Of a stretch of 64,000 nt of DNA, positions 1 through 64,000 are shown piece after piece. The stretch covers positions 1 to 64,000 of the forward strand of contig JAAVGM010000038.1 of assembly GCA_014800245.1 (NCBI GenBank), read 5' to 3'. The stretch comes from Bacteroidales bacterium (GTDB lineage: Bacteria; Bacteroidota; Bacteroidia; Bacteroidales; Muribaculaceae). Under the pieces are notes generated by a model. That model was not told the origin of the DNA and did no database searches. It saw only the letters and a program-made list of their open reading frames with translations. Positions within the stretch are counted from its first letter, which is position 1. The number at the start of each line of letters is the position of its first letter. The translations under genes and the position numbers were made by a program.

Positions 1-1
1 A

Positions 2-115
2 AAGTTCGCTCAAAACAAAAAAGTATTTACGGGTGATTATTTGATGAAAGTTGGACTTGACGTGTTCACATACAACCATAATACATCTATGGTAGTGGAG
101 ATAGTTGCAGAATAA
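2..115 (+). CDS. C-terminal end of an unrecognised protein (partial)
   Basis: An open frame runs in from the left edge and stops at 113-115, giving about 37 residues ending in IVAE. No start is visible and no family is recognised. The 19-bp tandem repeat begins inside its last codons, so the stop lies in the first repeat unit. It could also be chance reading of intergenic sequence. Confidence 0.35.
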   Translation, partial: KFAQNKKVFTGDYLMKVGLDVFTYNHNTSMVVEIVAE

Positions 116-139
116 TTTAGTAGTTGCAGAATAATTTAG
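102..139. repeat. 19-bp perfect tandem duplication
   Basis: The unit TAGTTGCAGAATAATTTAG occurs twice head to tail (102-120 and 121-139). It spans the end of the partial reading frame and may be a recent slippage duplication. Confidence 0.85.
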
Positions 140-190
140 TGGATGGAGCCTAAATTTTCCCAACTACTTTATGATAAAATTTATAAAATA

Positions 191-222
191 GTTGTTATAT
201 AAGAAAATATTTTATAAATTTG
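191..222 (+). promoter_or_regulatory. trp operon promoter
   Basis: GTTG at 191-194 and TAAATTTG at 215-222 are 20 bp apart, matching the Bacteroidetes housekeeping promoter pattern (TTTG at -33, TAnnTTTG at -7). Transcription would start near 229, about 15 nt before the leader peptide. Confidence 0.7.
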
Positions 223-243
223 CAACATTAAGGTGTAAAAGTG

Positions 244-306
244 ATGAAAAAGAGTATAAATATACTGTTTTGGTGGCGCATCGGAGATTCTCTTCGATGG
301 CGTTGA
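244..306 (+). CDS. trpL: trp operon leader peptide
   Basis: A 20-codon frame starts at ATG 244 and stops at TGA 304-306. Residues 10 and 11 are tandem Trp codons (271-276) and residue 19 is Trp, so 3 of 20 residues are Trp. An AAGG-type ribosome site lies about 10 nt upstream. It sits between the trp promoter and a terminator hairpin, directly before trpB. The Trp pair lies immediately 5' of RNA strand 1 of the attenuator, where a stalled ribosome would change folding. A longer overlapping frame (192-410) is rejected because its start lies within the promoter. Confidence 0.8.
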   Translation: MKKSINILFWWRIGDSLRWR

Positions 307-388
307 TTGTGTATCAACTCTTCAAGCCCTGTTTCTGCGGAAACCAATCAGCCATCGGAGAAAGCATCCGGTGGCTTTTTTTATTTTT
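278..388 (+). promoter_or_regulatory. trp attenuator (pause hairpin, antiterminator, terminator)
   Basis: Four strands can be drawn. Strand 1 (278-287) pairs with strand 2 (291-301). Strand 2 pairs with strand 3 (351-361) over 11 positions with one wobble. Strand 3 (351-358) pairs with strand 4 (368-375), followed by a T-rich tract at 376-388. Strands 1 and 3 share ATCGGAGA, which makes the pairings mutually exclusive. Stalling at the Trp codons (271-276) would hide strand 1, favour 2:3 and prevent the 3:4 terminator. This is the logic of the enterobacterial trp attenuator. Confidence 0.8.
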
Positions 389-473
389 AATCAGCATTTT
401 TGATTTTTAATCAAAGGTCGAGATAATCAAGCGACACAAGATTATCTGAATCAACAAGATCATCAAAATTATT

Positions 474-1736
474 ATGGAAAATTTAGACAATACCCTGAGC
501 AAAGAGAAAGCAATGGCCGACCCCTTTCTGCCTGTTGATGAGAATGGATATTATGGTCCTTATGGCGGAGCGTATATCCCGGAAATTCTTCATTCAAATG
601 TTGAAAATCTGAAGAAAGCTTATGCTGAATATATTGACGATCCCGACTTCATGGCAGAATATGAGAATCTGCTCAGCGAGTATGTTGGTCGCCCCACGCC
701 GCTCTATTATGCTAAGCGCCTCTCCGAGCATTATGGTGCGAACATCTATCTCAAGCGCGAGGACCTTTGCCACACCGGCGCCCACAAGATCAACAATGCC
801 ATCGGCCAGATACTCATCGCTAAGCGGATGGGAAAAACGCGCATCATAGCCGAGACCGGAGCCGGGCAGCACGGTGTGGCCACGGCTACAGTCTGCGCCC
901 TGATGGGTCTGAAATGTGTGATATATATGGGAGCAACGGATGTGGCTCGCCAACGCCCGAATGTGGAAAGAATAAAGATGCTTGGTGCGGAGGTGCGACC
1001 TGTGGAATCGGGCAACAAAACATTGAAAGATGCCACCAACGAGGCTATACGTGATTGGTGTTCCAATCCTGCGGATACATTTTATGTGATTGGAAGCACT
1101 GTCGGCCCTCACCCTTACCCGCAGATGGTGGCGCGTTTCCAATCTGTGATAAGCCGCGAGATACGAAAGCAATTAAAAGCACAGACGGGAAGCGAACTGC
1201 CCGATTATGTCATTGCCTGCATCGGAGGAGGAAGCAATGCGGCAGGTGCATTCTATCATTTTCTGAAAGAAGATTCCGTGAAACTGATAGCTGCCGAAGC
1301 AGCAGGATTGGGTGTAGATAGCGGAGAATCGGCCGCTACCATCCATCTCGGCAAGGAGGGGATAATTCATGGATCGCGCACACTCGTGATGCAGACAGAG
1401 GATGGACAGATTGTAGAGCCATATTCCATCTCTGCCGGACTTGATTATCCCGGTATCGGTCCCCTCCACGCTTATCTCGCCAAATCCGGTCGCTCCGAAG
1501 TGACGGCCGTTACTGACGCCGAAGCCCTCAGCGCAGCCTCCACCCTTACTCGCCTTGAAGGGATAATCCCTGCACTCGAATCTGCTCACGCACTTGCCGT
1601 CTTGGATCAGATGCAATTTGCTTCCGAATCCGGGCGATACGCTCATAACAGAAGATTCGGCAAAGATGATGTAATAGTTGTGAATGTGTCCGGAAGAGGG
1701 GATAAGGATATGGAAACTTATCTTGCCCATCTCTAA
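474..1736 (+). CDS. trpB: Tryptophan synthase beta chain
   Basis: Condenses indole with L-serine to give tryptophan, using PLP, in a complex with TrpA. It is 420 residues; the family is usually near 400, and the extra length is N-terminal. The PLP lysine lies in [10 protein letters not shown] (K105), and the glycine-rich phosphate loop GGGSNAAG is present. ATG 513 (residue 14) is an alternative start with a purine-rich stretch before it. First structural gene of the trp operon; trpE follows after 11 nt. Expression is expected to be controlled by the upstream attenuator. Confidence 0.97.
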
Positions 1737-1747
1737 AATTATTAATT

Positions 1748-3142
1748 ATGAAAATCCACCAGCATACCACCCTCATATCCGCAGATCTCGAAACCCCGGT
1801 GGGCCTATATCTGAAGATCCGCGATCTCTACCCTTGCTCGGCTCTTCTCGAAAGTTCCGATTATCATACCACCCAGAATTCCGTTTCCCTGATCGGTGTG
1901 GAACCGATCGGCAGTTTCACCCTTCTTGACGATATCATCTCCCTTCGCTATCCCGACGGAAAAGAGGAGACTCGCCCCGCAAAAGCAGTGACGGATACAC
2001 TGAAGGAATATATTGCATCTTTTACGACGGATCTTGATGATCCCAACTTATTCAATGGGCTGTTAGGTTTTACGGCCTACGATGCTGTGAGATATTTTGA
2101 GCCGTCGGTAAAGATACAGCCGAGAGAGGAGAAATTTCGTGATATCCCCGATATGCAATATCTTCTATATCGCTTTATTATCCAGCTAAATCATTTCAGA
2201 AATGAGATGACCATCATAGAGAATATACCGGAAGGAGAGAAGTCGAGAACCGACGAATTGCTATCCATTATCCGAAACCATAACGTGGCAACATATTCAT
2301 TTCATCCCGGCGAGAATATAGAATCGCCCGTAACCGATGAGGAATATGAAGATATGGTGAGAGAGGGGATAGCCAGATGCAAACGTGGGGATGTTTTTCA
2401 GATTGTGATTTCGCGTCGCTTCTCGCAAGATTTTTCAGGAGACGAATTCAATGTGTATCGTGCATTGAGATCTGTGAATCCCTCCCCCTATCTATTCTTC
2501 TTTGATTTCGGTACGTTCCGTGTCTTTGGATCGTCGCCGGAAACTCATCTGCGCGTCACCGCCGACCGCCGTGCATATATCGATCCTATTGCCGGGACAT
2601 TCCGACGCACCGGAGATGATGCCCGCGACCGCAAACTTGCCGAGCAGCTTCTTTCCGATCCCAAAGAGAATGCCGAACATATAATGCTTGTGGATCTTGC
2701 ACGAAACGACCTGAGCCGAAGCGGAGGGAAGGTGTCGGTGGAATATCTAAAGCAGATACAATTCTATTCTCATGTGATCCATATGGTGAGTCGTGTCGTT
2801 GCACTTCTTCCTCCCTCTGCCGATCAATATCGTCTTTTTGCGGCCACATTCCCGGCAGGAACTCTTAGTGGAGCTCCGAAAGTAAGGGCTATGCAATTGA
2901 TTAATGAAATAGAGCCTGTGAGCCGTGTGGCGTATGGGGGCTGTATCGGAACATTCGGTTTTGACGGTTCAATCAATCAGGCAATCACCATCCGTTCTTT
3001 CCTCAGCTGCGGAGGCCGTCTTTACAGTCAGGCGGGAGCCGGAGTGGTGGCAAGATCTGATCCCCATAGCGAATTATGCGAGACCAACAACAAACTCGGA
3101 GCATTGGTGAAAGCTGTGGGGAGAGCGGAGATAACCTTATAA
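1748..3142 (+). CDS. trpE: Anthranilate synthase component I
   Basis: Converts chorismate to anthranilate using ammonia supplied by TrpG; first committed step of tryptophan synthesis. At 464 residues it is full length for this family. The C-terminal chorismate-binding domain is clear, with DPIAGTFRRTG, the ARNDLSRSG stretch, FPAGTLSGAPKVRAM, YGGCIG and QAGAGVVARSDP. The N-terminal region carries an LLESS motif typical of the feedback tryptophan site. It lies 11 nt after trpB and 12 nt before trpG, in the same operon. Confidence 0.97.
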   Translation: MKIHQHTTLISADLETPVGLYLKIRDLYPCSALLESSDYHTTQNSVSLIGVEPIGSFTLLDDIISLRYPDGKEETRPAKAVTDTLKEYIASFTTDLDDPNLFNGLLGFTAYDAVRYFEPSVKIQPREEKFRDIPDMQYLLYRFIIQLNHFRNEMTIIENIPEGEKSRTDELLSIIRNHNVATYSFHPGENIESPVTDEEYEDMVREGIARCKRGDVFQIVISRRFSQDFSGDEFNVYRALRSVNPSPYLFFFDFGTFRVFGSSPETHLRVTADRRAYIDPIAGTFRRTGDDARDRKLAEQLLSDPKENAEHIMLVDLARNDLSRSGGKVSVEYLKQIQFYSHVIHMVSRVVALLPPSADQYRLFAATFPAGTLSGAPKVRAMQLINEIEPVSRVAYGGCIGTFGFDGSINQAITIRSFLSCGGRLYSQAGAGVVARSDPHSELCETNNKLGALVKAVGRAEITL

Positions 3143-3154
3143 TCCTTTATTAAG

Positions 3155-3745
3155 ATGAAACTATTGATATTAGATAATTACGATTCCTTCACCTATAACA
3201 TTGTTCATGCTGTGAGGGAGGCGGGGATTGAACCGGTGGTGAAGCGTAACGATGAGATTACACTCTCCGAAATAGATGAGTTTGATAAAATTATTATCTC
3301 CCCTGGTCCGGGTATCCCCTCCGAGGCCGGTATTCTGCCTGAGATGTTGAAAGAATACTCCGGCAAGAAACCGATCTTGGGAGTTTGCCTCGGACATCAG
3401 GCCATAGGGGAATGCTTCGGGGCGAAGTTGGAAAACTTAGAAGATGTGTATCATGGGGTGCAGACTAAAGCACATATTACTGCCCCCGATTATATACTCG
3501 ATGGGATGGGCGAACATTTTCCTATAGGGCGTTATCATTCATGGATTGTTAGCGAAGAAGATTTTCCGGAAACGCTTGAGATAACATCGCGCGATTCCGA
3601 AGGAAGAATAATGTCGATGCGACATCGTGATTTCGACATCCATGGGGTGCAGTTTCATCCCGAATCCCTCCTCACCCCCGGCGGAGAAAAAATCATCAGA
3701 AATTTCATTTTCCATTCCGGTCGATGCCCGGAGATAGAATTATAG
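3155..3745 (+). CDS. trpG: Anthranilate synthase component II (glutamine amidotransferase)
   Basis: Class I glutamine amidotransferase that releases ammonia from glutamine for TrpE. It is 196 residues. The nucleophile is in GVCLGHQAIGE and the His-Glu pair is in HGVQFHPES near the C-terminus; DNYDSFTYN at the N-terminus is characteristic. It is not fused to TrpD. Placement directly after trpE supports TrpG rather than PabA, although one amidotransferase could serve both pathways. Confidence 0.96.
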   Translation: MKLLILDNYDSFTYNIVHAVREAGIEPVVKRNDEITLSEIDEFDKIIISPGPGIPSEAGILPEMLKEYSGKKPILGVCLGHQAIGECFGAKLENLEDVYHGVQTKAHITAPDYILDGMGEHFPIGRYHSWIVSEEDFPETLEITSRDSEGRIMSMRHRDFDIHGVQFHPESLLTPGGEKIIRNFIFHSGRCPEIEL

Positions 3746-3751
3746 GAAAGT

Positions 3752-4753
3752 ATGAACAAGATATTATCAAATCTATTCGAACATAAGAGTCTTTCACGCG
3801 ATGAAGCTCGCGATGTGATGCTCAACATAGCCGATGGAAAATATAACAACAATCAGCTATCGGCATTCATGACCGTCTATCTTATGCGGAGCATCACTCC
3901 TGAAGAATTGACCGGTTTCCGCGATGCAATCCTTCAACGTCGCGTGATAGTTGATTTAGGAGAGGCTGCCCACGATGCAATCGACATTGTCGGTACCGGA
4001 GGCGACGGAAAGAACACATTCAATATCTCCACAGCCTCCTGCTTTGTTGTGGCAGGTGCAGGACGCAAGGTTGTGAAGCATGGCAATTACGGGTCAAGTT
4101 CTGTGTCGGGCGCTTCAAATGTCTTGGAACAGCATGGAGTGAAATTCACATCCGATCCCGACAATCTGCGCCGTTCACTCGAAGAGAGTGGGGTGGCATT
4201 TCTTCACGCCCCTTTCTTCAGTCCTGCTCTGAAATCAGTGGGCCCCGTGCGGCGTTCGCTCCGTATGCGCACCTTTTTCAATATGCTCGGTCCGCTTGTA
4301 AATCCTACCATGCCACGCAATCAGCTCTTGGGAGTGTATAATCTGAAACTCATGCGTCTTTACCGATATATCGCGCAGAATGAGGGTATAAATTGCACAA
4401 TTGTACATTCTCTGGATGGATATGATGAAATCTCTCTCACCTCTCCATTCAAGGTGGCAGATAATAAAAATGAGTATCTTCTTTCTCCCGCACATTTAGG
4501 GATGTCTGTCGTGACTGAAGAGGATCTTTATGGCGGAGATACGGTAGAAGAGGCTTCCCGTGTATTTGATGACGTGCTATCTGGAAAAGCATCGGAAGGT
4601 AAGAAAAATTGTGTTATTGCCAATGCCGCTTTCGCTCTGCATACCCTCGAACCAAACCTTACGATTGCGGATGCTTTGAAGCAAGCCCGTGAATCGTTGG
4701 AGAGCGGAGCAGCGATGGATAGCTTTAAGAAATTTGTGGAAATTTCGAAATAA
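3752..4753 (+). CDS. trpD: Anthranilate phosphoribosyltransferase
   Basis: Transfers phosphoribose from PRPP to anthranilate. It is 333 residues, the normal length. The PRPP and pyrophosphate-binding loop GTGGDGKNTFNIST is present, followed by the KHGNYGSSSVSGASN segment and the conserved MRTFFNMLGPLVNP stretch. It lies 6 nt after trpG and 11 nt before trpC. Confidence 0.97.
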   Translation: MNKILSNLFEHKSLSRDEARDVMLNIADGKYNNNQLSAFMTVYLMRSITPEELTGFRDAILQRRVIVDLGEAAHDAIDIVGTGGDGKNTFNISTASCFVVAGAGRKVVKHGNYGSSSVSGASNVLEQHGVKFTSDPDNLRRSLEESGVAFLHAPFFSPALKSVGPVRRSLRMRTFFNMLGPLVNPTMPRNQLLGVYNLKLMRLYRYIAQNEGINCTIVHSLDGYDEISLTSPFKVADNKNEYLLSPAHLGMSVVTEEDLYGGDTVEEASRVFDDVLSGKASEGKKNCVIANAAFALHTLEPNLTIADALKQARESLESGAAMDSFKKFVEISK

Positions 4754-4764
4754 AAGAGAAAAAG

Positions 4765-5541
4765 ATGAATATACTTGAAAAGATAGCCACTACCAAACGA
4801 GAAGAGGTAGCGGCGATGAAGAGATTGGTTCCGGAGCGCACGCTTGTTGTCGAGGCATATTCCGTGTTGCGGTCCGTTCTTTCGATGAGCAGGTCAATAC
4901 TCAGGCATTATCCCGGAATTATAGCAGAGCATAAACGGCGTTCCCCCTCTAAGGGGGAGATTAAACCGATGAGCGATGTTGGAAAGATTGCCGATGCATA
5001 TGCAAGCAACGGAGCAGCGGCTATGTCAGTGCTTACCGATACCCCTTATTTCGGCGGGTCGCTCGCAGATTTAGCTGTAGCGCGTGAAAAAGCACCGCGG
5101 CTCCCTTTGCTCAGGAAGGAATTTGTAGTGGATGAATATCAGATCTATCAGGCTCGCCTTATGGGTGCAGATGCGGTTCTGCTCATTGCTGCTCTCTTGG
5201 ATGCTGATACTTTGCAACGATTCAACGATACTGCACATTCCCTCGGAATGGAAACATTGGTGGAGGTGCATGATGCAAAAGAGATTTTGAAAGTCCCTGA
5301 AGATGCCGATATGGTTGGGGTCAACAATCGCGACCTCACCTCCTTCTCTATAAATATTGGCAATTCCGCCCGTCTGGTTGATATGCTTCCCGAAGGGATA
5401 GTGAAAGTGGCGGAGAGTGGCATTCAGAATGCTGAAGATATAGATAGGTTGCGTAGTGTCGGCTTTGATGGTTTCCTGATAGGGGAGGCATTGATGTCAA
5501 AGGAGGATCCGGGGGCAGCCTTGCGCGCGCTGATAGATTAA
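4765..5541 (+). CDS. trpC: Indole-3-glycerol phosphate synthase
   Basis: Ring-closing decarboxylation of CdRP to indole-3-glycerol phosphate. It is a 258-residue TIM barrel. Diagnostic segments include IIAEHKRRSPSKGEI, LRKEFVVDEYQIYQARLMGA, GVNNRDL and the phosphate-binding ESGIQNAEDI and GFLIGEALM near the end. It is separate from trpF, unlike the fused enterobacterial enzyme. It is 10 nt from trpF. Confidence 0.97.
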   Translation: MNILEKIATTKREEVAAMKRLVPERTLVVEAYSVLRSVLSMSRSILRHYPGIIAEHKRRSPSKGEIKPMSDVGKIADAYASNGAAAMSVLTDTPYFGGSLADLAVAREKAPRLPLLRKEFVVDEYQIYQARLMGADAVLLIAALLDADTLQRFNDTAHSLGMETLVEVHDAKEILKVPEDADMVGVNNRDLTSFSINIGNSARLVDMLPEGIVKVAESGIQNAEDIDRLRSVGFDGFLIGEALMSKEDPGAALRALID

Positions 5542-5551
5542 AGTTGTAAGA

Positions 5552-6166
5552 ATGAAAATCAAGGTTTGTGGAATGCGCGACGCGCGAAATATAGAGGAGG
5601 TCTCTCTATTGGACATAGATTTTATGGGCTTCATCTTCTATCCTCGTTCGCCTCGCTGCTGCTCGGAATATATATCAGCCCATACGTTGAAACAATTACC
5701 CGAAAGTGTAACTCCGGTTGCGGTAACGGTCAATATGGATTATGACGCATTGACCGATCTATCCTCCAAATATGGCTTCCGCACATTTCAACTCCATGGC
5801 TCGGAATCCCCCCAACTTTGCCGGCGACTCAGGGAAGAGGGGGCCAAAGTGATAAAGGCAATCGGAATAAAGGATAAGGCGGATCTGGAGAAAGTGAGAA
5901 GATATTCAGGAAGTGTAGATTATTTCCTTTTTGATACATCCACCCCTTCTCATGGAGGATCAGGACGTAAATTTGATTGGAAATTGCTTGAAGAATATGA
6001 TCTTTCAGTGTCATTCCTTCTCAGCGGAGGGATCACTCCGGCAGATGCGGATATGATCTCCCAATTCCATCATCCGCAATTTGCAGGTATAGATTTAAAC
6101 AGCGGTTTTGAAATTGCTCCCGGGCTTAAAGACTTAGATCGAATCAAAAAATTTATTAAAAGGTAA
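5552..6166 (+). CDS. trpF: Phosphoribosylanthranilate isomerase
   Basis: Amadori isomerisation of PRA to CdRP. It is a 204-residue TIM barrel. The N-terminal KVCGMRDARNIEEV carries the catalytic Cys; the catalytic Asp is probably in the YFLFDTS segment; LLSGGITPADAD and GIDLNSGFE form the phosphate site. It is 4 nt from trpA, so the two are probably translationally coupled. Confidence 0.96.
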   Translation: MKIKVCGMRDARNIEEVSLLDIDFMGFIFYPRSPRCCSEYISAHTLKQLPESVTPVAVTVNMDYDALTDLSSKYGFRTFQLHGSESPQLCRRLREEGAKVIKAIGIKDKADLEKVRRYSGSVDYFLFDTSTPSHGGSGRKFDWKLLEEYDLSVSFLLSGGITPADADMISQFHHPQFAGIDLNSGFEIAPGLKDLDRIKKFIKR

Positions 6167-6170
6167 GAAT

Positions 6171-6956
6171 ATGAATAGACTTGAAACATTACTTGAAAAC
6201 AAGAGAAAGAACCTGTTGGCTGTATATTTCACTGCCGGATTCCCAAAGAAGGATTCCACCGTGGAGGTGATCGATGCATTATGCGCTGCCGGCGCGGATA
6301 TAATAGAGATAGGTATCCCATTTTCCGACCCTATGGCCGATGGAGTGGTGATTCAGCATAGCAGCAATGTGGCGTTGCAGAATGGGATGAACCTCCGTTT
6401 GCTTCTTGAACAAGTGGCGGAAGGTCGCCGTCGCAATCCCGATACCCCCTTCGTGGCTATGGGTTATCTAAACCCTATAATGCAGATGGGGGCGGAGTCA
6501 TTTTTTGAGAATGCAAAAGAGGCAGGAATTGACGGTGTGATCATCCCCGATCTCCCTTTTGACATCTATATGAAGGAATATAAAGAGATTAGCGAACGCT
6601 ATGATATACCCGTAATAATGCTCATCACCCCCGAAACTTCCGAAGAGCGCATCCGCCTTATCGACCGGTATTGCCGTGGGTTCATCTATATGGTATCCAC
6701 CGCCTCCACCACAGGAGCTCGCGACCGTTTCAGCGATGACGCCATAGATTACTTCAAACGCATAGATTCATTAGGTCTGCGTCATCCTCGTTTAATTGGA
6801 TTTGGAATCTCCAATGCCTCCACCTATAATGATGCTTGCCGTTACAGTTCGGGCGCAATCATCGGTTCTCAATTCATCAAGCTGCTTGAATCCGAGCCGT
6901 CGCCGTTGACAGCTGCCGAAGTTCTGAAAACGAGCATAGGAGCCGGGGCTTTATGA
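6171..6956 (+). CDS. trpA: Tryptophan synthase alpha chain
   Basis: Cleaves indole-3-glycerol phosphate to indole and glyceraldehyde-3-phosphate and channels indole to TrpB. It is 261 residues. The catalytic pair is E46 and D57 in EIGIPFSDPMADGVVIQ, and GVIIPDLPF follows. The usual VSRAGVTG loop reads VSTASTTGAR, a variation seen in some Bacteroidetes enzymes. Last gene of the operon. Its last 88 bp overlap the end of the convergent gene, leaving no room for a separate terminator. Confidence 0.96.
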   Translation: MNRLETLLENKRKNLLAVYFTAGFPKKDSTVEVIDALCAAGADIIEIGIPFSDPMADGVVIQHSSNVALQNGMNLRLLLEQVAEGRRRNPDTPFVAMGYLNPIMQMGAESFFENAKEAGIDGVIIPDLPFDIYMKEYKEISERYDIPVIMLITPETSEERIRLIDRYCRGFIYMVSTASTTGARDRFSDDAIDYFKRIDSLGLRHPRLIGFGISNASTYNDACRYSSGAIIGSQFIKLLESEPSPLTAAEVLKTSIGAGAL

Positions 6957-7861
6957 TCGGGATACTTTGCGTAATGTTCGCGGAGTTGGGGGGAGACGTG
7001 AGCTTCTCCCTCCTTGTCGCGATAGAATTCATATCCGTTTCCGCCCGTGATATAGACCGCATCCATCACTCCATATTCGCGCAATGCATCCGCGAAATCA
7101 TACATCGATTCCTTGTGGCGTGTGAGGAAATAATGGAGCGTGCCGTCGGCCATCCTTCCTATTGCTCCGCGTTCCACCTTCCCATGCAATGCGAAAGCAG
7201 CAGGGAGATCGCCCGAACCTAAGATAGCAAACTGACGGAAGAAGCTGCCTCCTGCGTCGGCTGCAAAATCAGAAAGCTTATCATTCAGCGATATGCCGAC
7301 CGCTGTCTTTCCATCTTTGGAAAATGCGATATATCCCGGTCGAGTGCGTTTTTCCTTTGCCGGGAGTATGTCGCCGTCAACCACGACTGTCCCGATTGTG
7401 GTGCCGTCGGGGTAATAATCTGCTGATCTCATCATCAGCACCACCGACCGATCCGCTGTGTCGGGAATCTCTTTTTCGAGCGATCCTCGCAACCCTGCAA
7501 GAGGATAGGAGGTGAATGCCACCCCGAGAATGCTGTCGGTGGCAGTGGTGATCCCTTTCCTCTCCAAGGGAGATGTGATATCCGAGGAAAGATAGGCAAT
7601 ATTATCCGCATCCGATACGGAAGAAGATACCGCGGGATCGACCATCCAGAATCGGTAACGCCAAAGCGCTCCAATTATGATAGCCAACGCCAAGATACCC
7701 AACGCCATCCATATCGTGCGACGCCACGGATGTTTCCTCTTTTCGGGCGGAGGTCCGTCGGTAATCGACGACTCGATGGTGATCACCGGGATATCCACCG
7801 GGCGGTTATCCTCAGCCGGATCATCATTAATTATCTCGATATAGTCGTCAGTCTCTTTCAT
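6869..7861 (-). CDS. Membrane-anchored protein with a NAGPA-like (phosphodiester glycosidase) domain
   Basis: A 330-residue protein: an acidic cytoplasmic N-terminus, one membrane segment at about residues 48-67, then a periplasmic domain. The segments GYIAFSKDGKTAVGI, ERGAIGRMADGTLHYFL and YGVMDAVYITGGNGYEF follow the order of the NAGPA/phosphodiester glycosidase fold, but the family call is by pattern only. Its start codon overlaps the LytTR gene stop by 4 nt, so the two are coupled. Its last 88 bp overlap trpA on the other strand. The substrate is unknown. Confidence 0.6.
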   Translation of the reverse strand: MKETDDYIEIINDDPAEDNRPVDIPVITIESSITDGPPPEKRKHPWRRTIWMALGILALAIIIGALWRYRFWMVDPAVSSSVSDADNIAYLSSDITSPLERKGITTATDSILGVAFTSYPLAGLRGSLEKEIPDTADRSVVLMMRSADYYPDGTTIGTVVVDGDILPAKEKRTRPGYIAFSKDGKTAVGISLNDKLSDFAADAGGSFFRQFAILGSGDLPAAFALHGKVERGAIGRMADGTLHYFLTRHKESMYDFADALREYGVMDAVYITGGNGYEFYRDKEGEAHVSPQLREHYAKYPDHKAPAPMLVFRTSAAVNGDGSDSSSLMN

Positions 7862-8232
7862 GATGTCTGATTGTCTTCATTAAGTTCCTTTTTCAGGGCT
7901 TTGGCGCTGTCGCGCCCGATCTTGATATGTTTCACTTTATCCGACACTGTCAGTCCGCCGAAACGGACATCCCGCTCATTCACATTCACCGTCCTTACAT
8001 GATCCTTATTAATAAGATAGCTGCGCGCAATCCTTGAGAAGGGATTGCGATGCAGCTTGCAGAACTGTTCCTCGAAATAGTGAATCTGGAACGTGAATTT
8101 CTCGCATGTGCCGTCAACAAGATATAGATAGCTGTAATTGCCGTCGGCGATGACATAGACAATCTCTTCGACGGCAACTTTATACACCTCATTGGCGGTG
8201 TGGATACATACCCATTCTTTATAGTGTTGCAT
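7858..8232 (-). CDS. LytTR-type DNA-binding regulator
   Basis: A 124-residue protein consisting almost entirely of a LytTR domain: an EIVYVIADGNYSYLYL strand, an EEQFCKLHRNPFSRIARSYLIN segment and a C-terminal KIGRDSAKALKKEL. There is no receiver domain, so it is not a standard two-component regulator; its signal may come through the coupled membrane protein downstream. LytTR proteins usually bind direct repeats about 21 bp apart; see the 96-bp repeats at 11037 and 14514. Confidence 0.85.
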   Translation of the reverse strand: MQHYKEWVCIHTANEVYKVAVEEIVYVIADGNYSYLYLVDGTCEKFTFQIHYFEEQFCKLHRNPFSRIARSYLINKDHVRTVNVNERDVRFGGLTVSDKVKHIKIGRDSAKALKKELNEDNQTS

Positions 8233-8258
8233 ACCTAAGGAACGTTTGTCCCTTAGGT
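8233..8258 (-). promoter_or_regulatory. Perfect inverted repeat at the LytTR gene start
   Basis: ACCTAAGG (8233-8240) and CCTTAGGT (8251-8258) form an 8-bp inverted repeat ending next to the LytTR start codon. It could be an autoregulatory site, an RNA hairpin over the ribosome site, or the terminator of the gene ending at 8281. Confidence 0.4.
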
Positions 8259-8280
8259 AAATTGTGCAACCTGTTTAGAT

Positions 8281-8661
8281 TTAGAGATAAGTATTTACGA
8301 TTGATTTCACGATCTTGCCTGCGTTGCTTATTGTGGTTTTGTAAAGGAGTTTCCCTTTGGGTGCGGATACCACGCGAAAGTTGGTGGCAGAAAGGGAGAT
8401 CACGTCGTTGATCCCATATCCGCGGAGGTCGGCATCGGAATATACCTCACACATATTCCCTGATTTCTTATAGTAGATTGTCACTGTCTTGCCATTGGCG
8501 AGAGTAGCAGTCTGCTCCACCACGAGCTGTGTCGGGAGCATTGCGGCGATGGAGCTTGTAGATTTGGCCTGAGCCTTGGGGGCAGCTGCAGCGGAAGCAC
8601 CACCGAAAAGGATTGCGCATGATACGAAGATGGTAGCGAAAGTCTTTGCAAAATTTTTCAT
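8281..8661 (-). CDS. Small secreted protein of unknown function
   Basis: A 126-residue protein with a clear signal peptide (basic N-terminus, hydrophobic core, Ala-rich cleavage area near residue 26). The mature part of about 95 residues is beta-rich in appearance and has no recognised motif. It has its own promoter (8747-8754) and an 80-nt leader. Its stop is about 50 nt before the LytTR gene on the same strand, so read-through is possible. Confidence 0.7.
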   Translation of the reverse strand: MKNFAKTFATIFVSCAILFGGASAAAAPKAQAKSTSSIAAMLPTQLVVEQTATLANGKTVTIYYKKSGNMCEVYSDADLRGYGINDVISLSATNFRVVSAPKGKLLYKTTISNAGKIVKSIVNTYL

Positions 8662-8746
8662 TTTGATCTCTGTTTTAGTTAATATATTGTTAAGTTTTAT
8701 CTTCTTGGAGAATCCCTCTTGCGAGGGTTGTTCCCTTTCGACTTTG

Positions 8747-8754
8747 CAAATTTA
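8747..8754 (-). promoter_or_regulatory. -7 promoter box for the small secreted protein
   Basis: On the minus strand this reads TAAATTTG, matching TAnnTTTG. It lies 86 bp before the start codon at 8661. No convincing -33 box is seen. Confidence 0.5.
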
Positions 8755-8894
8755 ACGACTCTTTTCCGCTAATGTTTCTCTTTTCCGCTTATCCCTGTAT
8801 GAATCCGTCAAGAACGCTTATAAACCCGTAAAAAAGTAAGTAATTGTAGGATGGACTCTTATTTCCATAAAGTTCAATCTAATTTTTTTTTGCT

Positions 8895-8957
8895 GGAAAG
8901 GATTATTTTATGCAAATTTTCAGTACAACTGCAAATTTGCATAAAATAATCCTTTTC
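8895..8957. repeat. Perfect long hairpin
   Basis: A 23-bp perfect inverted repeat (8897-8919 with 8933-8955), extendable to 25 bp with one wobble, has a 13-nt loop. It lies 3' of the nicotinamidase-like gene on the minus strand and may end that transcript, but only weak T tracts follow on either strand. Confidence 0.8.
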
Positions 8958-9022
8958 TAATGGTAGATAGATACATACATAGGACAATGACTGAGGTAAT
9001 TCAAGGAGTTGGAAGGTAATTC

Positions 9023-9838
9023 TTAGAATTGACTTATGGATTCTCCTCCGTCGAGCGAGGCTACGCAATCTTCAAGTATGCGATAATGGATATGGGGGTA
9101 AAGCCTGATGGCATCCTCCAAGGTAGTTTTCACGCAGACGTCTCCGGCGAGTCCACAGATATCAATGTGTGATATCTCTTCTTTGCTGATAATGGCATCC
9201 ATCTCTCTTGCACCCTTCTCAGATCCGAAGATTGAATATTCATCTTTGTTAGGATTTTCCCCTTTATATAAGAATCGCGTGTTTAAGGAGAACGGAGGCA
9301 ACTCCTTCATTATTGCGGGCCACACGGAAGCTCCTACCGACGACTCCACGCAATGAGGAGGCCATTCGCCCCCAAACTCCTTGAAAGAGCAATGTCTCAA
9401 GGGGTGACGGTCGCAGGTGACAAGTATATTATCATAACAATTCCCGAAATCGAGCAAGTATCGAGCGAGATTATTCATAGCTTCCTCCGCTCCGGGGACG
9501 GGTAGCGACCCATTGATGAAATCAATCTGTGGATCCACGATGAGCAGCATCCGTTTCTTCATATCAAGCTCTTGATTATCTGATAATAAGTTTTTAAAGT
9601 GATCTACATTATTAAAAGAATCTTCAATAATGCCAAGATTAGAAATTCCTTCATATATGGCTTGGGCTATATTTGGAATATCTTCTACTATAATATTATC
9701 TTTTAATGTATTTATATAATCACATATATTCTGTTCAAATTCTATAACACTCCCATTGGGATTAAATACATAATCAGATGTTATATTCATAACATTTTGA
9801 ATTATGTTAGCTAAATCATCTTCACTATATTTATTCAT
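9023..9838 (-). CDS. Nicotinamidase-like isochorismatase-family hydrolase with an extra N-terminal domain
   Basis: Residues 93-271 match nicotinamidase (nicotinamide to nicotinate, NAD salvage): nucleophile C235 in GLAGDVCVKTT, D102 in VDPQIDF, K192, and metal ligands D143, H145 and H162. Normal enzymes begin near MKKRMLLIVDPQ, that is residue 93. Here an AT-rich, acidic, helical segment of 92 residues precedes it in the same frame. Either the ORF starts at 9562 and the 5' part is another open frame, or this is a genuine fusion. The methionine at residue 93 makes both possible. Confidence 0.8.
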   Translation of the reverse strand: MNKYSEDDLANIIQNVMNITSDYVFNPNGSVIEFEQNICDYINTLKDNIIVEDIPNIAQAIYEGISNLGIIEDSFNNVDHFKNLLSDNQELDMKKRMLLIVDPQIDFINGSLPVPGAEEAMNNLARYLLDFGNCYDNILVTCDRHPLRHCSFKEFGGEWPPHCVESSVGASVWPAIMKELPPFSLNTRFLYKGENPNKDEYSIFGSEKGAREMDAIISKEEISHIDICGLAGDVCVKTTLEDAIRLYPHIHYRILEDCVASLDGGESISQF

Positions 9839-10028
9839 GGTTTTGAATTTCTTAAATAATTATCCTAAAATATTCCCAAACCAATAGTATTTAACTCTCT
9901 TGCAAGTCGATTTTTTTTAATTCGTTCTTTCGAAAGTCCCGAGTTGTTCTTGCAAGATCTGCAGAAAAGATCAGTTTTTGAGTGAGACCAGTGGTTGTCT
10001 TGTAACATCAATTCTTGAAATCGAGCTG

Positions 10029-10961
10029 TTACCTTATTTGGGATAGAATATAGTCTGGAGACTGGTGCATTTGGCTAAAGGCAACAATTTTTTTCCCGAG
10101 GTCTTTGATAGATCCACCGATAAAATATACAGTATCGTCAATTATCAGAAATCTATCATGGACATTAGTGCAATGCCGGAGGTTTATTTTAGGATATTGA
10201 GCATTATGTCTTTTAATATCAAGATTGATTTGTGAGTTACGAGGATTAGTAAATACTGTAGCCGAGACACAATCATTTCGTTTATCAAGCATTTTTAAAA
10301 CTCGGTCGTCAACATAATTGTCTATGAGGATAATACGAGTATTAGCTTTCCGTACTAAATCTGAGATTAGAGTGTAAGCATCAAATATTTGTCCTTCATA
10401 AAAGAAACCCTCGATTGGTTCGGATTCTCTGTCATCAAGACGAGACAGTATTTCCTCAAATTTCCTGTCGTGCTCGGAAATATGGTTATTAACGAGTAAA
10501 TAATTATGTTCTACTGTTTCGAGTCTCTGGAATATTTGAGCATTACTTATAAAAAAACTACGCATCGCAGTAAAAGCTCGCATAATTCGAATATTTACTT
10601 CGATTGCGGTTTCTGATTTTAATACACTGCTAAGCATTGCCACTCCATTCTCTGTGAAAGCAAAAGCTCTGTAACGATTACCTCCTCGTCCGCCTTCTTG
10701 GTTTGAGGTCGCAATTTGCGACCTCAAACTTACAGTCTCTTCTTTTGTCAGTTCAAACATAAAGTCAGATGGGAAACGATTTATATTTCGTTTTACCTGC
10801 TCTTTCAATCGTTTTGTTTCCACCCCATATAAACGAGCCAAATCACTATCAATCATAACTTGTTGTCCTCTTATGATATGAATGAGATTTTCAATAGGTG
10901 TTAGTATGGAATGATTGTTTCCAGATAAAGGATTCAAGGATATATTGTTGTTTTCTGCCAT
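10029..10961 (-). CDS. ORF6N-domain protein with a PLD-like C-terminus
   Basis: A 310-residue protein. Residues about 18-105 form an ORF6N DNA-binding domain (QQVMIDSDLARLYGVETKRL followed by RNINRFPSDFMFELT and an FAFTENGVAMLSSVL end). A central helical stretch follows. The C-terminal third resembles a phospholipase D-type half site (HDRFLIIDDTVYFIGGSIKDLG). ORF6N proteins are common in Bacteroidetes phages and mobile DNA; the role of this one is unknown. Confidence 0.75.
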   Translation of the reverse strand: MAENNNISLNPLSGNNHSILTPIENLIHIIRGQQVMIDSDLARLYGVETKRLKEQVKRNINRFPSDFMFELTKEETVSLRSQIATSNQEGGRGGNRYRAFAFTENGVAMLSSVLKSETAIEVNIRIMRAFTAMRSFFISNAQIFQRLETVEHNYLLVNNHISEHDRKFEEILSRLDDRESEPIEGFFYEGQIFDAYTLISDLVRKANTRIILIDNYVDDRVLKMLDKRNDCVSATVFTNPRNSQINLDIKRHNAQYPKINLRHCTNVHDRFLIIDDTVYFIGGSIKDLGKKIVAFSQMHQSPDYILSQIR

Positions 10962-11036
10962 CTGATACTGAGATTAAAATGTAAAATTACAAATTTTCCC
11001 ATAAATTCACTATAACATTTAGAAAAAAGCTTCTAT

Positions 11037-11132
11037 TTTTACGGCTTCATACGCTCCCTTTACTGCCTCATACACTCCGAAGGGAAGATTTTCAGTAATT
11101 CCCGTTTCCGATAGTAAATTTGCATCGTAAAA
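11037..11132 (+). promoter_or_regulatory. 96-bp duplicated control region, copy 1
   Basis: Nearly identical (about 6 mismatches) to 14514-14609. It carries a -7 box TAAATTTG at 11115-11122 but no -33 box. TCATACGCTCC at 11047 and TCATACACTCC at 11068 are direct repeats 21 bp apart, two helical turns, about 37 bp before the -7 box. This suggests an activator-dependent promoter. Confidence 0.7.
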
Positions 11133-11157
11133 GGATTCTAATAACTAAAATTAGATT

Positions 11158-11487
11158 ATGAAACCATCAAAAGATTACACGTTAGATTACTCGGTACCAA
11201 CTCCATTAAAGGTGATACGCTCGGCTATTATGAAAGTGGCGAGAAGGATTGAAAAGGTCGTCTCTTTCACTCCGGTAAAAATCATAATGCTTATTTTTAT
11301 GTGGCTTAGTCTTTCTCCAGTGATGTTCTCCGTAGATGGGGAGAATAAAATACTAAGCCGGAAAGTAATGTGCTGGCTTATATTCTTCTCTCCCTTCACC
11401 TTCACTTTACTATTCATTTTTTTAAACATAGTTTTATTTTTGATGGCTCCTGATACCTTTGTAAAGGCATTATTAGGATTGCTGTGA
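11158..11487 (+). CDS. Small membrane protein, short paralogue of 14625-15443
   Basis: A 109-residue protein with a basic N-terminus and two membrane segments (about residues 40-58 and 72-97). The stretch from SFTPVKIIMLIFMWLSLSP through WLIFFSPFTF matches the start of the 272-residue paralogue (LIILCWLTISPL, WLTIFSPFTW), and the control regions are duplicated too. It ends where the longer protein continues, so it may be a truncated copy or a short family member. Function unknown. Confidence 0.65.
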   Translation: MKPSKDYTLDYSVPTPLKVIRSAIMKVARRIEKVVSFTPVKIIMLIFMWLSLSPVMFSVDGENKILSRKVMCWLIFFSPFTFTLLFIFLNIVLFLMAPDTFVKALLGLL

Positions 11488-11542
11488 GATTGCCGACCCT
11501 TGAAAATGAATTTGTGGTTGATTAAATAAATGTAAAAAGTTT

Positions 11543-11581
11543 TTATTTCCTGATTAAATAAAGGCTTTTATTCAGGAATAA
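11543..11581 (+). terminator. Possible terminator of the small membrane gene
   Basis: An imperfect AT-rich hairpin (TTATT-CCTGA arm with CAGGAATAA) lies about 55 nt after the stop codon. The stem has mismatches and there is no strong T tract. Confidence 0.35.
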
Positions 11582-11618
11582 TTCTCCAAAATAAAGTTCA
11601 AAATCAACTACTATTTTA

Positions 11619-11649
11619 TTGTCCAGATCAGAATAATTAATTAACTTTG
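11619..11649 (+). promoter_or_regulatory. Promoter for the candidate RNA
   Basis: TTG (11619-11621) and TAACTTTG (11642-11649) are 20 bp apart, a good Bacteroidetes promoter. No coding start follows for over 350 bp. Confidence 0.6.
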
Positions 11650-11655
11650 CCATCG

Positions 11656-11972
11656 CAGACCGCAACGCAGAAGCCCGGAATATGGCAGCGCGGAAGGGTC
11701 GGCATACATTTTGGAAGCGTTTACTCGACGCTCTTTCTTGGCTTGTTGAAACCTGGAAAACTTCAATCTCAGTCAAGAATGCAGCAAACAGTAGATGCCT
11801 TTGGATATGTTTATTCCGCCTGTGGCCGACGCGTGAGCGTTAGCCATTGGCGTTTTCCAACATATTCCGCGTGAGGCTTCTGCACGTTTGCTCGTTCTAC
11901 TGAGATGGGCAGTTCCAGGGCCTCAACAAGCGGAATGAGCAAATAGTACGGCTCTCACGCTTTCTTTTTATT
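11656..11972 (+). ncRNA. Candidate structured non-coding RNA
   Basis: About 300 nt, more GC-rich than its AT-rich flanks, begin after a promoter and contain no convincing ORF. The 3' part folds as a long hairpin: GCGTGAG (11869-11875) with CTCACGC (11954-11960), and inside it TTTGCTCGTTC (11887-11897) with GAATGAGCAAA (11933-11943), followed by a T-rich tract (11961-11969). This looks like a terminator-closed stable RNA. A 6S-like RNA or a Bacteroidales-specific RNA is possible, but I cannot assign a family. It could instead be the 5' leader of the gene at 12014. Confidence 0.5.
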
Positions 11973-12013
11973 AACCTTTTCATTTTCGAGGGAGTCCGAA
12001 AGTATTTCAAAAT

Positions 12014-12520
12014 ATGGGTAACATGTATCATAGTCTTTCAGCTGCTGTTAGCTGGGAAAAAAAGAAAGTTCAATCGGAGGGATACGATATAAAGAGATAC
12101 CTTGACAAAAATTCCCAAGTAAGTTTTGAGGTTAATAAACGTACTGTAAATAATGCTGAGTTTAAAATTAATGGTAATCCTAATCATCTAATATGGTATA
12201 GCCAACTTTCCACTATTTTCATACTTCTTGATAACCAACAATTTTGTTTTGGTGAACTTATAAAAAAAGGAGGAGAAAAAGTAAGTCTGTGTGATTTGGA
12301 TGTAGAAGCCTTTATTAACTATGTGAATGGGAAACGATTTGTAGTGGATGTAAATCCATTGGGAGATGTAGCCAAATTTGATACAAACGCTTTCTCCAAT
12401 AGCATTAGCTATGAGGCTGCCAGAAAAATGGTGGAGGATTTAACTAAGGAAGGAAAGTTTGCTGAGGCTGCCCGTTACCTTCTTCCAGCAATAGTATACG
12501 ATCTATACGAAGTGGGATAA
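12014..12520 (+). CDS. Hypothetical protein
   Basis: A 168-residue soluble protein of mixed composition with no recognised motif. Its C-terminal third is helical (EAARKMVEDLTKEGKFAEAARYLLPAI). It has AT-rich codons and no signal peptide. It starts 42 nt after the end of the candidate RNA and ends about 120 bp before the IS630 left repeat, so it may be cargo of a variable region. Confidence 0.65.
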   Translation: MGNMYHSLSAAVSWEKKKVQSEGYDIKRYLDKNSQVSFEVNKRTVNNAEFKINGNPNHLIWYSQLSTIFILLDNQQFCFGELIKKGGEKVSLCDLDVEAFINYVNGKRFVVDVNPLGDVAKFDTNAFSNSISYEAARKMVEDLTKEGKFAEAARYLLPAIVYDLYEVG

Positions 12521-12665
12521 AATAATAGGACTTAAATTTTCAGGTTATTTGCAATTATATAGCAATATATTGTTAAGAATTTTCATATAGCGTAGGTAGT
12601 AAAGGCTACTTGCTCATAGATATTAAAGTAATAATGTAAGTAATTCAGAAAAATAAATGAACATA

Positions 12666-13298
12666 TCAGGCCCTTTTGGAGAAATTTATAAAGTGGGAGG
12701 ATCCCAGCCCGGCCAGTCCTCGGTTGACAACATAGAAAAGATTGTCAGTCGAGACATAATCCGCAGGCTGTAGCCACTGTCCTTTGAGCATTCTCCAAAG
12801 AGTCTCTGCAATGTTAAGATGAGGGGAATATGGAGGTAGGAAGAAAAGGTAAAGTCCCCGTTTCTCCCATATCTTTCTCATTTCTTTCATATACTTGCTT
12901 CTGTGCACCTTGGCATTGTCAAGCACGATGAAAGTGTCCTTCCTTACTGTAAGGGAGAACCTGTCAAGGAAATCCGCAATGCGCTCGGATGTCATGCTCT
13001 CGGTGGTGCTGAAGCCATGGTACCGGCTGCCGTAGTCAATCATTCCCCAGATGTTGAGCCTTGCACTCCTGTCCGATGGAATGGTGATCTTTTCACCGGG
13101 AAACTGCCTGCCGTATGGTACATATCCTTCGGTACAGGTGAAGCTTCCGTCTACGAAATAGAGATCGATGAGTCCTTCACGATACTGTTGTTCAAGCTCT
13201 TGCAGCTTCTCCTTCTTATAAGCGTAGAGCTGCGGCGAGGGTGTCCCTTTGGTCGTTTTCCTTATACGTCCAAATCTTGCGCCAAGGCTGATAAAAAA
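12666..13298 (-). CDS. IS630 transposase, downstream frame (DDE)
   Basis: The -1 frame from the slip site encodes the catalytic domain: YFVDGSFTC (first Asp), FIVLDNAKVHRS (second Asp) and LPPYSPHLNIAETLWRMLK (Glu), the DDE triad in the IS630/Tc1 pattern. Its stop lies within the left inverted repeat. The frame stays open upstream to 13718, but that part is the shadow of the HTH frame. It is expected to be made as a fusion with the upstream frame. Confidence 0.85.
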   Translation of the reverse strand, partial: FFISLGARFGRIRKTTKGTPSPQLYAYKKEKLQELEQQYREGLIDLYFVDGSFTCTEGYVPYGRQFPGEKITIPSDRSARLNIWGMIDYGSRYHGFSTTESMTSERIADFLDRFSLTVRKDTFIVLDNAKVHRSKYMKEMRKIWEKRGLYLFFLPPYSPHLNIAETLWRMLKGQWLQPADYVSTDNLFYVVNRGLAGLGSSHFINFSKRA

Positions 13299-13675
13299 GC
13301 CCTGTACGTGTCGCGGCACGCCTCCTTGCCGGTTGCCTGCTGCCATCTCTCCTTGGCCTTCATGACACTGAGCCTGTCCTTTTCGATGGCTGCCCTTACG
13401 GCTTCCTCGTCCGATGAATCCATTATGGTTTTGGCTCCCTGTCCTGGTTTGTTCCGAAGTCCGTCGGCTCCTTCTGCAAGGTATCGGTTGACCCAACGGT
13501 TGACTTTGGGTTCGGAGCACGAAAGCCTTTCCGCTATCTCCTTTAAGGACAGACCCCGGGCTTTTAACAAGATTATCTGGCTGCGTTTCTGCATAAACGG
13601 TCTGGAGTCGAAGTGTCCCATGTACTCCAACTCCACACGCTGTCTTTTGGTAAGTTTTACTTCTGTGATTCTCAT
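13262..13675 (-). CDS. IS630 transposase, upstream frame (HTH)
   Basis: A 137-residue helix-turn-helix region: LTKRQRVELEYMGHF, then a first HTH (ARGLSLKEIAERLSCSEPKVNRWVNRY) and a winged second domain. It ends in LAQDLDV shortly after the slippery heptamer at 13292-13298. Alone it could act as a DNA-binding repressor of transposition. Confidence 0.85.
   Translation of the reverse strand: MRITEVKLTKRQRVELEYMGHFDSRPFMQKRSQIILLKARGLSLKEIAERLSCSEPKVNRWVNRYLAEGADGLRNKPGQGAKTIMDSSDEEAVRAAIEKDRLSVMKAKERWQQATGKEACRDTYRAFLSALAQDLDV
13292..13298 (-). other. -1 ribosomal frameshift heptamer
   Basis: On the minus strand T TTT TTA lies in the zero frame of the HTH ORF (codons TTT TTA), 10 codons before its stop, and the DDE frame is -1 relative to it. 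This is a canonical X XXY YYZ slippery site. Confidence 0.7.
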
Positions 13676-13806
13676 AGATGTATTTTACCTTGAGAATATG
13701 CAAAAATCGTGCCAACATATGTACATTAATTTTTAGTGACTACTTAGATAATAGCACAGCAGATGTAAAATAGCGAGTATTGAACCATAGAATATAAAAA
13801 TTTGAT

Positions 13807-13859
13807 TTTACAATTTACAATGATTCGGTAATTTTTACCGAATCATTGTAAATTGTAAA
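13807..13859. repeat. Perfect 25-bp hairpin
   Basis: 13807-13831 and 13835-13859 are perfectly complementary with a 3-nt loop. It lies 60 bp outside the IS right end and no gene ends here. It may be a terminator left from a gene lost at the insertion. Confidence 0.8.
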
Positions 13860-13902
13860 TAAAAGGATTATTCAGGATGGATTGCATTGTATGCTTATCG
13901 TG

Positions 13903-14189
13903 GTTCAGATTGCTTCGCAACTTGAAGAGGCGGATTAGAGCGGATCAATGCTGTGCGCAGCCCACCGCGAAAATCCGTTCAGATCCGTTAATACAATCAT
14001 CCATGATTGTATCAGCGATATTTTTATACCCGACTATGAAATTAAAAAGATCCGCAAAAAATCCGCAGCCAATCGGCGAAAAGTCTTAATGGATTAAGAC
14101 CCGCGATTCCTTTTTTTCTTTAATTATCCCATATGTGTACATAGGCTCTCTATTGATAGATTTGGGGAATTTTGAGGATAGTCAATTAA
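13903..14189 (+). repeat. About 290-bp dispersed repeat, copy A
   Basis: Matches the reverse complement of 35831-36125 over nearly its full length. Shared marks include TTCAGATTGCTTCGCAA at one end, GCGGATTAGAGCGGATCAAT, a palindromic ACAATCAT...ATGATTGT, and GACCCGCGATTCC plus GATTTGGGGA near the other end. There is no convincing coding potential. It may be a non-autonomous element or a structured RNA. Confidence 0.85.
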
Positions 14190-14513
14190 GGTTATTAGGC
14201 TATAGGGCTATCTTTCTGCGCATTTCTCCGGAAGCCTTTAGGCTTAAAGGTGGAGATAAAAATAAAATTCCCCGCCCGTTCCTGCTCGTTCAAGCGCAGG
14301 CGGCCTAAAGTTCTGCGCTTGGATTAATTCAATTCCTTCCTTTAAGCGAATCGCGGACTCCAATACATAATCCAAGCATGTAAGGGTAATGCAACCTGCT
14401 CCGCTTTCTATGGGTTTGGATAGCGTTTAACCAATGAGGATACTCATAAATATAATTTACCTTCCATCCGATTAAGGTATCTATCTTAAGACTATGTGAA
14501 TGTAAAGCCTGCA
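14190..14513. other. Intergenic stretch without a recognised gene
   Basis: Contains short GC-rich inverted motifs (for example around 14215-14320) and no ORF with coding character. Nothing else is supported. Confidence 0.5.
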
Positions 14514-14609
14514 TTTTACGGCTTCATACGCTCCCTTTACTGCTTCATACACGCCGAAGGGAAGATTCTCCCTAATTCCTGTTTCCGATAGTAAATTTGC
14601 ATCGTAAAA
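14514..14609 (+). promoter_or_regulatory. 96-bp duplicated control region, copy 2
   Basis: Second copy of the region at 11037-11132. The -7 box is TAAATTTG at 14592-14599. The direct repeats TCATACGCTCC (14524) and TCATACACGCC (14545) are again 21 bp apart. It drives the 272-residue membrane protein. Confidence 0.7.
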
Positions 14610-14624
14610 CAAAATAATATCTTT

Positions 14625-15443
14625 ATGAACAATAACGAAAACAGTATGAATGATCCTCAATTGATTCAGAATGCCGCTGAAATCAAACCGTGGCGCAAGG
14701 TCGTTGACATGACTCTCATCATCCTTTGCTGGCTGACAATCTCTCCTCTGATGTCGGTGGTGAATAAATATGAAACCTACTTCAAGCGAAAGACGATGAT
14801 ATGGCTGACAATCTTCTCTCCCTTTACCTGGACTATCTGTTCATGTATCTTCCTATTAATTGGAATTCCAATTATCTGTACATTTTTCCCCTCCGCAGAA
14901 TCAATGATGAGAGCCTTCCCCGAACTAAACTTCACCCTGAATCATACAAACGTTTGGGGACCCTTGTTATTGGTTTCCTACTTCCTTCCGCTTTATGCCT
15001 TCTGCGTATTGGTGTTATTTGTGGCGATGTTCTTCACCGGATGGTCATATCGAGAGGCATCCGTATATATCTGCGAATACTTCGAACCTTGGTTTTGCGT
15101 GGCAGCAGCTATATTCATTATGATATGTATCATAGTGAATATGAAAAATATGAATGTCAAAGGACGATTATGGTCAGTTATCCCAATGATATTTGAGGTA
15201 TGTCTGGCATGGCATAATGCCGCTACCTATTTTCAGCGTGTTGAGACATATAAAGGGATGAGTATTAATGAAATCTTCAGCTATGTTGTAGATACTCTCA
15301 TCGAACTGGGCAAAGCTACCGGCACTGATTATGTCACGGCTAACATGATCGTCTATATCTTCCCCCTTATCGCTATCCTGCTCGTCGGCTATCTTGCCTG
15401 GATTATTTACACCCTTAACAAGAAGGATGTAAACCACAGATAA
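14625..15443 (+). CDS. Multi-pass membrane protein of unknown function
   Basis: A 272-residue protein with about 6 membrane segments (roughly 28-48, 68-92, 115-140, 158-175, 182-200 and 242-262). The N-terminal hairpin is homologous to the 109-residue protein at 11158. No transporter motif is recognised. The shared promoter region suggests joint regulation of the two genes. The radical SAM gene follows after 38 nt and may be cotranscribed. Confidence 0.75.
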   Translation: MNNNENSMNDPQLIQNAAEIKPWRKVVDMTLIILCWLTISPLMSVVNKYETYFKRKTMIWLTIFSPFTWTICSCIFLLIGIPIICTFFPSAESMMRAFPELNFTLNHTNVWGPLLLVSYFLPLYAFCVLVLFVAMFFTGWSYREASVYICEYFEPWFCVAAAIFIMICIIVNMKNMNVKGRLWSVIPMIFEVCLAWHNAATYFQRVETYKGMSINEIFSYVVDTLIELGKATGTDYVTANMIVYIFPLIAILLVGYLAWIIYTLNKKDVNHR

Positions 15444-15481
15444 AATCGCTGAAAGCTTAAATAATTAAAAATACGTAGATT

Positions 15482-16825
15482 ATGAAAATAACCCTCATAC
15501 AGCCTTTGATGCAGATGCGTCCTATGGATACACGTCTGAAGACCCGTATGGCTCCCTCATTAGGTCTCCTTACTGTGGCTCAGACCATCCGCGAAGGGAA
15601 TGAAATCACGATACTCAACGAAAATATAGATGATGCGATAGATTATGATCTCCCCGTCGATATCGTGGGGATCACCGTAACAGTCGATACCCTCCCTCGC
15701 GCCGCCGAAATCGCTGCCGAATATAGAAAGAGGGGAGTGACGGTAGTGGCCGGAGGAATCCAGATCACCTCCTGTCCGGAATCTGCTGAAGGGTTGTTCG
15801 ATATCCTCTGCATCGGATATGCCGAAAAGACATGGCCCCTGATAGTGAAAGATGTGGCAGCCGGCAATCCCAAACCACGCTATGCCTCAATTCGTATCGC
15901 TCCCGAAGAGATATTAGCCCCCGCCTACGACATGATCGACCATAGTAAATATCTTTTTGTAAATGTGATAAGCGCAAGCCGAGGATGCCCCTTTAAATGT
16001 GAATTCTGCTATAACAGCACTCCCAACATCCGCAATTCATTCGTGTGCCGACCCATAGAGGATGTCATAAATGATATAAAGGTGTTGAAACGCAAGCATG
16101 TAATGTTTATCGACGACAATTTCATAGGCAATCCCAAATGGACCTTTGAATTTCTTCGTCGCATAAAGCCGATGAAAATAAAATGGAATGCAGCCGTTTC
16201 GGCTAATGTTGTGGATATTCCCGGAATGCTTGATCTGATGAAGGAGAGCGGATGCCAAGGGCTTTTCATCGGTTTTGAGAGCATCAATGAGGAGTCGATC
16301 CGACGGGCAGACAAAGGTCAGAACAGCACCACCAACTACGACCGTCTTGTGCGAGAGATCCACAGCCGAGGGATTATGATCAATGCCAGTTTTGTGTTCG
16401 GGCTTGATGATGACGACCCCTCCACATTCCCTCGCACCTTGGAATGGATTGTAGATCATAAGATTGAGACCGTCACATCCCATATCCTAACCCCATATCC
16501 GGGCACTCGCCAGCATGCCCGTATGCGTGAAGAAGGCCGAATCACTTCCACCGACCAGCGCCGTTACACCACCTCCGAAGTGGTTTTCTCTCCCATGAAG
16601 ATGAATCCCGAAGAATTGCGCAAAGGCTATCTTGAGATTTATGAAAAGATATATTCATGGCGCAACATCTTCCGTCGTCTTCCCCGAAGCGAGCGTATGG
16701 CCTATCTGCTCTTCAATCTGGTGTATCGCAAATATGGTCGTCTCACAGATCGCATCTGCTCATTCGTAGGCTTCAACCGCATCGGCTACCTCTGCGAGAA
16801 ATTCTCCGGATTCTTAAAGAATTAA
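15482..16825 (+). CDS. B12-binding-type radical SAM protein
   Basis: A 447-residue protein. The N-terminal 140 residues form a B12-binding-like Rossmann domain (VDIVGITVTVDTLPRAAEIA, VVAGGIQITSCPE). The radical SAM core has C169, C173 and C176 in ASRGCPFKCEFCYN, which ligate the 4Fe-4S cluster, then FIDDNFIGNP and GFESINEESI. The cobalamin-loop DxHxxG is not obvious, so cobalamin binding is uncertain. Relatives act on lipids, hopanoids or methylated natural products; the substrate here is unknown. Confidence 0.85.
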   Translation: MKITLIQPLMQMRPMDTRLKTRMAPSLGLLTVAQTIREGNEITILNENIDDAIDYDLPVDIVGITVTVDTLPRAAEIAAEYRKRGVTVVAGGIQITSCPESAEGLFDILCIGYAEKTWPLIVKDVAAGNPKPRYASIRIAPEEILAPAYDMIDHSKYLFVNVISASRGCPFKCEFCYNSTPNIRNSFVCRPIEDVINDIKVLKRKHVMFIDDNFIGNPKWTFEFLRRIKPMKIKWNAAVSANVVDIPGMLDLMKESGCQGLFIGFESINEESIRRADKGQNSTTNYDRLVREIHSRGIMINASFVFGLDDDDPSTFPRTLEWIVDHKIETVTSHILTPYPGTRQHARMREEGRITSTDQRRYTTSEVVFSPMKMNPEELRKGYLEIYEKIYSWRNIFRRLPRSERMAYLLFNLVYRKYGRLTDRICSFVGFNRIGYLCEKFSGFLKN

Positions 16826-16990
16826 ATGAATATCCACATAAATCCCCAATTCTTACAATGTGATTATTCTCATAGTATTCATTCCACAGAGGGAGGAATG
16901 CACCGGATTAAGATTACAGAGCTGAGATAAGTATCTCTGTGCAGATAAAATCAGAGGAACATCAGCATCAGGCTGATTTTGAAAAGTCGG

Positions 16991-17973
16991 GGGAATTCAA
17001 TTCCGGCCATACCACATCCCATCGATGTCATCCAGCCCGATGGATCTCACCTCACCATCAGAATGTGTGGTGACGAATCAGGGTTTACAGTACTTACAGT
17101 TGGTGACCTTCCTATACAAAAGAATAATTCCTTCCTGCAGCGGGGATATTGGTCTGGCATATCGATATGATGGAGGAATGATGGAAAGACAATTCTGTTA
17201 ATAATCCTCTGCATCAATGTGTTGATATCGTGGAGGCAGATAGCTCTGAAAACGCCAATACACTTCACGGTGATGTATTTCCAGGCTCAGGCAACGTCAC
17301 TACCTATGATTTCACCTCATGGAACGGAGACAAATTGTTTTCCTTTGATCATGTGGAGGAAATGCCTGACGAGAGTTTGATATTGTTCGGAGATACAGGT
17401 TTTATTCCTTCAACCCCGTGGATAAAGATAAGTGATGTTCATGGAACCTCATTTAAAGTGGAATGGGAAGTAGGTGATGACGCCATTCAATACCTACTCT
17501 CCCTTTATGATACAAACGGAGATAAACTTAAAGGGATTCCACTGAGACCTGAGGATACAAATATGAAAGTGGAGCTTACAGGTCTCCAACCCCTGTCAGA
17601 ATATAAGGTTGAAGTTATGGCTAATGCCGGTTCTTACCAGTCTATGGTGGCCTATGAAAGTGTCAGCACCGGAATTCTCGAATTTTTCGAAAGTGTCCCC
17701 GGGAATCTCGCGATTAGTTCCATCGGAGAAGGATGCTTTGCTTTATCATGGGATTCATTGGAGGGTGCAACTGATTACGAAGCAACCCTTTTCCGAATGG
17801 AATATGGAGCACCCACTGCTCTCACTTACGAGTTTGATGAAGGAATAAAGACTCAGAAGAATGGTTTGACCTTACAGGCAGGAAGGTAAATGAAGCTTCC
17901 GTAACCCAAGGAGTTTACATTGTAAGAAAAGAAGGAAAGACTAAGAAAGTAATCCTGAAATATCCTTATTGAC
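16991..17973 (+). pseudogene. Deleted M6-type metalloprotease pseudogene
   Basis: Matches the intact protease at 27548-30250 in pieces. 16991-17120 corresponds to its mature N-terminus (SIPAIPHPIDVIQPDG, GDESGFTVL). Sequence then jumps to WHIDM near 17150, losing about 370 codons that include the HEFGH zinc site. Stops occur before 17230. 17230-17850 matches the fibronectin-like part, and a second deletion joins it in another frame to the sorting domain (EEWFDLTGRKV to KKVILK). It has no signal peptide and cannot make an active protease. Confidence 0.85.
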
Positions 17974-17996
17974 AGATATTTGAAATTTTAAATAGG

Positions 17997-19892
17997 TCAT
18001 TTCACCGATTTCCTGAACATGACCGGCGACATTCCGGTGAAACTGCTGAATGTCTTATAGAAGGTAGCCTGTGAACCGAATCCGAGCTCAGAATAAAGAT
18101 CACGCATCTTCACATCTTCACGATTCTTGTCAGAGAGAATCTTTATGGCTTCATCTATTCTGAAAGAATTCACGAAATGGGAATAGTTGGTCCAGCCGTG
18201 CCTTGATATAATCTGGGTGAGATAAGTGCGGTTGGTGCCGAGGCGTTCTATAACCTCCTCGCGCGTCATTCCGGGATCGGCGAATAATCTCTCCTCTTTC
18301 ATGAGGCGGCACAACTTTGCATAGAGCTTATCAGCTTTCTGATCATTGACCCCGGGCTTTGCAATTGCCACAGTCCTCTCTTCACCCACAGGAAGATACT
18401 CCGGACCTGAATCCGGATTATCCGTCGCCGCTACATTTTCCGCATTATCCGGTGATGAGAGTTCATTGATGCCGGGGTCAGTCATAGTCTCGATGTCAGA
18501 CATGGGCTGCACGGAGGTGTTCAGAAGTTCGTCGCGCAAGGCCACTACTTTTCTATTCTGCTCTACAAGATTTTTATAGAGCCTCTTCTGCTTATGGTGA
18601 TTCACCACCACTATGACGAGTAGGATAATCAGCAATAATAACCCCGCTGATAAGGAAAGAATAAGACGTGACTGCAATTTGACCTTCACATTCTGGATTT
18701 TCATTTTATTATCCTTATCTTCCAGATCCAAGATCAGGGAGCGTTCCTGCTCCATCCTCTTCCGGTCTGTGCGGTAATGTGATTCGGTTGAATCCTTTGC
18801 CATCCGAAGGTATTTCAACGCGTTATCTTTCTTTCCTAACGAATCATAATTTTCCGACATGAGTTCGTAGATTTCTCCGATACTCACAAACGAAGAGTAT
18901 TTCTTGGCGGCATCCTCTCCCAATTTCAGTTGAATAAGAGAATCAGCATATCTGCCCTGGGAATTGCAGACCCTTGCCAACATAAGATAAGCTTTCGGAA
19001 GAGCGATGGTATTCTCTTCCTTGAGCCTTTCTATAGCTTTGACTGCATAATCTTGTGCTCCTTTGGCGTCACCTTTACTGAAAGCTATTACGCTCATGAG
19101 AAGATTAATCTGTCCGAGGTCATGATATTCATTGGCAATAGCAAGATTCAGTGCTATGATGGCATATCGATCGGCGAGTTCATAGTCACCCTTAATCTTG
19201 TAAAGTTCAGCAAGATTTATCGCACCGCTGTATTCGAAACGCGGAAGAGAAGCCTCTACTCCATAGTCGTAGCATTCCCTGGCGTATTTTATCCCCGAAG
19301 TATCGTTAAGTTCTATAGCTAACTCTGCGAGATTACTTCCGATTGAGCGTTCGATTCGGGAATACTTTGCCTCCACCGCATGCTGACGACTCTTGTAAAA
19401 ATATCTCTGAGCCAGAAAAAGATTACGCGTCACACTCGCTTCATATATCCCCAGGGAATTATAGGCAGTGCTCAGAATTGTGTCATTTCCTATCTTCTCA
19501 CCTATCTCAATAGCCTTACGAAGATTATTCGCTGCCGCAGATGCCTCTTTAAGCATAAGTTGAGACCCTCCTAAATACACATACCCGTAACCCGATATTC
19601 TTACATTCCTTTCCCGTTCACCCGCAGTAATCACCGATTCCGCCTTCTCGGAAAGTCCGGCATAATCGAATTTATCAGAGAGAGCCTTGCATTCCTGAAT
19701 GAGAGCTTCCCCTGATTTTTGTTTATGATCCTTCGCGCTGAGAGTTTCTGCAAAAGCCGCCATGCTGATGAGAGTCATGATCAATGTGAGGCCTAATGAA
19801 TGATGTTGAAATCTCAGGTTATTCAGGAACAACACAGGTAAATTTTTTGAATATTTATATATCCTTACAAGATAAATAAAATAGCGAAACAT
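17997..19892 (-). CDS. Membrane-spanning TPR sensor with AraC-type HTH
   Basis: A 631-residue protein. A hydrophobic segment near residues 32-48 exports the N-terminus. TPR repeats span about 60-380 in the periplasm, a coiled coil follows, then a membrane segment (about 413-435) and a cytoplasmic tail ending in an AraC HTH pair (REEVIERLGTNRTYLTQIIS, then DLYSELGFGSQATFYKTFSSFTG). It would sense in the periplasm and bind DNA directly. The start at 19892 is 33 nt after a -7 box. A paralogue is at 25703. It lies between the protease pseudogene and a secreted protein. Confidence 0.85.
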   Translation of the reverse strand: MFRYFIYLVRIYKYSKNLPVLFLNNLRFQHHSLGLTLIMTLISMAAFAETLSAKDHKQKSGEALIQECKALSDKFDYAGLSEKAESVITAGERERNVRISGYGYVYLGGSQLMLKEASAAANNLRKAIEIGEKIGNDTILSTAYNSLGIYEASVTRNLFLAQRYFYKSRQHAVEAKYSRIERSIGSNLAELAIELNDTSGIKYARECYDYGVEASLPRFEYSGAINLAELYKIKGDYELADRYAIIALNLAIANEYHDLGQINLLMSVIAFSKGDAKGAQDYAVKAIERLKEENTIALPKAYLMLARVCNSQGRYADSLIQLKLGEDAAKKYSSFVSIGEIYELMSENYDSLGKKDNALKYLRMAKDSTESHYRTDRKRMEQERSLILDLEDKDNKMKIQNVKVKLQSRLILSLSAGLLLLIILLVIVVVNHHKQKRLYKNLVEQNRKVVALRDELLNTSVQPMSDIETMTDPGINELSSPDNAENVAATDNPDSGPEYLPVGEERTVAIAKPGVNDQKADKLYAKLCRLMKEERLFADPGMTREEVIERLGTNRTYLTQIISRHGWTNYSHFVNSFRIDEAIKILSDKNREDVKMRDLYSELGFGSQATFYKTFSSFTGMSPVMFRKSVK

Positions 19893-19924
19893 AAATTTCT
19901 CTGTAAATGAGCTATAAGTTTTGC

Positions 19925-19932
19925 CAAAATTA
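19925..19932 (-). promoter_or_regulatory. -7 box for the TPR/HTH regulator
   Basis: Minus strand TAATTTTG, matching TAnnTTTG, 33 bp before the start codon. Confidence 0.55.
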
Positions 19933-19970
19933 ATAAAAAGTTCTCAATCAACAAATAAGTAATCAAAAAA

Positions 19971-20009
19971 AGAGAAGGCAACAGGGCTGAACCACCTATT
20001 GCCTTCTCT
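19971..20009 (-). terminator. Terminator of the YD-like secreted gene
   Basis: AGAGAAGGCAA and TTGCCTTCTCT form an 11-bp stem, and on the minus strand it is followed by seven T residues (19964-19970). It lies 38 bp after the stop codon at 20047. Confidence 0.85.
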
Positions 20010-20046
20010 GAACTTTACGCGCTTCCTTTTCGCGTATCGTCACAAC

Positions 20047-21924
20047 TTATTTCACCAAAACTTTTCTTACCGAACCATCTGAATATTTTACGATGTTGAC
20101 CCCCTTGACAGGTACCGACAGCCTCCTGCCTGACAAATCAAACCTATCGGTTTCAATCTCCGAATTCTGTGAGATAATATTCTTTAAATTGTTCTGGCCA
20201 AGTATAGAATAGTAATACGTATCAACATACGACATATAATCCCCATCCGTGTCCCATATTCCATCACCATCCGCATCATAATTCTGCTTACAGGTCAGCA
20301 GCTTGTAGGGTGTTCTTTCCCTGGTCATAGGCCATGCCCAGATATCTTCAGCCAACACGGTGTAATCATAGTCGAATAAATATGATGCCTGCGCATGAGG
20401 TTCACCGTTTTCCCATTCGTAATGAGTATTGCCTATGAGATAGATATCATGCCATACAAACTCATCGCGGGTTGACTCCACCCAACTGTCATCGGTATCA
20501 TTTCCCGTACCCCTCCAATGCATACCGTAAGAGGGGGTTTCATTAACATGATCCCAATCAGCTGGGTATCCGAATTCCTCTTTTGACTGGCCGTAGCGTG
20601 TATTTGCCTCATCATCCGTGAATCCATAGAATACTCCACCATGATAGCAGTTGTTGTCATCAATATCCCTGATTTGTTCGTCGGTAGCTCGCTCCTGTCC
20701 TGAGAGCCAGCTGTAGCTCTTATAGTAAGTTTCTGCACCGAAGGCATTGAAGTGTTGGATTTCCTTTTTGATCATTGACAGATACGGACCTTGCCACATG
20801 GCCTGTTGCTCTCGGACTCGCTCTATGTGCCCATTCTCAAGATCTGCGTAAGTATAAGAATCAATCGAGCTATTAATATATGTTCCGGCATTGTTCATAC
20901 TGTAGGCCTTCATAGAGGTCAATCTACCCGATTCATCGTAGGTATAAACCGTATATTCATTCAGGAAAAGATTATCATACATTCCGTATGTGTCATTACC
21001 TGACCAGTCTTGAGCAGCACGATTCCAATACAGAAACTCATTCTTGACCAGCCTTCCATCCTCATATGTATATATATGTCGCTCATACTTTAACCATGCT
21101 TCATTCTCCCAAACGAAACCGTCTACCTCCGCATCAGTATCAGTATCACCAACATAAATATATTCTTCACCTCTGTCCCCTACAAGACCTGTGTACGAAT
21201 CATTCTGGACATAGGTATAATAAGAAGTCTGGCGTCCAAGATTATCGAAACTTACCGTTTCACGTCCGAAGATAATCCATTCGTTGGTATAGCTGTCCCA
21301 ATAGAAAAATGTCTGATCTATGGGGCGCCCCTCGTTATCATACTGATACTCTCCTTTCTGTAACGGCTCCATTTCCCCCGTCTCATAGTTGGGAGAATAA
21401 TATATATCCCAAGCATAGTTATCACTGTTGTCGTTGTAGCCATACTCATATCTCTGATTCTGGAACTCATCGGTCACATTGATTTCCTCGCTCATTATGA
21501 GACGATCGGCCGCATCATACTCATAATTATAGTAGCTGTAGAGTTCCCATGAACCCTTGTTATTAAGTGTAAAATTATTAGCCCTTAGATACTTCCCGGT
21601 GTCGGTATATGTAAAAGTTTGCAACGAGACTGGCTTTCCGTCGACTGACGTGCGCACTACGGAATCCATTTTCTCCTGTGCTTTCACCTCCGAAGCTTTA
21701 TGAGGAGCGCGAAGGGATATGGGCATGTGGCTTTTCCCCATTTTTGCAGTGACAATTGCAGGAAACTGAGATGCCACTCTTTCTCCGGGAAATGTCTGAT
21801 TGGATACACGTTGCGCGATACCTTCCTGACGGAAGTCACTGAAATCCGTCGGTGGAGTCGGAGCGGCATGGATGTTAAAATCGGAGATAGCGATAAGTGC
21901 CGCGGTAAGTAAAATTGTTTTCAT
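20047..21924 (-). CDS. Secreted YD-repeat-like protein with T9SS-like sorting domain
   Basis: A 625-residue protein with a short signal peptide (residues 1-20). The body has repeated YxYDxxGR-type strands (YEYDAADRL, YQYDNEGRP, YTYDESGRL), a beta-rich pattern seen in cell-surface proteins. The last 30 residues (DLSGRRLSVPVKGVNIVKYS...VLVK) match the type A sorting signal of T9SS. It is homologous along its length to 30543-32477. The function of the repeats is unknown. Confidence 0.8.
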   Translation of the reverse strand: MKTILLTAALIAISDFNIHAAPTPPTDFSDFRQEGIAQRVSNQTFPGERVASQFPAIVTAKMGKSHMPISLRAPHKASEVKAQEKMDSVVRTSVDGKPVSLQTFTYTDTGKYLRANNFTLNNKGSWELYSYYNYEYDAADRLIMSEEINVTDEFQNQRYEYGYNDNSDNYAWDIYYSPNYETGEMEPLQKGEYQYDNEGRPIDQTFFYWDSYTNEWIIFGRETVSFDNLGRQTSYYTYVQNDSYTGLVGDRGEEYIYVGDTDTDAEVDGFVWENEAWLKYERHIYTYEDGRLVKNEFLYWNRAAQDWSGNDTYGMYDNLFLNEYTVYTYDESGRLTSMKAYSMNNAGTYINSSIDSYTYADLENGHIERVREQQAMWQGPYLSMIKKEIQHFNAFGAETYYKSYSWLSGQERATDEQIRDIDDNNCYHGGVFYGFTDDEANTRYGQSKEEFGYPADWDHVNETPSYGMHWRGTGNDTDDSWVESTRDEFVWHDIYLIGNTHYEWENGEPHAQASYLFDYDYTVLAEDIWAWPMTRERTPYKLLTCKQNYDADGDGIWDTDGDYMSYVDTYYYSILGQNNLKNIISQNSEIETDRFDLSGRRLSVPVKGVNIVKYSDGSVRKVLVK

Positions 21925-21990
21925 CGTTTAGTTTTTAGTTGATGACTGTATATTGCCAGCAGTGACCTTGCAAGGAATTTTCTGACAGCG

Positions 21991-21998
21991 CAAAGTTA
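21991..21998 (-). promoter_or_regulatory. -7 box for the YD-like secreted gene
   Basis: Minus strand TAACTTTG, 67 bp before the start. A 9-bp inverted repeat (22037-22045 with 22057-22065) lies about 53 bp upstream of it, a similar location to the palindromes before the 27548 and 30543 genes. Confidence 0.55.
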
Positions 21999-22081
21999 TA
22001 TAGCATTGAAAAACCTATCAAAAAATTTCTATAGGGATATTACAAAAACTCCGGAATTGTAATATTAAGATTCTCAAAATG

Positions 22082-22219
22082 TCAAGTTGTAATTATAGGA
22101 ATCTTTTCAAGTATTGCGTCGGCAGCAGCCGTCAGCGTTGCCCCCGTAGTGCATAGGTCATCAATGATAAGGATATGGCTACGCCGGGCACGCAGACCAT
22201 CTCCGACAGGTATATGAGT
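22082..22219 (-). pseudogene. Remnant of a ComF-type phosphoribosyltransferase
   Basis: About 45 codons encode GDGLRARRSHILIIDDLCTTG followed by ATLTAAADAI, the PRPP-binding loop at the end of ComF-family proteins. An in-frame stop lies directly upstream and no start or N-terminal body is present. It is a 3' relic between the secreted gene and the GntR gene. Confidence 0.6.
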
Positions 22220-22256
22220 TTATTTAAGAGGTGGCTTCTTACATATTGCTTTTCCT

Positions 22257-22607
22257 TTATTTCATTGCCTCGATTAATTCATCTATCGAGATGCCGAGCA
22301 TCTTCATCTCGGCCTCAAGATGAGGGAGGGTGGTGGCAAAAAAATCTTTGCGAAGCTGCTCCTTCACCTTCCCCGGCGCATCCTCCGAAAGCATATAGCC
22401 CATGCCGCGACGAGAATAGATAAGCTCCATATCCTGAAGCTCCTCCATAGCCTTTAGCACTGTCCGGGTGTTCACACCCAAATCAGCCGCCAACTCACGA
22501 ACAGAGGGAACCCGTGCCCCGGGCTCCCAGCTGCCGTTGAGAATCAGATTGCAGGCGTGATCCACGATCTGTCGGTAGATCGGCTTGTTATCAGAAAACT
22601 CTATCAT
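22257..22607 (-). CDS. GntR-family regulator (YtrA type)
   Basis: A 116-residue protein: winged HTH (KPIYRQIVDHACNLILNG, VPSVRELAADLGVNTRTVLKAMEELQ) and a short C-terminal tail without a large ligand domain, the YtrA architecture. It lies 15 nt downstream of the ABC permease. YtrA regulators commonly repress ABC exporters, often in response to cell-wall stress; the target is inferred to be this transporter unit. Confidence 0.9.
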   Translation of the reverse strand: MIEFSDNKPIYRQIVDHACNLILNGSWEPGARVPSVRELAADLGVNTRTVLKAMEELQDMELIYSRRGMGYMLSEDAPGKVKEQLRKDFFATTLPHLEAEMKMLGISIDELIEAMK

Positions 22608-22622
22608 TATAACTTTTCTCTC

Positions 22623-23432
22623 TTATAAATTTCGTTCGCGGATGGTGCGGTAGGTCATCCATCCTGCCACAAATATCATAACAATTATTATGCTGAGTAT
22701 GGATATCGTAAGGGGGTTTACGCTTCCGACATCTTCCATCACTTGATGCATGAAGTTGTCGGCTGTCTCTTCCGGATTGCAATTTCCTCCATTTAATCCA
22801 TCCATAAAACCTTTCTTGAATCCCTTGATGGCTGCCACTAATCCGATTATCCCACCCAAAATTCCGATGAAGACATTCGAGGCAATCACACCCACTATTC
22901 CGAACATCATCCTGTTATGGCGTGCATATTCAACACAGAAGAGACAGACCATCGCTATCAGGATTCCTCCGGTGATATTGATTGCCTGGATGAGACCATA
23001 ATTAAATTTGATGTCGTAAAGCTTCATCACCTTGGCCGTCTGAAGAGCCGGCGACAACTTATAGATCCATATCGCAAGCATCGGCAGAAGAAACACCACT
23101 ATCGGGATAATCACAAGTGTGTAGATATAATAGAAAGTAAGTTTTTCAGCTGTGCTCACAGGCATTAGCCGTTCTAAGATCCTTGTGTCAGATCCTTTGG
23201 CAAATATCAGCGGACCGCAATAGAAAAGGATGGGCAGCAGCGACCACACCCCCACAAGCAATACCATCTGTATATCTTCAATTACCGGAAGAATACATAG
23301 AATCGCGCAGACTAATGAGATGGCTGCATATATGATAAGCTCCCATTTAAGGCGGGGCATGTAGTAGGCTCCAAATGCCCACACGCGCTTGAATGAAAAT
23401 CCGTCGGTGTTATTGATCGTGGTTCCGGTCAT
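22623..23432 (-). CDS. ABC transporter membrane subunit
   Basis: A 269-residue protein with about 6 membrane segments (near 33-50, 57-80, 102-128, 148-170, 178-202 and 235-258). It overlaps the end of the ATP-binding gene by 4 nt, so they are coupled. No substrate signature is seen; by context it is an exporter of the GntR-linked type. Confidence 0.8.
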   Translation of the reverse strand: MTGTTINNTDGFSFKRVWAFGAYYMPRLKWELIIYAAISLVCAILCILPVIEDIQMVLLVGVWSLLPILFYCGPLIFAKGSDTRILERLMPVSTAEKLTFYYIYTLVIIPIVVFLLPMLAIWIYKLSPALQTAKVMKLYDIKFNYGLIQAINITGGILIAMVCLFCVEYARHNRMMFGIVGVIASNVFIGILGGIIGLVAAIKGFKKGFMDGLNGGNCNPEETADNFMHQVMEDVGSVNPLTISILSIIIVMIFVAGWMTYRTIRERNL

Positions 23433-24271
23433 GATAAAGGCTTTTTAAGAAGAGTTAGTATTTCCTCATATTTCGGAGAATGAAGGGCGGAATATAGCAG
23501 ACGCCAATCCACATTGGTTGGTTCCCCCTCTATGGCAGGGAGGATGGAATGATAATAACCTAACCTTGATTCAGAATAGACAGCCTCCGGATCGGCCAAG
23601 CGCGTTTTTTCAAAGGCCAAACGTTCGGTGGCCTCATCCCCGGTGCCGCTCCATAGCAGATATCCGCCGCGCATCATCAAAGCGCCGTCGAAAAGATTCT
23701 CTAATTCCGACACCGTATGGGTTGCCACTACCAAAGTCTGATGCTCCGAGATATTCTCAGCGATAAGCGTTTTGAGCGTCTCCTTGCTCTCGATGTCAAG
23801 AGCATTCGTCGGCTCGTCGAGGAGAAGCGTATCCACTCCTAAGGCTAAGGAATAGGCAAGAAGGGCTTTCTTCCTTGTTCCCAAGGAGAGGGATTTGATC
23901 GGCTCATCGCCCGTAAGACCAAAGGCGTGGAGGTTGTCGCAAAACCGTTTATTCGCAAAATTGGGATAGAAAGGGGAGTGGTGTTCGGCAAATTTGCGTA
24001 TTGTTTTCAAGGGGAAGATGGTGTTCTCTTCAAGAAGAAAGGTTTTCCCTTTCTCATTCGGAGAATCCGATGCCGGGTTAATCCCATTGATGCGTACGGT
24101 GCCTCCCGAAGGGATAGCCGCTCCGGCCAAGAGATGCAGCAGGGTGGTTTTCCCTGCTCCGTTCTCTCCGGCAAGGAGGTGGATCCCCGGCTCTATGCGG
24201 CCTTCGAGGCCGAGGAGCGCAGGGGTCCCCTTCTTGGTGTAGGAAAAAGTCAGATTATTGAGTTCGATCAT
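23429..24271 (-). CDS. ABC transporter ATP-binding protein
   Basis: A 280-residue ATPase: Walker A GENGAGKTT, signature SLSLGTRKK (degenerate LSGGQ), Walker B TLLLDEPTNALD and switch His in VATHT. I chose ATG 24271 because MIELNNLTFSYTKKG is the normal N-terminus; the longer frame from 24397 runs into the intergenic gap after the TraB-like gene. Pairs with the membrane subunit downstream. Confidence 0.92.
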   Translation of the reverse strand: MIELNNLTFSYTKKGTPALLGLEGRIEPGIHLLAGENGAGKTTLLHLLAGAAIPSGGTVRINGINPASDSPNEKGKTFLLEENTIFPLKTIRKFAEHHSPFYPNFANKRFCDNLHAFGLTGDEPIKSLSLGTRKKALLAYSLALGVDTLLLDEPTNALDIESKETLKTLIAENISEHQTLVVATHTVSELENLFDGALMMRGGYLLWSGTGDEATERLAFEKTRLADPEAVYSESRLGYYHSILPAIEGEPTNVDWRLLYSALHSPKYEEILTLLKKPLS

Positions 24272-24308
24272 ACCTATAATGATTGAATGGACTCTTATTC
24301 TATTCCGT

Positions 24309-25187
24309 TTATTCAGCCGGAGTGACAGTATAACCAGCCTTGCGGAGCTGTTCGAGTACACCGCGTTCCCCCGGAAGATGACCCGCTCCGACCACAACCA
24401 TCAGCGAAGCCTCAGGCATCTCCTCTGTAAGAATCTTCACCCAGTTGTCATTGCGCGAGAAGATGAGTCGTTCATAATCTTCTGTATCCCCATCCTCTTC
24501 CATCATCAGTTTAAGGATTGAATCGAGATCGTGGGCAAGATAGGAATTGGCAAGCGCCACAGCTCTGCGTTTCTCACCATCCATATCGCCGATGGTCTTC
24601 ATCAATGATTCCGCCTGGTCGGCAATGGGGGTTCCATAAAGGGCATTCATCTGGAATTCCATAGTTTCCAGCCCTCCGACAGGTTTGCCAAGAGCCTTCG
24701 CACGCTCCTGCATTGTCATATCGAGACCCTCCATAGGATTCAGATCGGGGAAGAGCTGCATTGCCATTATGGCGGCAATCTGAGTAGAGAGAGCGGCAGG
24801 CTTCATCGGATAAAGCATCTCCATCGGGATCTGACCTCCGGTGAGGGGATCGAGAGCCGCTTTCACAGAATCAAGCTGTGCCGGAGAAAGCACCTTGTCG
24901 AGAGTGCTGTCAGTAGGAGCGATAAGCGCCTGCTGCATCATCATCATCGATTCGGGCGACGACATAGCCGCCATATCAAGTTCGCCATAAAGACGATCGC
25001 AATTCTTCAGGGCATCGGGGAGGGCAGAGAGGGAATCAAGCACGGTAAGCGGTGCGAAATGATGAGTTCCGAGGATATACGTTACATGATCGTTGCCCGG
25101 ACGCTCCACTTTCCAAAGGATCTGAGCTGACACTGTTGAGGCGAATGCCATGACGGCAAAGATCGCCAATGAAATAATCTTTTTCAT
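24309..25187 (-). CDS. TraB/GumN-family secreted protein
   Basis: A 292-residue protein with a signal peptide (residues 1-21). It has the two family signatures: YILGTHHFAP near the start and VVVGAGHLPGERGVLEQLRKAGY at the end, with a METMEFQ-type centre (GLETMEFQMNAL). TraB/GumN folds are predicted metal-dependent hydrolases or proteases, with biochemistry poorly known. It is 37 nt upstream of the ABC gene and probably first in that transcript. Confidence 0.88.
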   Translation of the reverse strand: MKKIISLAIFAVMAFASTVSAQILWKVERPGNDHVTYILGTHHFAPLTVLDSLSALPDALKNCDRLYGELDMAAMSSPESMMMMQQALIAPTDSTLDKVLSPAQLDSVKAALDPLTGGQIPMEMLYPMKPAALSTQIAAIMAMQLFPDLNPMEGLDMTMQERAKALGKPVGGLETMEFQMNALYGTPIADQAESLMKTIGDMDGEKRRAVALANSYLAHDLDSILKLMMEEDGDTEDYERLIFSRNDNWVKILTEEMPEASLMVVVGAGHLPGERGVLEQLRKAGYTVTPAE

Positions 25188-25243
25188 ATTAATAATAGTT
25201 GATAATTGTCATTGTTGTTGTGTTGTACTTTTCTACAACACTG

Positions 25244-25251
25244 CAAAGGTA
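25244..25251 (-). promoter_or_regulatory. -7 box for the TraB-like gene
   Basis: Minus strand TACCTTTG, matching TAnnTTTG, 57 bp before the start codon. The rest of 25188-25650 is AT-rich and holds only the small frame noted separately. Confidence 0.55.
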
Positions 25252-25432
25252 AATAAAATAATTGAAACACACAATAGGGAGCCGGTAAAAATTATTTTGT
25301 CTGAGAGAATAAATAAATCCAAGCGGTGATAGGCATATTGAAGGGATTTAAACTAATTTCTAATCTATAAATAAACTTGTGAAATGTTAAGATACAACGT
25401 AATCAAAAATCGCTGTATCATGGGACATCACT

Positions 25433-25567
25433 CTACAAGTAGGGGCTGTCTGCCATCATTGTCGTAAATGGTGCAAAGGTGGCCATTGGACGGTCATGTT
25501 CGTCGCGCTTTTGAGTGAGAAAAAAGCATCTGTTGACTTGTCCGTCATCCATACGGACGGAAGCCAT
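25433..25567 (-). CDS. Possible 44-residue ORF or gene relic
   Basis: ATG at 25567 to a stop at 25433; GC-richer than its surroundings. The frame stays open upstream through CTGC. No family is recognised. It could be the end of a lost gene. Low support. Confidence 0.25.
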   Translation of the reverse strand: MASVRMDDGQVNRCFFLTQKRDEHDRPMATFAPFTTMMADSPYL

Positions 25568-25650
25568 GCACCCTGTACAAGAGGTGGTGAAATTAAAAAA
25601 ATCACAAATCAAAAAAGTTTAAATTTAAATGAGTTAATAAAGAAAATTAA

Positions 25651-25682
25651 TTTTGAAATGTAGCATAAAATGTCTAACTTTG
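25651..25682 (+). promoter_or_regulatory. Promoter of the second TPR/HTH regulator
   Basis: TTTTG (25651-25655) and TAACTTTG (25675-25682) are 19 bp apart. The -7 box lies downstream of ATG 25670, which rules that codon out as the start and selects ATG 25703. Confidence 0.7.
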
Positions 25683-25702
25683 TGGAAAGGAGAAATTGCA
25701 TT

Positions 25703-27418
25703 ATGAAGTTCCGTTTGACTTTGTTGATGATTCTTACAATATGTATGGGAGGTTGGTGCGAAAACACCGAACTTAACATCGGTGAGTTGCGACAGATGTG
25801 TTCATATTCACTTAAGAAACGAGATTTTCACAAAACGAGAGAACTTGCCTCCTCTCTAAGGGAACGTTCTATCAGAGATAGAAATGACCGAATGCTTGGC
25901 AATGCTGATTTCTATTTAGGATCAGCAGAATTGTTTTTGGGAGACTCTGAAGCAGGACTATATCATCTAAATGAAGCCCGTGACATAGCTGAAAAAACAA
26001 ATAATGATACTCTGCTTGGGAAAGCACTGAATTGTCTTGGCATATACGAGGCAAATGTCAACTCCAATTATTACCTTGCCCAACATTATCTTCTGCAAAG
26101 CCTTGAATGTTATGACATGGAAGGGAGTGCCTCAACCAATCTTGCGCAAATTGCTTTGCTTCAAAACGACACCTCCGGTATGCACTATGCCCGTCGCGCA
26201 TACGAATATGGCGTAAAAAGCAATGAGATTCATTATAGCTACAGCGCCTTAATCGCATTGGCTGAGTTTGCAATCATGAAAGGTGATTTAGAAGCTGCCC
26301 CCTCCTATCTTGAGCAGTCAAAGAAGATTGCTGCAGAATATGGCTATGAAGATACGGCTCATATAAAATTTCTTGAGGCAAAAGTATTAGCCCTTTCCGG
26401 GGAAATAGTGGAATCAAACTCAATTATTAATGAAATCAGACCTACTATAGAATCTAAATTCCCGATATACCTTCCTGATCTCCTTTATCTGATGGGTGAT
26501 AATTATAATAAGGAGGGAAAATATACTGAATCTAATGCTATTTTGACGGAAGCTGTACGGGCAGCTGAATCAAATTCTTCCACTACCTCACTCGGGAAAA
26601 TTTATCGGCTCATTGCCGATAACTATTCTGCTATGGGGCTTGACAACCGGGCCATTCCTTACATGAGGCAGGCATTTGACTTTTCTGAGATGATCGGGCA
26701 GACTGACCGTCAGCGAATGATTAACGAGCGTAAACTTACCCTTGATGTGATTCATCAAGAGCAGAAACGACAGTTGGCGGAGGAAAAGGCTCGCTATACA
26801 AGCCGCTTATCCATTTTCCTTGGCTTGCTCCTTTTGCTTGCCACTACCACAATTATAATAGTTATAACAAATCTCAGAAGACGTAACCGACTTTACCGTC
26901 ACATAGTGCAGCAAAATTTAGAGATGCTTGATAACGAGGAGAAGTATAAGGCACGCATACGCGATTTGGAATCTTTGTCTTCCCGAATGGTGGAAAATGT
27001 AATTCCTGCCGATACTCCGGATGAGGAAGAAAAAAAGGAAACTCCCGGCTATACTATGGCTGAGGAAAAATCAAAGCGGCTTTTTGATGTGCTCCAAACT
27101 CTTATGGAGGAAGAGCACCTTTACCGCAACCCTCAACTCACACGCGACACCGTGATGGAAATGCTTAAGACTAACTCAACATATTTAGCCCAGGCAATCA
27201 AAGACAATTCTGGAATGAACTATTCCCAATATATCAACTCTTTTAGAATGCGGGAAGCTCTCAAAGCCCTTTCAGATAGAACTCGCATTGAAGTACCCAT
27301 AAAGGACATTGCTGTGGAAGCAGGATTCAATTCTCTTACCACTTTCTATAAACTCTTCCAGCAGGTAACCGGCATTTCCCCTGCTGCCTACCGCCGTTCT
27401 TTGGCAAGCATGGGTTGA
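25703..27418 (+). CDS. Membrane-spanning TPR sensor with AraC-type HTH (second copy)
   Basis: A 571-residue protein from ATG 25703, starting with a signal-type segment MKFRLTLLMILTICMGGWC. TPR repeats occupy about residues 25-340, a membrane helix lies near 365-388 (LSIFLGLLLLLATTTIIIVI), and the C-terminus is an AraC-type HTH pair (RDTVMEMLKTNSTYLAQAI, IAVEAGFNSLTTFYKLFQQVTG). Same architecture as 17997-19892. It is followed by the M6 protease and a secreted protein in the same orientation, which are its probable targets. Confidence 0.87.
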   Translation: MKFRLTLLMILTICMGGWCENTELNIGELRQMCSYSLKKRDFHKTRELASSLRERSIRDRNDRMLGNADFYLGSAELFLGDSEAGLYHLNEARDIAEKTNNDTLLGKALNCLGIYEANVNSNYYLAQHYLLQSLECYDMEGSASTNLAQIALLQNDTSGMHYARRAYEYGVKSNEIHYSYSALIALAEFAIMKGDLEAAPSYLEQSKKIAAEYGYEDTAHIKFLEAKVLALSGEIVESNSIINEIRPTIESKFPIYLPDLLYLMGDNYNKEGKYTESNAILTEAVRAAESNSSTTSLGKIYRLIADNYSAMGLDNRAIPYMRQAFDFSEMIGQTDRQRMINERKLTLDVIHQEQKRQLAEEKARYTSRLSIFLGLLLLLATTTIIIVITNLRRRNRLYRHIVQQNLEMLDNEEKYKARIRDLESLSSRMVENVIPADTPDEEEKKETPGYTMAEEKSKRLFDVLQTLMEEEHLYRNPQLTRDTVMEMLKTNSTYLAQAIKDNSGMNYSQYINSFRMREALKALSDRTRIEVPIKDIAVEAGFNSLTTFYKLFQQVTGISPAAYRRSLASMG

Positions 27419-27439
27419 TTTGGCTTATATTTCAGTTAA

Positions 27440-27480
27440 TTGTATTCCCGATTTTACAAATTGTAAAATCGGGAATACAA
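27440..27480 (+). promoter_or_regulatory. Perfect palindrome, terminator and/or operator
   Basis: A 20-bp perfect inverted repeat (27440-27459 with 27461-27480) followed by a T-rich run (27481-27489). It can end the regulator transcript. Its core ATTCCCGATTTT recurs at 30405, and both palindrome centres lie about 49 bp before the next -7 box, which also suggests an operator. Confidence 0.7.
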
Positions 27481-27508
27481 TTATTTTTTAATTTGCATCT
27501 GCAGTCTG

Positions 27509-27516
27509 TAACTTTA
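27509..27516 (+). promoter_or_regulatory. -7 box of the M6 protease gene
   Basis: TAACTTTA, one base from TAnnTTTG, 31 bp before the start codon. Confidence 0.5.
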
Positions 27517-27547
27517 CGCTCATAAAATATTACTAATCACAACAGAC

Positions 27548-30250
27548 ATGAAAATCTTCAAAAAAACTTTATGCAGCGTTGCTCTGACACTCTCTCTTCT
27601 TGGGGCCGGGCTACGTGCCAATGCCATTCCTGCTATTCCGGAACCAATTAAAATTACACAACCTGACGGATCAGTTATCACCCTTTGCATGCATGGTGAT
27701 GAATCCGGATTTATGATAACGACCCCTGACAATCTCCCTGTACTGAAAAACACAGATGGAATATATGAGTATGCCAATCCGTGGGACGCTTCCCAATGCA
27801 GCGGTATGCGAGTCTCTGATATAGATATGCGTACAGCCGCCGAGAAAAAGTGGATTTCCACTTCCGGTATCCTCTCAGCACCCACACATGTGGTGAGCAA
27901 TCGTTATGCAGTCAGCCGCAAGGCTCCTCACAATCCTGCAAAGGTCAAAATATCCAACTACCCCACGATTGGCAGGCATAAAGCCCTTGTCGTGCTGGTG
28001 GAGTATGCCGACAGGCAATTCACGACAATGGATGATCCATGGGAATATTACAACGGTATGCTAAATGAACCGGGTTTTACATTTAAGAACGGTGCCAATG
28101 GCTCAGCACGCGATTTCTATCTCGATAGTTCAGGTGGTCTCTTTGATCCCGATTTTGTGGTTGTGGGACCTGTGCAACTCCCGGGGACTTTGGAATTTTA
28201 TGGCGCCGACACTAATAATACTCTTGACCCAAATGCCTGGCAGATGGTGGTAGACGCATGTAATGCCATTGATGAAGAGGTTGATTTCTCGGAATTTGAC
28301 GCTGACAATGATGGATATGTTGATAGCATATATTTCTTCTACGCAGGGTTTGGCGAAGCAGACAGTAATAACGGTGACTCAATATGGCCTCACAACGGTC
28401 TGTTGAAAGATAACTGGGGAGTTGAGTTGGTACTTGATGGCAAGATAATTAATAATTATGCCTGCAGTAATGAGATACGTTTCAACTCCGCTCCTCAATG
28501 GCTTCCGGTGGGCATCGGCACATTCGTGCATGAGTTCGGACATGTGCTTGGAATAGCAGATCACTATGATACACGTTATTCATCCGGTAGAATCGGAGTG
28601 GAGCAATGGGACACCATGGCAGCTGCTTCATACAATAATAATCAAAACACGCCTCCATCTTTCTCCGCATTTGAGCGTGCTGAGTTAGGGTGGATCCAAC
28701 TTACTGAGATTGACCCTCTGCAGGAAGGCGTGTTGAGTGTGCCCGTGCTGACAGGAGAAGATCCTCAGGCATTAGTTGTCAGAGTGCCCGATGAAGAAAT
28801 AAACGAATATTTTATTATTGAGCGTCGTAATAAGTCAGGGTGGGACTCATACCTCCCCGCCGAAGGTGTACTGGTGTGGCATATAGATATGGTAGATGAA
28901 TTATGGTATAACAACAGCATAAACAATGACCCCGTCCACCAGCATATTGACATTGTGGAAGCTGACCGAACGGAAAACGCAAGCAGTTTTCATGGCGATG
29001 TATTTCCCGGCTCCGGGAAAGTCACCTCATTTGATTTCCATACATGGAGCGGAGAAAAATTGTTCTCTTTTGATCATGTGGAACAATTGCCTGAGGAGAC
29101 TTTGATAATATTAGGTGAGACAAACTTCATACCTGTTACGCCGGATCTGCATATAACTAATGTTCACGGCACATCTTTTAATATTGCATGGGTTCCAGAC
29201 AATGATGTCCTCGGCTATACACTATCCGTATTTGACTCTACGGGAGAAAAACTTAAAGATTTCTCAGAGTTGGTTTTAGACGAGGCTAAGGATATGGAAA
29301 TTACAGGACTGTCCCCCACATCGGAATATAAAGTGGAGGTCGTAGCCTGTGCCGGGTCTTATCGTTCTGATCCTGCTATAGTCAGTGTGACAACCGGGCC
29401 GCTCGAATTTTTCGAGAGAGAACCTCAGAATTTAGTGATAAGTTTTCTTGGAGATGGAAGTTTTGCTGCATCATGGGATGTATTGGAAGGTGCCATTGAT
29501 TACGAAGTAACTCTTTATCATATGGAATACGGGGAGTCGACAATTTATTCTTACGGGTTTGATGATGGGATAGGAGGTATGCCCATAGGATGGTCCACCA
29601 ACTCTTCAAAGACTTCAAAACCCGTGTTTGGTGAGAAATCTCCGGCTCTTCAGCTTGCAAAAGATGGCGATTGGTTTGAGATTTCTTATCCAGGATCTGA
29701 GATAGACTTATTGGAATTTTATCAGTTCTCCCAGATAAATTCCAACAATCTCAAAGTTGAGGGTTTCAATAGTGATGGAAAAGTGATTATGGAGTGTTCG
29801 ATTTCGGTATCATCGGAAGGTGTTGTTGAAAGTAAAGTGATCCCGGAAACTGTTGAGCGTGTGCGCATCACCTTTGAAAGAGCAGGAGGATATGTAGTGA
29901 TTGATGATGTGAGAGTAGGTTTACGTACTCTTGAGGGTGTGCCATGCGAACCCTTTGTATCAATGTCAACTTCGGGAATGACCACAATGGAGATTGATGG
30001 ATTGAATGATGACGCAGACTATGGTTTGGTTGTGATAGGACGCAATGCCTCAGAAATGTCACGCCCGTCTGAAATGCTGCGTTTCATTCCTTCTGCTGTT
30101 GAATCAGGGATGACACTGTTAACAACATCAGATAATGCAATAGAGGAATGGTTTGATCTGTCAGGAAAAAGAGTGACTAAGGAAAATCTCCATCCCGGAA
30201 TTTATATAATCCGAAAAGGCACAGAAGCTAAAAGAGTAATAATGAAATGA
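27548..30250 (+). CDS. Secreted M6-family metalloprotease with T9SS-like sorting domain
   Basis: A 900-residue protein. Signal peptide 1-26. The M6 (immune inhibitor A-like) catalytic domain runs to about 520 with the zinc site VHEFGHVLGIADHYDT (H328, E329, H332). Fibronectin-type domains follow (about 530-630), then a jelly-roll-like region, a second fibronectin-like stretch and a sorting domain (WFDLSGKRVTKENLHPGIYI...VIMK). It is expected to be exported through the outer membrane and act on extracellular proteins. A deleted paralogue is at 16991. Confidence 0.92.
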   Translation: MKIFKKTLCSVALTLSLLGAGLRANAIPAIPEPIKITQPDGSVITLCMHGDESGFMITTPDNLPVLKNTDGIYEYANPWDASQCSGMRVSDIDMRTAAEKKWISTSGILSAPTHVVSNRYAVSRKAPHNPAKVKISNYPTIGRHKALVVLVEYADRQFTTMDDPWEYYNGMLNEPGFTFKNGANGSARDFYLDSSGGLFDPDFVVVGPVQLPGTLEFYGADTNNTLDPNAWQMVVDACNAIDEEVDFSEFDADNDGYVDSIYFFYAGFGEADSNNGDSIWPHNGLLKDNWGVELVLDGKIINNYACSNEIRFNSAPQWLPVGIGTFVHEFGHVLGIADHYDTRYSSGRIGVEQWDTMAAASYNNNQNTPPSFSAFERAELGWIQLTEIDPLQEGVLSVPVLTGEDPQALVVRVPDEEINEYFIIERRNKSGWDSYLPAEGVLVWHIDMVDELWYNNSINNDPVHQHIDIVEADRTENASSFHGDVFPGSGKVTSFDFHTWSGEKLFSFDHVEQLPEETLIILGETNFIPVTPDLHITNVHGTSFNIAWVPDNDVLGYTLSVFDSTGEKLKDFSELVLDEAKDMEITGLSPTSEYKVEVVACAGSYRSDPAIVSVTTGPLEFFEREPQNLVISFLGDGSFAASWDVLEGAIDYEVTLYHMEYGESTIYSYGFDDGIGGMPIGWSTNSSKTSKPVFGEKSPALQLAKDGDWFEISYPGSEIDLLEFYQFSQINSNNLKVEGFNSDGKVIMECSISVSSEGVVESKVIPETVERVRITFERAGGYVVIDDVRVGLRTLEGVPCEPFVSMSTSGMTTMEIDGLNDDADYGLVVIGRNASEMSRPSEMLRFIPSAVESGMTLLTTSDNAIEEWFDLSGKRVTKENLHPGIYIIRKGTEAKRVIMK

Positions 30251-30404
30251 TGTATAATGATGGTTTTATAACCAATGCAGTGTCGGTCTCCTGTGAAGGG
30301 GGCCGATTCTGCTTCTGGATATAGGGGGAATAATAAGAAAATGAAGAGCGATGTTAGTAAATCTATTCCTGTATTTTTAAAATATAAATATTTCAATGTT
30401 TTAA

Positions 30405-30438
30405 ATTCCCGATTTTTTAAAGTTAAAAAATCGGGAAT
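30405..30438 (+). promoter_or_regulatory. Palindrome upstream of the second secreted gene
   Basis: A 16-bp perfect inverted repeat (30405-30420 with 30423-30438) shares ATTCCCGATTTT with the palindrome at 27440. Its centre is about 49 bp before the -7 box at 30470. It lies 155 bp after the M6 stop codon. Confidence 0.65.
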
Positions 30439-30469
30439 CAACAAATTTTAAATTAATTACCATCCTGTC

Positions 30470-30477
30470 TAATTTTG
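30470..30477 (+). promoter_or_regulatory. -7 box of the YD-like secreted gene
   Basis: TAATTTTG, a full TAnnTTTG match, 65 bp before the start codon. Confidence 0.6.
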
Positions 30478-30542
30478 CAACCGTATAAATTAATTACGCC
30501 TCCCCCTCTACTCTCAACTATAAACCCTAAACCAAATTAAAA

Positions 30543-32477
30543 ATGAAAACGAATTTTACCAAAGTCGGATTCGCATGTCTGATAGCCGGAATTGCTTTCA
30601 GCACAGCATCAGCCGACAAAATGGGAAACATTGAGTTCCCCGGCTTCACAAAGCGTATTGAGGGTCGTCAGCCCGCAAAGGAAGTTAACACACGTGTGCT
30701 TCCAAAAGATCCAACAGTGGCTCTTAAGAAAAAAGCTACACAGCAGCAAACAAAGTCATGCTTCGTAGGTTGGAATACTCAAAACCCCGCGATGCCCAAC
30801 TTAGTGGCTAAAGTCAATGAGGTCGGAGAAAAGATGGACTCTGTCGTGGGAACTTATCTCACAGGTAAGCTAATGAGCAAACAGACATTTGAGTTTACGG
30901 AAAATGGTAGCCCACTTGAGTGCCGCAATTATGTTCCTTCAGCCGATGGGAAGACTTTTGAATATGCCGGTCATTACGAATATGAATATGATTCTAAAGG
31001 ACGTGTTATCTCAGCGGAAAACGTTGATGTCCGCTACCCTGGTTCTTCCCAACGCATGGAATATGGATATGCCGGTGATTCCCATACACCAAATCTTCAG
31101 ATAGCATATCTTATGGGTGAGGAAGATGATTGGACTCCTTTCCAGAAAGGGGCATATACCTTAGATGCCAACGATAACACTACCGAGGAACTCTATTATT
31201 TATGGAGTGATGAAGTCAATGACTGGGTACCGGTTATGAAAAATGTGGCAACCTACAATGAAATGAATTATCTTACCTCCTATTTCCCCTTCATCTGGGA
31301 TGCGGATGTAAATGACTGGGTGGGTAACACTCAGGGGTATTATGGGGGGCAGAGCTTCGAATATACCCAGAATGGCGATGATGCACTGCAGGTAGACTAT
31401 GAATGGCAGGACGGTAAATGGGTAGCATATTTCAAATCCGTATATACTTATAATGATGCTGCCCTTCGCATTCGTAAAGATCGTCTCTATTGGAACCGTG
31501 AAAAGCAGGATTGGTCAGGCGCAGAAACCTGGGGACCCTGGGGTGATACTAAGTATAACGAATATGAAACGTATGCCTACGATGAATATGGACGTAATAC
31601 TGAACTCAATGTTTTCACAAGTAAGAGTGGTGAATATAAGAATTACTATAGACAGACGTTTACATATGCTCTGTTGGAAAACGGTGATACGGAGAAAATG
31701 GAACTTAACGGTTCTGTCTACAATGATGGAACATTTGCTCCATATGGCAAAACAATACAACACTTCAATAAATTTGGATCCGAGACTTACTATATTTTAT
31801 ACAGAGGTTCAGAAGAAGAGTGGATTCCTCAGCAAGAAGAAATACGTTATTTGGATGAATATAACTGGTTCCTTGGTGGAGACTATTATGGCTATTTTAA
31901 TGGTGAGCGGAAACCTACTTCTAAAGAACGCTTCTATTATGCTGATGACTTTGACCCTACTCTTCCTTATGAAACCCCCTATGAGGGTCGTCACTGGGTA
32001 GGTGGCGGTTCTGAAGAGGATGGGGGATGGAGACTCAAACATGTCGACAGCTTCACATGGGGTCCCCGTGACGTGATGATTGGTTATGCCAATTATGATT
32101 ACCTCCAGTCTGACGGTAATAAGACAGAGGGTTGGGACGTAGAATATGACTTCTCCGTAAATATGGAAGATGTATTCATGTGGCCCGATCCAAATAAAGG
32201 AAGACCATATTTTGAAAACAAGACTATTGAGAGCAACACCTACTATAATCCCCAATACTGGAATGGGAGTGACGAATGGACACCTGAAATTTCTTACAAT
32301 TTCAAATATTACTATTCTCCCCGTTCAACAAATGGCATTGATACGGTAGCCGTTCCTGAGGGCGTTGTAGAGACAGAACGTTACGACCTTATGGGGCACC
32401 GTCTCTCAGAGCCTACAACAGGCATTAACATCGTGCGGTATTCAGATGGCTCTTCAAAAAAAGTTATGGTGAAATAA
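30543..32477 (+). CDS. Secreted YD-repeat-like protein with T9SS-like sorting domain (second copy)
   Basis: A 644-residue protein with a signal peptide (1-24). Repeated strands of YEYDSKGRV and YAYDEYGRN type alternate with Trp-rich segments (DVNDWVG, KQDWSG). The end (YDLMGHRLSEPTTGINIVRYSDG...VMVK) is a T9SS type A-like sorting signal. It is homologous to 20047-21924. The M6 protease lies directly upstream with its own transcription signals between, so the two are coregulated rather than one operon. Confidence 0.82.
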   Translation: MKTNFTKVGFACLIAGIAFSTASADKMGNIEFPGFTKRIEGRQPAKEVNTRVLPKDPTVALKKKATQQQTKSCFVGWNTQNPAMPNLVAKVNEVGEKMDSVVGTYLTGKLMSKQTFEFTENGSPLECRNYVPSADGKTFEYAGHYEYEYDSKGRVISAENVDVRYPGSSQRMEYGYAGDSHTPNLQIAYLMGEEDDWTPFQKGAYTLDANDNTTEELYYLWSDEVNDWVPVMKNVATYNEMNYLTSYFPFIWDADVNDWVGNTQGYYGGQSFEYTQNGDDALQVDYEWQDGKWVAYFKSVYTYNDAALRIRKDRLYWNREKQDWSGAETWGPWGDTKYNEYETYAYDEYGRNTELNVFTSKSGEYKNYYRQTFTYALLENGDTEKMELNGSVYNDGTFAPYGKTIQHFNKFGSETYYILYRGSEEEWIPQQEEIRYLDEYNWFLGGDYYGYFNGERKPTSKERFYYADDFDPTLPYETPYEGRHWVGGGSEEDGGWRLKHVDSFTWGPRDVMIGYANYDYLQSDGNKTEGWDVEYDFSVNMEDVFMWPDPNKGRPYFENKTIESNTYYNPQYWNGSDEWTPEISYNFKYYYSPRSTNGIDTVAVPEGVVETERYDLMGHRLSEPTTGINIVRYSDGSSKKVMVK

Positions 32478-32511
32478 CATCTCGTTCATCATCCAACACA
32501 TAAACAACTCA

Positions 32512-32555
32512 GAATAATGCGAGCTGGGAAATTAATCCTGGGTCGCATTATTCTA
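32512..32555 (+). terminator. Terminator after the YD-like secreted gene
   Basis: AGAATAATGCGA and TCGCATTATTCT form a 12-bp stem with a 20-nt loop, 35 bp after the stop codon. The T-rich stretch is weak. Confidence 0.6.
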
Positions 32556-32901
32556 TATATCAAGAAGAAATCATCATCTTATGACAAAGATAATTTGTAG
32601 CAGCAAGATCTCGCCGATGACCGTCCTGATGATTTTTTCCTGCATAAATCATAATAGATATTGTCTTCTGAGCAGCTAATATAATGAAGTTGTTTAAACT
32701 TATTTTTAGATGTTAATAATGCAGTAAAATAATTAAAATATAGCACATTTTGAGGATACCCCCTTTTATAAAAACTACTTGTTAACATACTTTAACATTG
32801 AATTTCAGAACAAAACAGCAACTCCCTCTGTTTATATATACGAAAAGTAAATCGTTTCATGATGTTAGGTTAGTTTAGTTAAAAGTATTATGAAAAACAA
32901 T

Positions 32902-32933
32902 GAAAGCGACTGATCGGGAGATTAGTCGCTTTC
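32902..32933 (-). terminator. Hairpin in a 560-bp gene-free stretch
   Basis: 14-bp arms with one wobble (32902-32915 with 32920-32933); T-rich sequence follows on the minus strand. The rest of 32556-33019 is AT-rich and shows no gene I can support. Confidence 0.45.
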
Positions 32934-33019
32934 GTGTATATAATAGCTTAAAGTTTTGAATTAGCTGATCTTTTAGAATAAAACTGTTGTTCATTCTTGT
33001 ATCTATTAGATTTATTTAT

Positions 33020-33027
33020 TAATTTTG
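33020..33027 (+). promoter_or_regulatory. -7 box for the GNAT pair
   Basis: TAATTTTG, 12 bp before ATG 33039. It excludes the longer reading from 32997 as the true start. Confidence 0.6.
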
Positions 33028-33038
33028 AGAAAAAAGTT

Positions 33039-33236
33039 ATGATACGCTCAATACCTAATCCGCCAATGGATAAAGAAGATATAGCTCGATTCCGGTCTCA
33101 GCTGGAAAAACATCTACGTGGCAATCTGTCTGCAGAGGAACAGCAGCAAGCAGAACATAGAAGAGAAAGAGCAAAAGAAAATGTTAAACGAATCTTAGCA
33201 AATTGTGGCGGTAAAAATCCCATCCTTGGATATTGA
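33039..33236 (+). CDS. Small helical protein, possible antitoxin
   Basis: A 65-residue, highly charged, mostly helical protein (KEDIARFRSQLEKHL, EEQQQAEHRRERAKENVKRI). Its last 32 bp overlap the start of the GNAT gene, so they are translationally coupled. The size, charge and overlap fit an antitoxin, but it lacks a recognisable RHH (DUF1778) pattern. The start is fixed by the promoter box at 33020. Confidence 0.65.
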   Translation: MIRSIPNPPMDKEDIARFRSQLEKHLRGNLSAEEQQQAEHRRERAKENVKRILANCGGKNPILGY

Positions 33237-33783
33237 TTTCCAAATTAAGCTACTGGCTGAACAGGACTATGATTGTTTGGCACACTTCAATTGTGGGGTA
33301 GAAGATTTAGATAATTTCTTCCATAATGAAATAAAGGATTGTATTGCCCATAATTTTATTGCATGTTATTTTGCATTAACCCCTGATGGAACTATAATTG
33401 CGGCATTCACGCTAATGAATGATGCTGTGATGATTACCGGAAATACTGAGAAAGAAGATTTTATTGACGATTTAAGTTACATATCCACTCCGGAAAAAAT
33501 TAATTTCTTTATTCGCCAGACCTCCTTCCCGGCCATAAACATAGGTCATTTAGGAATATCATCAGAATATCAAGGAAGGGGGATAGGGACAGCTATAATA
33601 GATTTTGTTGCACAGACATTTGCGACTTATAGACAAGCAGGATGTCAGTTTATTACGGTGGATGCCATTAATAATCCCGCTGTAACTAATTTCTATTGTA
33701 CCAATGGATTCTATTTCCAGACCAACCGCGATTTTTATTCTTCTACCAGGCGTATGTATAGAATCTTAAGTGGGGAAAAATAA
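33205..33783 (+). CDS. GNAT acetyltransferase, TacT/AtaT-like
   Basis: A 192-residue protein with a GTG start inside the preceding gene. The N-terminal HFNCGVEDLDNFFHNE pattern is typical of GNAT toxins that acetylate aminoacyl-tRNA (FxCG..xLDxFL). The acetyl-CoA loop is SSEYQGRGIGTAIIDF, followed by FITVDAINNPAVTNFYCTNGF. A toxin role is inferred from these features and the overlapping small gene; a metabolic acetyltransferase remains possible. Confidence 0.8.
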   Translation: MAVKIPSLDIDFQIKLLAEQDYDCLAHFNCGVEDLDNFFHNEIKDCIAHNFIACYFALTPDGTIIAAFTLMNDAVMITGNTEKEDFIDDLSYISTPEKINFFIRQTSFPAINIGHLGISSEYQGRGIGTAIIDFVAQTFATYRQAGCQFITVDAINNPAVTNFYCTNGFYFQTNRDFYSSTRRMYRILSGEK

Positions 33784-33973
33784 ATCTATTATCCTTAATA
33801 TTCCCCATATAAGTTATGGATTCAAGTTTTTCAAGTATCTTGAAATCGCAGAATTAAAAAGAAGGATCACCAAACTATCGCAGAAATAAAAAATAAGATG
33901 ATAGTGGAATCGAAAGCTTGCGCTTTAAGGAATTATCCCAGAATGATACTCAAGTTTAATAATCGAATTCCGT

Positions 33974-34110
33974 TGTCGTTCCGAGAAATTTCCCCAAACC
34001 GATAGGTTTGAAGTTCCGCCCACAGTGGATGATTTATAAAAAAGTTCTGTGAAAGTTTGGAGATCATTCTCTCCGTTCTGCGAGTAAAACCACCTAAGAA
34101 ACTCAAATAT
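33974..34110 (+). repeat. 137-bp direct repeat, copy 1
   Basis: Same length and nearly the same sequence as 36268-36404, same orientation. Shared marks are GAGAAATTTCCCCAAACCGA, CCCACAGTGGATGATTTAT and CCTAAGAAACT. It ends exactly at the hipA stop codon (34111). Confidence 0.9.
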
Positions 34111-35388
34111 TTAACTTTCCAAGTCATTAATTCTCGACTTAATCTCTTTTTCAATCAAAGAGATCCATTTCTCTCCAACCCCGGCTTTGGTTCCGAATTC
34201 ACGATAACGGATGGCTATGGCAATAGCATCCTTTATAATAGACTCACTCTCCTTAATGGCAAGCTCATCGGCAATAGACAGAAAATCTTCATAGGATATA
34301 TTCTCAACATTTCCATTAATTGTCATGCTGTGGCGATTCATATATGCCGGAGCATTCGGATCAATAGTAAAAGTGAAATCGTAGGCAGGAGATGTGTGCC
34401 ACACTCCATCCATACTCATTATGAAACTGAAATTCTTGTTATGATCATCAACATTGCCGCATACGACATTCATAATCATTTGAAGAAACAACATCCTTAT
34501 TTCTGAAGGGGGTATTCCGATTGAAACGGCAGTCTTGAAGAGATCTTCATAACTATCAGAATTAGGAGCCATCGCTGCCAAGGTCTGTATGTGTAACTTC
34601 AAATCCCCTTTTCTGTCGAAACGCTCAGTTAGGAAATGACTCTCTTGGCCTGTTTCCAAAAGCATGGAAGGCATCATCTTCAAGCCAGCTTCCTGTGCCA
34701 TGAGATAATAGCTGTATTCTATCCTTGTGGTCGGCTGATTCAGATGTTCGTCAAATTTGATGATCATTGGAACATAGCCCGGTTCCGGTGCATTCACTTG
34801 ACCCGAATAACATTCCTTGGTCTCAGGATTTATATTTATCACAGCTTTCGGACGCCTACCCCCGGCTGATGTCCCCACTTTAAAAAGACTCTCTATCGCA
34901 AAATCCCCACTCAACCGGGTGTGAAATCCCCTTGCCTCATCCATCACTTGCGACGCAAGATGCGACAATTCCTTTATCTCCACTTTAAAGGGCGACTCAA
35001 AATGATCAGAGGCAGGCGGAAGAAATTCAAGAGCTCCCATCCCTCTGCGCCCAACGTATGCCAACAGATCAAGTGGTGTGATCTGCTTCATGCTGATATT
35101 GTGTTGAGTAGCCCATTCCCGAAACACAGTATGTCCCCAATGGTCGGGAAGAGAATCGGCTATGAACGAAGGTAGCCCGGCAAAAAGCTTCCCGGATTCA
35201 GGGAATATCGGCAATCCATTCTGAGCGGCTAAACCTGTTATCGATCCCCTTAACGGAGCTATATCATAACCTTTCTTCACAAACTCCGGATCAAAATAAA
35301 AGAGATACTCTTCCGTGTATTTCTTTTTAGCAGATATGATCGTTCCCACTTTCATATCCCATAAAAATATGTCAAGGCTTTTTAGCAT
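34111..35388 (-). CDS. hipA: HipA-family serine/threonine kinase toxin
   Basis: A 425-residue, full-length HipA. The N-terminal part has GLPSFIADSLPDHWGH; the glycine-rich loop is GTSAGGRRPKAVI; the kinase core has IIKFDEH, the catalytic loop NVVCGNVDDHNKNFSF (Asp near 310) and the metal-binding SPAYDFTFT. HipA kinases phosphorylate translation factors such as GltX and induce dormancy. Its start overlaps the antitoxin gene by 17 nt. Confidence 0.93.
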   Translation of the reverse strand: MLKSLDIFLWDMKVGTIISAKKKYTEEYLFYFDPEFVKKGYDIAPLRGSITGLAAQNGLPIFPESGKLFAGLPSFIADSLPDHWGHTVFREWATQHNISMKQITPLDLLAYVGRRGMGALEFLPPASDHFESPFKVEIKELSHLASQVMDEARGFHTRLSGDFAIESLFKVGTSAGGRRPKAVININPETKECYSGQVNAPEPGYVPMIIKFDEHLNQPTTRIEYSYYLMAQEAGLKMMPSMLLETGQESHFLTERFDRKGDLKLHIQTLAAMAPNSDSYEDLFKTAVSIGIPPSEIRMLFLQMIMNVVCGNVDDHNKNFSFIMSMDGVWHTSPAYDFTFTIDPNAPAYMNRHSMTINGNVENISYEDFLSIADELAIKESESIIKDAIAIAIRYREFGTKAGVGEKWISLIEKEIKSRINDLES

Positions 35389-35698
35389 TATCCTTTCTTC
35401 TTACACGTTTGGGGATTAGTTTATTTATCTCGCGAAGTGCCAATGGCGCCACAGGCAATTCCGGAATCGCCTCCATAAGTCTCTCCTCAAGCCCGGCCAC
35501 TCGCAATAGGGAGATGAAATTGCCTAAAGTTAGATTTGCATTCTTCCCTTGTTCAAAACGGGATATAGTGGTATAGCCCACTCCCGATTTCTCCGCCAAC
35601 TCCCTCTGGCTCATTCTCATGGCCAGGCGATATTGCTTCAATCTATCCGCCAAGACCTCCATTATCTCCCTATTGGTTATATAATTGGGATTAATCAT
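35372..35698 (-). CDS. hipB: HipB-like XRE-family antitoxin
   Basis: A 108-residue protein from ATG 35698: XRE helix-turn-helix (RLKQYRLAMRMSQRELAEKSG, VGYTTISRFEQGKNANLTLGN) and a basic C-terminal tail. The longer frame from 35758 would run through the promoter and operator and is rejected. It is expected to neutralise HipA and repress the operon at the adjacent inverted repeat. Confidence 0.92.
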   Translation of the reverse strand: MINPNYITNREIMEVLADRLKQYRLAMRMSQRELAEKSGVGYTTISRFEQGKNANLTLGNFISLLRVAGLEERLMEAIPELPVAPLALREINKLIPKRVRRKDNAKKP

Positions 35699-35700
35699 AG

Positions 35701-35754
35701 TTTCATATATGAGTATTTGTTTGCAAATATAATAATAAATACTCATATATGAAA
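35701..35754 (-). promoter_or_regulatory. hipBA promoter with paired operators
   Basis: An 18-bp perfect inverted repeat (35701-35718 with 35737-35754), each arm containing the palindrome TCATATATGA, brackets a -7 box TATATTTG on the minus strand (35724-35731). The arrangement fits autorepression by the HTH antitoxin. Confidence 0.8.
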
Positions 35755-35830
35755 TCATAAATAAGTGTTTAACGATAGTAAATGAATAAATAATTTAAGT
35801 TTCGCAAGCTTCACTTATATGGTAATAAGT

Positions 35831-36125
35831 TTAATTAACTATCCTCAAAAATCCCCAAATCTATAAATAGAGAGCCGAGATACACGTATTATTATTGGGA
35901 TAATTAAAGAAAAAAAGGAATCGCGGGTCTTAATCCATTAAGACTTTTCGCCGAACGCCGGCGGATTTTGTGCGGATCTTTTTATTGTTTATCCTCGCAT
36001 TTTAAATATCGCTGATACAATCATTCGATGATTGTAGTAACGGATTGAAACGGATTTTCGCGGTAGGCTGCGCACAGCATTGATCCGCTCTAATCCGCCT
36101 CTTCAAATTGCGAAGCAATCTGAAC
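35831..36125 (-). repeat. About 290-bp dispersed repeat, copy B
   Basis: Reverse-complement match to 13903-14189. It lies between hipB and the second 137-bp direct repeat. A partial echo of its end (ATCCGC, CGCGATTCCC) occurs at 36190-36245. Confidence 0.85.
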
Positions 36126-36267
36126 TGCGATACCCCTATAATGACTTCCATACACATAATCTCATTGTTTTTAAAAGAAATCAATAAAAAAGATCCGCAC
36201 ACCATCCGCGCCCAACCAAGCCGTGAGGCTTATCCGCGATTCCCTTCAAAATCAATTTTTAATCCTT

Positions 36268-36404
36268 TGTCGTTCTGAGAAATTTCCCCAAACCGACAGG
36301 TTTGAAGTTCCTCCCACAGTGGATGATTTATAAAAAAGTTCTGTGAAAGTTTGGAGATCATTCTCTCCGTTTTGCGAGTAAAATCACCTAAGAAACTTAA
36401 ATTA
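36268..36404 (+). repeat. 137-bp direct repeat, copy 2
   Basis: Second copy of 33974-34110. The pair encloses hipBA and the 290-bp repeat. It lies about 30 bp from the carB terminator. Confidence 0.9.
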
Positions 36405-36432
36405 TTGATAGGATTGAGGATTATTTTATAGA

Positions 36433-36470
36433 AAAAACGAGGGTACAGGCTTTGCCCGAACCCTCGTTTA
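36433..36470 (-). terminator. carB terminator
   Basis: AAACGAGGGT and ACCCTCGTTT pair over 10 bp; on the minus strand six T residues follow (36433-36438). It is 76 bp after the carB stop. Confidence 0.88.
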
Positions 36471-36545
36471 ATAGTAAGTAAAACCGCTCTGCGGTTAGTA
36501 TCAAGATAGTCTCTCGTATTATATCAGTTCTTGTGATAACCCGAT

Positions 36546-39500
36546 TCAATACTCCTTCCAGGGAGTGATGCCGATCTGGCTCTCCTTCTTATTGATGAAG
36601 GCCTTCACAAACGCGCTCGCAAGGCGCGCATTCGTAAGCAAAGGAATATTGTGATCGATAGCCCATCGGCGGATGCGATAGCCGTTGGTAAGCTCACGAC
36701 GTGTATGATTCTTCGGAATATTGATCACCAGGTCGATCTTATGATCCGAAATCAGATCCAACACATCGATCCCCTCGCCCGGCTCATCAGGCCATGAGGT
36801 CGGGATAGCCTTGATTCCATTCTGATTGAGGAAGGCAGCTGTGCCGGCAGTGGCATAGATAGGATAACCATTCTCATCGAGCAGACGACAAGCCTCAAGC
36901 ATATCCACCTTGCCGCGAACATCTCCCGAACTTACAAGCACTCCCTTCTCAGGAACATGATGACCCACAGAGATCATCGCGTTGAGCAGAGCCTCATCGA
37001 AATCCTTGCCAAGACATCCAACCTCACCTGTAGAAGACATATCTACACCCAATACAGGGTCGGCCTTATGCAGACGCGCGAATGAGAACTGAGATGCCTT
37101 CACGCCGATATAATCGATATCGAATGTCGAAGTATCCTCCTTCTCCACTTTCTCCCCAAGCATGATGCGTGTGGCAGTCTCGATGAAATTCTTCTTGAGC
37201 ACCTTCGACACGAACGGGAACGAACGAGAAGCGCGGAGGTTGCACTCAATCACCTTCACATAATTATCCTTGGCAAGATACTGGATATTGAACGGACCTG
37301 AGATATTAAGCTCCTTGGCAATCTGTGCGCTGATGCGCTTGATGCGACGGGCTGTAGCCATATATATCTTCTGTGCAGGGAATACGAGAGTGGCATCGCC
37401 TGAATGGACGCCGGCAAACTCAACATGCTCCGAAATAGCATATTCCACAATCTCGCCGTTGCGGGCCACAGCGTCAAACTCTATCTCCTTCGCATTCTGC
37501 ATGAATTCCGACACAACCACCGGGAATTCTTTCGACACCTTCGCAGCCTGCGAAAGGAAGCGGTGGAGCTGTTCGTAGTCGTAGCATACATTCATTGCCG
37601 CGCCGGAAAGCACATATGAGGGGCGAACCAATACCGGGAATCCAACCTCCTTGATGAAGCCGTCGATCTCCTCAGTGGTGGTAAGCTCCTTCCAACGGGG
37701 CTGGTCGATGCCGAGCTGATCGAGCATGGCAGAGAATTTATGACGGTTCTCAGCGCGGTCGATGGAGATGGGAGATGTGCCGAGCACAGGCACATTCTGA
37801 CGGTAAAGCTTCATCGCAAGGTTATTGGGGATCTGGCCTCCAACGCTCACGATAACGCCGCGCGGAGTCTCAAGGTCGAGGATATCCATCACGCGCTCAA
37901 AGCTAAGCTCGTCGAAATATAGACGGTCGCACATGTCATAATCCGTTGACACGGTCTCTGGATTATAGTTGATCATCACCGACTTGTAGCCGAGCTTGCG
38001 GCAAGTGTTGGCGGCATTCACCGAACACCAGTCGAACTCCACCGACGACCCGATGCGGTAAGCTCCCGAACCGAGCGTCACGATATTGTTATTGCCGATC
38101 ATGTCATAGTTGATCGAATTTTCAGTAGCTCCGTAGGTCGCGTAGAGATAGTTGGTAAGCTCCGGATATTCGGATGCCACAGTATTGATGCGGCGGATAG
38201 CCGGGGTGATCCCAAGGTTCTTGCGGTGGTTGCGCACGCGGAGGATATCGCTCTCCATGTTGCCGGCAGGATTCTCAACGAATCGTGCAATCTGGAAGTC
38301 GGAGAAACCAAGTCGCTTAGCTTCACGCATCACATCCTCGGGAAGATCCTCAATGCGGTCGTAGCCTTCAAGAACACCCTTATATCTTACTATATTCGCA
38401 AGACGTTCGATAAACCATTTGTCGATCTTAGTCAGCTCCTCGATGCGCTCCACAGTGTAACCCTCCTCAAGAGCCTGTGCAATAGCGAAGATGCGGAGGT
38501 CAGTGGGGTGGGAGAGCACGCTGTCAAGATCCTCGAAATGAAGATCGTTGTTCCCTACAAAACCATGCATACCCTGGCCGATCATACGGAGACCCTTCTG
38601 GATAATCTCCTCGAAAGACTTGCCGATCGACATAATCTCGCCCACAGATTTCATCGACGATCCGATCTCACGGTCAACACCTACGAATTTCGAGAGGTCC
38701 CAACGCGGAATCTTCACAATCATATAATCCACAGAAGGAGCCACGTAGGCTGAATTAGGAGTGCCCATCTCACCTATCTGATCGAGAGTATAACCCAAAG
38801 CGAGTTTTGCAGCCACAAAAGCCAAGGGATAGCCCGAAGCCTTGGAAGCAAGAGCGGAAGAACGGCTCAGACGAGCATTGATCTCGATGATACGGTAGTC
38901 ATTAGTCTCGGCATTGAAAGCATACTGAATATTGCATTCCCCCACGATGCCGATGTGGCGAACCACCTGACGGGCGATATCCTCAAGCATTGTGATCTGC
39001 TCCTTTGTGAGCGACACGATAGGAGCCACCACGATAGATTCGCCGGTATGAATCCCTAATGGGTCGAAATTCTCCATCGGAACCACAGTGAAGCAATGGT
39101 CGTTTGCATCGCGGATCACCTCAAACTCGATCTCCTTCCAGCCCTTCAGGCTCTCCTCCACGAGAATCTGCTTCGAATAAGCCAAAGCGCTCTCGCAATG
39201 TTTGATGAATTCCTCCTCATTAGTGCAGATGCCCGAACCGAGACCTCCAAGAGCATAAGCCGAGCGCACCATCACCGGGAAACCGATCCTGCGAGCCACA
39301 GCCACAGCATCCTCAAGCGTCTCAACAGCCTGCGACACCGGAGTCTTGGCATCGATTTCATTAAGTTTCTTCACAAAAAGGTCTCGGTCCTCGGTGATCA
39401 TGATTGCCTCTACCGAAGTGCCGAGCACCTTCACGCCATACTTCTCCAGCGTACCATTAAGATAAAGTTCCGTGCCGCAATTCAGGGCAGTCTGGCCTCC

Positions 39501-39752
39501 GAAAGCCAAAAGAATACCATCCGGGCGTTCCTTCTTGATCACCTCCTCCACGAAATGAGTATTGATAGGGAGGAAATAGACCTGATCGGCAACACCCTCA
39601 GAAGTCTGGATAGTTGCGATATTCGGGTTGATAAGCACTGTAGAGATCCCCTCCTCGCGCAGAGCCTTAAGTGCCTGCGAGCCGGAGTAATCAAATTCGC
39701 CCGCCTGTCCTATCTTGAGGGCACCCGAGCCGAGTAGCAAAACCTTTTTCAT
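36546..39752 (-). CDS. carB: Carbamoyl-phosphate synthase large subunit
   Basis: Makes carbamoyl phosphate from bicarbonate, ATP and ammonia for pyrimidine and arginine synthesis. It is 1068 residues from ATG 39752 (MKKVLLLGSGALKIGQAGEFDYSG), the usual size; the frame extends 35 codons upstream without support. Two homologous ATP-grasp halves are present (EINARLSRSSALASKASGYPLA and the VIECNLRASRSFPFVSK copy), with a C-terminal allosteric MGS-like domain (GYPIYATAGTAAFL). The glutaminase subunit carA is not adjacent. Confidence 0.96.
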   Translation of the reverse strand: MKKVLLLGSGALKIGQAGEFDYSGSQALKALREEGISTVLINPNIATIQTSEGVADQVYFLPINTHFVEEVIKKERPDGILLAFGGQTALNCGTELYLNGTLEKYGVKVLGTSVEAIMITEDRDLFVKKLNEIDAKTPVSQAVETLEDAVAVARRIGFPVMVRSAYALGGLGSGICTNEEEFIKHCESALAYSKQILVEESLKGWKEIEFEVIRDANDHCFTVVPMENFDPLGIHTGESIVVAPIVSLTKEQITMLEDIARQVVRHIGIVGECNIQYAFNAETNDYRIIEINARLSRSSALASKASGYPLAFVAAKLALGYTLDQIGEMGTPNSAYVAPSVDYMIVKIPRWDLSKFVGVDREIGSSMKSVGEIMSIGKSFEEIIQKGLRMIGQGMHGFVGNNDLHFEDLDSVLSHPTDLRIFAIAQALEEGYTVERIEELTKIDKWFIERLANIVRYKGVLEGYDRIEDLPEDVMREAKRLGFSDFQIARFVENPAGNMESDILRVRNHRKNLGITPAIRRINTVASEYPELTNYLYATYGATENSINYDMIGNNNIVTLGSGAYRIGSSVEFDWCSVNAANTCRKLGYKSVMINYNPETVSTDYDMCDRLYFDELSFERVMDILDLETPRGVIVSVGGQIPNNLAMKLYRQNVPVLGTSPISIDRAENRHKFSAMLDQLGIDQPRWKELTTTEEIDGFIKEVGFPVLVRPSYVLSGAAMNVCYDYEQLHRFLSQAAKVSKEFPVVVSEFMQNAKEIEFDAVARNGEIVEYAISEHVEFAGVHSGDATLVFPAQKIYMATARRIKRISAQIAKELNISGPFNIQYLAKDNYVKVIECNLRASRSFPFVSKVLKKNFIETATRIMLGEKVEKEDTSTFDIDYIGVKASQFSFARLHKADPVLGVDMSSTGEVGCLGKDFDEALLNAMISVGHHVPEKGVLVSSGDVRGKVDMLEACRLLDENGYPIYATAGTAAFLNQNGIKAIPTSWPDEPGEGIDVLDLISDHKIDLVINIPKNHTRRELTNGYRIRRWAIDHNIPLLTNARLASAFVKAFINKKESQIGITPWKEY

Positions 39753-39949
39753 GTTGTTAAATAAAAAATTATCTTGTCGCGCCGACGGAGTCGGCAGCGG
39801 AATTAACATTACTATGCCGAGCTTGTCAGCAGCGGAATTAACAGTAGTCATCGGCAAAGCCGATGCGAGTTAAATAACATCGGAATCGTTTCCGAATGCA
39901 AAATAACAAGAATTCTCCCATATCCGCAAATTTTCCCCTCATTTTAATA

Positions 39950-40040
39950 AGAAAAAGAGGATATGGGGATAAAAAGGAGGATATAAAGAGGGGGGTAAAA
40001 AGATAGGGATAAAAGTGGGGAGAAGGGAAATAAATGAATA
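39950..40040 (+). repeat. Purine-rich low-complexity tract
   Basis: About 90 bases are almost entirely A and G on the plus strand, with GGGG-type blocks (ATATGGGGAT, AGAGGGGGGT, AGTGGGGAGAAGGG). It lies between the divergent carB and the eight-gene operon. The remaining 39753-39950 has a repeated GCAGCGGAATTAAC and no gene. Confidence 0.75.
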
Positions 40041-40115
40041 AGAGTGCGCAGCCTGGTTGTCACAGGTGTATAAAATGCAGCAAGTATTTAAAAGAATATA
40101 CAGGCCAAAGAAAAA

Positions 40116-40142
40116 TGTGCATCTCTTGGCAAGAGATACACA
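40116..40142. promoter_or_regulatory. Palindrome 1 upstream of the eight-gene operon
   Basis: ATCTCTTGGCAAGAGAT (40121-40137) is a palindrome about a central G, extended by TGTG and CACA. The same 8-bp arms recur at 40316. It is a possible distal operator. Confidence 0.65.
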
Positions 40143-40268
40143 CATTCTCTAACCCACTAACATATACCCATATAAAAAGAAAGGTAAACACGATTTGCAC
40201 AACAATTCCAATTTTTTTAAAATCCTCCATAAAATTTACTCTCCCGATTTCTAAAAATTTACCCCCTT

Positions 40269-40302
40269 TTTGCTTAATATTCAAATTTTTTATTTACTTT
40301 TG
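40269..40302 (+). promoter_or_regulatory. Promoter of the eight-gene operon
   Basis: TTTG (40269-40272) and TACTTTTG (40295-40302) are 22 bp apart. The start of transcription would be near 40309, directly before palindrome 2. Confidence 0.7.
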
Positions 40303-40315
40303 CACTTCGTTAGGT

Positions 40316-40332
40316 ATCTCTTGCCAAGAGAT
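40316..40332. promoter_or_regulatory. Palindrome 2, operator just downstream of the start site
   Basis: ATCTCTTGCCAAGAGAT differs from palindrome 1 only at the centre. Position about +7 to +24 fits a repressor site, or a short RNA hairpin in the leader. No regulator gene is in the operon. Confidence 0.7.
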
Positions 40333-40373
40333 GATGATAAAATAAGTACTTCTTTAAATATAATTTTTAGCAA

Positions 40374-41567
40374 ATGAAACGTGTTTTTTGGCTTCTTCCA
40401 TGTCTTATTATTATGGTCTTAGTCTCTGTTATTTCGTGTGGTGGAGATAAGATAGAGGTTAGTTCAGAGTCTGGACAATTGCCGGAAGCTAAGGGTGCAC
40501 CGTCAGTTGATGTGTTCATTGAAAATTCAGGTAGTATGGATGGATACATGTGCAACGGCTCACAGCTTAAGGATGCAGTCTATGATTATGTAAGTGATCT
40601 TAATCGCTCCACTGATACAACACGTCTTTATTATATAAATAGCCAAATTATTCCTTATAAAGGCAATCTGAAATCCTATATAAAAGATTTAAATCCCGAA
40701 CAGTTTAAATTATCCGGAGGAGATCTCACTTCAACTAATCTTGGCGAGGTAATAGGTTCGGTATTAAAAAAAGTAAATGATAAAACGGTATGTATCTTCA
40801 TATCAGACTGTATTTTGGATCTTCCAAGTAAGGATGCCCAGAAGTTTCTTACTAATTGTGAGATCACTATAAAGGATGAGGTGATAAATACAATGAAAAG
40901 AATTCCAGATCTGGGTGTAGAAATTTTAAAATTGACTTCGGATTTCAATGGAAAATATTTTTATCCTAATGGCTCGGTTGAGATGTTGGAAAATGTGCAA
41001 CGACCCTACTACATATGGATAATAGGAAATAAGTATCAGATTGCAAAACTTAACAAAAGAGTTCCTTTAGATCGGTTGGTAAAATATAATTTGAAAGGGA
41101 TTTGTGCATTTGTTGGGGAAACAACTATACCATATGAAATTCAGAATCGGAATCTCACCGGTGGTGTGGTGACACCAAAGGGTGGTCGATACGAAGCCAC
41201 GATAAGAGCTGATTTTTCAGGTACGTTGCAGCCATCCGGAACTGTGCAGGATAAGGCTAATTATTCCTTTCATCAGAGAGGGGTTACTGTAGAGGGTGTG
41301 TATCCAATATCAGATAAGAAAAGTCTCTATACCCACTACGTGAATATTTCTATCCCCCAAGATATGAAAGTTGTGGAAGAAGAGCTGATATTTAATAGTC
41401 CTAAGATGCCTAAATGGGTTAATGAATCTAATGATGAATCAGGAATGAACGTTAAAGCAAATCTGGATAAAACAACAGGGATTAAATATCTTGTCCAAGG
41501 TGTAGCTGACGCATATCGTGATGAGGACATAAGTTCAAAAATGAAATTTAGAGTAACAAAAAAATAA
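40374..41567 (+). CDS. vWA-like lipoprotein, first gene of the motor/cytoskeleton operon
   Basis: A 397-residue protein with a lipoprotein signal ending at VISCGG (Cys 22). A von Willebrand A-like fold is suggested by SVDVFIENSGSMDGYM, a MIDAS-like motif with Glu-Asn in place of Asp-x, and by the strand TVCIFISDCILDL, followed by a beta-rich C-terminal half. It is likely anchored in the membrane facing the periplasm, where it could bind a metal-dependent partner. It is 6 nt from the next gene. The vWA call is by motif and needs structure support. Confidence 0.75.
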   Translation: MKRVFWLLPCLIIMVLVSVISCGGDKIEVSSESGQLPEAKGAPSVDVFIENSGSMDGYMCNGSQLKDAVYDYVSDLNRSTDTTRLYYINSQIIPYKGNLKSYIKDLNPEQFKLSGGDLTSTNLGEVIGSVLKKVNDKTVCIFISDCILDLPSKDAQKFLTNCEITIKDEVINTMKRIPDLGVEILKLTSDFNGKYFYPNGSVEMLENVQRPYYIWIIGNKYQIAKLNKRVPLDRLVKYNLKGICAFVGETTIPYEIQNRNLTGGVVTPKGGRYEATIRADFSGTLQPSGTVQDKANYSFHQRGVTVEGVYPISDKKSLYTHYVNISIPQDMKVVEEELIFNSPKMPKWVNESNDESGMNVKANLDKTTGIKYLVQGVADAYRDEDISSKMKFRVTKK

Positions 41568-41573
41568 AATAAA

Positions 41574-42032
41574 ATGGGAAATTTTTTTGGTAGTATCTAC
41601 TGTTGGTTCGAAAGCTTTTTTGGAATAGAGCTTGCCGACTATCTATGGGGAGTCTCGTCTTCCCAATCGAATACAAACCAATTTATTGGTATCGGACTGT
41701 GGATGTTGGGAATCTCTCTTTTCACCGTAATCCTTTATTATTACATCATCAATCATCCGAGGCTCTGTAGTTGGTGGGGATGGGGTATTTTTCTATTACT
41801 CAATGCTGTAATTAACTTCTTTGTTGGTTGGCAATGGGTGTTGGCAGATAGTTATGAAGGAAAAATGGTTACGTTTGATCCCTCAACCAATCTTGAGGTG
41901 CCGCTGAATATTAGTTCATCTGAGATGCTTTGTTTTGGAGTTTCTAATATGATTCTTTCTATCTTGGCATTTTCTCTATTTACATTATGTTTAAAATGGT
42001 GGAGTAAAAACTGCTCCAGCGCACCTTTCTAA
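41574..42032 (+). CDS. Small multi-pass membrane protein
   Basis: A 152-residue protein with three or four hydrophobic segments (about 38-58, 66-88 and 120-142; the first 25 residues are also hydrophobic). There is no known motif. It is 6 nt after the vWA lipoprotein and 2 nt before the tubulin-like gene, so it is probably an assembly partner in the inner membrane. Confidence 0.7.
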   Translation: MGNFFGSIYCWFESFFGIELADYLWGVSSSQSNTNQFIGIGLWMLGISLFTVILYYYIINHPRLCSWWGWGIFLLLNAVINFFVGWQWVLADSYEGKMVTFDPSTNLEVPLNISSSEMLCFGVSNMILSILAFSLFTLCLKWWSKNCSSAPF

Positions 42033-42034
42033 TT

Positions 42035-43429
42035 ATGGCAAAAATATATGTTTTCGGGATTGGCGGTACAGGTTCTCGTGTACTCCGTTCTTTAACGATG
42101 TTGCTCGCTACAGGAATAAAATTTGGAGCTGATGAGATTGTGCCCATCATTATTGATCCGGATGCATCCAATGCGGATCTCACAAGAACCGTAGCACTTT
42201 TGAATAATTATTCCTCAATACGCAAAGATCTTCAGTTTGCAGGTGAGAATGAGAATAAATTTTTTAGAGTCGGAATACGGCAGATTCTACCAAATTTCAC
42301 TCTTCACATAAAAGATACTGATGGTAAATCGTTTCAGCAGTTTATCGGATATTCTTCGATGTCAAAGAGTAATCAAGCATTTACAAAAATGCTTTTTTCT
42401 GAAAAGAATCTGGAATCATCAATGGAGGTGGGATTTAAAGGCAATCCCAATATTGGAAGTGTTGTGCTAAATCAAATTTCCCAATCTTCCGATTTTGAGG
42501 AATTTGCCAGTTCTTTTAATGATGGAGATAAGATATTTATTATCAGCTCTATTTTTGGCGGTACTGGTGCGAGCGGTTTTCCATTGCTCCTTAAAACCCT
42601 TAGAAATGGTTCGAATTTTCCCAATTACGATATCATAAATAAGGCTACCATTGGAGCTGTGACGATATTGCCTTATTTCAAACTCAAACCAAGTGAGGAA
42701 AGCGAGATTGACTCTTCTACATTTATCTCAAAAACAAAATCTGCACTCGCATATTACGAAAATAATATCGTAAATAATGGCTCCATAGATGCATTATATT
42801 ATTTGGCTGATGATAACGCTCAGATTTATGAGAATCATGAGGGTGGATCCACTCAGCAAAATGATGCTCATTTGGTTGAGTTTTTGGGTGCGACGGCGAT
42901 AGCAGATTTTTCAAATTCCTCGTATATGGGGAAGGCTAATCTCGAACTTGGAATCAAGGATATTGCAGGAGCTGTAACTTTCAATTCGTTCTATTCTAAG
43001 ATGAAAGGATTGCTCTATTCGCCGATGGTGCAGTTCACGTTGATGACAAATGCTTTGACTCATAAAGTCTCCTTCTTTGATTCTTCAAAATTTGCTGCCA
43101 ATAAAGGTAATTTTGAAGATTTCTATTCAGGAGTGTTCTTCAACGAGCTTTCATCGTTCTTTAAAAGATATCTTGAATGGTTGGGAGAAATGAAGGGAAA
43201 TGTTCGTTCTCTGGATCTTTTCAATGAAACTTGCGTAGATAAGCCTTTTGATCTTGTAACCGGTGTTAAAGCCAAAAAGATATTAAGCAGGTATTCAGAC
43301 TATGATCTTGTAACAGACCGTCTGAATGATGCGATAAAAAAATGTAAGAGTAAAGGAACTGAGAATAAATTCCTTGAAATGTTCTATCTCGGAACTCAGA
43401 AACTCGTAAAAGAAAAACTTACTAATTAA
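42035..43429 (+). CDS. Tubulin/FtsZ-like GTPase
   Basis: A 464-residue cytoplasmic protein. The N-terminus KIYVFGIGGTGSRVLRSL is the first nucleotide loop, PIIIDPDASN follows, and IFIISSIFGGTGASGFPLLL carries the tubulin signature (GGTGxSG) that binds GTP phosphates. The C-terminal half has TDRLNDAIKK and helical stretches. Such tubulin-like proteins outside division have been found in bacterial gene clusters linked to membrane functions. It probably forms filaments or a switch; the catalytic loop residue is not identified. Confidence 0.8.
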   Translation: MAKIYVFGIGGTGSRVLRSLTMLLATGIKFGADEIVPIIIDPDASNADLTRTVALLNNYSSIRKDLQFAGENENKFFRVGIRQILPNFTLHIKDTDGKSFQQFIGYSSMSKSNQAFTKMLFSEKNLESSMEVGFKGNPNIGSVVLNQISQSSDFEEFASSFNDGDKIFIISSIFGGTGASGFPLLLKTLRNGSNFPNYDIINKATIGAVTILPYFKLKPSEESEIDSSTFISKTKSALAYYENNIVNNGSIDALYYLADDNAQIYENHEGGSTQQNDAHLVEFLGATAIADFSNSSYMGKANLELGIKDIAGAVTFNSFYSKMKGLLYSPMVQFTLMTNALTHKVSFFDSSKFAANKGNFEDFYSGVFFNELSSFFKRYLEWLGEMKGNVRSLDLFNETCVDKPFDLVTGVKAKKILSRYSDYDLVTDRLNDAIKKCKSKGTENKFLEMFYLGTQKLVKEKLTN

Positions 43430-43434
43430 GTGCT

Positions 43435-46400
43435 ATGTCGAAAATATTCAGATTATATAAAGAAGGTTCAACCACGTATGAGGATTGGAATAACAGTCCT
43501 GCCTTCCCATATAATTCTACAAGTCGCGATACGATAGAGGATCCGGATGGAGCTTCTGCCCGCCATGAGATCACCTCTATCCCATCTCCTTTTGCGCGTA
43601 TAGATCTTATAAAAAATGCTTTTAAAGAGGTCTGCAAACCTGTAGATAGAAATGGGAAAGTAGATCTCGATGGAAACACTATTTTTCATAAGATGGTGTC
43701 GGATACCCTTGACGTTGCTGAAATATTTTTCAATATTGATAAGTATAATGGCAAGGTTGAAATAATAAAATGGGATTCAGAGTTGATGTTGAAAGAACTA
43801 CAGTCTTCCGACATAGATGGTCATCGTTATCTTGCAGATGCATTGAAAAAGTATATGGATTCGGATAAGAAAACATATAATTTCGATGAATCGTCCAACA
43901 TCTATATGCTAAATTATACTGCTGGTCCCGACGAACTCAATATAATTGGCGCAACATCACCTGCGACACTATTCTTTAGCACAGCAAATGATCTGAGCTA
44001 TGTGAACGACATATTCTTTGGCGATGATATACCGTTTGATAGTGATTACCAGCCTTTGTATAAAAGGGATTTTGAGTTTGTTAGATACCTTTTCGCGTTG
44101 CGAAAAACAATCCATAATTTTGCAGGATTGTTCCCGGAAGTGGATGCCTACTTGAATGCTACATTTAAAGCTATCAAGGATTCTGATAAGAAGAGTGAAT
44201 TGCTCAGTCTATCCGCAACTACACTCGATGATTATGCTCAATTAGATGTTAAAGAGCGGATGCAAAGTGATATCGTGGAGGTATTGGGTCATACTCTCTA
44301 TAAGAAATCAGTGGCTGGAATAAAGCATTCAAGCGATTTCTATATAAAGTCAGACTTACAAACCGAGGATCTTCCATTGGTTTTGCCTGTGGAAGCCGGG
44401 AATCGTTATGCAGATTTGCAATATACCACAGCTAAGTGGGGCAGAACAAATAAGGCTCCTTTTAGAGATGAGGAGAATGACTTGACAAAACGTATTCTTC
44501 CTTATGATGGTTCTGTTCATTCCTACCTTACAATAAGTGATTTTCTGGAATCTACTATTATAAAGGTGCCGCACACCCTTAATGAGGAGAATTACTTCGG
44601 TGGCAATATGAATAATGGCCAGCCGGAACAGGCTTTTCTCCTCCCTTTGAAGCCATTGTTCTTCCGCTATTTTACAGTGGAGCAATTAAGGTCGTCGATG
44701 ATGGATGGAAAGCCAATGATTGAAATGAATTATTTGGCTGGAGGGTCAGTCAAGGTGATTCTAAGGATTCCAATCAGTGGTGCTGGGAGAATCTCTTATG
44801 TGGAATATGAGAGAGTATATTATAACGGGAGATTATCTGATTCTGCCAACAATGAAGGAAATATGGTAGAGCTGAAATTCACTGGATTTATTATGCCTCA
44901 GGTGAAGTTTAGCAATTCGGATGATGCCGTGTATAACGTGTCTTGTGTCCAGTCAATGGATGGCAAGGTGGAATTCCGATTCTATAATAATGATATCACC
45001 TTAGTTCCACAATCTATGGAATGTAGAAATGAAGCTAAGGAATATCTGTCGCGGGCAGATAATTATTTAATCAAAAAATCAAACTTTGATTATGTTCAGG
45101 TAAGAAATGAACACGGAGCGGCGGGAATCCTGGTGCCTATTTTCCATGAGCAGAAGAGCATAGAAAAATTTGAATTTGCAATTGATTTGGGAACATCCAA
45201 TACTCATATAGAATTCAAAAAAGGTAATGATCAGCCGAAAGTGTTTTCTTTCAACCACAAAGATTGTCAGTTGTGTGAGATGTTCATACCCACAAGAAAT
45301 GAACATGGAAATCTCGAGGATTTGATTGAGGAATCGGCTCTGATTGAAAGAGATTTTCTTCCCAATGAAGTGGGATCTGGAGATTTCGCATTCCCAACTC
45401 GTACGGTATTGTCGTGTGCAAAGACTGTGGATTGGTCTAAAACCGTAGAGCCTTATAACCTTGTGAATCTTCCTTTCACTTATGACAAAAGGGCAGATCT
45501 CCCATACAATAATTTGAAATACAATATCAAGTGGGGTAAGGGAGATGATCTGATGGTAATGGTGGCTTATGTGCGCACTCTTATGCTTATGTTGCGTAAT
45601 AAGGTTCTCCTGAATAATGGAGATTTGAAGTCAACAAAGATAACGTGGTTTTATCCCATCAGTATGGCTCCGAATCGTCTTCGCAAACTTCGTGAGACAT
45701 GGGATGAGGCTTATGAAGAATACTTCGGAGAGGGAGAAACCTCAAATATCAGTGAGTCGGTTGCTCCAATTCAATATTTCTTCCGCCGCTATTCCACTGC
45801 AACAGATTTGGTTAATGTTGATATTGGTGGAGGAACCACTGATATAGCGTTCGCTAAAGATAAAAAGATTCAATATGTAACCTCATTCCGCTTTGCATCT
45901 AATGCCTTATTCCAGGATTCTTATTCTGATTTGACATTGGATAATGGTATTGTTGACAGGTATAAGGAATACTTCTTGAGACTAATAGAGAGTAAGAGTC
46001 TATTGGAACTTGTGGAAGTGTTCAATAGTGAGAACAATCGAAATCCGTCGAATATGGCTTCATTCCTTTTCGGATTGAAGGATAATACCATACTGAAAAA
46101 TGCAGGGCTTAATGCTAAGGCGATTGATTTCAACTATCTCTTGCAAGAAGATGAGCAATTGAAAATTGTGTTCATCGTATTCTATACAGCTATAATTTAC
46201 CATATAGCTCAGATTGTGAAGAATCTGGAGTTAGAGACTCCACGTCACATATCTTTCAGTGGTAACGGAAGTAAGGTTATTCGTGTTATCACCACTGATG
46301 CTAAGATTTTAGCTAAGTATACGAAACTCATCTTTGAAAAGATTCTTGATCGTCCCTATGGAAAGGAATTGGAACTCATAGGTCTTGAGAAGGATTCTAA

Positions 46401-46824
46401 CCCGAAAGATGCCACTTGTAAGGGTGGTCTTATTGGATCGGAGGATGATGAGGATGTGAGAGAAAAAGCAATTGTATTCAAGAGTGATAACTCCGGCTTA
46501 GTTACAGAAACTGACACTTATGCCAATATAGATTCCAACTATCGAAATAAAACTGTAAAGGCTGTTCGCGACTTCTTTAAATTTGTCTTTGAAGAGATGC
46601 CTAAGTCTTTTAATTTTGACAGGAATTTCGGTGTGGATGCTTCGGCTATGAAGGTTGCAAAGGAAGCAGCAGAGAAGGATCTTGGAACTTATCTTGAAAA
46701 AGGATTGACTGAACGACGAGAAGAAACTGAGGTAGATGATACAATCGAGGAGACCTTATTCTTCTATCCCATCAAGGGTGCACTGCAAAAAATGTCGCAG
46801 GATATTTATTCCTCATTACAATAA
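43435..46824 (+). CDS. Large protein with C-terminal Hsp70/actin-type ATPase
   Basis: A 1129-residue protein. Residues about 575-1000 form an actin/Hsp70-fold ATPase: phosphate 1 FAIDLGTSNTHIEFK (near 580), phosphate 2 NVDIGGGTTDIAFA (near 795) and adenosine motif ISFSGNGSKVIRVI (near 939). The first 570 residues are unlike any family I recognise, and a charged C-terminal tail follows. Some resemblance in size and fold to SrfB-type proteins is possible. No signal peptide. It is 5 nt from both neighbours and is the largest subunit of the operon. Confidence 0.8.
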   Translation: MSKIFRLYKEGSTTYEDWNNSPAFPYNSTSRDTIEDPDGASARHEITSIPSPFARIDLIKNAFKEVCKPVDRNGKVDLDGNTIFHKMVSDTLDVAEIFFNIDKYNGKVEIIKWDSELMLKELQSSDIDGHRYLADALKKYMDSDKKTYNFDESSNIYMLNYTAGPDELNIIGATSPATLFFSTANDLSYVNDIFFGDDIPFDSDYQPLYKRDFEFVRYLFALRKTIHNFAGLFPEVDAYLNATFKAIKDSDKKSELLSLSATTLDDYAQLDVKERMQSDIVEVLGHTLYKKSVAGIKHSSDFYIKSDLQTEDLPLVLPVEAGNRYADLQYTTAKWGRTNKAPFRDEENDLTKRILPYDGSVHSYLTISDFLESTIIKVPHTLNEENYFGGNMNNGQPEQAFLLPLKPLFFRYFTVEQLRSSMMDGKPMIEMNYLAGGSVKVILRIPISGAGRISYVEYERVYYNGRLSDSANNEGNMVELKFTGFIMPQVKFSNSDDAVYNVSCVQSMDGKVEFRFYNNDITLVPQSMECRNEAKEYLSRADNYLIKKSNFDYVQVRNEHGAAGILVPIFHEQKSIEKFEFAIDLGTSNTHIEFKKGNDQPKVFSFNHKDCQLCEMFIPTRNEHGNLEDLIEESALIERDFLPNEVGSGDFAFPTRTVLSCAKTVDWSKTVEPYNLVNLPFTYDKRADLPYNNLKYNIKWGKGDDLMVMVAYVRTLMLMLRNKVLLNNGDLKSTKITWFYPISMAPNRLRKLRETWDEAYEEYFGEGETSNISESVAPIQYFFRRYSTATDLVNVDIGGGTTDIAFAKDKKIQYVTSFRFASNALFQDSYSDLTLDNGIVDRYKEYFLRLIESKSLLELVEVFNSENNRNPSNMASFLFGLKDNTILKNAGLNAKAIDFNYLLQEDEQLKIVFIVFYTAIIYHIAQIVKNLELETPRHISFSGNGSKVIRVITTDAKILAKYTKLIFEKILDRPYGKELELIGLEKDSNPKDATCKGGLIGSEDDEDVREKAIVFKSDNSGLVTETDTYANIDSNYRNKTVKAVRDFFKFVFEEMPKSFNFDRNFGVDASAMKVAKEAAEKDLGTYLEKGLTERREETEVDDTIEETLFFYPIKGALQKMSQDIYSSLQ

Positions 46825-46829
46825 ATCTT

Positions 46830-47762
46830 ATGAACCAAATGAAAAAATATATAATGACAATGTTGCTCCTTTTTATGGGAGCAACATTCTGTGCGTGTGG
46901 AAGTAACAACTCAGATGCCACGAATGCTAATGATCAACAGGGCACGTCTGTGGAACAAACAGAATCTTCCGTAGAAAAAGATTCAATGGCTTTAGCCAAT
47001 AAGGCAGTCTTGGATTCAATAGCGAATTTGCACAGCAACATAGATAAAGTCAACAGCGATTTTACCAGGAAGTCCACCGAAATGGATGAAGAGGTTTCCT
47101 CCTTACGTTGCATGGTGTGGGCTCTTGGTGGATTCTGTGTACTTTGCCTGCTTTTATCTTTCATTGTAATAATGTGGTGTAGAAAACTAAGGGAACAAGG
47201 AATCCAACATCGCGAAGATATTAAGAATCTAAGTAGGCGAGTTGGAAACGGTAATGTTGCCGCATCTTCAGTAGTGGGAAAGCCTTCTAATGAGTATTAT
47301 GAATTAAGGTCTAAGGTTGCCATATTAGAAGATGAGATTAGAAGAATAAATAGAATAGGTGTTCCTACTCCTTCCAGCCAACAGCCAAAGTCTAACCCTA
47401 ACCATACCCCCAATAATGTGGGAGTATCTTCGCCTAAGGAAGAAAAGGTTGTCAAGGCTTATTTTGGAAATCCGACAATGGGGGATAAGGATGGATATTT
47501 CAAGAAGGTTTTAGATTCCAGGGATTCAGATGCCCGATTTGTAGCTGAGATTAGTGGGGACAAAGCCTCATTTAAACCATTAACGGATAGTGAAGCGGCA
47601 AAAAAGACTTTGCTTACATCTGATCAGATGAAGTTGGCCGTAGAATTCTCAGGATGCTCTCTTTCGGAAATGAAGGGTATGGAGATTACTGCCGGATATG
47701 TAGAAAAGAAAGAAAATGGTAGATGGGTTATAAAGAATAAGGCCCGTGTTATTCTAAAGTAA
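46830..47762 (+). CDS. Lipoprotein/membrane coiled-coil protein
   Basis: A 310-residue protein. A signal with lipobox FCACG (Cys near 23) precedes a low-complexity Ser/Gln/Asn linker, a short coiled coil (about 55-92), a membrane helix (about 94-116) and a second cytoplasmic-side coil. The C-terminal domain (about 205-310) is globular (VVKAYFGNPTMGDKDGYF, GMEITAGYVEKK). A lipid anchor plus a second membrane pass would bridge periplasm and cytoplasm. No known family. Confidence 0.7.
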   Translation: MNQMKKYIMTMLLLFMGATFCACGSNNSDATNANDQQGTSVEQTESSVEKDSMALANKAVLDSIANLHSNIDKVNSDFTRKSTEMDEEVSSLRCMVWALGGFCVLCLLLSFIVIMWCRKLREQGIQHREDIKNLSRRVGNGNVAASSVVGKPSNEYYELRSKVAILEDEIRRINRIGVPTPSSQQPKSNPNHTPNNVGVSSPKEEKVVKAYFGNPTMGDKDGYFKKVLDSRDSDARFVAEISGDKASFKPLTDSEAAKKTLLTSDQMKLAVEFSGCSLSEMKGMEITAGYVEKKENGRWVIKNKARVILK

Positions 47763-47769
47763 ATAGGCT

Positions 47770-49428
47770 ATGCATGCATTAGTTCCAGTTATAATTATAA
47801 TAATAATAGCTCTCCAGATTTTCTTTTTTGTAAAGAATCTGTTGAGAATGAATCTTTTCAGTAATATCTTTTCAAAGGAAAAGTCTTGGAGTTTACGAAA
47901 GAACAGTGAAACTGGTTTAGTGGATGGTGTTTACGGTAACGGTAACTCCATCTTTGACTCCATCATTGACTCAATAAATAAGTATCTTGGAAATAATTCA
48001 GGATCAGTAATTGATTTTGGATTGCTTAAAGATGCTGTTGATCGCCATTGTGATTCTGTAGAAGATGACATTGCCACTCAAACTCCTATACCATTGTATT
48101 GGGGTTTGGCAGGTACAATGGCTGGTGTGATCTTAGGTCTGTGGGACTTATTGGATTCAAATGCCATTAACACTCTTATGGGAAGTGCGGGAAGCCATAT
48201 CCAGTCTGCCTCTAATAGTGCGGCCAATGGTATAGACGCTCTTCTTAGTGGTGTGGCATGGGCTATGGTAGCTTCAATTTGTGGTATTATATTAACCACC
48301 TTAAATTCGCTTCTCTTTAAAAAATGTAAACTAAAAGAGGAGTCAGGAAAAAACTCTTTCCTTGCATGGATGCAGGCTGAGTTGTTGCCGGAGCTGCCCT
48401 CCGACACTTCACAGGCTCTTAACAATTTGGTTAAGAATCTTAATAAGTTTAATTCAATTTTTGCCGATAACACCACTAATCTTCGAGATGCTTTAGGGGC
48501 AGTGAATGAGTCCTATGCAATTCAAGCAAATATCATTCAGGCAGTCCACGATATGGATGTCATGAAGATGGCTAAAGCAAATGTGCGAGTGTTGGAAGAA
48601 TTGCAAAATTGCACTGATAAGTTGGAGTATTTTAATCAATATCTCATAGACATTAAGGGATATACTGATGAAATACATCGTTTTGAGAAGCTTTTTGATC
48701 AAAGTGTAGGGCGTTACCAAGTATTGGAGGAGATTCGCGACTTCTTTCATCGTCATAAGGATGAAATCGCAAAAACTACGGCTGATGCAGATAATGCTTT
48801 ACAGTCTGCTTTGAGTGAACTTAAAGAGTCATCAGGTGAAAATATTGAAGAGCTGAATAAGAATTTCACTAAACAGAGTGAGCAATTTAAGAAGACTCTT
48901 AATGAGGAGAAAGAAGCATTTGAGGAATTCATAGGGCATATGCGAACACAGTTTAGCGCTCAGATGTCGCAGATGCCTACACTTCAACGACAGCTGGAGG
49001 AGATTTCGTCAATTCCCTCTCGTCTTGATAAATTAATTGAGAAGATTGAGAAGTCCAACAGCAAGATGGTTGCGGATATTGCAAATGCTTTCAAGCAGGT
49101 AAAACCGAATGCCCCGGTAATGGTAAACCCAGGATCTGATGGTGCAGGTGGCGGTTTCGTTGCAGAATCTTCCATACCTTCTTGGATGAAATTCACAGGT
49201 TGGGTGGCTTTGGTTGTAATTGCTTTGGCATGTATATTCAATGTCGTTACAACTATTTTCCCTATTTCTCATGGAGCAACAGGAAATTATGATTCTGGCG
49301 AAGCAATGGATTCAGCTGTAGAGTCAACTGCGGTTATCGAAGTGGTGGATTCTTTAATAACGGTTGAAGCGACATCGGTTGCAGATTCTGCCACATCCTC
49401 AAATCTACCATATGGAATTAATAGATAA
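47770..49428 (+). CDS. MotA/ExbB/ZorA-like channel subunit with coiled-coil tail
   Basis: A 552-residue protein. Membrane helix 1 is at about 3-25. The paired core helices IPLYWGLAGTMAGVILGLWDLL (about 108-130) and LLSGVAWAMVASICGIILTTL (about 158-182) follow the MotA/TolQ/ExbB pattern. A long helical, coiled-coil region spans 200-450, as in ZorA. Unlike known ZorA, a further hydrophobic helix (about 475-500) and a Ser/Ala/Val tail follow. It would form an ion channel with the next gene product and project a long cytoplasmic tail. Confidence 0.8.
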   Translation: MHALVPVIIIIIIALQIFFFVKNLLRMNLFSNIFSKEKSWSLRKNSETGLVDGVYGNGNSIFDSIIDSINKYLGNNSGSVIDFGLLKDAVDRHCDSVEDDIATQTPIPLYWGLAGTMAGVILGLWDLLDSNAINTLMGSAGSHIQSASNSAANGIDALLSGVAWAMVASICGIILTTLNSLLFKKCKLKEESGKNSFLAWMQAELLPELPSDTSQALNNLVKNLNKFNSIFADNTTNLRDALGAVNESYAIQANIIQAVHDMDVMKMAKANVRVLEELQNCTDKLEYFNQYLIDIKGYTDEIHRFEKLFDQSVGRYQVLEEIRDFFHRHKDEIAKTTADADNALQSALSELKESSGENIEELNKNFTKQSEQFKKTLNEEKEAFEEFIGHMRTQFSAQMSQMPTLQRQLEEISSIPSRLDKLIEKIEKSNSKMVADIANAFKQVKPNAPVMVNPGSDGAGGGFVAESSIPSWMKFTGWVALVVIALACIFNVVTTIFPISHGATGNYDSGEAMDSAVESTAVIEVVDSLITVEATSVADSATSSNLPYGINR

Positions 49429-49446
49429 AATTAATAGATAATAGGT

Positions 49447-50088
49447 ATGGCTCAGAAAAAGGAATCCTTCTTTTGGACAAGTTATTCTGATTTGATGACA
49501 AGTCTGTTCTTTGTCATGCTTGTTCTATTTATTTTGGTGATTGTGCTTCTTCATAAGCGAATGGAGGCAACAGAAGCTCAACTTGAAGAGATAAAGAAAG
49601 TAGAACAATCGACAAAGGATCTTAGTAAGGGAGATTATTTTACATATCGTCCCGATTATAAGAAGTATGTTCTTAACATTCAGGTTAGATACCCATCCGG
49701 AGTTTCAGACTTGAATGAAATTATTTCCGAAGATAAGGAACGTCAATTGGAAAGTCTTGCTCAGGCAGGAAAAGAGATTAAGAATTTTCTTGATAACCAT
49801 AAAGATTATCAGTATGTATTAATTATAGAAGGACAAGCATCCCGAGATATGTACCCTTTAAATTATGAATTGAGTTATCAAAGAGCTTTATCTCTGATGA
49901 AGTTCTGGATGGAGGAAAGAGATATAAATTTTGGTAAAAATTGTGAGATTCTTATTTCCGGTAGTGGAGATGGTAAACTCGATACTCATTCAATGCGAGA
50001 GACCCAGGAAGTGGAAAATCAGCGATTTTTGATTCATATTCTTCCCAAAAATGTCTTTGAAACAACAATTAATGAAGATGGACAGTAA
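49447..50088 (+). CDS. MotB/ZorB-like ion-motor subunit with OmpA-like domain
   Basis: A 213-residue protein. One membrane helix (about 16-38) begins with SYSDLMTSLFFVMLVLF, where D15 corresponds to the proton-binding Asp of MotB. Residues about 105-205 form an OmpA-like peptidoglycan-binding domain (VLIIEGQASRD, YELSYQRALSLMKFW, ENQRFLIHIL). It fits as the stator partner of the preceding gene (18 nt gap). Its end overlaps the protease gene by 38 bp in another frame. Confidence 0.85.
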   Translation: MAQKKESFFWTSYSDLMTSLFFVMLVLFILVIVLLHKRMEATEAQLEEIKKVEQSTKDLSKGDYFTYRPDYKKYVLNIQVRYPSGVSDLNEIISEDKERQLESLAQAGKEIKNFLDNHKDYQYVLIIEGQASRDMYPLNYELSYQRALSLMKFWMEERDINFGKNCEILISGSGDGKLDTHSMRETQEVENQRFLIHILPKNVFETTINEDGQ

Positions 50089-50875
50089 ATTGGTTAATAT
50101 CGTACATATTCTTTTATGTTGCATATTGATTGGAGCAACTTCCTGTGCTCATAAGTCTGGTCATAGATCAAGGGAAGCTCGTGTTCAAGAGAGAAGAGGC
50201 GAAAGTGATAAAGTCACTCAAGTTTCAAATCTTGAAACTAGAGATACGTCTGTCCCGGATGCGAAAGTCAGGCGTGATATCGATATTCCTGTAAATAATG
50301 AAAAGAAAATAAAGTTAGAGGGTTCGCAAATATTTGCAAAATACAATTCTGCTGTGTTTATGGTTTTTACCTCTGACGGGTTTAATGGTTATCAAGGATC
50401 AGGGTTCTTCTTAAATTCTAATGGATTAGCGGTAAGCAATTATCATGTGTTTAAGGGAACGTCTGTTGGTGCCGAACAAATCAAACTTGTGGGAAGCGAC
50501 CAACCATATCAAGTAACAGAGGTTATTCACAGTGATGAGGAAGAAGATTTTATAATTTTCCGTGTCAATGTTTCTAACACAAATTATATTCCAATGGCTA
50601 AAAATCGTCCCTTGATTGGAGAAAAAGTCTATGCTATTGGTAGCCCTCGTGGACTTGAAAATACTTTTTCTTCTGGAGAAGTATCTCAGTGGCGTGACCG
50701 TAACTTGATGCAGATTTCTGCGCTGATTGATCATGGTAGCAGTGGAGGTGCTTTAATTAATGAATTTGGAGAGGTTGTGGGAATCACGTCAGGCACATTC
50801 TATGATGGTTCGCAAGCAAATCTTAATTACGCATGGAGCATAGATGTTGTTAAACCCTACGTAAATATGAAGTAG
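50051..50875 (+). CDS. Trypsin-like (HtrA-type) serine protease lipoprotein
   Basis: A 274-residue protein. The signal ends at the lipobox GATSCAH. The chymotrypsin-fold domain covers about 92-270 with H132 (SNYHVF), D166 (EEEDFIIFRV) and nucleophile S231 (GSSGGALINEFGEVVGI). There is no PDZ domain. Methionines at residues 8 and 10 (50072 and 50078) are alternative starts that still retain the signal. It would cleave a periplasmic target, possibly a subunit of the same complex. Confidence 0.87.
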   Translation: MSLKQQLMKMDSKLVNIVHILLCCILIGATSCAHKSGHRSREARVQERRGESDKVTQVSNLETRDTSVPDAKVRRDIDIPVNNEKKIKLEGSQIFAKYNSAVFMVFTSDGFNGYQGSGFFLNSNGLAVSNYHVFKGTSVGAEQIKLVGSDQPYQVTEVIHSDEEEDFIIFRVNVSNTNYIPMAKNRPLIGEKVYAIGSPRGLENTFSSGEVSQWRDRNLMQISALIDHGSSGGALINEFGEVVGITSGTFYDGSQANLNYAWSIDVVKPYVNMK

Positions 50876-50912
50876 GATTGTTTAATTACATATTAATATC
50901 CACCAATAATAT

Positions 50913-50955
50913 CTGTAGGATTTATACCCTATTCAATAGGGTATAAATCCTACAG
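50913..50955 (+). terminator. Near-perfect 43-nt palindrome closing the operon
   Basis: 21-bp perfect arms (50913-50933 with 50935-50955) around one central base, 37 bp after the last stop. No strong T tract follows; it may still terminate or protect the 3' end. Confidence 0.65.
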
Positions 50956-51068
50956 AAGTTTAAAATACCATTCTAATATAGAGTTGCAACCTTTCAGCCC
51001 TACAAGATAGATAAATTCTATATTTACTGAGATATTTCAGGTTTTAAGTATCTCAATGTATCGAGAGC

Positions 51069-51076
51069 TAACTTTG
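51069..51076 (+). promoter_or_regulatory. -7 box of the DUF1810 gene
   Basis: TAACTTTG, 33 bp before ATG 51110. Confidence 0.6.
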
Positions 51077-51109
51077 CAATATCTAATCTAAAAATTGAAA
51101 TCAATTATT

Positions 51110-51589
51110 ATGCAGACTGATTCGTCAAATTCAATCATACAAGACTCATTTAATCTTAATCGCTTCATTATAGCTCAAGATGCGGTATATGATACTGTGG
51201 TTGCCGAATTGAGCGATGGATGCAAACGAAGCCATTGGATGTGGTATATATTCCCTCAGTTAAAACACCTTGGGCATAGCTATAATGCTAAATTCTATGG
51301 GATCTCGGGATGGGAGGAGGCGAAGGCTTATCTCGCTAATCCAATCCTTGATGCAAGACTAAGGAAGGTGTCGGAAATTATCCTGGCCCTTCCAGAAGAT
51401 GATGCCCGAGAAGTGTTCGGTGGGATCGATGCCATAAAGCTACGTTCTTCGATGACTCTATTTGATCTGGTCGCGCCTAATGATATCTTTTCCAGAGTCC
51501 TCGAAAAATATTTCAATGGTAAAAGGGATAGAAGAACAATAGCAATTGTTAATGAAGGGGATAATAACGAGTATAATGAGTCTAAATAA
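51110..51589 (+). CDS. DUF1810-family protein
   Basis: A 159-residue protein from ATG 51110 (an in-frame TTG at 51095 is less likely). Family signatures: LNRFIIAQDAVYDTVVAELSDG, RSHWMWYIFPQLKHLGHS and FGGIDAIKLRSSMTLFD. Function is unknown; relatives are small soluble proteins of the calpastatin-like group. It has its own promoter and is separate from the preceding operon. Confidence 0.88.
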   Translation: MQTDSSNSIIQDSFNLNRFIIAQDAVYDTVVAELSDGCKRSHWMWYIFPQLKHLGHSYNAKFYGISGWEEAKAYLANPILDARLRKVSEIILALPEDDAREVFGGIDAIKLRSSMTLFDLVAPNDIFSRVLEKYFNGKRDRRTIAIVNEGDNNEYNESK

Positions 51590-51624
51590 ATTGGATGAAT
51601 TCTAAAATATAATTAGCTACGGAT

Positions 51625-52389
51625 ATGAAGACAAGCTTTTATTTCGTTTTCTGGATTGTGATATATCCCATTTTAGGCCTATTCCACAATCCTGTGATTG
51701 CGCAAAACTCGTTTATTGTGGCTCTCGTTCTGGCTTTCGGTTTGTCTTGGCTCCTAAACCGATTGATGCCTAATACGTTAGCTTACGAACGTAAATTGCA
51801 GGTTTCTCCAATTCTATCGGATGTCTATGAGGGAAAGGTGGATTCTTTCAAGAAGAGGATAAGGAGAAATACAATCGTTAGTGTAGTCACTGCCGTTTAT
51901 TTCCTTATAGTCACATTTATCATTGTGGCTTTTTCCGGCAAACAGGTGGAGTGGTTTTCCCTTTTGATTTTTGGATTCCTTTCATTTGGATATATCTCGA
52001 GATCGGCAACTATGTATAAGGCCTATCTAAAATTGAAGGATGATCCGACACCGGAACAATGCATGGAAATAGCCGTGGAGACTCTGCATCTAAATTATTC
52101 ATCCTATTATGAGGAGAGGATGCAGACAGATGGAAAAGAATCAGTGCCCGCACCTCCCCGGAATTTTAAGGCGTTTCAGATTTTCTCCCTCATATTTGCA
52201 GCCTTGGCTGTGATCTTCGGGTTGTTCTGTCTTGTAATGTTTGTCTTGGCATTAATTGGAGACAATTCCTTGGTGGGAGCTATATTTGCCGGCGCCTCAT
52301 TGCTCTATGCTTCCTTAGCCCTTTATTTCGGAATCTCCGATTTCATAGCTATCCGGCAGGAGATGAAATTCATAAAAACTCGACTCTGA
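51625..52389 (+). CDS. Membrane protein of unknown function
   Basis: A 254-residue protein with about 6 hydrophobic segments (7-24, 28-48, 87-108, 113-130, 185-210 and 218-240). A soluble loop lies at 135-180. No motif is recognised. It is 35 nt after the DUF1810 gene and may be cotranscribed. Confidence 0.7.
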   Translation: MKTSFYFVFWIVIYPILGLFHNPVIAQNSFIVALVLAFGLSWLLNRLMPNTLAYERKLQVSPILSDVYEGKVDSFKKRIRRNTIVSVVTAVYFLIVTFIIVAFSGKQVEWFSLLIFGFLSFGYISRSATMYKAYLKLKDDPTPEQCMEIAVETLHLNYSSYYEERMQTDGKESVPAPPRNFKAFQIFSLIFAALAVIFGLFCLVMFVLALIGDNSLVGAIFAGASLLYASLALYFGISDFIAIRQEMKFIKTRL

Positions 52390-52397
52390 AATCTGAT

Positions 52398-52435
52398 AAC
52401 CCCCATTATTGCAACATAAGGCAATAATGGGGGTT
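52398..52435. terminator. Bidirectional terminator hairpin
   Basis: AACCCCCATTATTGC and GCAATAATGGGGGTT form a 15-bp stem with an 8-nt loop, 8 bp after the membrane gene and 46 bp after the convergent rhamnosidase gene. Confidence 0.8.
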
Positions 52436-52481
52436 GTGGATTTTAGATTAGAAGTGGATGGTGCCTAAAGATTCAGGTCCA

Positions 52482-55091
52482 TCAAATATCTTTTTCTACA
52501 GTGTAAGAGCCGGATCGATATTCCTTGGATTCTGTCTCGCCGGGCAATGTCACTTCGGCCGAAACCCCTTCCGGAATGGTGAAATCCCAGATCCATTTGT
52601 CGCCCTCATATCTCCAGCTGCTCTTTATCAATCCGGAGGCCGAAGGATATTCTGCATTCACAAATCCCAAACGGCGATCGGGAACAGGCTTCATCACTAC
52701 CTTCTTGAAACCGGGAGCTGACGTGTCGGCCGAGATTCCCGCCATTGTCTCCCACATCCATTCACACACGCATCCATAGGCATAATGGTTGAAACTGTTC
52801 ATCCCCTGCGGTCCCATTCCGCTATCCACCATATAGCTGTTCCAACGTTCCCAGATGGTGGTGGCTCCGTTGTCGATGGAATAAAGCCAACTCGGATTCT
52901 TACGCTGGAAAAGAAGCTCGTAGGCAATGTCGCTCATCCCATTTTCGGTGAGCGTGGGCATAAGGATGGATGTTCCCAAGAAGCCGGTCTGAAGGCAATT
53001 GTCATGCTCCACAAAATTGGCTCGCAGACGTGCAATCATATTCTCCTTAGCTTCGCCGCTCACAAGATTATTCTTCAGAGCGAATAGGGCAGGGGTCTGC
53101 ATAGTGTTGAGAATTTCGGTGGTAAACCGACCATCCTTATCAAGGAATTTAGCCTGTATATATTCACGCGCATCATTAGCCATCGCCTCATATTTTGCGG
53201 CATCCCGATTGCGCCCTGTGGCAAGAGCCATATCGCGCATCATCTCCGCATCCATCAGCCAATAGCAGCCACTGAGATAATTCCAGTATTCATAAGTTTC
53301 GGGTCGTGTATGCCAATTCCCGTTCTCATCCACATAGTCCTTCCTTCCGCTGCAGCTTTCGAGAGGCTCATAGCTCAGCCAGTCGGCCCATTGGTAATTG
53401 CTGTTGTCGTCGGTCAAGGCATGATGATCGTATTTTGTGGAGTTGATAAGATTCATGAATTTCTCCATCGAATCCCAATTCTCATCCACAATCTTTGTAT
53501 CGCCAAACTGCTTCCATACCACCCATGGCACTATCACTCCGGCATCAGCCCATCCCAGGCGCGTCATATCGGAGGGGAAAGCTCCATATTGTGCATCAGG
53601 AGCCACGCCGGGATAGCCGCCGGAAGCTTTCTGAGTGTCGCGCATATCGCGCATCCATTTATGGAAGAAATCGTGGGTATTGGCAAAATAGGTTCCGGTC
53701 TCGGCAAAGACTTGTGTGTCGGCTGTCCATCCAAGACGCTCATTTCGCTGCGGGCAATCGGTAGGCACCGACAGATAGTTGGATCGCATCCCCCAGAGAG
53801 TGTTGCTTATGAGCTGATTGATAAGAGGATTGCCGGTGGTGAGGGTGCCGGTCTCAAGATTTTCTGAGATAGAGGATACAGGCACTGATTTCAGAGATTT
53901 GATGTTGACTTCATCATCGGCTGTGATGGCGAGGTAGCGATAACCATAGAAAGTGGATTCCGGCATATATTCCACATATCCGTCATCATTGCCGAATGTA
54001 TATTTCAGAAGCATACCTATATCGGGGATTCTGAGATTCAGACGGTGTACACTACCTTCTGGACCATCCATCCCTCGGTTTTTAGCGCCATTGCCGTCAT
54101 TGAGAATTTCAGAGGGGAAGGCGTTGAGCCGTGTTCCTTCCTTGGCTTTGAAAAGAAAGGAGGGTACGGCTGCTGCGTTCTGCCCGAAGTCCACCACCAG
54201 TGTCTCGCCGGGGCGCAGGCAGATCTCTTCTCCGGGAGCAAATCGTTTGGTCACTACCACTTTCCCATATTCATCATCTGTCTGTCCTGTGATCCCATTC
54301 CATATATAAGTTTCCACGGGAGAGAGTGCAAGGTCCGGGCGACGATATACCTCGGCTCCCTCCGAAGGGAAGATCCCGCCTTTGAATTCTGTATTTATTT
54401 CCGGGGCAGAGAGTGTTGCCGACTGATGATCGCCGCGAACCAGACGAGCATCATACTCTTCTCCGTCGAAGATGGCGGCATGTGTCACGGGTCCGGCTAT
54501 CCCGGCTTTCCATTCAGTGTCGTTGGTTCCGAAATATTCTTTAGTCCCATTCGTATAGGTTAGTTCGAGAACGCCACGGAAGGCCACTTTTTTACCTATC
54601 ATTCCGTCATGTCCTCCGGGGGTGATGATCTTGTCAGCCCACCACCCGGGGGTGACTTGCACTGAGAACCGATTTTCGGCCCCTGATTTCGTTGAGATTG
54701 CGTCGGTGATGTCGTAGGTGAAGGATAGCTTGGTTTTGGAATGGTGGGTGAAACCGGGTTTGAGCACCTCTTCCCCTATCTCTTTCCCATTCACAAATAG
54801 ACGATAGACTCCTAATCCGGTGGTCATCCATTTAGCGGATTTCACCTTCTTGTTGTTTTTAATTGAGGCCACGAACCAGGCGGCTCCATCGGCGGCTCTT
54901 TCGTTTGTGCCTGAGACGGCACCGGTCACGACAGGTGCGTTCACTACTGAGATCCATTCTGATCCTGTCCATAATGTGGAATCCAAAGCGCAGATTCTTT
55001 TGCCTGCATTAGAGGGGGCTGCATATCCGATATTTGCAGCCAATAATATTCCGGCAAAGAATGGGAATATTCTTTTCTTGTTGATCGACAT
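52482..55091 (-). CDS. Alpha-L-rhamnosidase (GH78)
   Basis: An 869-residue protein with a signal peptide (1-24). It has the order of bacterial GH78 enzymes: an N-terminal beta region with YRLFVNGKEIGEEVLKPGFT and YGYRYLAITAD, then the catalytic (alpha/alpha)6 barrel beginning at SVPTDCPQRNERLGWTAD, which carries the general acid region, and a C-terminal beta sandwich. It removes terminal rhamnose from plant or bacterial glycans. Not in an obvious SusCD locus here. Confidence 0.93.
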   Translation of the reverse strand: MSINKKRIFPFFAGILLAANIGYAAPSNAGKRICALDSTLWTGSEWISVVNAPVVTGAVSGTNERAADGAAWFVASIKNNKKVKSAKWMTTGLGVYRLFVNGKEIGEEVLKPGFTHHSKTKLSFTYDITDAISTKSGAENRFSVQVTPGWWADKIITPGGHDGMIGKKVAFRGVLELTYTNGTKEYFGTNDTEWKAGIAGPVTHAAIFDGEEYDARLVRGDHQSATLSAPEINTEFKGGIFPSEGAEVYRRPDLALSPVETYIWNGITGQTDDEYGKVVVTKRFAPGEEICLRPGETLVVDFGQNAAAVPSFLFKAKEGTRLNAFPSEILNDGNGAKNRGMDGPEGSVHRLNLRIPDIGMLLKYTFGNDDGYVEYMPESTFYGYRYLAITADDEVNIKSLKSVPVSSISENLETGTLTTGNPLINQLISNTLWGMRSNYLSVPTDCPQRNERLGWTADTQVFAETGTYFANTHDFFHKWMRDMRDTQKASGGYPGVAPDAQYGAFPSDMTRLGWADAGVIVPWVVWKQFGDTKIVDENWDSMEKFMNLINSTKYDHHALTDDNSNYQWADWLSYEPLESCSGRKDYVDENGNWHTRPETYEYWNYLSGCYWLMDAEMMRDMALATGRNRDAAKYEAMANDAREYIQAKFLDKDGRFTTEILNTMQTPALFALKNNLVSGEAKENMIARLRANFVEHDNCLQTGFLGTSILMPTLTENGMSDIAYELLFQRKNPSWLYSIDNGATTIWERWNSYMVDSGMGPQGMNSFNHYAYGCVCEWMWETMAGISADTSAPGFKKVVMKPVPDRRLGFVNAEYPSASGLIKSSWRYEGDKWIWDFTIPEGVSAEVTLPGETESKEYRSGSYTVEKDI

Positions 55092-55176
55092 TGTCTGATT
55101 TTTAAGGTTGTTTTAGGTTATAGTTTGTAGTAGCTTTCTTATGATGCCGCCGCATCATCATTATTAGATGTTGTTA

Positions 55177-55184
55177 CAAAGGTA
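55177..55184 (-). promoter_or_regulatory. -7 box of the rhamnosidase gene
   Basis: Minus strand TACCTTTG, 85 bp before the start. A small hairpin (ATGATGC with GCATCAT, 55141-55158) lies in the 5' leader. Confidence 0.55.
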
Positions 55185-55216
55185 ATAAAAATTACACAAT
55201 TTTGAAAATAAAATTC

Positions 55217-55253
55217 CGCACCCCCACTTTGCACATTGCAAAGTGGGGGTGCG
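55217..55253 (-). terminator. Terminator of the Rpn nuclease gene
   Basis: A 16-bp perfect GC-rich stem (55217-55232 with 55238-55253); T-rich sequence follows on the minus strand. It is 28 bp after the stop at 55281. Confidence 0.85.
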
Positions 55254-55280
55254 ATAAAATTGGTGAGAGGTTTATGCCTT

Positions 55281-56201
55281 TCACATTCCAAATAAGCGTT
55301 TGATAATATCATCCGAGAGACCCATCTCTTTTGCTTGTTGCGCTTTTTCTTGGAGTGTTTCCGCTCTGCCTTCCGCTTTACCTTCCGCTCTGCCTTCCGC
55401 TTTACCCAATTTTATCCCCTCTTCCTTTGCATAGCGGAAGCCGGCAATGGTTTCATTCAGTTTATCCAAAGACTGGCTGTAAGCAATGGTTTCCGTATCC
55501 TTAAGATTGGTGCTCCTTGCTGCTTCGAATACTTCTGCGTATTTCCCTTCAATATAAGCTAATGACATAGTATCCATCTTATCCATATTTTTAATCAAAA
55601 ACAACATTTCTTCCAATTCGGTTTTGCAATCCTCCCATTTCTCGGGCAGTTCCTTTAGAGAACATAGAAGGATATGGACCTTATCAGTTAAAGGCTCTTT
55701 TGTTTCGCGGTCAATTAACATTACATCCCTTATAAGTTTGGGCGAAAGGTGTGAAAAATTGAAATCTGTGATTGCTATCGCGAATACAGGATCCAATTCA
55801 TAATCCCACCCACTTTTACCTTGCTCGCTAATCATTTTACATGCATAGAATACAATCCTTTCCTCAAAGGGAGGAGTATATATATTTTGCATCTCAAGGA
55901 TGAAATGATGGTCGCGAGAGTCATTTTTATTATCGCCTTTCTTTTGAATGGCAGGAAAGAATGCTGAGTCCATTTTGCTGGATGGAGCAGTGCAATACAC
56001 ATCATATACGATTCTTTTCCCTTTAGGAGAAGACGGTAATTTTTCTTTATCGTGGAAGGTTACATCTTTGATAAAGAGTTTGCCATCAAAAAGGGCGTTG
56101 AGAAAACGAATAAGAATATGTTTATTCATTTCCGATCCGAAGACACGTTTGAATGTGAAATCGGCTTGCATATTCAGAAATTCCGATTGAATTTTAGCCA
56201 T
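55281..56201 (-). CDS. Rpn/PD-(D/E)XK nuclease-family transposase
   Basis: A 306-residue protein. The N-terminal DFTFKRVFGSEMNKHILIRFLNALF is the family hallmark; the nuclease core has IVYDVYCTA (Asp) and HHFILEMQN (Glu-x-Gln in place of the usual Lys), then an all-helical region. The tail has imperfect repeats GKAEGRAEGKAEGRAE, a slippage-prone stretch. Members of PF12784 are abundant in Bacteroidetes and move as domesticated or selfish genes; several show recombination-promoting nuclease activity. Confidence 0.9.
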   Translation of the reverse strand: MAKIQSEFLNMQADFTFKRVFGSEMNKHILIRFLNALFDGKLFIKDVTFHDKEKLPSSPKGKRIVYDVYCTAPSSKMDSAFFPAIQKKGDNKNDSRDHHFILEMQNIYTPPFEERIVFYACKMISEQGKSGWDYELDPVFAIAITDFNFSHLSPKLIRDVMLIDRETKEPLTDKVHILLCSLKELPEKWEDCKTELEEMLFLIKNMDKMDTMSLAYIEGKYAEVFEAARSTNLKDTETIAYSQSLDKLNETIAGFRYAKEEGIKLGKAEGRAEGKAEGRAETLQEKAQQAKEMGLSDDIIKRLFGM

Positions 56202-56400
56202 ATCAATTATTTAGATTGCTAATTTATAAAAATTATTCTAATAATCCTATAGTTCTGAAAAAGTAATAGAAATATTTTGGAGTGTCAGTCGTTTTTTCGC
56301 TTTCATACTCAATTATGACGGATTTATACAAAGTGAATAGATGATTTTACCTTTATGTAGTTAATGGGATATCTGAGAGGGATAAGGGTATTTTAATTCT

Positions 56401-56456
56401 TGCAATATTTCAGTTTAAAAAGAGCTTTCATAGGCTTGCTTGACTGAAATATTGCA
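56401..56456. repeat. Inverted repeat upstream of the CHAT operon
   Basis: 14-bp perfect arms TGCAATATTTCAGT (56401-56414) and ACTGAAATATTGCA (56443-56456), about 30 bp before the -7 box. It may be an operator. The rest of 56202-56598 shows no gene. Confidence 0.7.
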
Positions 56457-56485
56457 TTTATAGGGTATCTATGGAGCCAAATTAT

Positions 56486-56493
56486 TAATTTTG
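56486..56493 (+). promoter_or_regulatory. -7 box of the CHAT operon
   Basis: TAATTTTG, giving a leader of about 100 nt before ATG 56599. The -33 region is weak, so it may need an activator or an alternative sigma factor. Confidence 0.55.
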
Positions 56494-56598
56494 CGATGTA
56501 AGGAAGAAAACAAGGCTTTACAATAAGTGAAATGAAATAACTACCATAGAACGACTTTTACAAGAAAGGAATTAGATTAATTCGTAGTACGTAACAGC

Positions 56599-59500
56599 AT
56601 GACACACTTTCACCGCTATCTTACATTTATTCTTGTAGCTGTGGGCGCCGTGATGGCAGCTCACGGCTATCCTGATTTAATATCGGTCTCTGATTTGCCG
56701 GAGATCGACGACGAGAAAATTACTAACAATTTCCTTAACTCAAATGAGAATGGCGCTCAACCTCTATACGAACTGGAAGCCTTCTTTTCTCCTTTGATCG
56801 GAAGCGACATCCTATGCTTTATGTATCGGGATTCGTTATTGAATAGTCTGAATGGCTATGACCAACTTGTAACGGCAAAGGATATAGCAGAAAAAATGAT
56901 TGAGAATATTGAATATATCAATCATCCTGGGGTGCGCTATCTGCGTTTGAAAACAGCTGGCTTACGCCCGGCTTATGATTATCTTGCGCAATCTTATAGG
57001 GCGTTGGGATTCTCCAATAAATCGGATTTGGTCTTTGCTGTAATGGAAAGGAAGATGCGTGAAGATTTTGGCGTGGCATCGGAAGATTATCTGTTTTGGA
57101 TTTTGAAATCAGCGCATATCATGACTTCAAAGGATGCCGGCTTCACCAAGGCTCTTGATTTGATGAATCCCGGAATTGAGGTGGTTTATTCTAATGATAG
57201 TCTGCCACAATCTCTTTCATTTGAATTTTTATTGGAATATGCCCGTAATAGCAATCATGCCGGACAAAATGAGCAAGCGTTGAAATATGCAGGTGAGGCT
57301 GTGTCGCGAGCCTCCGAACCCGAGCAGATTTATGATTCAAGCACTTTATATGCACAGCTATTAGGACAAGCAGGACGATTTGAAGAAGCGGATGAATATT
57401 TCCAAAGGGCTTCAAAAAACTGCTATGAACTTTCACAATTCCTTATGAATTCATATGCCTTCTCTTCGCTTCTTATACAGACCGGAAACTATCAGAAGGC
57501 ATTTGATCTGCTTAATGAACTTGGACAACGATATCTCGACGATCCTTCGCTCTCTCCATTAGATAAGTTTTTATATTATGAGACCTTGGGAGTGGCATCC
57601 ACTTATGTGGATCTTGCCATTTCTGATACTGCTTTCCAAGAGGCGGAGAAATATATCGATTATGTGTCGCGCGAACTCGTTTTAAAGCATATTCTCAACT
57701 CGCAGGTGTATCGGCATGCTGACAATTCTTTTGAGGTGATTTCCTCCCTTGATAGGGCAATCTTCATATATTCAATTTTTATGGAGGATAATCCGCGTAT
57801 ATTAGCTGAATTGCTTTATCTGAAGGGTTACTATTATAATCAGATAAACGATTATGAGAAGGCCTTGCGCTTTCTTAATGAGGCGTTGAAGCAGAGCATG
57901 AATTTAGGATACTCGGATCCCCTTCTTCAACGTATTAGCAGCGAGATTGCCGATTGTGCGAAGCATTTCCCGGAAAGTGGGATGCGAAGAGATGCTGTTG
58001 AGGTGCTTTTGCGCTTATCTTCTCATCTTCCGGATGATTCTTCCCAACGTTTGGCGGCAATTGCTGAGGCAATTGATTTTTATCTTGATATAGAGGATAT
58101 AGAAAATGTGCGGAAATATTTGGGAATATATTTCAGCCATCGTCCGAATGGGGTCGACACCCGACACTTTGCGGTGAGACTGGCTCTAATTACAAAGGAG
58201 TATGACCAGGCCCGAAAACTCATAGAGAGTCTCGAGGAGGAGCCTCATAAGGAGAAGATGGAGATTGACCGTCTTTGGGAGGAATTTTACTCAAAACAGT
58301 CAATGCCGGAGGTGGTGGAATTTGCTCGAAAGAATTTCGAGAATTATAGAGAGAAGTTAGCCAAACGACTTCTTTTTATGAGTTCTGCCGAACGTCATAA
58401 TGTGAGTGGGGAAGTGGCTGAACTGCGCGATAAGGCTGTGACTTTGGTTTCAAAAGTCCCGGAAATGGCGGAGGTTGCTTTGGATTATTCACTTCTTTTG
58501 AAGGGACTGCTATACACCACAGAATCTCAGGTGAATTTATATCTCAAGGGAGAATCATCCGCGCAAGCAGATCTTGACACATTGAAGAGATGGCGCACTC
58601 TCCTAAATAGAGCCGAATCTCAAGGGGATGCAGAGATCTGTGAAAATCTTCGCAATGGGATAGCTTCCCGAGAGCGATATATAATTAATGATTTTGTAGA
58701 TTTCAATAAATTCAAGAATAGTCTTCTGAAAAGATCGTTGAGGGAGATAAAGCAAACGATTCCCGAAGATGCAGCTTATGTGGATCTGGTTGGAATCAGG
58801 GATGGGAAATATTATGTGGCCTTTGTGATTGATGGAAAAACAAAGGATGTGAGTTGTATTCCCATTGCCTCCAAACATAAGTTAAGAAGGATGCCCTATG
58901 GTGTATGGGTGGTGCTTGATTCCGTGGTAAAAGGGAAGAAGGATATATATTTCTCCACCGACGGAATCCTCTCATCGATTCCGCTTGAATTCTTGGTGGA
59001 TGACGACCACAACCCTTATTCCGACCGATATAGATTGCATAGGGTGTTTCATTTGGCCGACATCCATAGCGGTGTGAAGATTGAAGGAAACGCTTTGGTA
59101 ATAGGAGTGGCCGACCACAATTCTCCAATAGGGAAGGCTTCAACTATCAATAGAGGGTCTTGGACAGATATAGATAAGGTAGAGGATGAGGTGGGGATAA
59201 TCACAGATAAATGGAATCCGAATCATTTGAGGATTCTTTTTAATGATGAGGCCCGCGAATCTGTGATGAAGCAACTTGATAAATCTAATGTAAATTTATT
59301 GCACATCTCCACTCATGGATTTTATCGTGATAAAGATTCTTTATTGGTGGCTGCGGTCTCTCCAAAACATATCGATCATAATGTGGCGATGCGTGCCCTT
59401 AATGTAGGGAAAGAATCCCTCTCCGGTCTTGTGCTCCGTCAAGGAAATCTTTCCTGGAAAAGCCCTGAGATTCTCGACGAGGAGGATGATTTGCTCACTG

Positions 59501-59817
59501 CCGAGGAGATTGAGATGCTTGAGTTCCCGAATCTTCAACTCACGGTCTTGTCGGCATGCGACACCGGACTTGGCACAACCGATGGCGAAGGGGTTTGGGG
59601 GCTGCAACGTGCTTTCCGCATTGCCGGAACTAAGAATCTTATCTGCACCCTCAGCGAGGTGAATGATTATTGGTCGGCGCAATTTATGGAACTTTTCTAT
59701 GATCAGGCCGCAAAAGGGGAGTCGATTTATGATGCTTTCCATTATGCTCAGAAAACATTGAGGGAGGAGAACCCTGATAATCCCGAGATATGGGGATCCT
59801 TTGTGCTGATTGAATAG
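56599..59817 (+). CDS. Exported TPR-CHAT caspase-like protease
   Basis: A 1072-residue protein with a signal peptide (1-21). Residues about 60-700 are helical TPR-type repeats. The C-terminal CHAT domain (about 770-1072) has the catalytic pair H906 (LLHISTHGFYRD) and C987 (TVLSACDTGLGTTDGEGVWGL), ending in EIWGSFVLIE as CHAT proteins do. CHAT is a caspase-like cysteine protease domain used in cell death, peptidase-activated defence and signalling. The export signal places this one in the envelope. The sigma, anti-sigma and metacaspase genes follow. Confidence 0.92.
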   Translation: MTHFHRYLTFILVAVGAVMAAHGYPDLISVSDLPEIDDEKITNNFLNSNENGAQPLYELEAFFSPLIGSDILCFMYRDSLLNSLNGYDQLVTAKDIAEKMIENIEYINHPGVRYLRLKTAGLRPAYDYLAQSYRALGFSNKSDLVFAVMERKMREDFGVASEDYLFWILKSAHIMTSKDAGFTKALDLMNPGIEVVYSNDSLPQSLSFEFLLEYARNSNHAGQNEQALKYAGEAVSRASEPEQIYDSSTLYAQLLGQAGRFEEADEYFQRASKNCYELSQFLMNSYAFSSLLIQTGNYQKAFDLLNELGQRYLDDPSLSPLDKFLYYETLGVASTYVDLAISDTAFQEAEKYIDYVSRELVLKHILNSQVYRHADNSFEVISSLDRAIFIYSIFMEDNPRILAELLYLKGYYYNQINDYEKALRFLNEALKQSMNLGYSDPLLQRISSEIADCAKHFPESGMRRDAVEVLLRLSSHLPDDSSQRLAAIAEAIDFYLDIEDIENVRKYLGIYFSHRPNGVDTRHFAVRLALITKEYDQARKLIESLEEEPHKEKMEIDRLWEEFYSKQSMPEVVEFARKNFENYREKLAKRLLFMSSAERHNVSGEVAELRDKAVTLVSKVPEMAEVALDYSLLLKGLLYTTESQVNLYLKGESSAQADLDTLKRWRTLLNRAESQGDAEICENLRNGIASRERYIINDFVDFNKFKNSLLKRSLREIKQTIPEDAAYVDLVGIRDGKYYVAFVIDGKTKDVSCIPIASKHKLRRMPYGVWVVLDSVVKGKKDIYFSTDGILSSIPLEFLVDDDHNPYSDRYRLHRVFHLADIHSGVKIEGNALVIGVADHNSPIGKASTINRGSWTDIDKVEDEVGIITDKWNPNHLRILFNDEARESVMKQLDKSNVNLLHISTHGFYRDKDSLLVAAVSPKHIDHNVAMRALNVGKESLSGLVLRQGNLSWKSPEILDEEDDLLTAEEIEMLEFPNLQLTVLSACDTGLGTTDGEGVWGLQRAFRIAGTKNLICTLSEVNDYWSAQFMELFYDQAAKGESIYDAFHYAQKTLREENPDNPEIWGSFVLIE

Positions 59818-59889
59818 AGTCATAAATTGGGCGTGATTTGACAATATAAGCTTATCAAGATAGTTAATCATACAGACAGCGTAAATCAA

Positions 59890-60549
59890 ATGGAAGAGAC
59901 CTACGAAGAGATTGTAAGAAAATGGTATATGAAACTGCGTGGCAATTTCACCAATCTTCTCATGGATAAATATGGCAACACCAATATGCGTCTTGCCGAT
60001 GCAGAAAATATCTATCAGGATATTTTTCTCGCCATCCAGCGCAACATCGATGAGGGACGCATAAAGGAGAATACGGATTGGCGGCGATATATCATCACCG
60101 TGGGGCTGAATATGGCGAGTAAGAAATACCGACATATCGTTAAGGCTGATTCTATTGATGAGAAAGATGCGGAAGAGGATGATAAACTCTCTTCAAGAGC
60201 CCATCGCGTTTCCAGTATTCTGAATCAGATGGCGGCCTCCGATGATGAAGATGCGCTCGCAAAAGATCCCGAGGCAATCGCGGTCTTGGGCGATGAGCTT
60301 ACCCATACCCCCGAACCATGTGCCTCGATAATCCGGATGTCGTATTATGCCGATATGACAGATTTGGAGATCGCGGAGGAGTTGGAACCCTATTGTAGCA
60401 ATGGGAAGGAGCCAAGATCAAACGCAAAGGCTGTGAAAGCGCGGAGATGGCTCTGCATGCAGGACCTTGTCTATCGCGTGAAGTTCGCCTTATATAATGC
60501 CGGGATTATTGATGAAAAACCGATAAAGAAGAAACGGAATGGAAAATAA
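59890..60549 (+). CDS. ECF-like sigma factor
   Basis: A 219-residue protein. Region 2-like segment NMRLADAENIYQDIFLAIQ and TDWRRYIITVGLNMASKKYR match sigma-70 region 2 of ECF factors. Residues about 140-200 (IIRMSYYADMTDLEIAEEL, SNAKAVKARRWLCMQDL) fit region 4. It has an unusually long charged linker. Its last 11 bp overlap the anti-sigma gene. It may instead be a sigma-like regulator with another role. Confidence 0.78.
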   Translation: MEETYEEIVRKWYMKLRGNFTNLLMDKYGNTNMRLADAENIYQDIFLAIQRNIDEGRIKENTDWRRYIITVGLNMASKKYRHIVKADSIDEKDAEEDDKLSSRAHRVSSILNQMAASDDEDALAKDPEAIAVLGDELTHTPEPCASIIRMSYYADMTDLEIAEELEPYCSNGKEPRSNAKAVKARRWLCMQDLVYRVKFALYNAGIIDEKPIKKKRNGK

Positions 60550-61207
60550 TATAGAACTGTTCGACGGATATATCGACGAAACTCTTTCGCCTCAGGATAA
60601 GGAGGCTTTTGAGCAGCGTCTGAAAGATGATAAAGAATTTGCTCAGGAATTCCGGGTCTATCTTTTCGTGCTTGATGGAATCTATAAGGAGGCCGAACAG
60701 GAGAACCTTGATTTTGGAATTGCGATGAAGAGGATTGGCAAGGAGGATTTGAAGAGAATCCTTCAGAGGGGGAAGAAGAAAAGATTCTCTTTCCGGAATC
60801 TTCTGTGGGCAGGGTCGGTGGCTGCTATGTTCATAATCGGCATATTCACTGTCTTTACTGTGCGGAAAGCCGGGATGAACCGTGTGGATGATGTTATAGC
60901 CGACTATAACTACATTCCGTCGTTAGATCGTGGAGGAGAATCGATTGACGAACCGATCCTATATTGTGATGCTTCCGATAAGGAGATTTCTGACGCTTAT
61001 ATCTCCCATCTTGAAAAGGCGTATAGGGAGGTTCCTGCTGATGAAGTTCAAGAGGGAGAAGAGGCAGGAATGCGTCTTGCAATGGCCTATCTGAAAAATC
61101 ACGACCGCAAGAAGGCAAAAGCCTTGCTTGAAGAACTATGTGAGAGATATTCCGACGACCCGATGTTCGTGGGGCAGTGTCGCAGAATACTTAATCAGTT
61201 GAAATAA
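60539..61207 (+). CDS. Membrane anti-sigma-like protein with TPR-like tail
   Basis: A 222-residue protein. Residues 1-80 form a helical cytoplasmic part resembling anti-sigma heads (LFDGYIDETLSPQDKEAFEQ, LKDDKEFAQEFRVYLF) without the zinc HxxxCxxC. One membrane helix lies at about 85-107. The periplasmic part has a TPR-like pair (EAGMRLAMAYLKNHDRKKAKALLEELC). Overlap with the sigma gene supports a sigma/anti-sigma pair. Cleavage of its periplasmic domain by the neighbouring exported proteases is an attractive inference. Confidence 0.75.
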   Translation: MENNIELFDGYIDETLSPQDKEAFEQRLKDDKEFAQEFRVYLFVLDGIYKEAEQENLDFGIAMKRIGKEDLKRILQRGKKKRFSFRNLLWAGSVAAMFIIGIFTVFTVRKAGMNRVDDVIADYNYIPSLDRGGESIDEPILYCDASDKEISDAYISHLEKAYREVPADEVQEGEEAGMRLAMAYLKNHDRKKAKALLEELCERYSDDPMFVGQCRRILNQLK

Positions 61208-61208
61208 T

Positions 61209-62120
61209 ATGAGAGGCGGAATAATGTGGCGTAGAAGCTTCATTCTATCCCTGATGCTTATAGCATTCTCTTTCCTATCCTCCGCTGAGAGTCGTGCGCT
61301 TTTGGTGGGGATAGGGAAATACGATCGTGTGAAGACGGGCTGGACTCAGATTCATGGAGACAACGATGTGGAGTTGTTGCGGCAGGCTCTTGCAAAAAAG
61401 GGATTCAACGATATCTGCACCCTCACCAATCAGGGAGCCACTAAAGCAAGAATTGTAAAAGAACTGCAAGATCTTGCCTCCCGTTCCGAGCCGGGAGACA
61501 AGGTTTATTTTCATTTCTCAGGTCATGGGCAGCCGATTCGGGATGATAACCACGATGAGCAGAGCGTGAGGAAGGATAAGAAGTATGATGAGGCAATTAT
61601 CCCTTATGATGCCTGTAGGGATCGTCGCAAGATGAATGGCACATATATAGGGCAGTATCATCTTGTAGATGATGAACTTGCTCCTCTCCTTGATGCCATA
61701 AAACGGAAGATAGGAGGGAGGGGGGAATTATTTGTGGCTGTAGATGCATGTTACAGCAAGGGGATTCAGAAAGATGAGATTACCGACATAGATCCGGAGC
61801 TGCTTAAGTATATACGTGGTACTGATATCGCCTTCACTCCGCCGGGAAGGAAATCATTTGTGGCAGGAATCCCGGCTCCGAAGGAATATACTCGCGGCGC
61901 AAGGATGATTGTAGTGACGGCCTGTCAGGAGAATGAGCGTAATTTTGAATATAAGGCTCCGAATGGGAAGATGTATGGTGCATTGTCGTATTACATCTAT
62001 ATTCTTTTGAAGAAAGATTCGGATTTCGGGAGGTGGAAAGATTGCTTTGAGAAAGGGGATTATAACGGGAAAGGTATTTTCCAAAGCTATCAGCATCCAT
62101 CAGTGGTGGTGATTCCCTAA
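61209..62120 (+). CDS. Exported C14-type metacaspase-like protease
   Basis: A 303-residue protein with a signal peptide (residues 6-26; ATG 61224 is an alternative start). Caspase p20 core: RALLVGIGKYD, H106 in VYFHFSGHGQPI and C181 in LFVAVDACYSKG, the His-Cys dyad of C14 peptidases. An insert with DDNHDEQSVRKDKKYDE-type acidic residues may bind calcium. It is 1 nt after the anti-sigma gene, so it is in the same operon, and is a second caspase-fold protease with TPR-CHAT. Confidence 0.9.
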   Translation: MRGGIMWRRSFILSLMLIAFSFLSSAESRALLVGIGKYDRVKTGWTQIHGDNDVELLRQALAKKGFNDICTLTNQGATKARIVKELQDLASRSEPGDKVYFHFSGHGQPIRDDNHDEQSVRKDKKYDEAIIPYDACRDRRKMNGTYIGQYHLVDDELAPLLDAIKRKIGGRGELFVAVDACYSKGIQKDEITDIDPELLKYIRGTDIAFTPPGRKSFVAGIPAPKEYTRGARMIVVTACQENERNFEYKAPNGKMYGALSYYIYILLKKDSDFGRWKDCFEKGDYNGKGIFQSYQHPSVVVIP

Positions 62121-62213
62121 ATTTCTATTGACATATATCGATTAATTATTCGTAGCTACTTATTTACCTTTCTTTTCCTAATGGGATATAAGGATAAGTA
62201 AAAAGATAAAACA

Positions 62214-62681
62214 ATGGAATCACTAAAACTTAATTTTGAAGCCAATATACTTGGCAAGAGAACTCGGATTGTAGTGGAGGTGCCTTATCAGAAAGGTTTA
62301 GTAGCCACAAGTGAATTTTGCCCCACATCCTTTCTTTCAGGACCGGTGGATCTGATGGCCGCCATAAGGGGGGAAACCCTCGATGATTTTATGGGTGATT
62401 GCCGCAGTCAGCTCGTAGCTATGGAGCGGATCACAGAAACCGATCAGCCTTTGGATATTCATATAGGAGGGTTGATGGCCACAGTGATGGACAGGCTAAG
62501 CAGGAGGGGAAGCATATCTTTCAGCGAACTTCTCACATGTGTGGATTGCTTCTCGCTTCTCCTCAAGGGAGCAGGATTTGACCATCAGGAGATCCGTGAG
62601 ATATATCCGAAGGTGGTTGGCACTATAGTGGAGTTATATCCGGATAATATTATTGGTGTGCCTGTCGATATGGCAGTTTGA
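62214..62681 (+). CDS. Hypothetical protein downstream of the metacaspase
   Basis: A 155-residue soluble protein of mixed alpha/beta appearance, with Cys at about 36, 62, 108 and 111. It has no signal peptide or known motif. It is 93 nt after the metacaspase stop on the same strand, so a functional link is possible but not shown. Confidence 0.6.
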   Translation: MESLKLNFEANILGKRTRIVVEVPYQKGLVATSEFCPTSFLSGPVDLMAAIRGETLDDFMGDCRSQLVAMERITETDQPLDIHIGGLMATVMDRLSRRGSISFSELLTCVDCFSLLLKGAGFDHQEIREIYPKVVGTIVELYPDNIIGVPVDMAV

Positions 62682-62751
62682 CAGGAAAGCGAAATGGAAA
62701 ACTAATTGGGTCCTTTTAGTGTTTTAAAGAAAAACTTTTAAATAAATTACT

Positions 62752-63051
62752 ATGAGACGCATGTTCACCATAATAGCTTCGGTAGCCGTGGCTTTCGTAG
62801 CTTCCACCGCATCAGCGGATACACACCTTTGGCTCACCACTGAAGGAGCCGGCATTGAAATGTCTTCACACGACGGACACCATGCGCCGCCGCCCCCTCC
62901 GCGCCATTCTCATCATCGTCATCACGTGCATCACGGTCATGGATACTGCAAGATATGCAAGAAGCACTATAAAGAGGCAAAGAAGGCTGCAAAGAAGCAT
63001 TATAAGATGGTGAAGAAAAATCATAAAAAGCATCATAAACATCATAGATAA
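62752..63051 (+). CDS. His/Lys-rich secreted protein
   Basis: A 99-residue protein with a signal peptide (1-22). The mature part has a Pro-rich and His-rich stretch (HHAPPPPPRHSHHRHHVHHGHG), a CKICKKHYKEAKKAAKKHYK motif with a Cys pair, and a basic His/Lys end. It is about 25% His and resembles metal-binding or polyanion-binding periplasmic peptides. Own start after a 70-nt gap. Confidence 0.7.
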   Translation: MRRMFTIIASVAVAFVASTASADTHLWLTTEGAGIEMSSHDGHHAPPPPPRHSHHRHHVHHGHGYCKICKKHYKEAKKAAKKHYKMVKKNHKKHHKHHR

Positions 63052-63089
63052 TTCATAATCCTTTATATCGGATGCATATTCAGGGATGA

Positions 63090-63992
63090 TTAGTGTATGC
63101 GGTCGATGGAGCAGGTGAATCGGCAGTCGGGGTAGTTTTCGCATCCTACAAATTCACCCTTTTCTCCTCGCTTCACAACCAATCGTCCGCCGCATCTTGG
63201 GCAATTCCCCTGCCTGATCTCTCGCGCTATGTTGCGTGAGGTCTCTTTGGCATATTCCCGATGTCCGCGTTTTTCGCTTTTCTGTGAGAGCGCGGCATCT
63301 TCAATCTTTTCCGCTATTCCGGCGAGCATATCGCGCGGGATAGCGGGTTTTCGTCTTTTCAATTCCTCTGTCAATTCCTCTAATGGAACCACAATTTGAC
63401 GTTCATCCAATCTTACCTCTCTTCTCCAGGGACACCACCAATGACGCTCCTTGCGCTCGGATGGAGTGAATGTGCGTTTTATATGCTTGTCAGGGAGCAG
63501 AGTCCGCTTTATAATAATATCCTCGGCTCTCAGATCTAATCTCCAGGCCTCTGTGAAGACCACCACCGAGATTAGCAAGTTGGCGTCAACGTCCGAAAGC
63601 AGGCGTCGCAGAACACGGATATGGGAGGCATTTTGCAATAGCGGATTATAAAGCTGGCGAGATTGAGAGGCGAGATATTGAGTCCAATATTGAGAATGTT
63701 CGCTCCCTGCAATCCGTCCGGCATGGCTCTTGGTCTCAACCACGAAAATCCCTTTGGTAGAGACAACGATATGGTCGATCTGCGACGTGCGCCCTTGGGC
63801 AGCAGGGAGCAGCAAGTCGTTGAGCACGATGAAGTCGCGTTTCTTCAAGGATTTCAATTCCTTGGATACAATCTTCTCCCCTTTCCTCCCTTTGCGGGCA
63901 GCTCGGCCACGACGCCACCAAAGCACAGCGATCAGGATTAGAAGTGCGATTATAAGCCCAATTAGTATGCCAAATATCAAAAGCCAGTTCAT
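63090..63992 (-). CDS. Membrane-anchored NERD-domain protein with topoisomerase-type zinc finger
   Basis: A 300-residue protein. One membrane helix (about 4-27) precedes a basic stretch. The NERD nuclease-related domain (about 35-150) has GRKGEKIVSKEL, RTSQIDHIVVSTKGIFVVETKSHAG, a PD-(D/E)XK-like order (D, then ExK). The C-terminus is a four-Cys zinc finger (CPRCGGRLV ... GCENYPDCRF) of the topoisomerase I type. NERD proteins are linked to DNA processing and plasmids. The start lies 8 nt from the window edge, so upstream signals are not visible. Confidence 0.88.
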   Translation of the reverse strand: MNWLLIFGILIGLIIALLILIAVLWWRRGRAARKGRKGEKIVSKELKSLKKRDFIVLNDLLLPAAQGRTSQIDHIVVSTKGIFVVETKSHAGRIAGSEHSQYWTQYLASQSRQLYNPLLQNASHIRVLRRLLSDVDANLLISVVVFTEAWRLDLRAEDIIIKRTLLPDKHIKRTFTPSERKERHWWCPWRREVRLDERQIVVPLEELTEELKRRKPAIPRDMLAGIAEKIEDAALSQKSEKRGHREYAKETSRNIAREIRQGNCPRCGGRLVVKRGEKGEFVGCENYPDCRFTCSIDRIH

Positions 63993-64000
63993 TATCTCTT

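Follow-up and report, generated by a model that had tools for sequence, protein, structure and literature searches.

Locus and operon organization

The locus lies in a 64,000-nucleotide stretch of DNA (the window; positions 1-64,000, forward strand) of contig JAAVGM010000038.1 from a Bacteroidales bacterium (Muribaculaceae; GCA_014800245.1). Eight open reading frames, g1 to g8, occupy 40374-50875, all on the + strand; they and the flanking elements are as follows:

40269..40302, +, match to a Bacteroidetes-type promoter, TTTG-N22-TAnnTTTG, 71 nt from g1 (consensus scan)
40374..41567, +, g1, predicted vWA-fold lipoprotein with lipobox VISC, Cys22 and a beta-rich second part (AlphaFold model, sequence)
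41574..42032, +, g2, 152-aa polytopic membrane protein (hydropathy only)
42035..43429, +, g3, putative tubulin/FtsZ-like GTPase of 464 aa with a GGTGASG loop (Pfam, alignment)
43435..46824, +, g4, 1129-aa protein, residues 576-1009 a predicted actin/MreB/Hsp70-type ATPase (Pfam, model, alignment)
46830..47762, +, g5, likely bitopic protein (hydropathy)
47770..49428, +, g6, putative ZorA/MotA-type stator subunit (PADLOC, PDB profile, alignment)
49447..50088, +, g7, putative ZorB/MotB-type stator subunit with Asp15 in the TM segment and an OmpA-like peptidoglycan-binding domain (PADLOC, Pfam, PDB)
50051..50875, +, g8, optional lipoprotein with a trypsin-like protease domain, VSNYHV and GSSGG (Pfam, motifs)
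50912..50956, no strand, 20-bp perfect palindrome, 36 nt past g8

The genes from g1 to g7 are separated by 6, 2, 5, 5, 7 and 18 nt, and g7 overlaps g8 by 38 nt; the single operon proposed from the sequence alone is thereby upheld, and the evidence supports treating the eight genes as one operon and one co-inherited system. The motif upstream of g1, which we take to be the Bacteroidetes-type promoter consensus, occurs six times in the 64-kb window against 1.6 occurrences expected from shuffles, whereas a sigma-70 scan of the window was uninformative (41 found, 40.5 expected). The palindrome past g8 is not followed by a T run on the + strand; it likely marks the 3' boundary of the operon.

Envelope-side proteins

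g1 is predicted to adopt a vWA/Rossmann fold with a MIDAS motif; its AlphaFold model (pLDDT 90.9) has vWA domains among its structural look-alikes, a MIDAS-like E/D-x-S-x-S motif is present, and Asp145 is kept in 35/35 homologues. Pfam gives no meaningful match for g1, and a sequence-profile search for PDB chains found none for g1 or g3 at the limits used. The earlier description of g1 as a vWA-like lipoprotein agrees with both the model and the lipobox. g5, first described as a plain coiled-coil lipoprotein, is better regarded as bitopic: hydropathy gives an N-terminal hydrophobic segment, a short outer part, a second hydrophobic segment at 89-121 and a C-terminal domain that would lie on the cytoplasmic side, and no strict lipobox was found in the window copy. 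g8 had been called HtrA-type; its protease domain is confirmed (Trypsin_2, E 1.2e-22), while Pfam gives no match for a PDZ domain, so the HtrA-type label holds for the protease domain only.

Cytoplasmic NTPases

g3 is assigned, from sequence, to the FtsZ/tubulin GTPases with a G-box loop; its matches to Tubulin (PF00091, E 2.9e-5) and Tubulin_2 (PF13809, E 6.3e-5) both fall below the curated cut-off, and the loop residues G175, G176, T177, G178 and G181 are kept in 36/36 homologues, in keeping with the GGTGxSG GTPase originally noted. Among the 120 nearest g3 homologues listed, many carry a precomputed PF13809 or PF00091 assignment. The weak actin-superfamily matches of g4 around residues 786-849 (best E 9.7e-4) are likewise below the cut-off; the model of residues 576-1009 predicts an actin-type ATPase fold of the MreB/FtsA/Hsp70 kind with phosphate 1, phosphate 2 and adenosine motifs, which bears out the motif set read in this 1129-residue protein. 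SrfB (PF07520), considered as a candidate identity, was set aside, as Pfam gave no match to it among the eight proteins.

Stator pair

g7 appears to be a ZorB-type subunit with a single TM segment, an ion-path aspartate (Asp15, kept in 19/19 aligned homologues) and an OmpA-like peptidoglycan-binding domain (OmpA E 6.1e-4, below the Pfam cut-off). It matches PADLOC ZorB1 at E 3e-14, and its best PDB profile match is 8vvn_B (E 9.4e-12); 8VVN and 8VVI are deposited Zorya structures (PMC11890865), while for MotB chains the match to g7 is confined to the peptidoglycan-binding domain (E about 0.003). g6 features a coiled-coil-like tail (about residues 210-445) followed by a C-terminal hydrophobic segment, and its T116 and S169 are kept in 21/21 aligned homologues. 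It matches PADLOC ZorA2 (E 8.7e-7; some of this match lies in the coiled region) and falls far under the NCBIfam ZorA cut-off; over the TM part it matches 8vvi_F (E 0.0071) and 8qyh_A (E 0.02), with unspecific coiled-coil chains ranking ahead of both. These matches support g7 as a ZorB-type subunit and make g6 a putative ZorA-type partner, in line with the stator pair of the sequence-only reading. The folds invoked there have been modelled for the vWA and ATPase proteins, and the tubulin and stator assignments draw on sequence matches.

Conservation of the gene set

Genes g1 to g5 occur together in 66/68 related Bacteroidota loci with enough flank (g1 and g2 each in 66/68), so the survey named at the outset as a refutation test found co-occurrence. 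The stator pair is also present in 44 of the 68 loci, 43 of which keep the order 1-7; 21/68 have g1-g5 but lack g6 and g7, and two loci retain only the coiled-coil tail of the motor. The core is also found on two cyanobacterial plasmids in the same gene order, g2 being recognized there by position only. The locus is therefore described as a core module (vWA protein, small TM protein, tubulin, actin and bitopic protein) with an optional motor, and the gene set is not a chance assembly; distance correlations of the parts with g4 are 0.89-0.99 over 47 loci. The g5 profile matches 68/68 loci and is loose (95 matches in 87 loci). The iterated g8 profile drifted: GxSGG is present in only nine, window included, of its 21 matches above 70 bits, so the profile count of 19/68 overstates the g8 protease, which is taken as optional. 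Variable genes adjoin the core. For ten extra genes at loci from other lineages, all matches were of WG-repeat, SNase, zinc-ribbon, SH3, OapC, DUF6804 or coiled-coil type, several below cut-off.

Distribution among genomes

g4 is carried by 79/81 genomes in the genus of Hymenobacter rigui, ZorB is found in the same 79, and 15/17 Hymenobacter loci have flanking genes in common. This near-universality with linked flanks weakens the role that the first reading had called plausibly anti-phage, and makes Hymenobacter a host genus where the operon's function is open to deletion testing. Among gut Bacteroidales the distribution is patchy (26/149 genomes in the Muribaculaceae, the source genome's own family), as it is within its own genus, and only two Bacteroidales-type loci (L007 and L012) are linked through common flanks; these features favour an anti-phage role. 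g3 and g4 were not found in phage records, nor g4 in viral contigs, which argues against it.

A phylum survey gave a match in 358/395 genomes, but the best match reaches E 2.1e-82 or lower in at least nine (own genome included), a lower bound because two candidates per genome were scored; the next match is E 5.4e-16, and the rest of those listed are weak and short, most of them falling in reading frames some 420-480 aa long, and are taken for FtsA. As an empty-site test, carB (window 36546-39857) was located in genomes of the same genus, and seven stretches lying past it were compared with the window; besides carB, no alignment longer than 120 bases to these stretches was found, and therefore no clean insertion boundary is shown.

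Proposed function and alternatives

At a rough probability of 45%, the operon is proposed to encode one ion-driven envelope machine. Its parts would be the vWA lipoprotein, the small membrane protein, the tubulin-like GTPase, the actin-like ATPase, the likely bitopic protein and the ZorAB-type stator. The stator would assemble, conduct ions and, likely held to peptidoglycan by ZorB, use the ZorA tail, which may contact g4/g3, to move or load an assembly of the cytoplasmic NTPases; g2 and g5 would tether the NTPases to the IM, and g1 (and g8 where present) may act as the machine's gate in the periplasm. Its output would be envelope maintenance or remodelling, with force or synthesis placed at an IM site, and not primarily killing or DNA degradation; the mode of action may be like that of the Myxococcus AglRQS motor. 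More tentatively, the system could be a motor-driven machine with two cytoskeletons, in which a single peptidoglycan-anchored rotary stator is coupled via its tail to both a tubulin- and an actin-family NTPase; it would be built on an ancient Bacteroidota/Cyanobacteriota core, with a swappable ZorAB unit that passed between it and defence cassettes. Phage defence is the setting in which ZorAB-type stators are known; a Zorya-type motor as a co-inherited part of a vWA-tubulin-actin operon that is near-universal in an environmental genus would show this motor to be a general power module and not a defence-only part.

Phage defence of a Zorya-like kind is considered unlikely. Here the stator would respond to disturbance of the envelope, with the tubulin and actin NTPases as effectors that, for instance, wall off incoming DNA or disrupt the membrane. 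The Zorya structures nearest to g7 speak for this reading, as does the patchy distribution in the source lineage. The eight proteins, the two downstream and ten window neighbours gave no PADLOC match to the Zorya effectors ZorC+ZorD, ZorE or ZorF+ZorG, consistent with the original statement on ZorC/D/E; therefore the operon is not filed as Zorya. No nuclease or helicase was found among the eight (Pfam, PADLOC, NCBIfam), and the ten neighbours gave HTH- and TPR-type matches only.

The defence-island reading was rejected, as 135 flank proteins from 22 Bacteroidales-type loci showed no clear excess of PADLOC matches over a non-random control of 93, made up of 39 ORFs of the window and 54 of stretches from the same genus (another 5 ORFs of these stretches were excluded); at E 1e-15 there were 34 families in the flanks and 30 in the control, a crude comparison since families are counted, with at most two proteins per family among the first 25 families listed of each. 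Two of the 135 are type II methyltransferases. Six proteins above 800 aa and twelve ORFs running off locus ends lay outside the 135, and a later scan took in the six, one of the twelve and two genes of locus L002; two of the six (L006, L017), the L017 run-off ORF and one L002 gene had defence matches. The L017 matches, both downstream, are to an HKD-Snf2 helicase (C3a139 at E 8.6e-46) and to PDC-S02 (E 2.6e-81), L006 has an SspH-like C-terminal match (E 2.4e-48), and a restriction-type protein lies upstream at L002 (E 1.7e-17); a candidate restriction-like gene at L077 gave no match. Some copies thus do adjoin defence genes, and these matches raised the standing of the anti-phage reading slightly and lowered that of the envelope machine from about 47% to the present value. 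A Parabacteroides distasonis plasmid further bears a related ZorAB pair without the core (E 1.9e-76 and 1.6e-70; small search) next to a DarT-type protein (PADLOC DarT E 3.6e-14; DUF4433), a point in favour of defence.

Slightly less probable is a stator whose sole role is ion-gated sensing of peptidoglycan or membrane tension, the core being a chaperone-like or scaffold remodelling machine with no motor-to-filament force; the motor-less loci and cyanobacterial plasmids, the tail-only loci and the prediction of FtsZl1-vWA systems as membrane remodellers (PMC2875224) are consistent with this. Against it, the ion-path residues of the motor are invariant in the aligned rows, and the motor and g3 track g4 equally closely. 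Membership in the NTP-dependent conflict systems of Kaur et al. 2020 (PMC7159879), with tubulin and HSP70 as multimerizing effectors, is quite improbable: vWA domains, tubulins and HSP70 proteins are recurring parts of the DO-GTPase/MoxR-vWA systems in mobile neighbourhoods, but the excerpted account treats tubulin and HSP70 as separate themes, and the eight proteins gave no match to a DO-GTPase (TRAFAC), other P-loop GTPase, GAP1 or MoxR (Pfam, NCBIfam).

Comparison with known systems

The envelope machine proposed here may be compared with the FtsZ-like vWA operons (FtsZl1), a predicted membrane-remodelling system (Makarova and Koonin 2010, PMC2875224). In these, the neighbours of a tubulin/FtsZ-like GTPase are a vWA protein and membrane proteins, joined in several genomes by proteins with an OmpA domain; carriers include Cyanobacteria, and an alignment figure lists Bacteroides caccae among its species. 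g1, as modelled and as found in 66/68 loci, supplies the vWA gene. The paper describes most FtsZl1 proteins as having a coiled coil and a helical C-terminal domain (the founding member has 1051 aa); g3 is 464 aa with no coiled-coil-type Pfam match and was set against FtsZl1 members by description only. The P-loop GTPase and protein kinases of FtsZl1 systems have no match in this operon, and the available description mentions neither an actin/Hsp70-type partner nor a stator, both of which are predicted here. FtsZl1-type proteins would thereby gain conserved partners, a source of energy and natural motor-less and tail-only variants for comparison.

Zorya shares the ZorB-type subunit with its TM aspartate and OmpA-like peptidoglycan-binding domain and, putatively, the long-tailed ZorA-type subunit; it differs in that the partners here are tubulin, actin and vWA proteins, the distribution in Hymenobacter is near-core, and the window ZorA (g6) bears an extra C-terminal hydrophobic segment. 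GldLM, ExbBD, TolQR and flagellar MotAB are ion-driven stators alike at class level, whereas in PDB sequence comparison g7 matches Zorya chains best. In the Myxococcus AglRQS-MreB-MglA gliding machinery (PMC12288465), a MotAB-like proton motor pushes against actin-family MreB filaments with a small GTPase as switch; that GTPase is Ras-like and the one here tubulin-like. The comparison is with how the system may work, and membership is not claimed.

The first reading knew of no described system with this set; in the open-licence papers searched the full set was not found, and the tubulin-vWA part had been predicted in 2010 as the FtsZ-like vWA operons (PMC2875224). New to the picture are an actin-like partner, a motor of the ZorAB type, a core shared across phyla and the near-universality in Hymenobacter.

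Operon organization and borders

Eight ORFs lie in one direction at 40374-50875, with intergenic gaps of 6, 2, 5, 5, 7 and 18 nt and a single overlap of 38 nt; these coordinates bear out the sequence-only reading, which had proposed a single operon with gaps of 2-18 nt and one overlap. The products are a vWA lipoprotein (g1), a small membrane protein (g2), a tubulin/FtsZ-like GTPase (g3), an actin/MreB/Hsp70-type ATPase (g4), a likely bitopic protein (g5), a ZorA-type and ZorB-type stator pair (g6-g7, the motor) and a trypsin-like protease lipoprotein (g8); g1-g5 are termed the core. Upstream, 40269-40302 matches the Bacteroidetes-type promoter consensus, with g1 starting 71 nt further on; the pattern has 6 matches in the window (10725, 19925, 21991, 25652, 40269 and 46588, the match at 46588-46618 being internal to g4) versus 1.6 expected from shuffles. 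A 20-bp perfect palindrome (50912-50956) is located 36 nt 3' of g8, and the DUF1810 gene next after the operon is counted outside it. The membrane protein at 51625-52386, directly after the operon, weakly matches PspM (NF047839, an envelope-stress family; E 0.0039, below the cut-off). A second carbamoyl-phosphate-synthase-large-like gene occupies 36546-39857; contig C29 of this genome, a draft 70% complete, carries the other copy, with 65% identity. Where the nearest proteins have a named source, it is in several cases Muribaculaceae, which is therefore the likely family of the host.

Co-occurrence and inheritance

Scanning named genomes with the g4 alignment confirmed 106 loci, of which the best 80 were retained, all Bacteroidota by title or tree label; gene content was counted in the 68 of these whose flanks extend 3.5 kb or more before g4 and 6 kb or more after it. 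The genes grouped in the sequence-only reading do co-occur: g1, g2, g3 and g5 all adjoin g4 in 66 of the 68 loci, g6 is present in 45, and g6 with g7 in 44. Gene order is conserved for g1-g5 in 65/68 and for g1-g7 in 43/44; the exceptions are L055 and L056 (g4-g5 only), L066 (split frames) and L018 (doubled g5 match). Across 47 loci with all seven genes, distance correlations reach 0.98 for g4-g3, 0.99 for g4-g6 and 0.94 for g4-g7, the lowest being g4-g5 (0.89). On a g4 tree of 79 proteins, built by a quick method and showing several long branches (L013, L027 and L066 dropped, four contig-end rows unlabelled), the motor label changes 6 times versus 21.4 in shuffles, with 0/500 shuffles as low; the motor is therefore passed on in blocks, with few losses or gains. 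Together, g1-g7 are one system of modular build.

Four cyanobacterial plasmids match g3 and g4, and the core keeps the same order in both of the two examined (coordinates local to each locus):
L101:2303-10113, five-gene core in the same order, Synechococcus NIES-970 plasmid
L102:1758-9657, five-gene core in the same order, Picosynechococcus PCC 7003 plasmid

In a search of three loci, the E-values at these two plasmids were 6.1e-19 and 1.4e-15 for the vWA protein, 1.7e-48 and 3.6e-49 for the tubulin, 1.1e-40 and 9.3e-37 for the actin-like protein, and 1.9e-10 and 4.1e-9 for the g5-like protein; the g2 counterpart, a 169-173-aa membrane protein, is assigned by position and size only. Since a stator search at the two loci gave no match, the core has a wider range than that in which the motor has been seen. 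The core genes there carry no functional names, except one 'prefoldin domain-containing'.

Motor-less and altered variants

At L006:14038-14577 and L017:14155-14874 the ZorA-like gene is cut down to the coiled-coil tail and a C-terminal hydrophobic segment, and neither stator TMs nor ZorB were found at these loci; such tail-only remnants are natural motor-less variants. L061 has a short TM and coiled-coil-like protein in the same place, and loci of Pedobacter, Dyadobacter (L057), Chitinophaga and Mucilaginibacter have instead a small membrane protein and a 487-576-aa protein that ends in hydrophobic segments. In a Saccharicrinis MAG (L018:17466-22366), several extra genes, including a zinc ribbon, a weak SH3 and other membrane proteins, separate the ZorA-like gene from the ZorB-like one. 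A version without the motor is also seen in Prevotella sp. oral taxon 299 (L002, NC_022111.1), a 1.77 Mb record filed as a plasmid that is probably a chromosome.

Distribution and genomic setting

For the genus of Hymenobacter rigui, as delimited in GTDB, the system is nearly core, and for gut Bacteroidales it is accessory, since g4 is found in 79/81 genomes of the former versus 26/149 of the window's own family when any similarity is accepted (7 when identity must reach 48%, own included), 6/31 of its own genus (own included) and at least 9/395 in a phylum-wide sample. ZorB occurs in the same 79 genomes and is missing from the two without g4; g4 is a single match in 73 carriers and in two pieces in six, and the two genes share a contig in 73, with starts 3.4-8.1 kb apart, and lie on different contigs in 6. 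Flanking proteins join 18 loci as one set (15/17 Hymenobacter, Solirubrum and two Adhaeribacter; L054 and L078 are the Hymenobacter loci outside it); other sets comprise 5/6 Rufibacter, 11 Spirosoma/Larkinella/Fibrella-type and three Pedobacter/Mucilaginibacter loci. The six Pontibacter loci have at most one flanking protein in common per pair, and L007 with L012 is the sole linked pair among the loci of Bacteroidales type. Searches of phage records with g3 and g4, and of viral contigs with g4, gave no match.

Defence or envelope function

Anti-phage defence, which the sequence-only reading had thought plausible, is the main alternative, though a less likely one. It draws on the patchy presence in Bacteroidales, on methyltransferases among the flank proteins, and on an HKD-Snf2 helicase with PDC-S02 (L017:15307-19330), an SspH-like gene (L006:1431-3890) and a restriction-type gene (L002:9939-11375) near copies of the core; against this, a crude flank comparison gives no clear excess of defence-type families overall, and the Hymenobacter locus is near universal and kept in place in most loci examined. 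A further point for defence is a pair related to g6-g7 (E 1.9e-76 and 1.6e-70, small search) that lies beside a DarT-type (DUF4433) protein on Parabacteroides distasonis plasmid NZ_OY725823.1 (L100:5523-9645); the vWA-tubulin-actin core is absent beside it, and this locus may be a mobile cassette of Zorya-like kind that uses another effector. Toprim and AAA genes are also nearby.

Envelope maintenance or remodelling is the most likely role of the operon, because of this near-universal, mostly fixed position in Hymenobacter and because the operon and its scanned window neighbours hold no Zorya effector, in line with the earlier remark that ZorC, ZorD and ZorE are missing. The analysis itself shows the model folds, the conserved active-site and ion-path residues, the fixed order, the co-inheritance and the optional motor. 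In the proposed mechanism, ZorB (g7) would anchor the stator on peptidoglycan, and ion flow would turn or bend ZorA (g6), whose tail may act on a g4/g3 assembly; g2 and g5 would hold this assembly at the inner membrane, and g1 on the periplasmic side, with g8 where present, would control it. In Myxococcus gliding, a MotAB-like motor is known to push against MreB while a GTPase serves as the switch (PMC12288465), and Zorya function is described as needing ZorAB peptidoglycan binding, the tail and ion flow (PMC11890865).

Relation to known systems

Assignment to Zorya was rejected because its effector genes were sought and not found in the operon and its scanned neighbours. The claim that no described system has this gene set holds for the full combination, on which the open-licence literature searched yielded no paper; it is qualified by FtsZl1-vWA operons, some with OmpA-domain proteins, from which a membrane-remodelling system was predicted in 2010 (PMC2875224). 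The present locus belongs to that kind by its tubulin and vWA genes, but it differs in that the consulted passages of that account name no actin-type partner and no stator; the OmpA-domain neighbours described there may include ZorB-like proteins.
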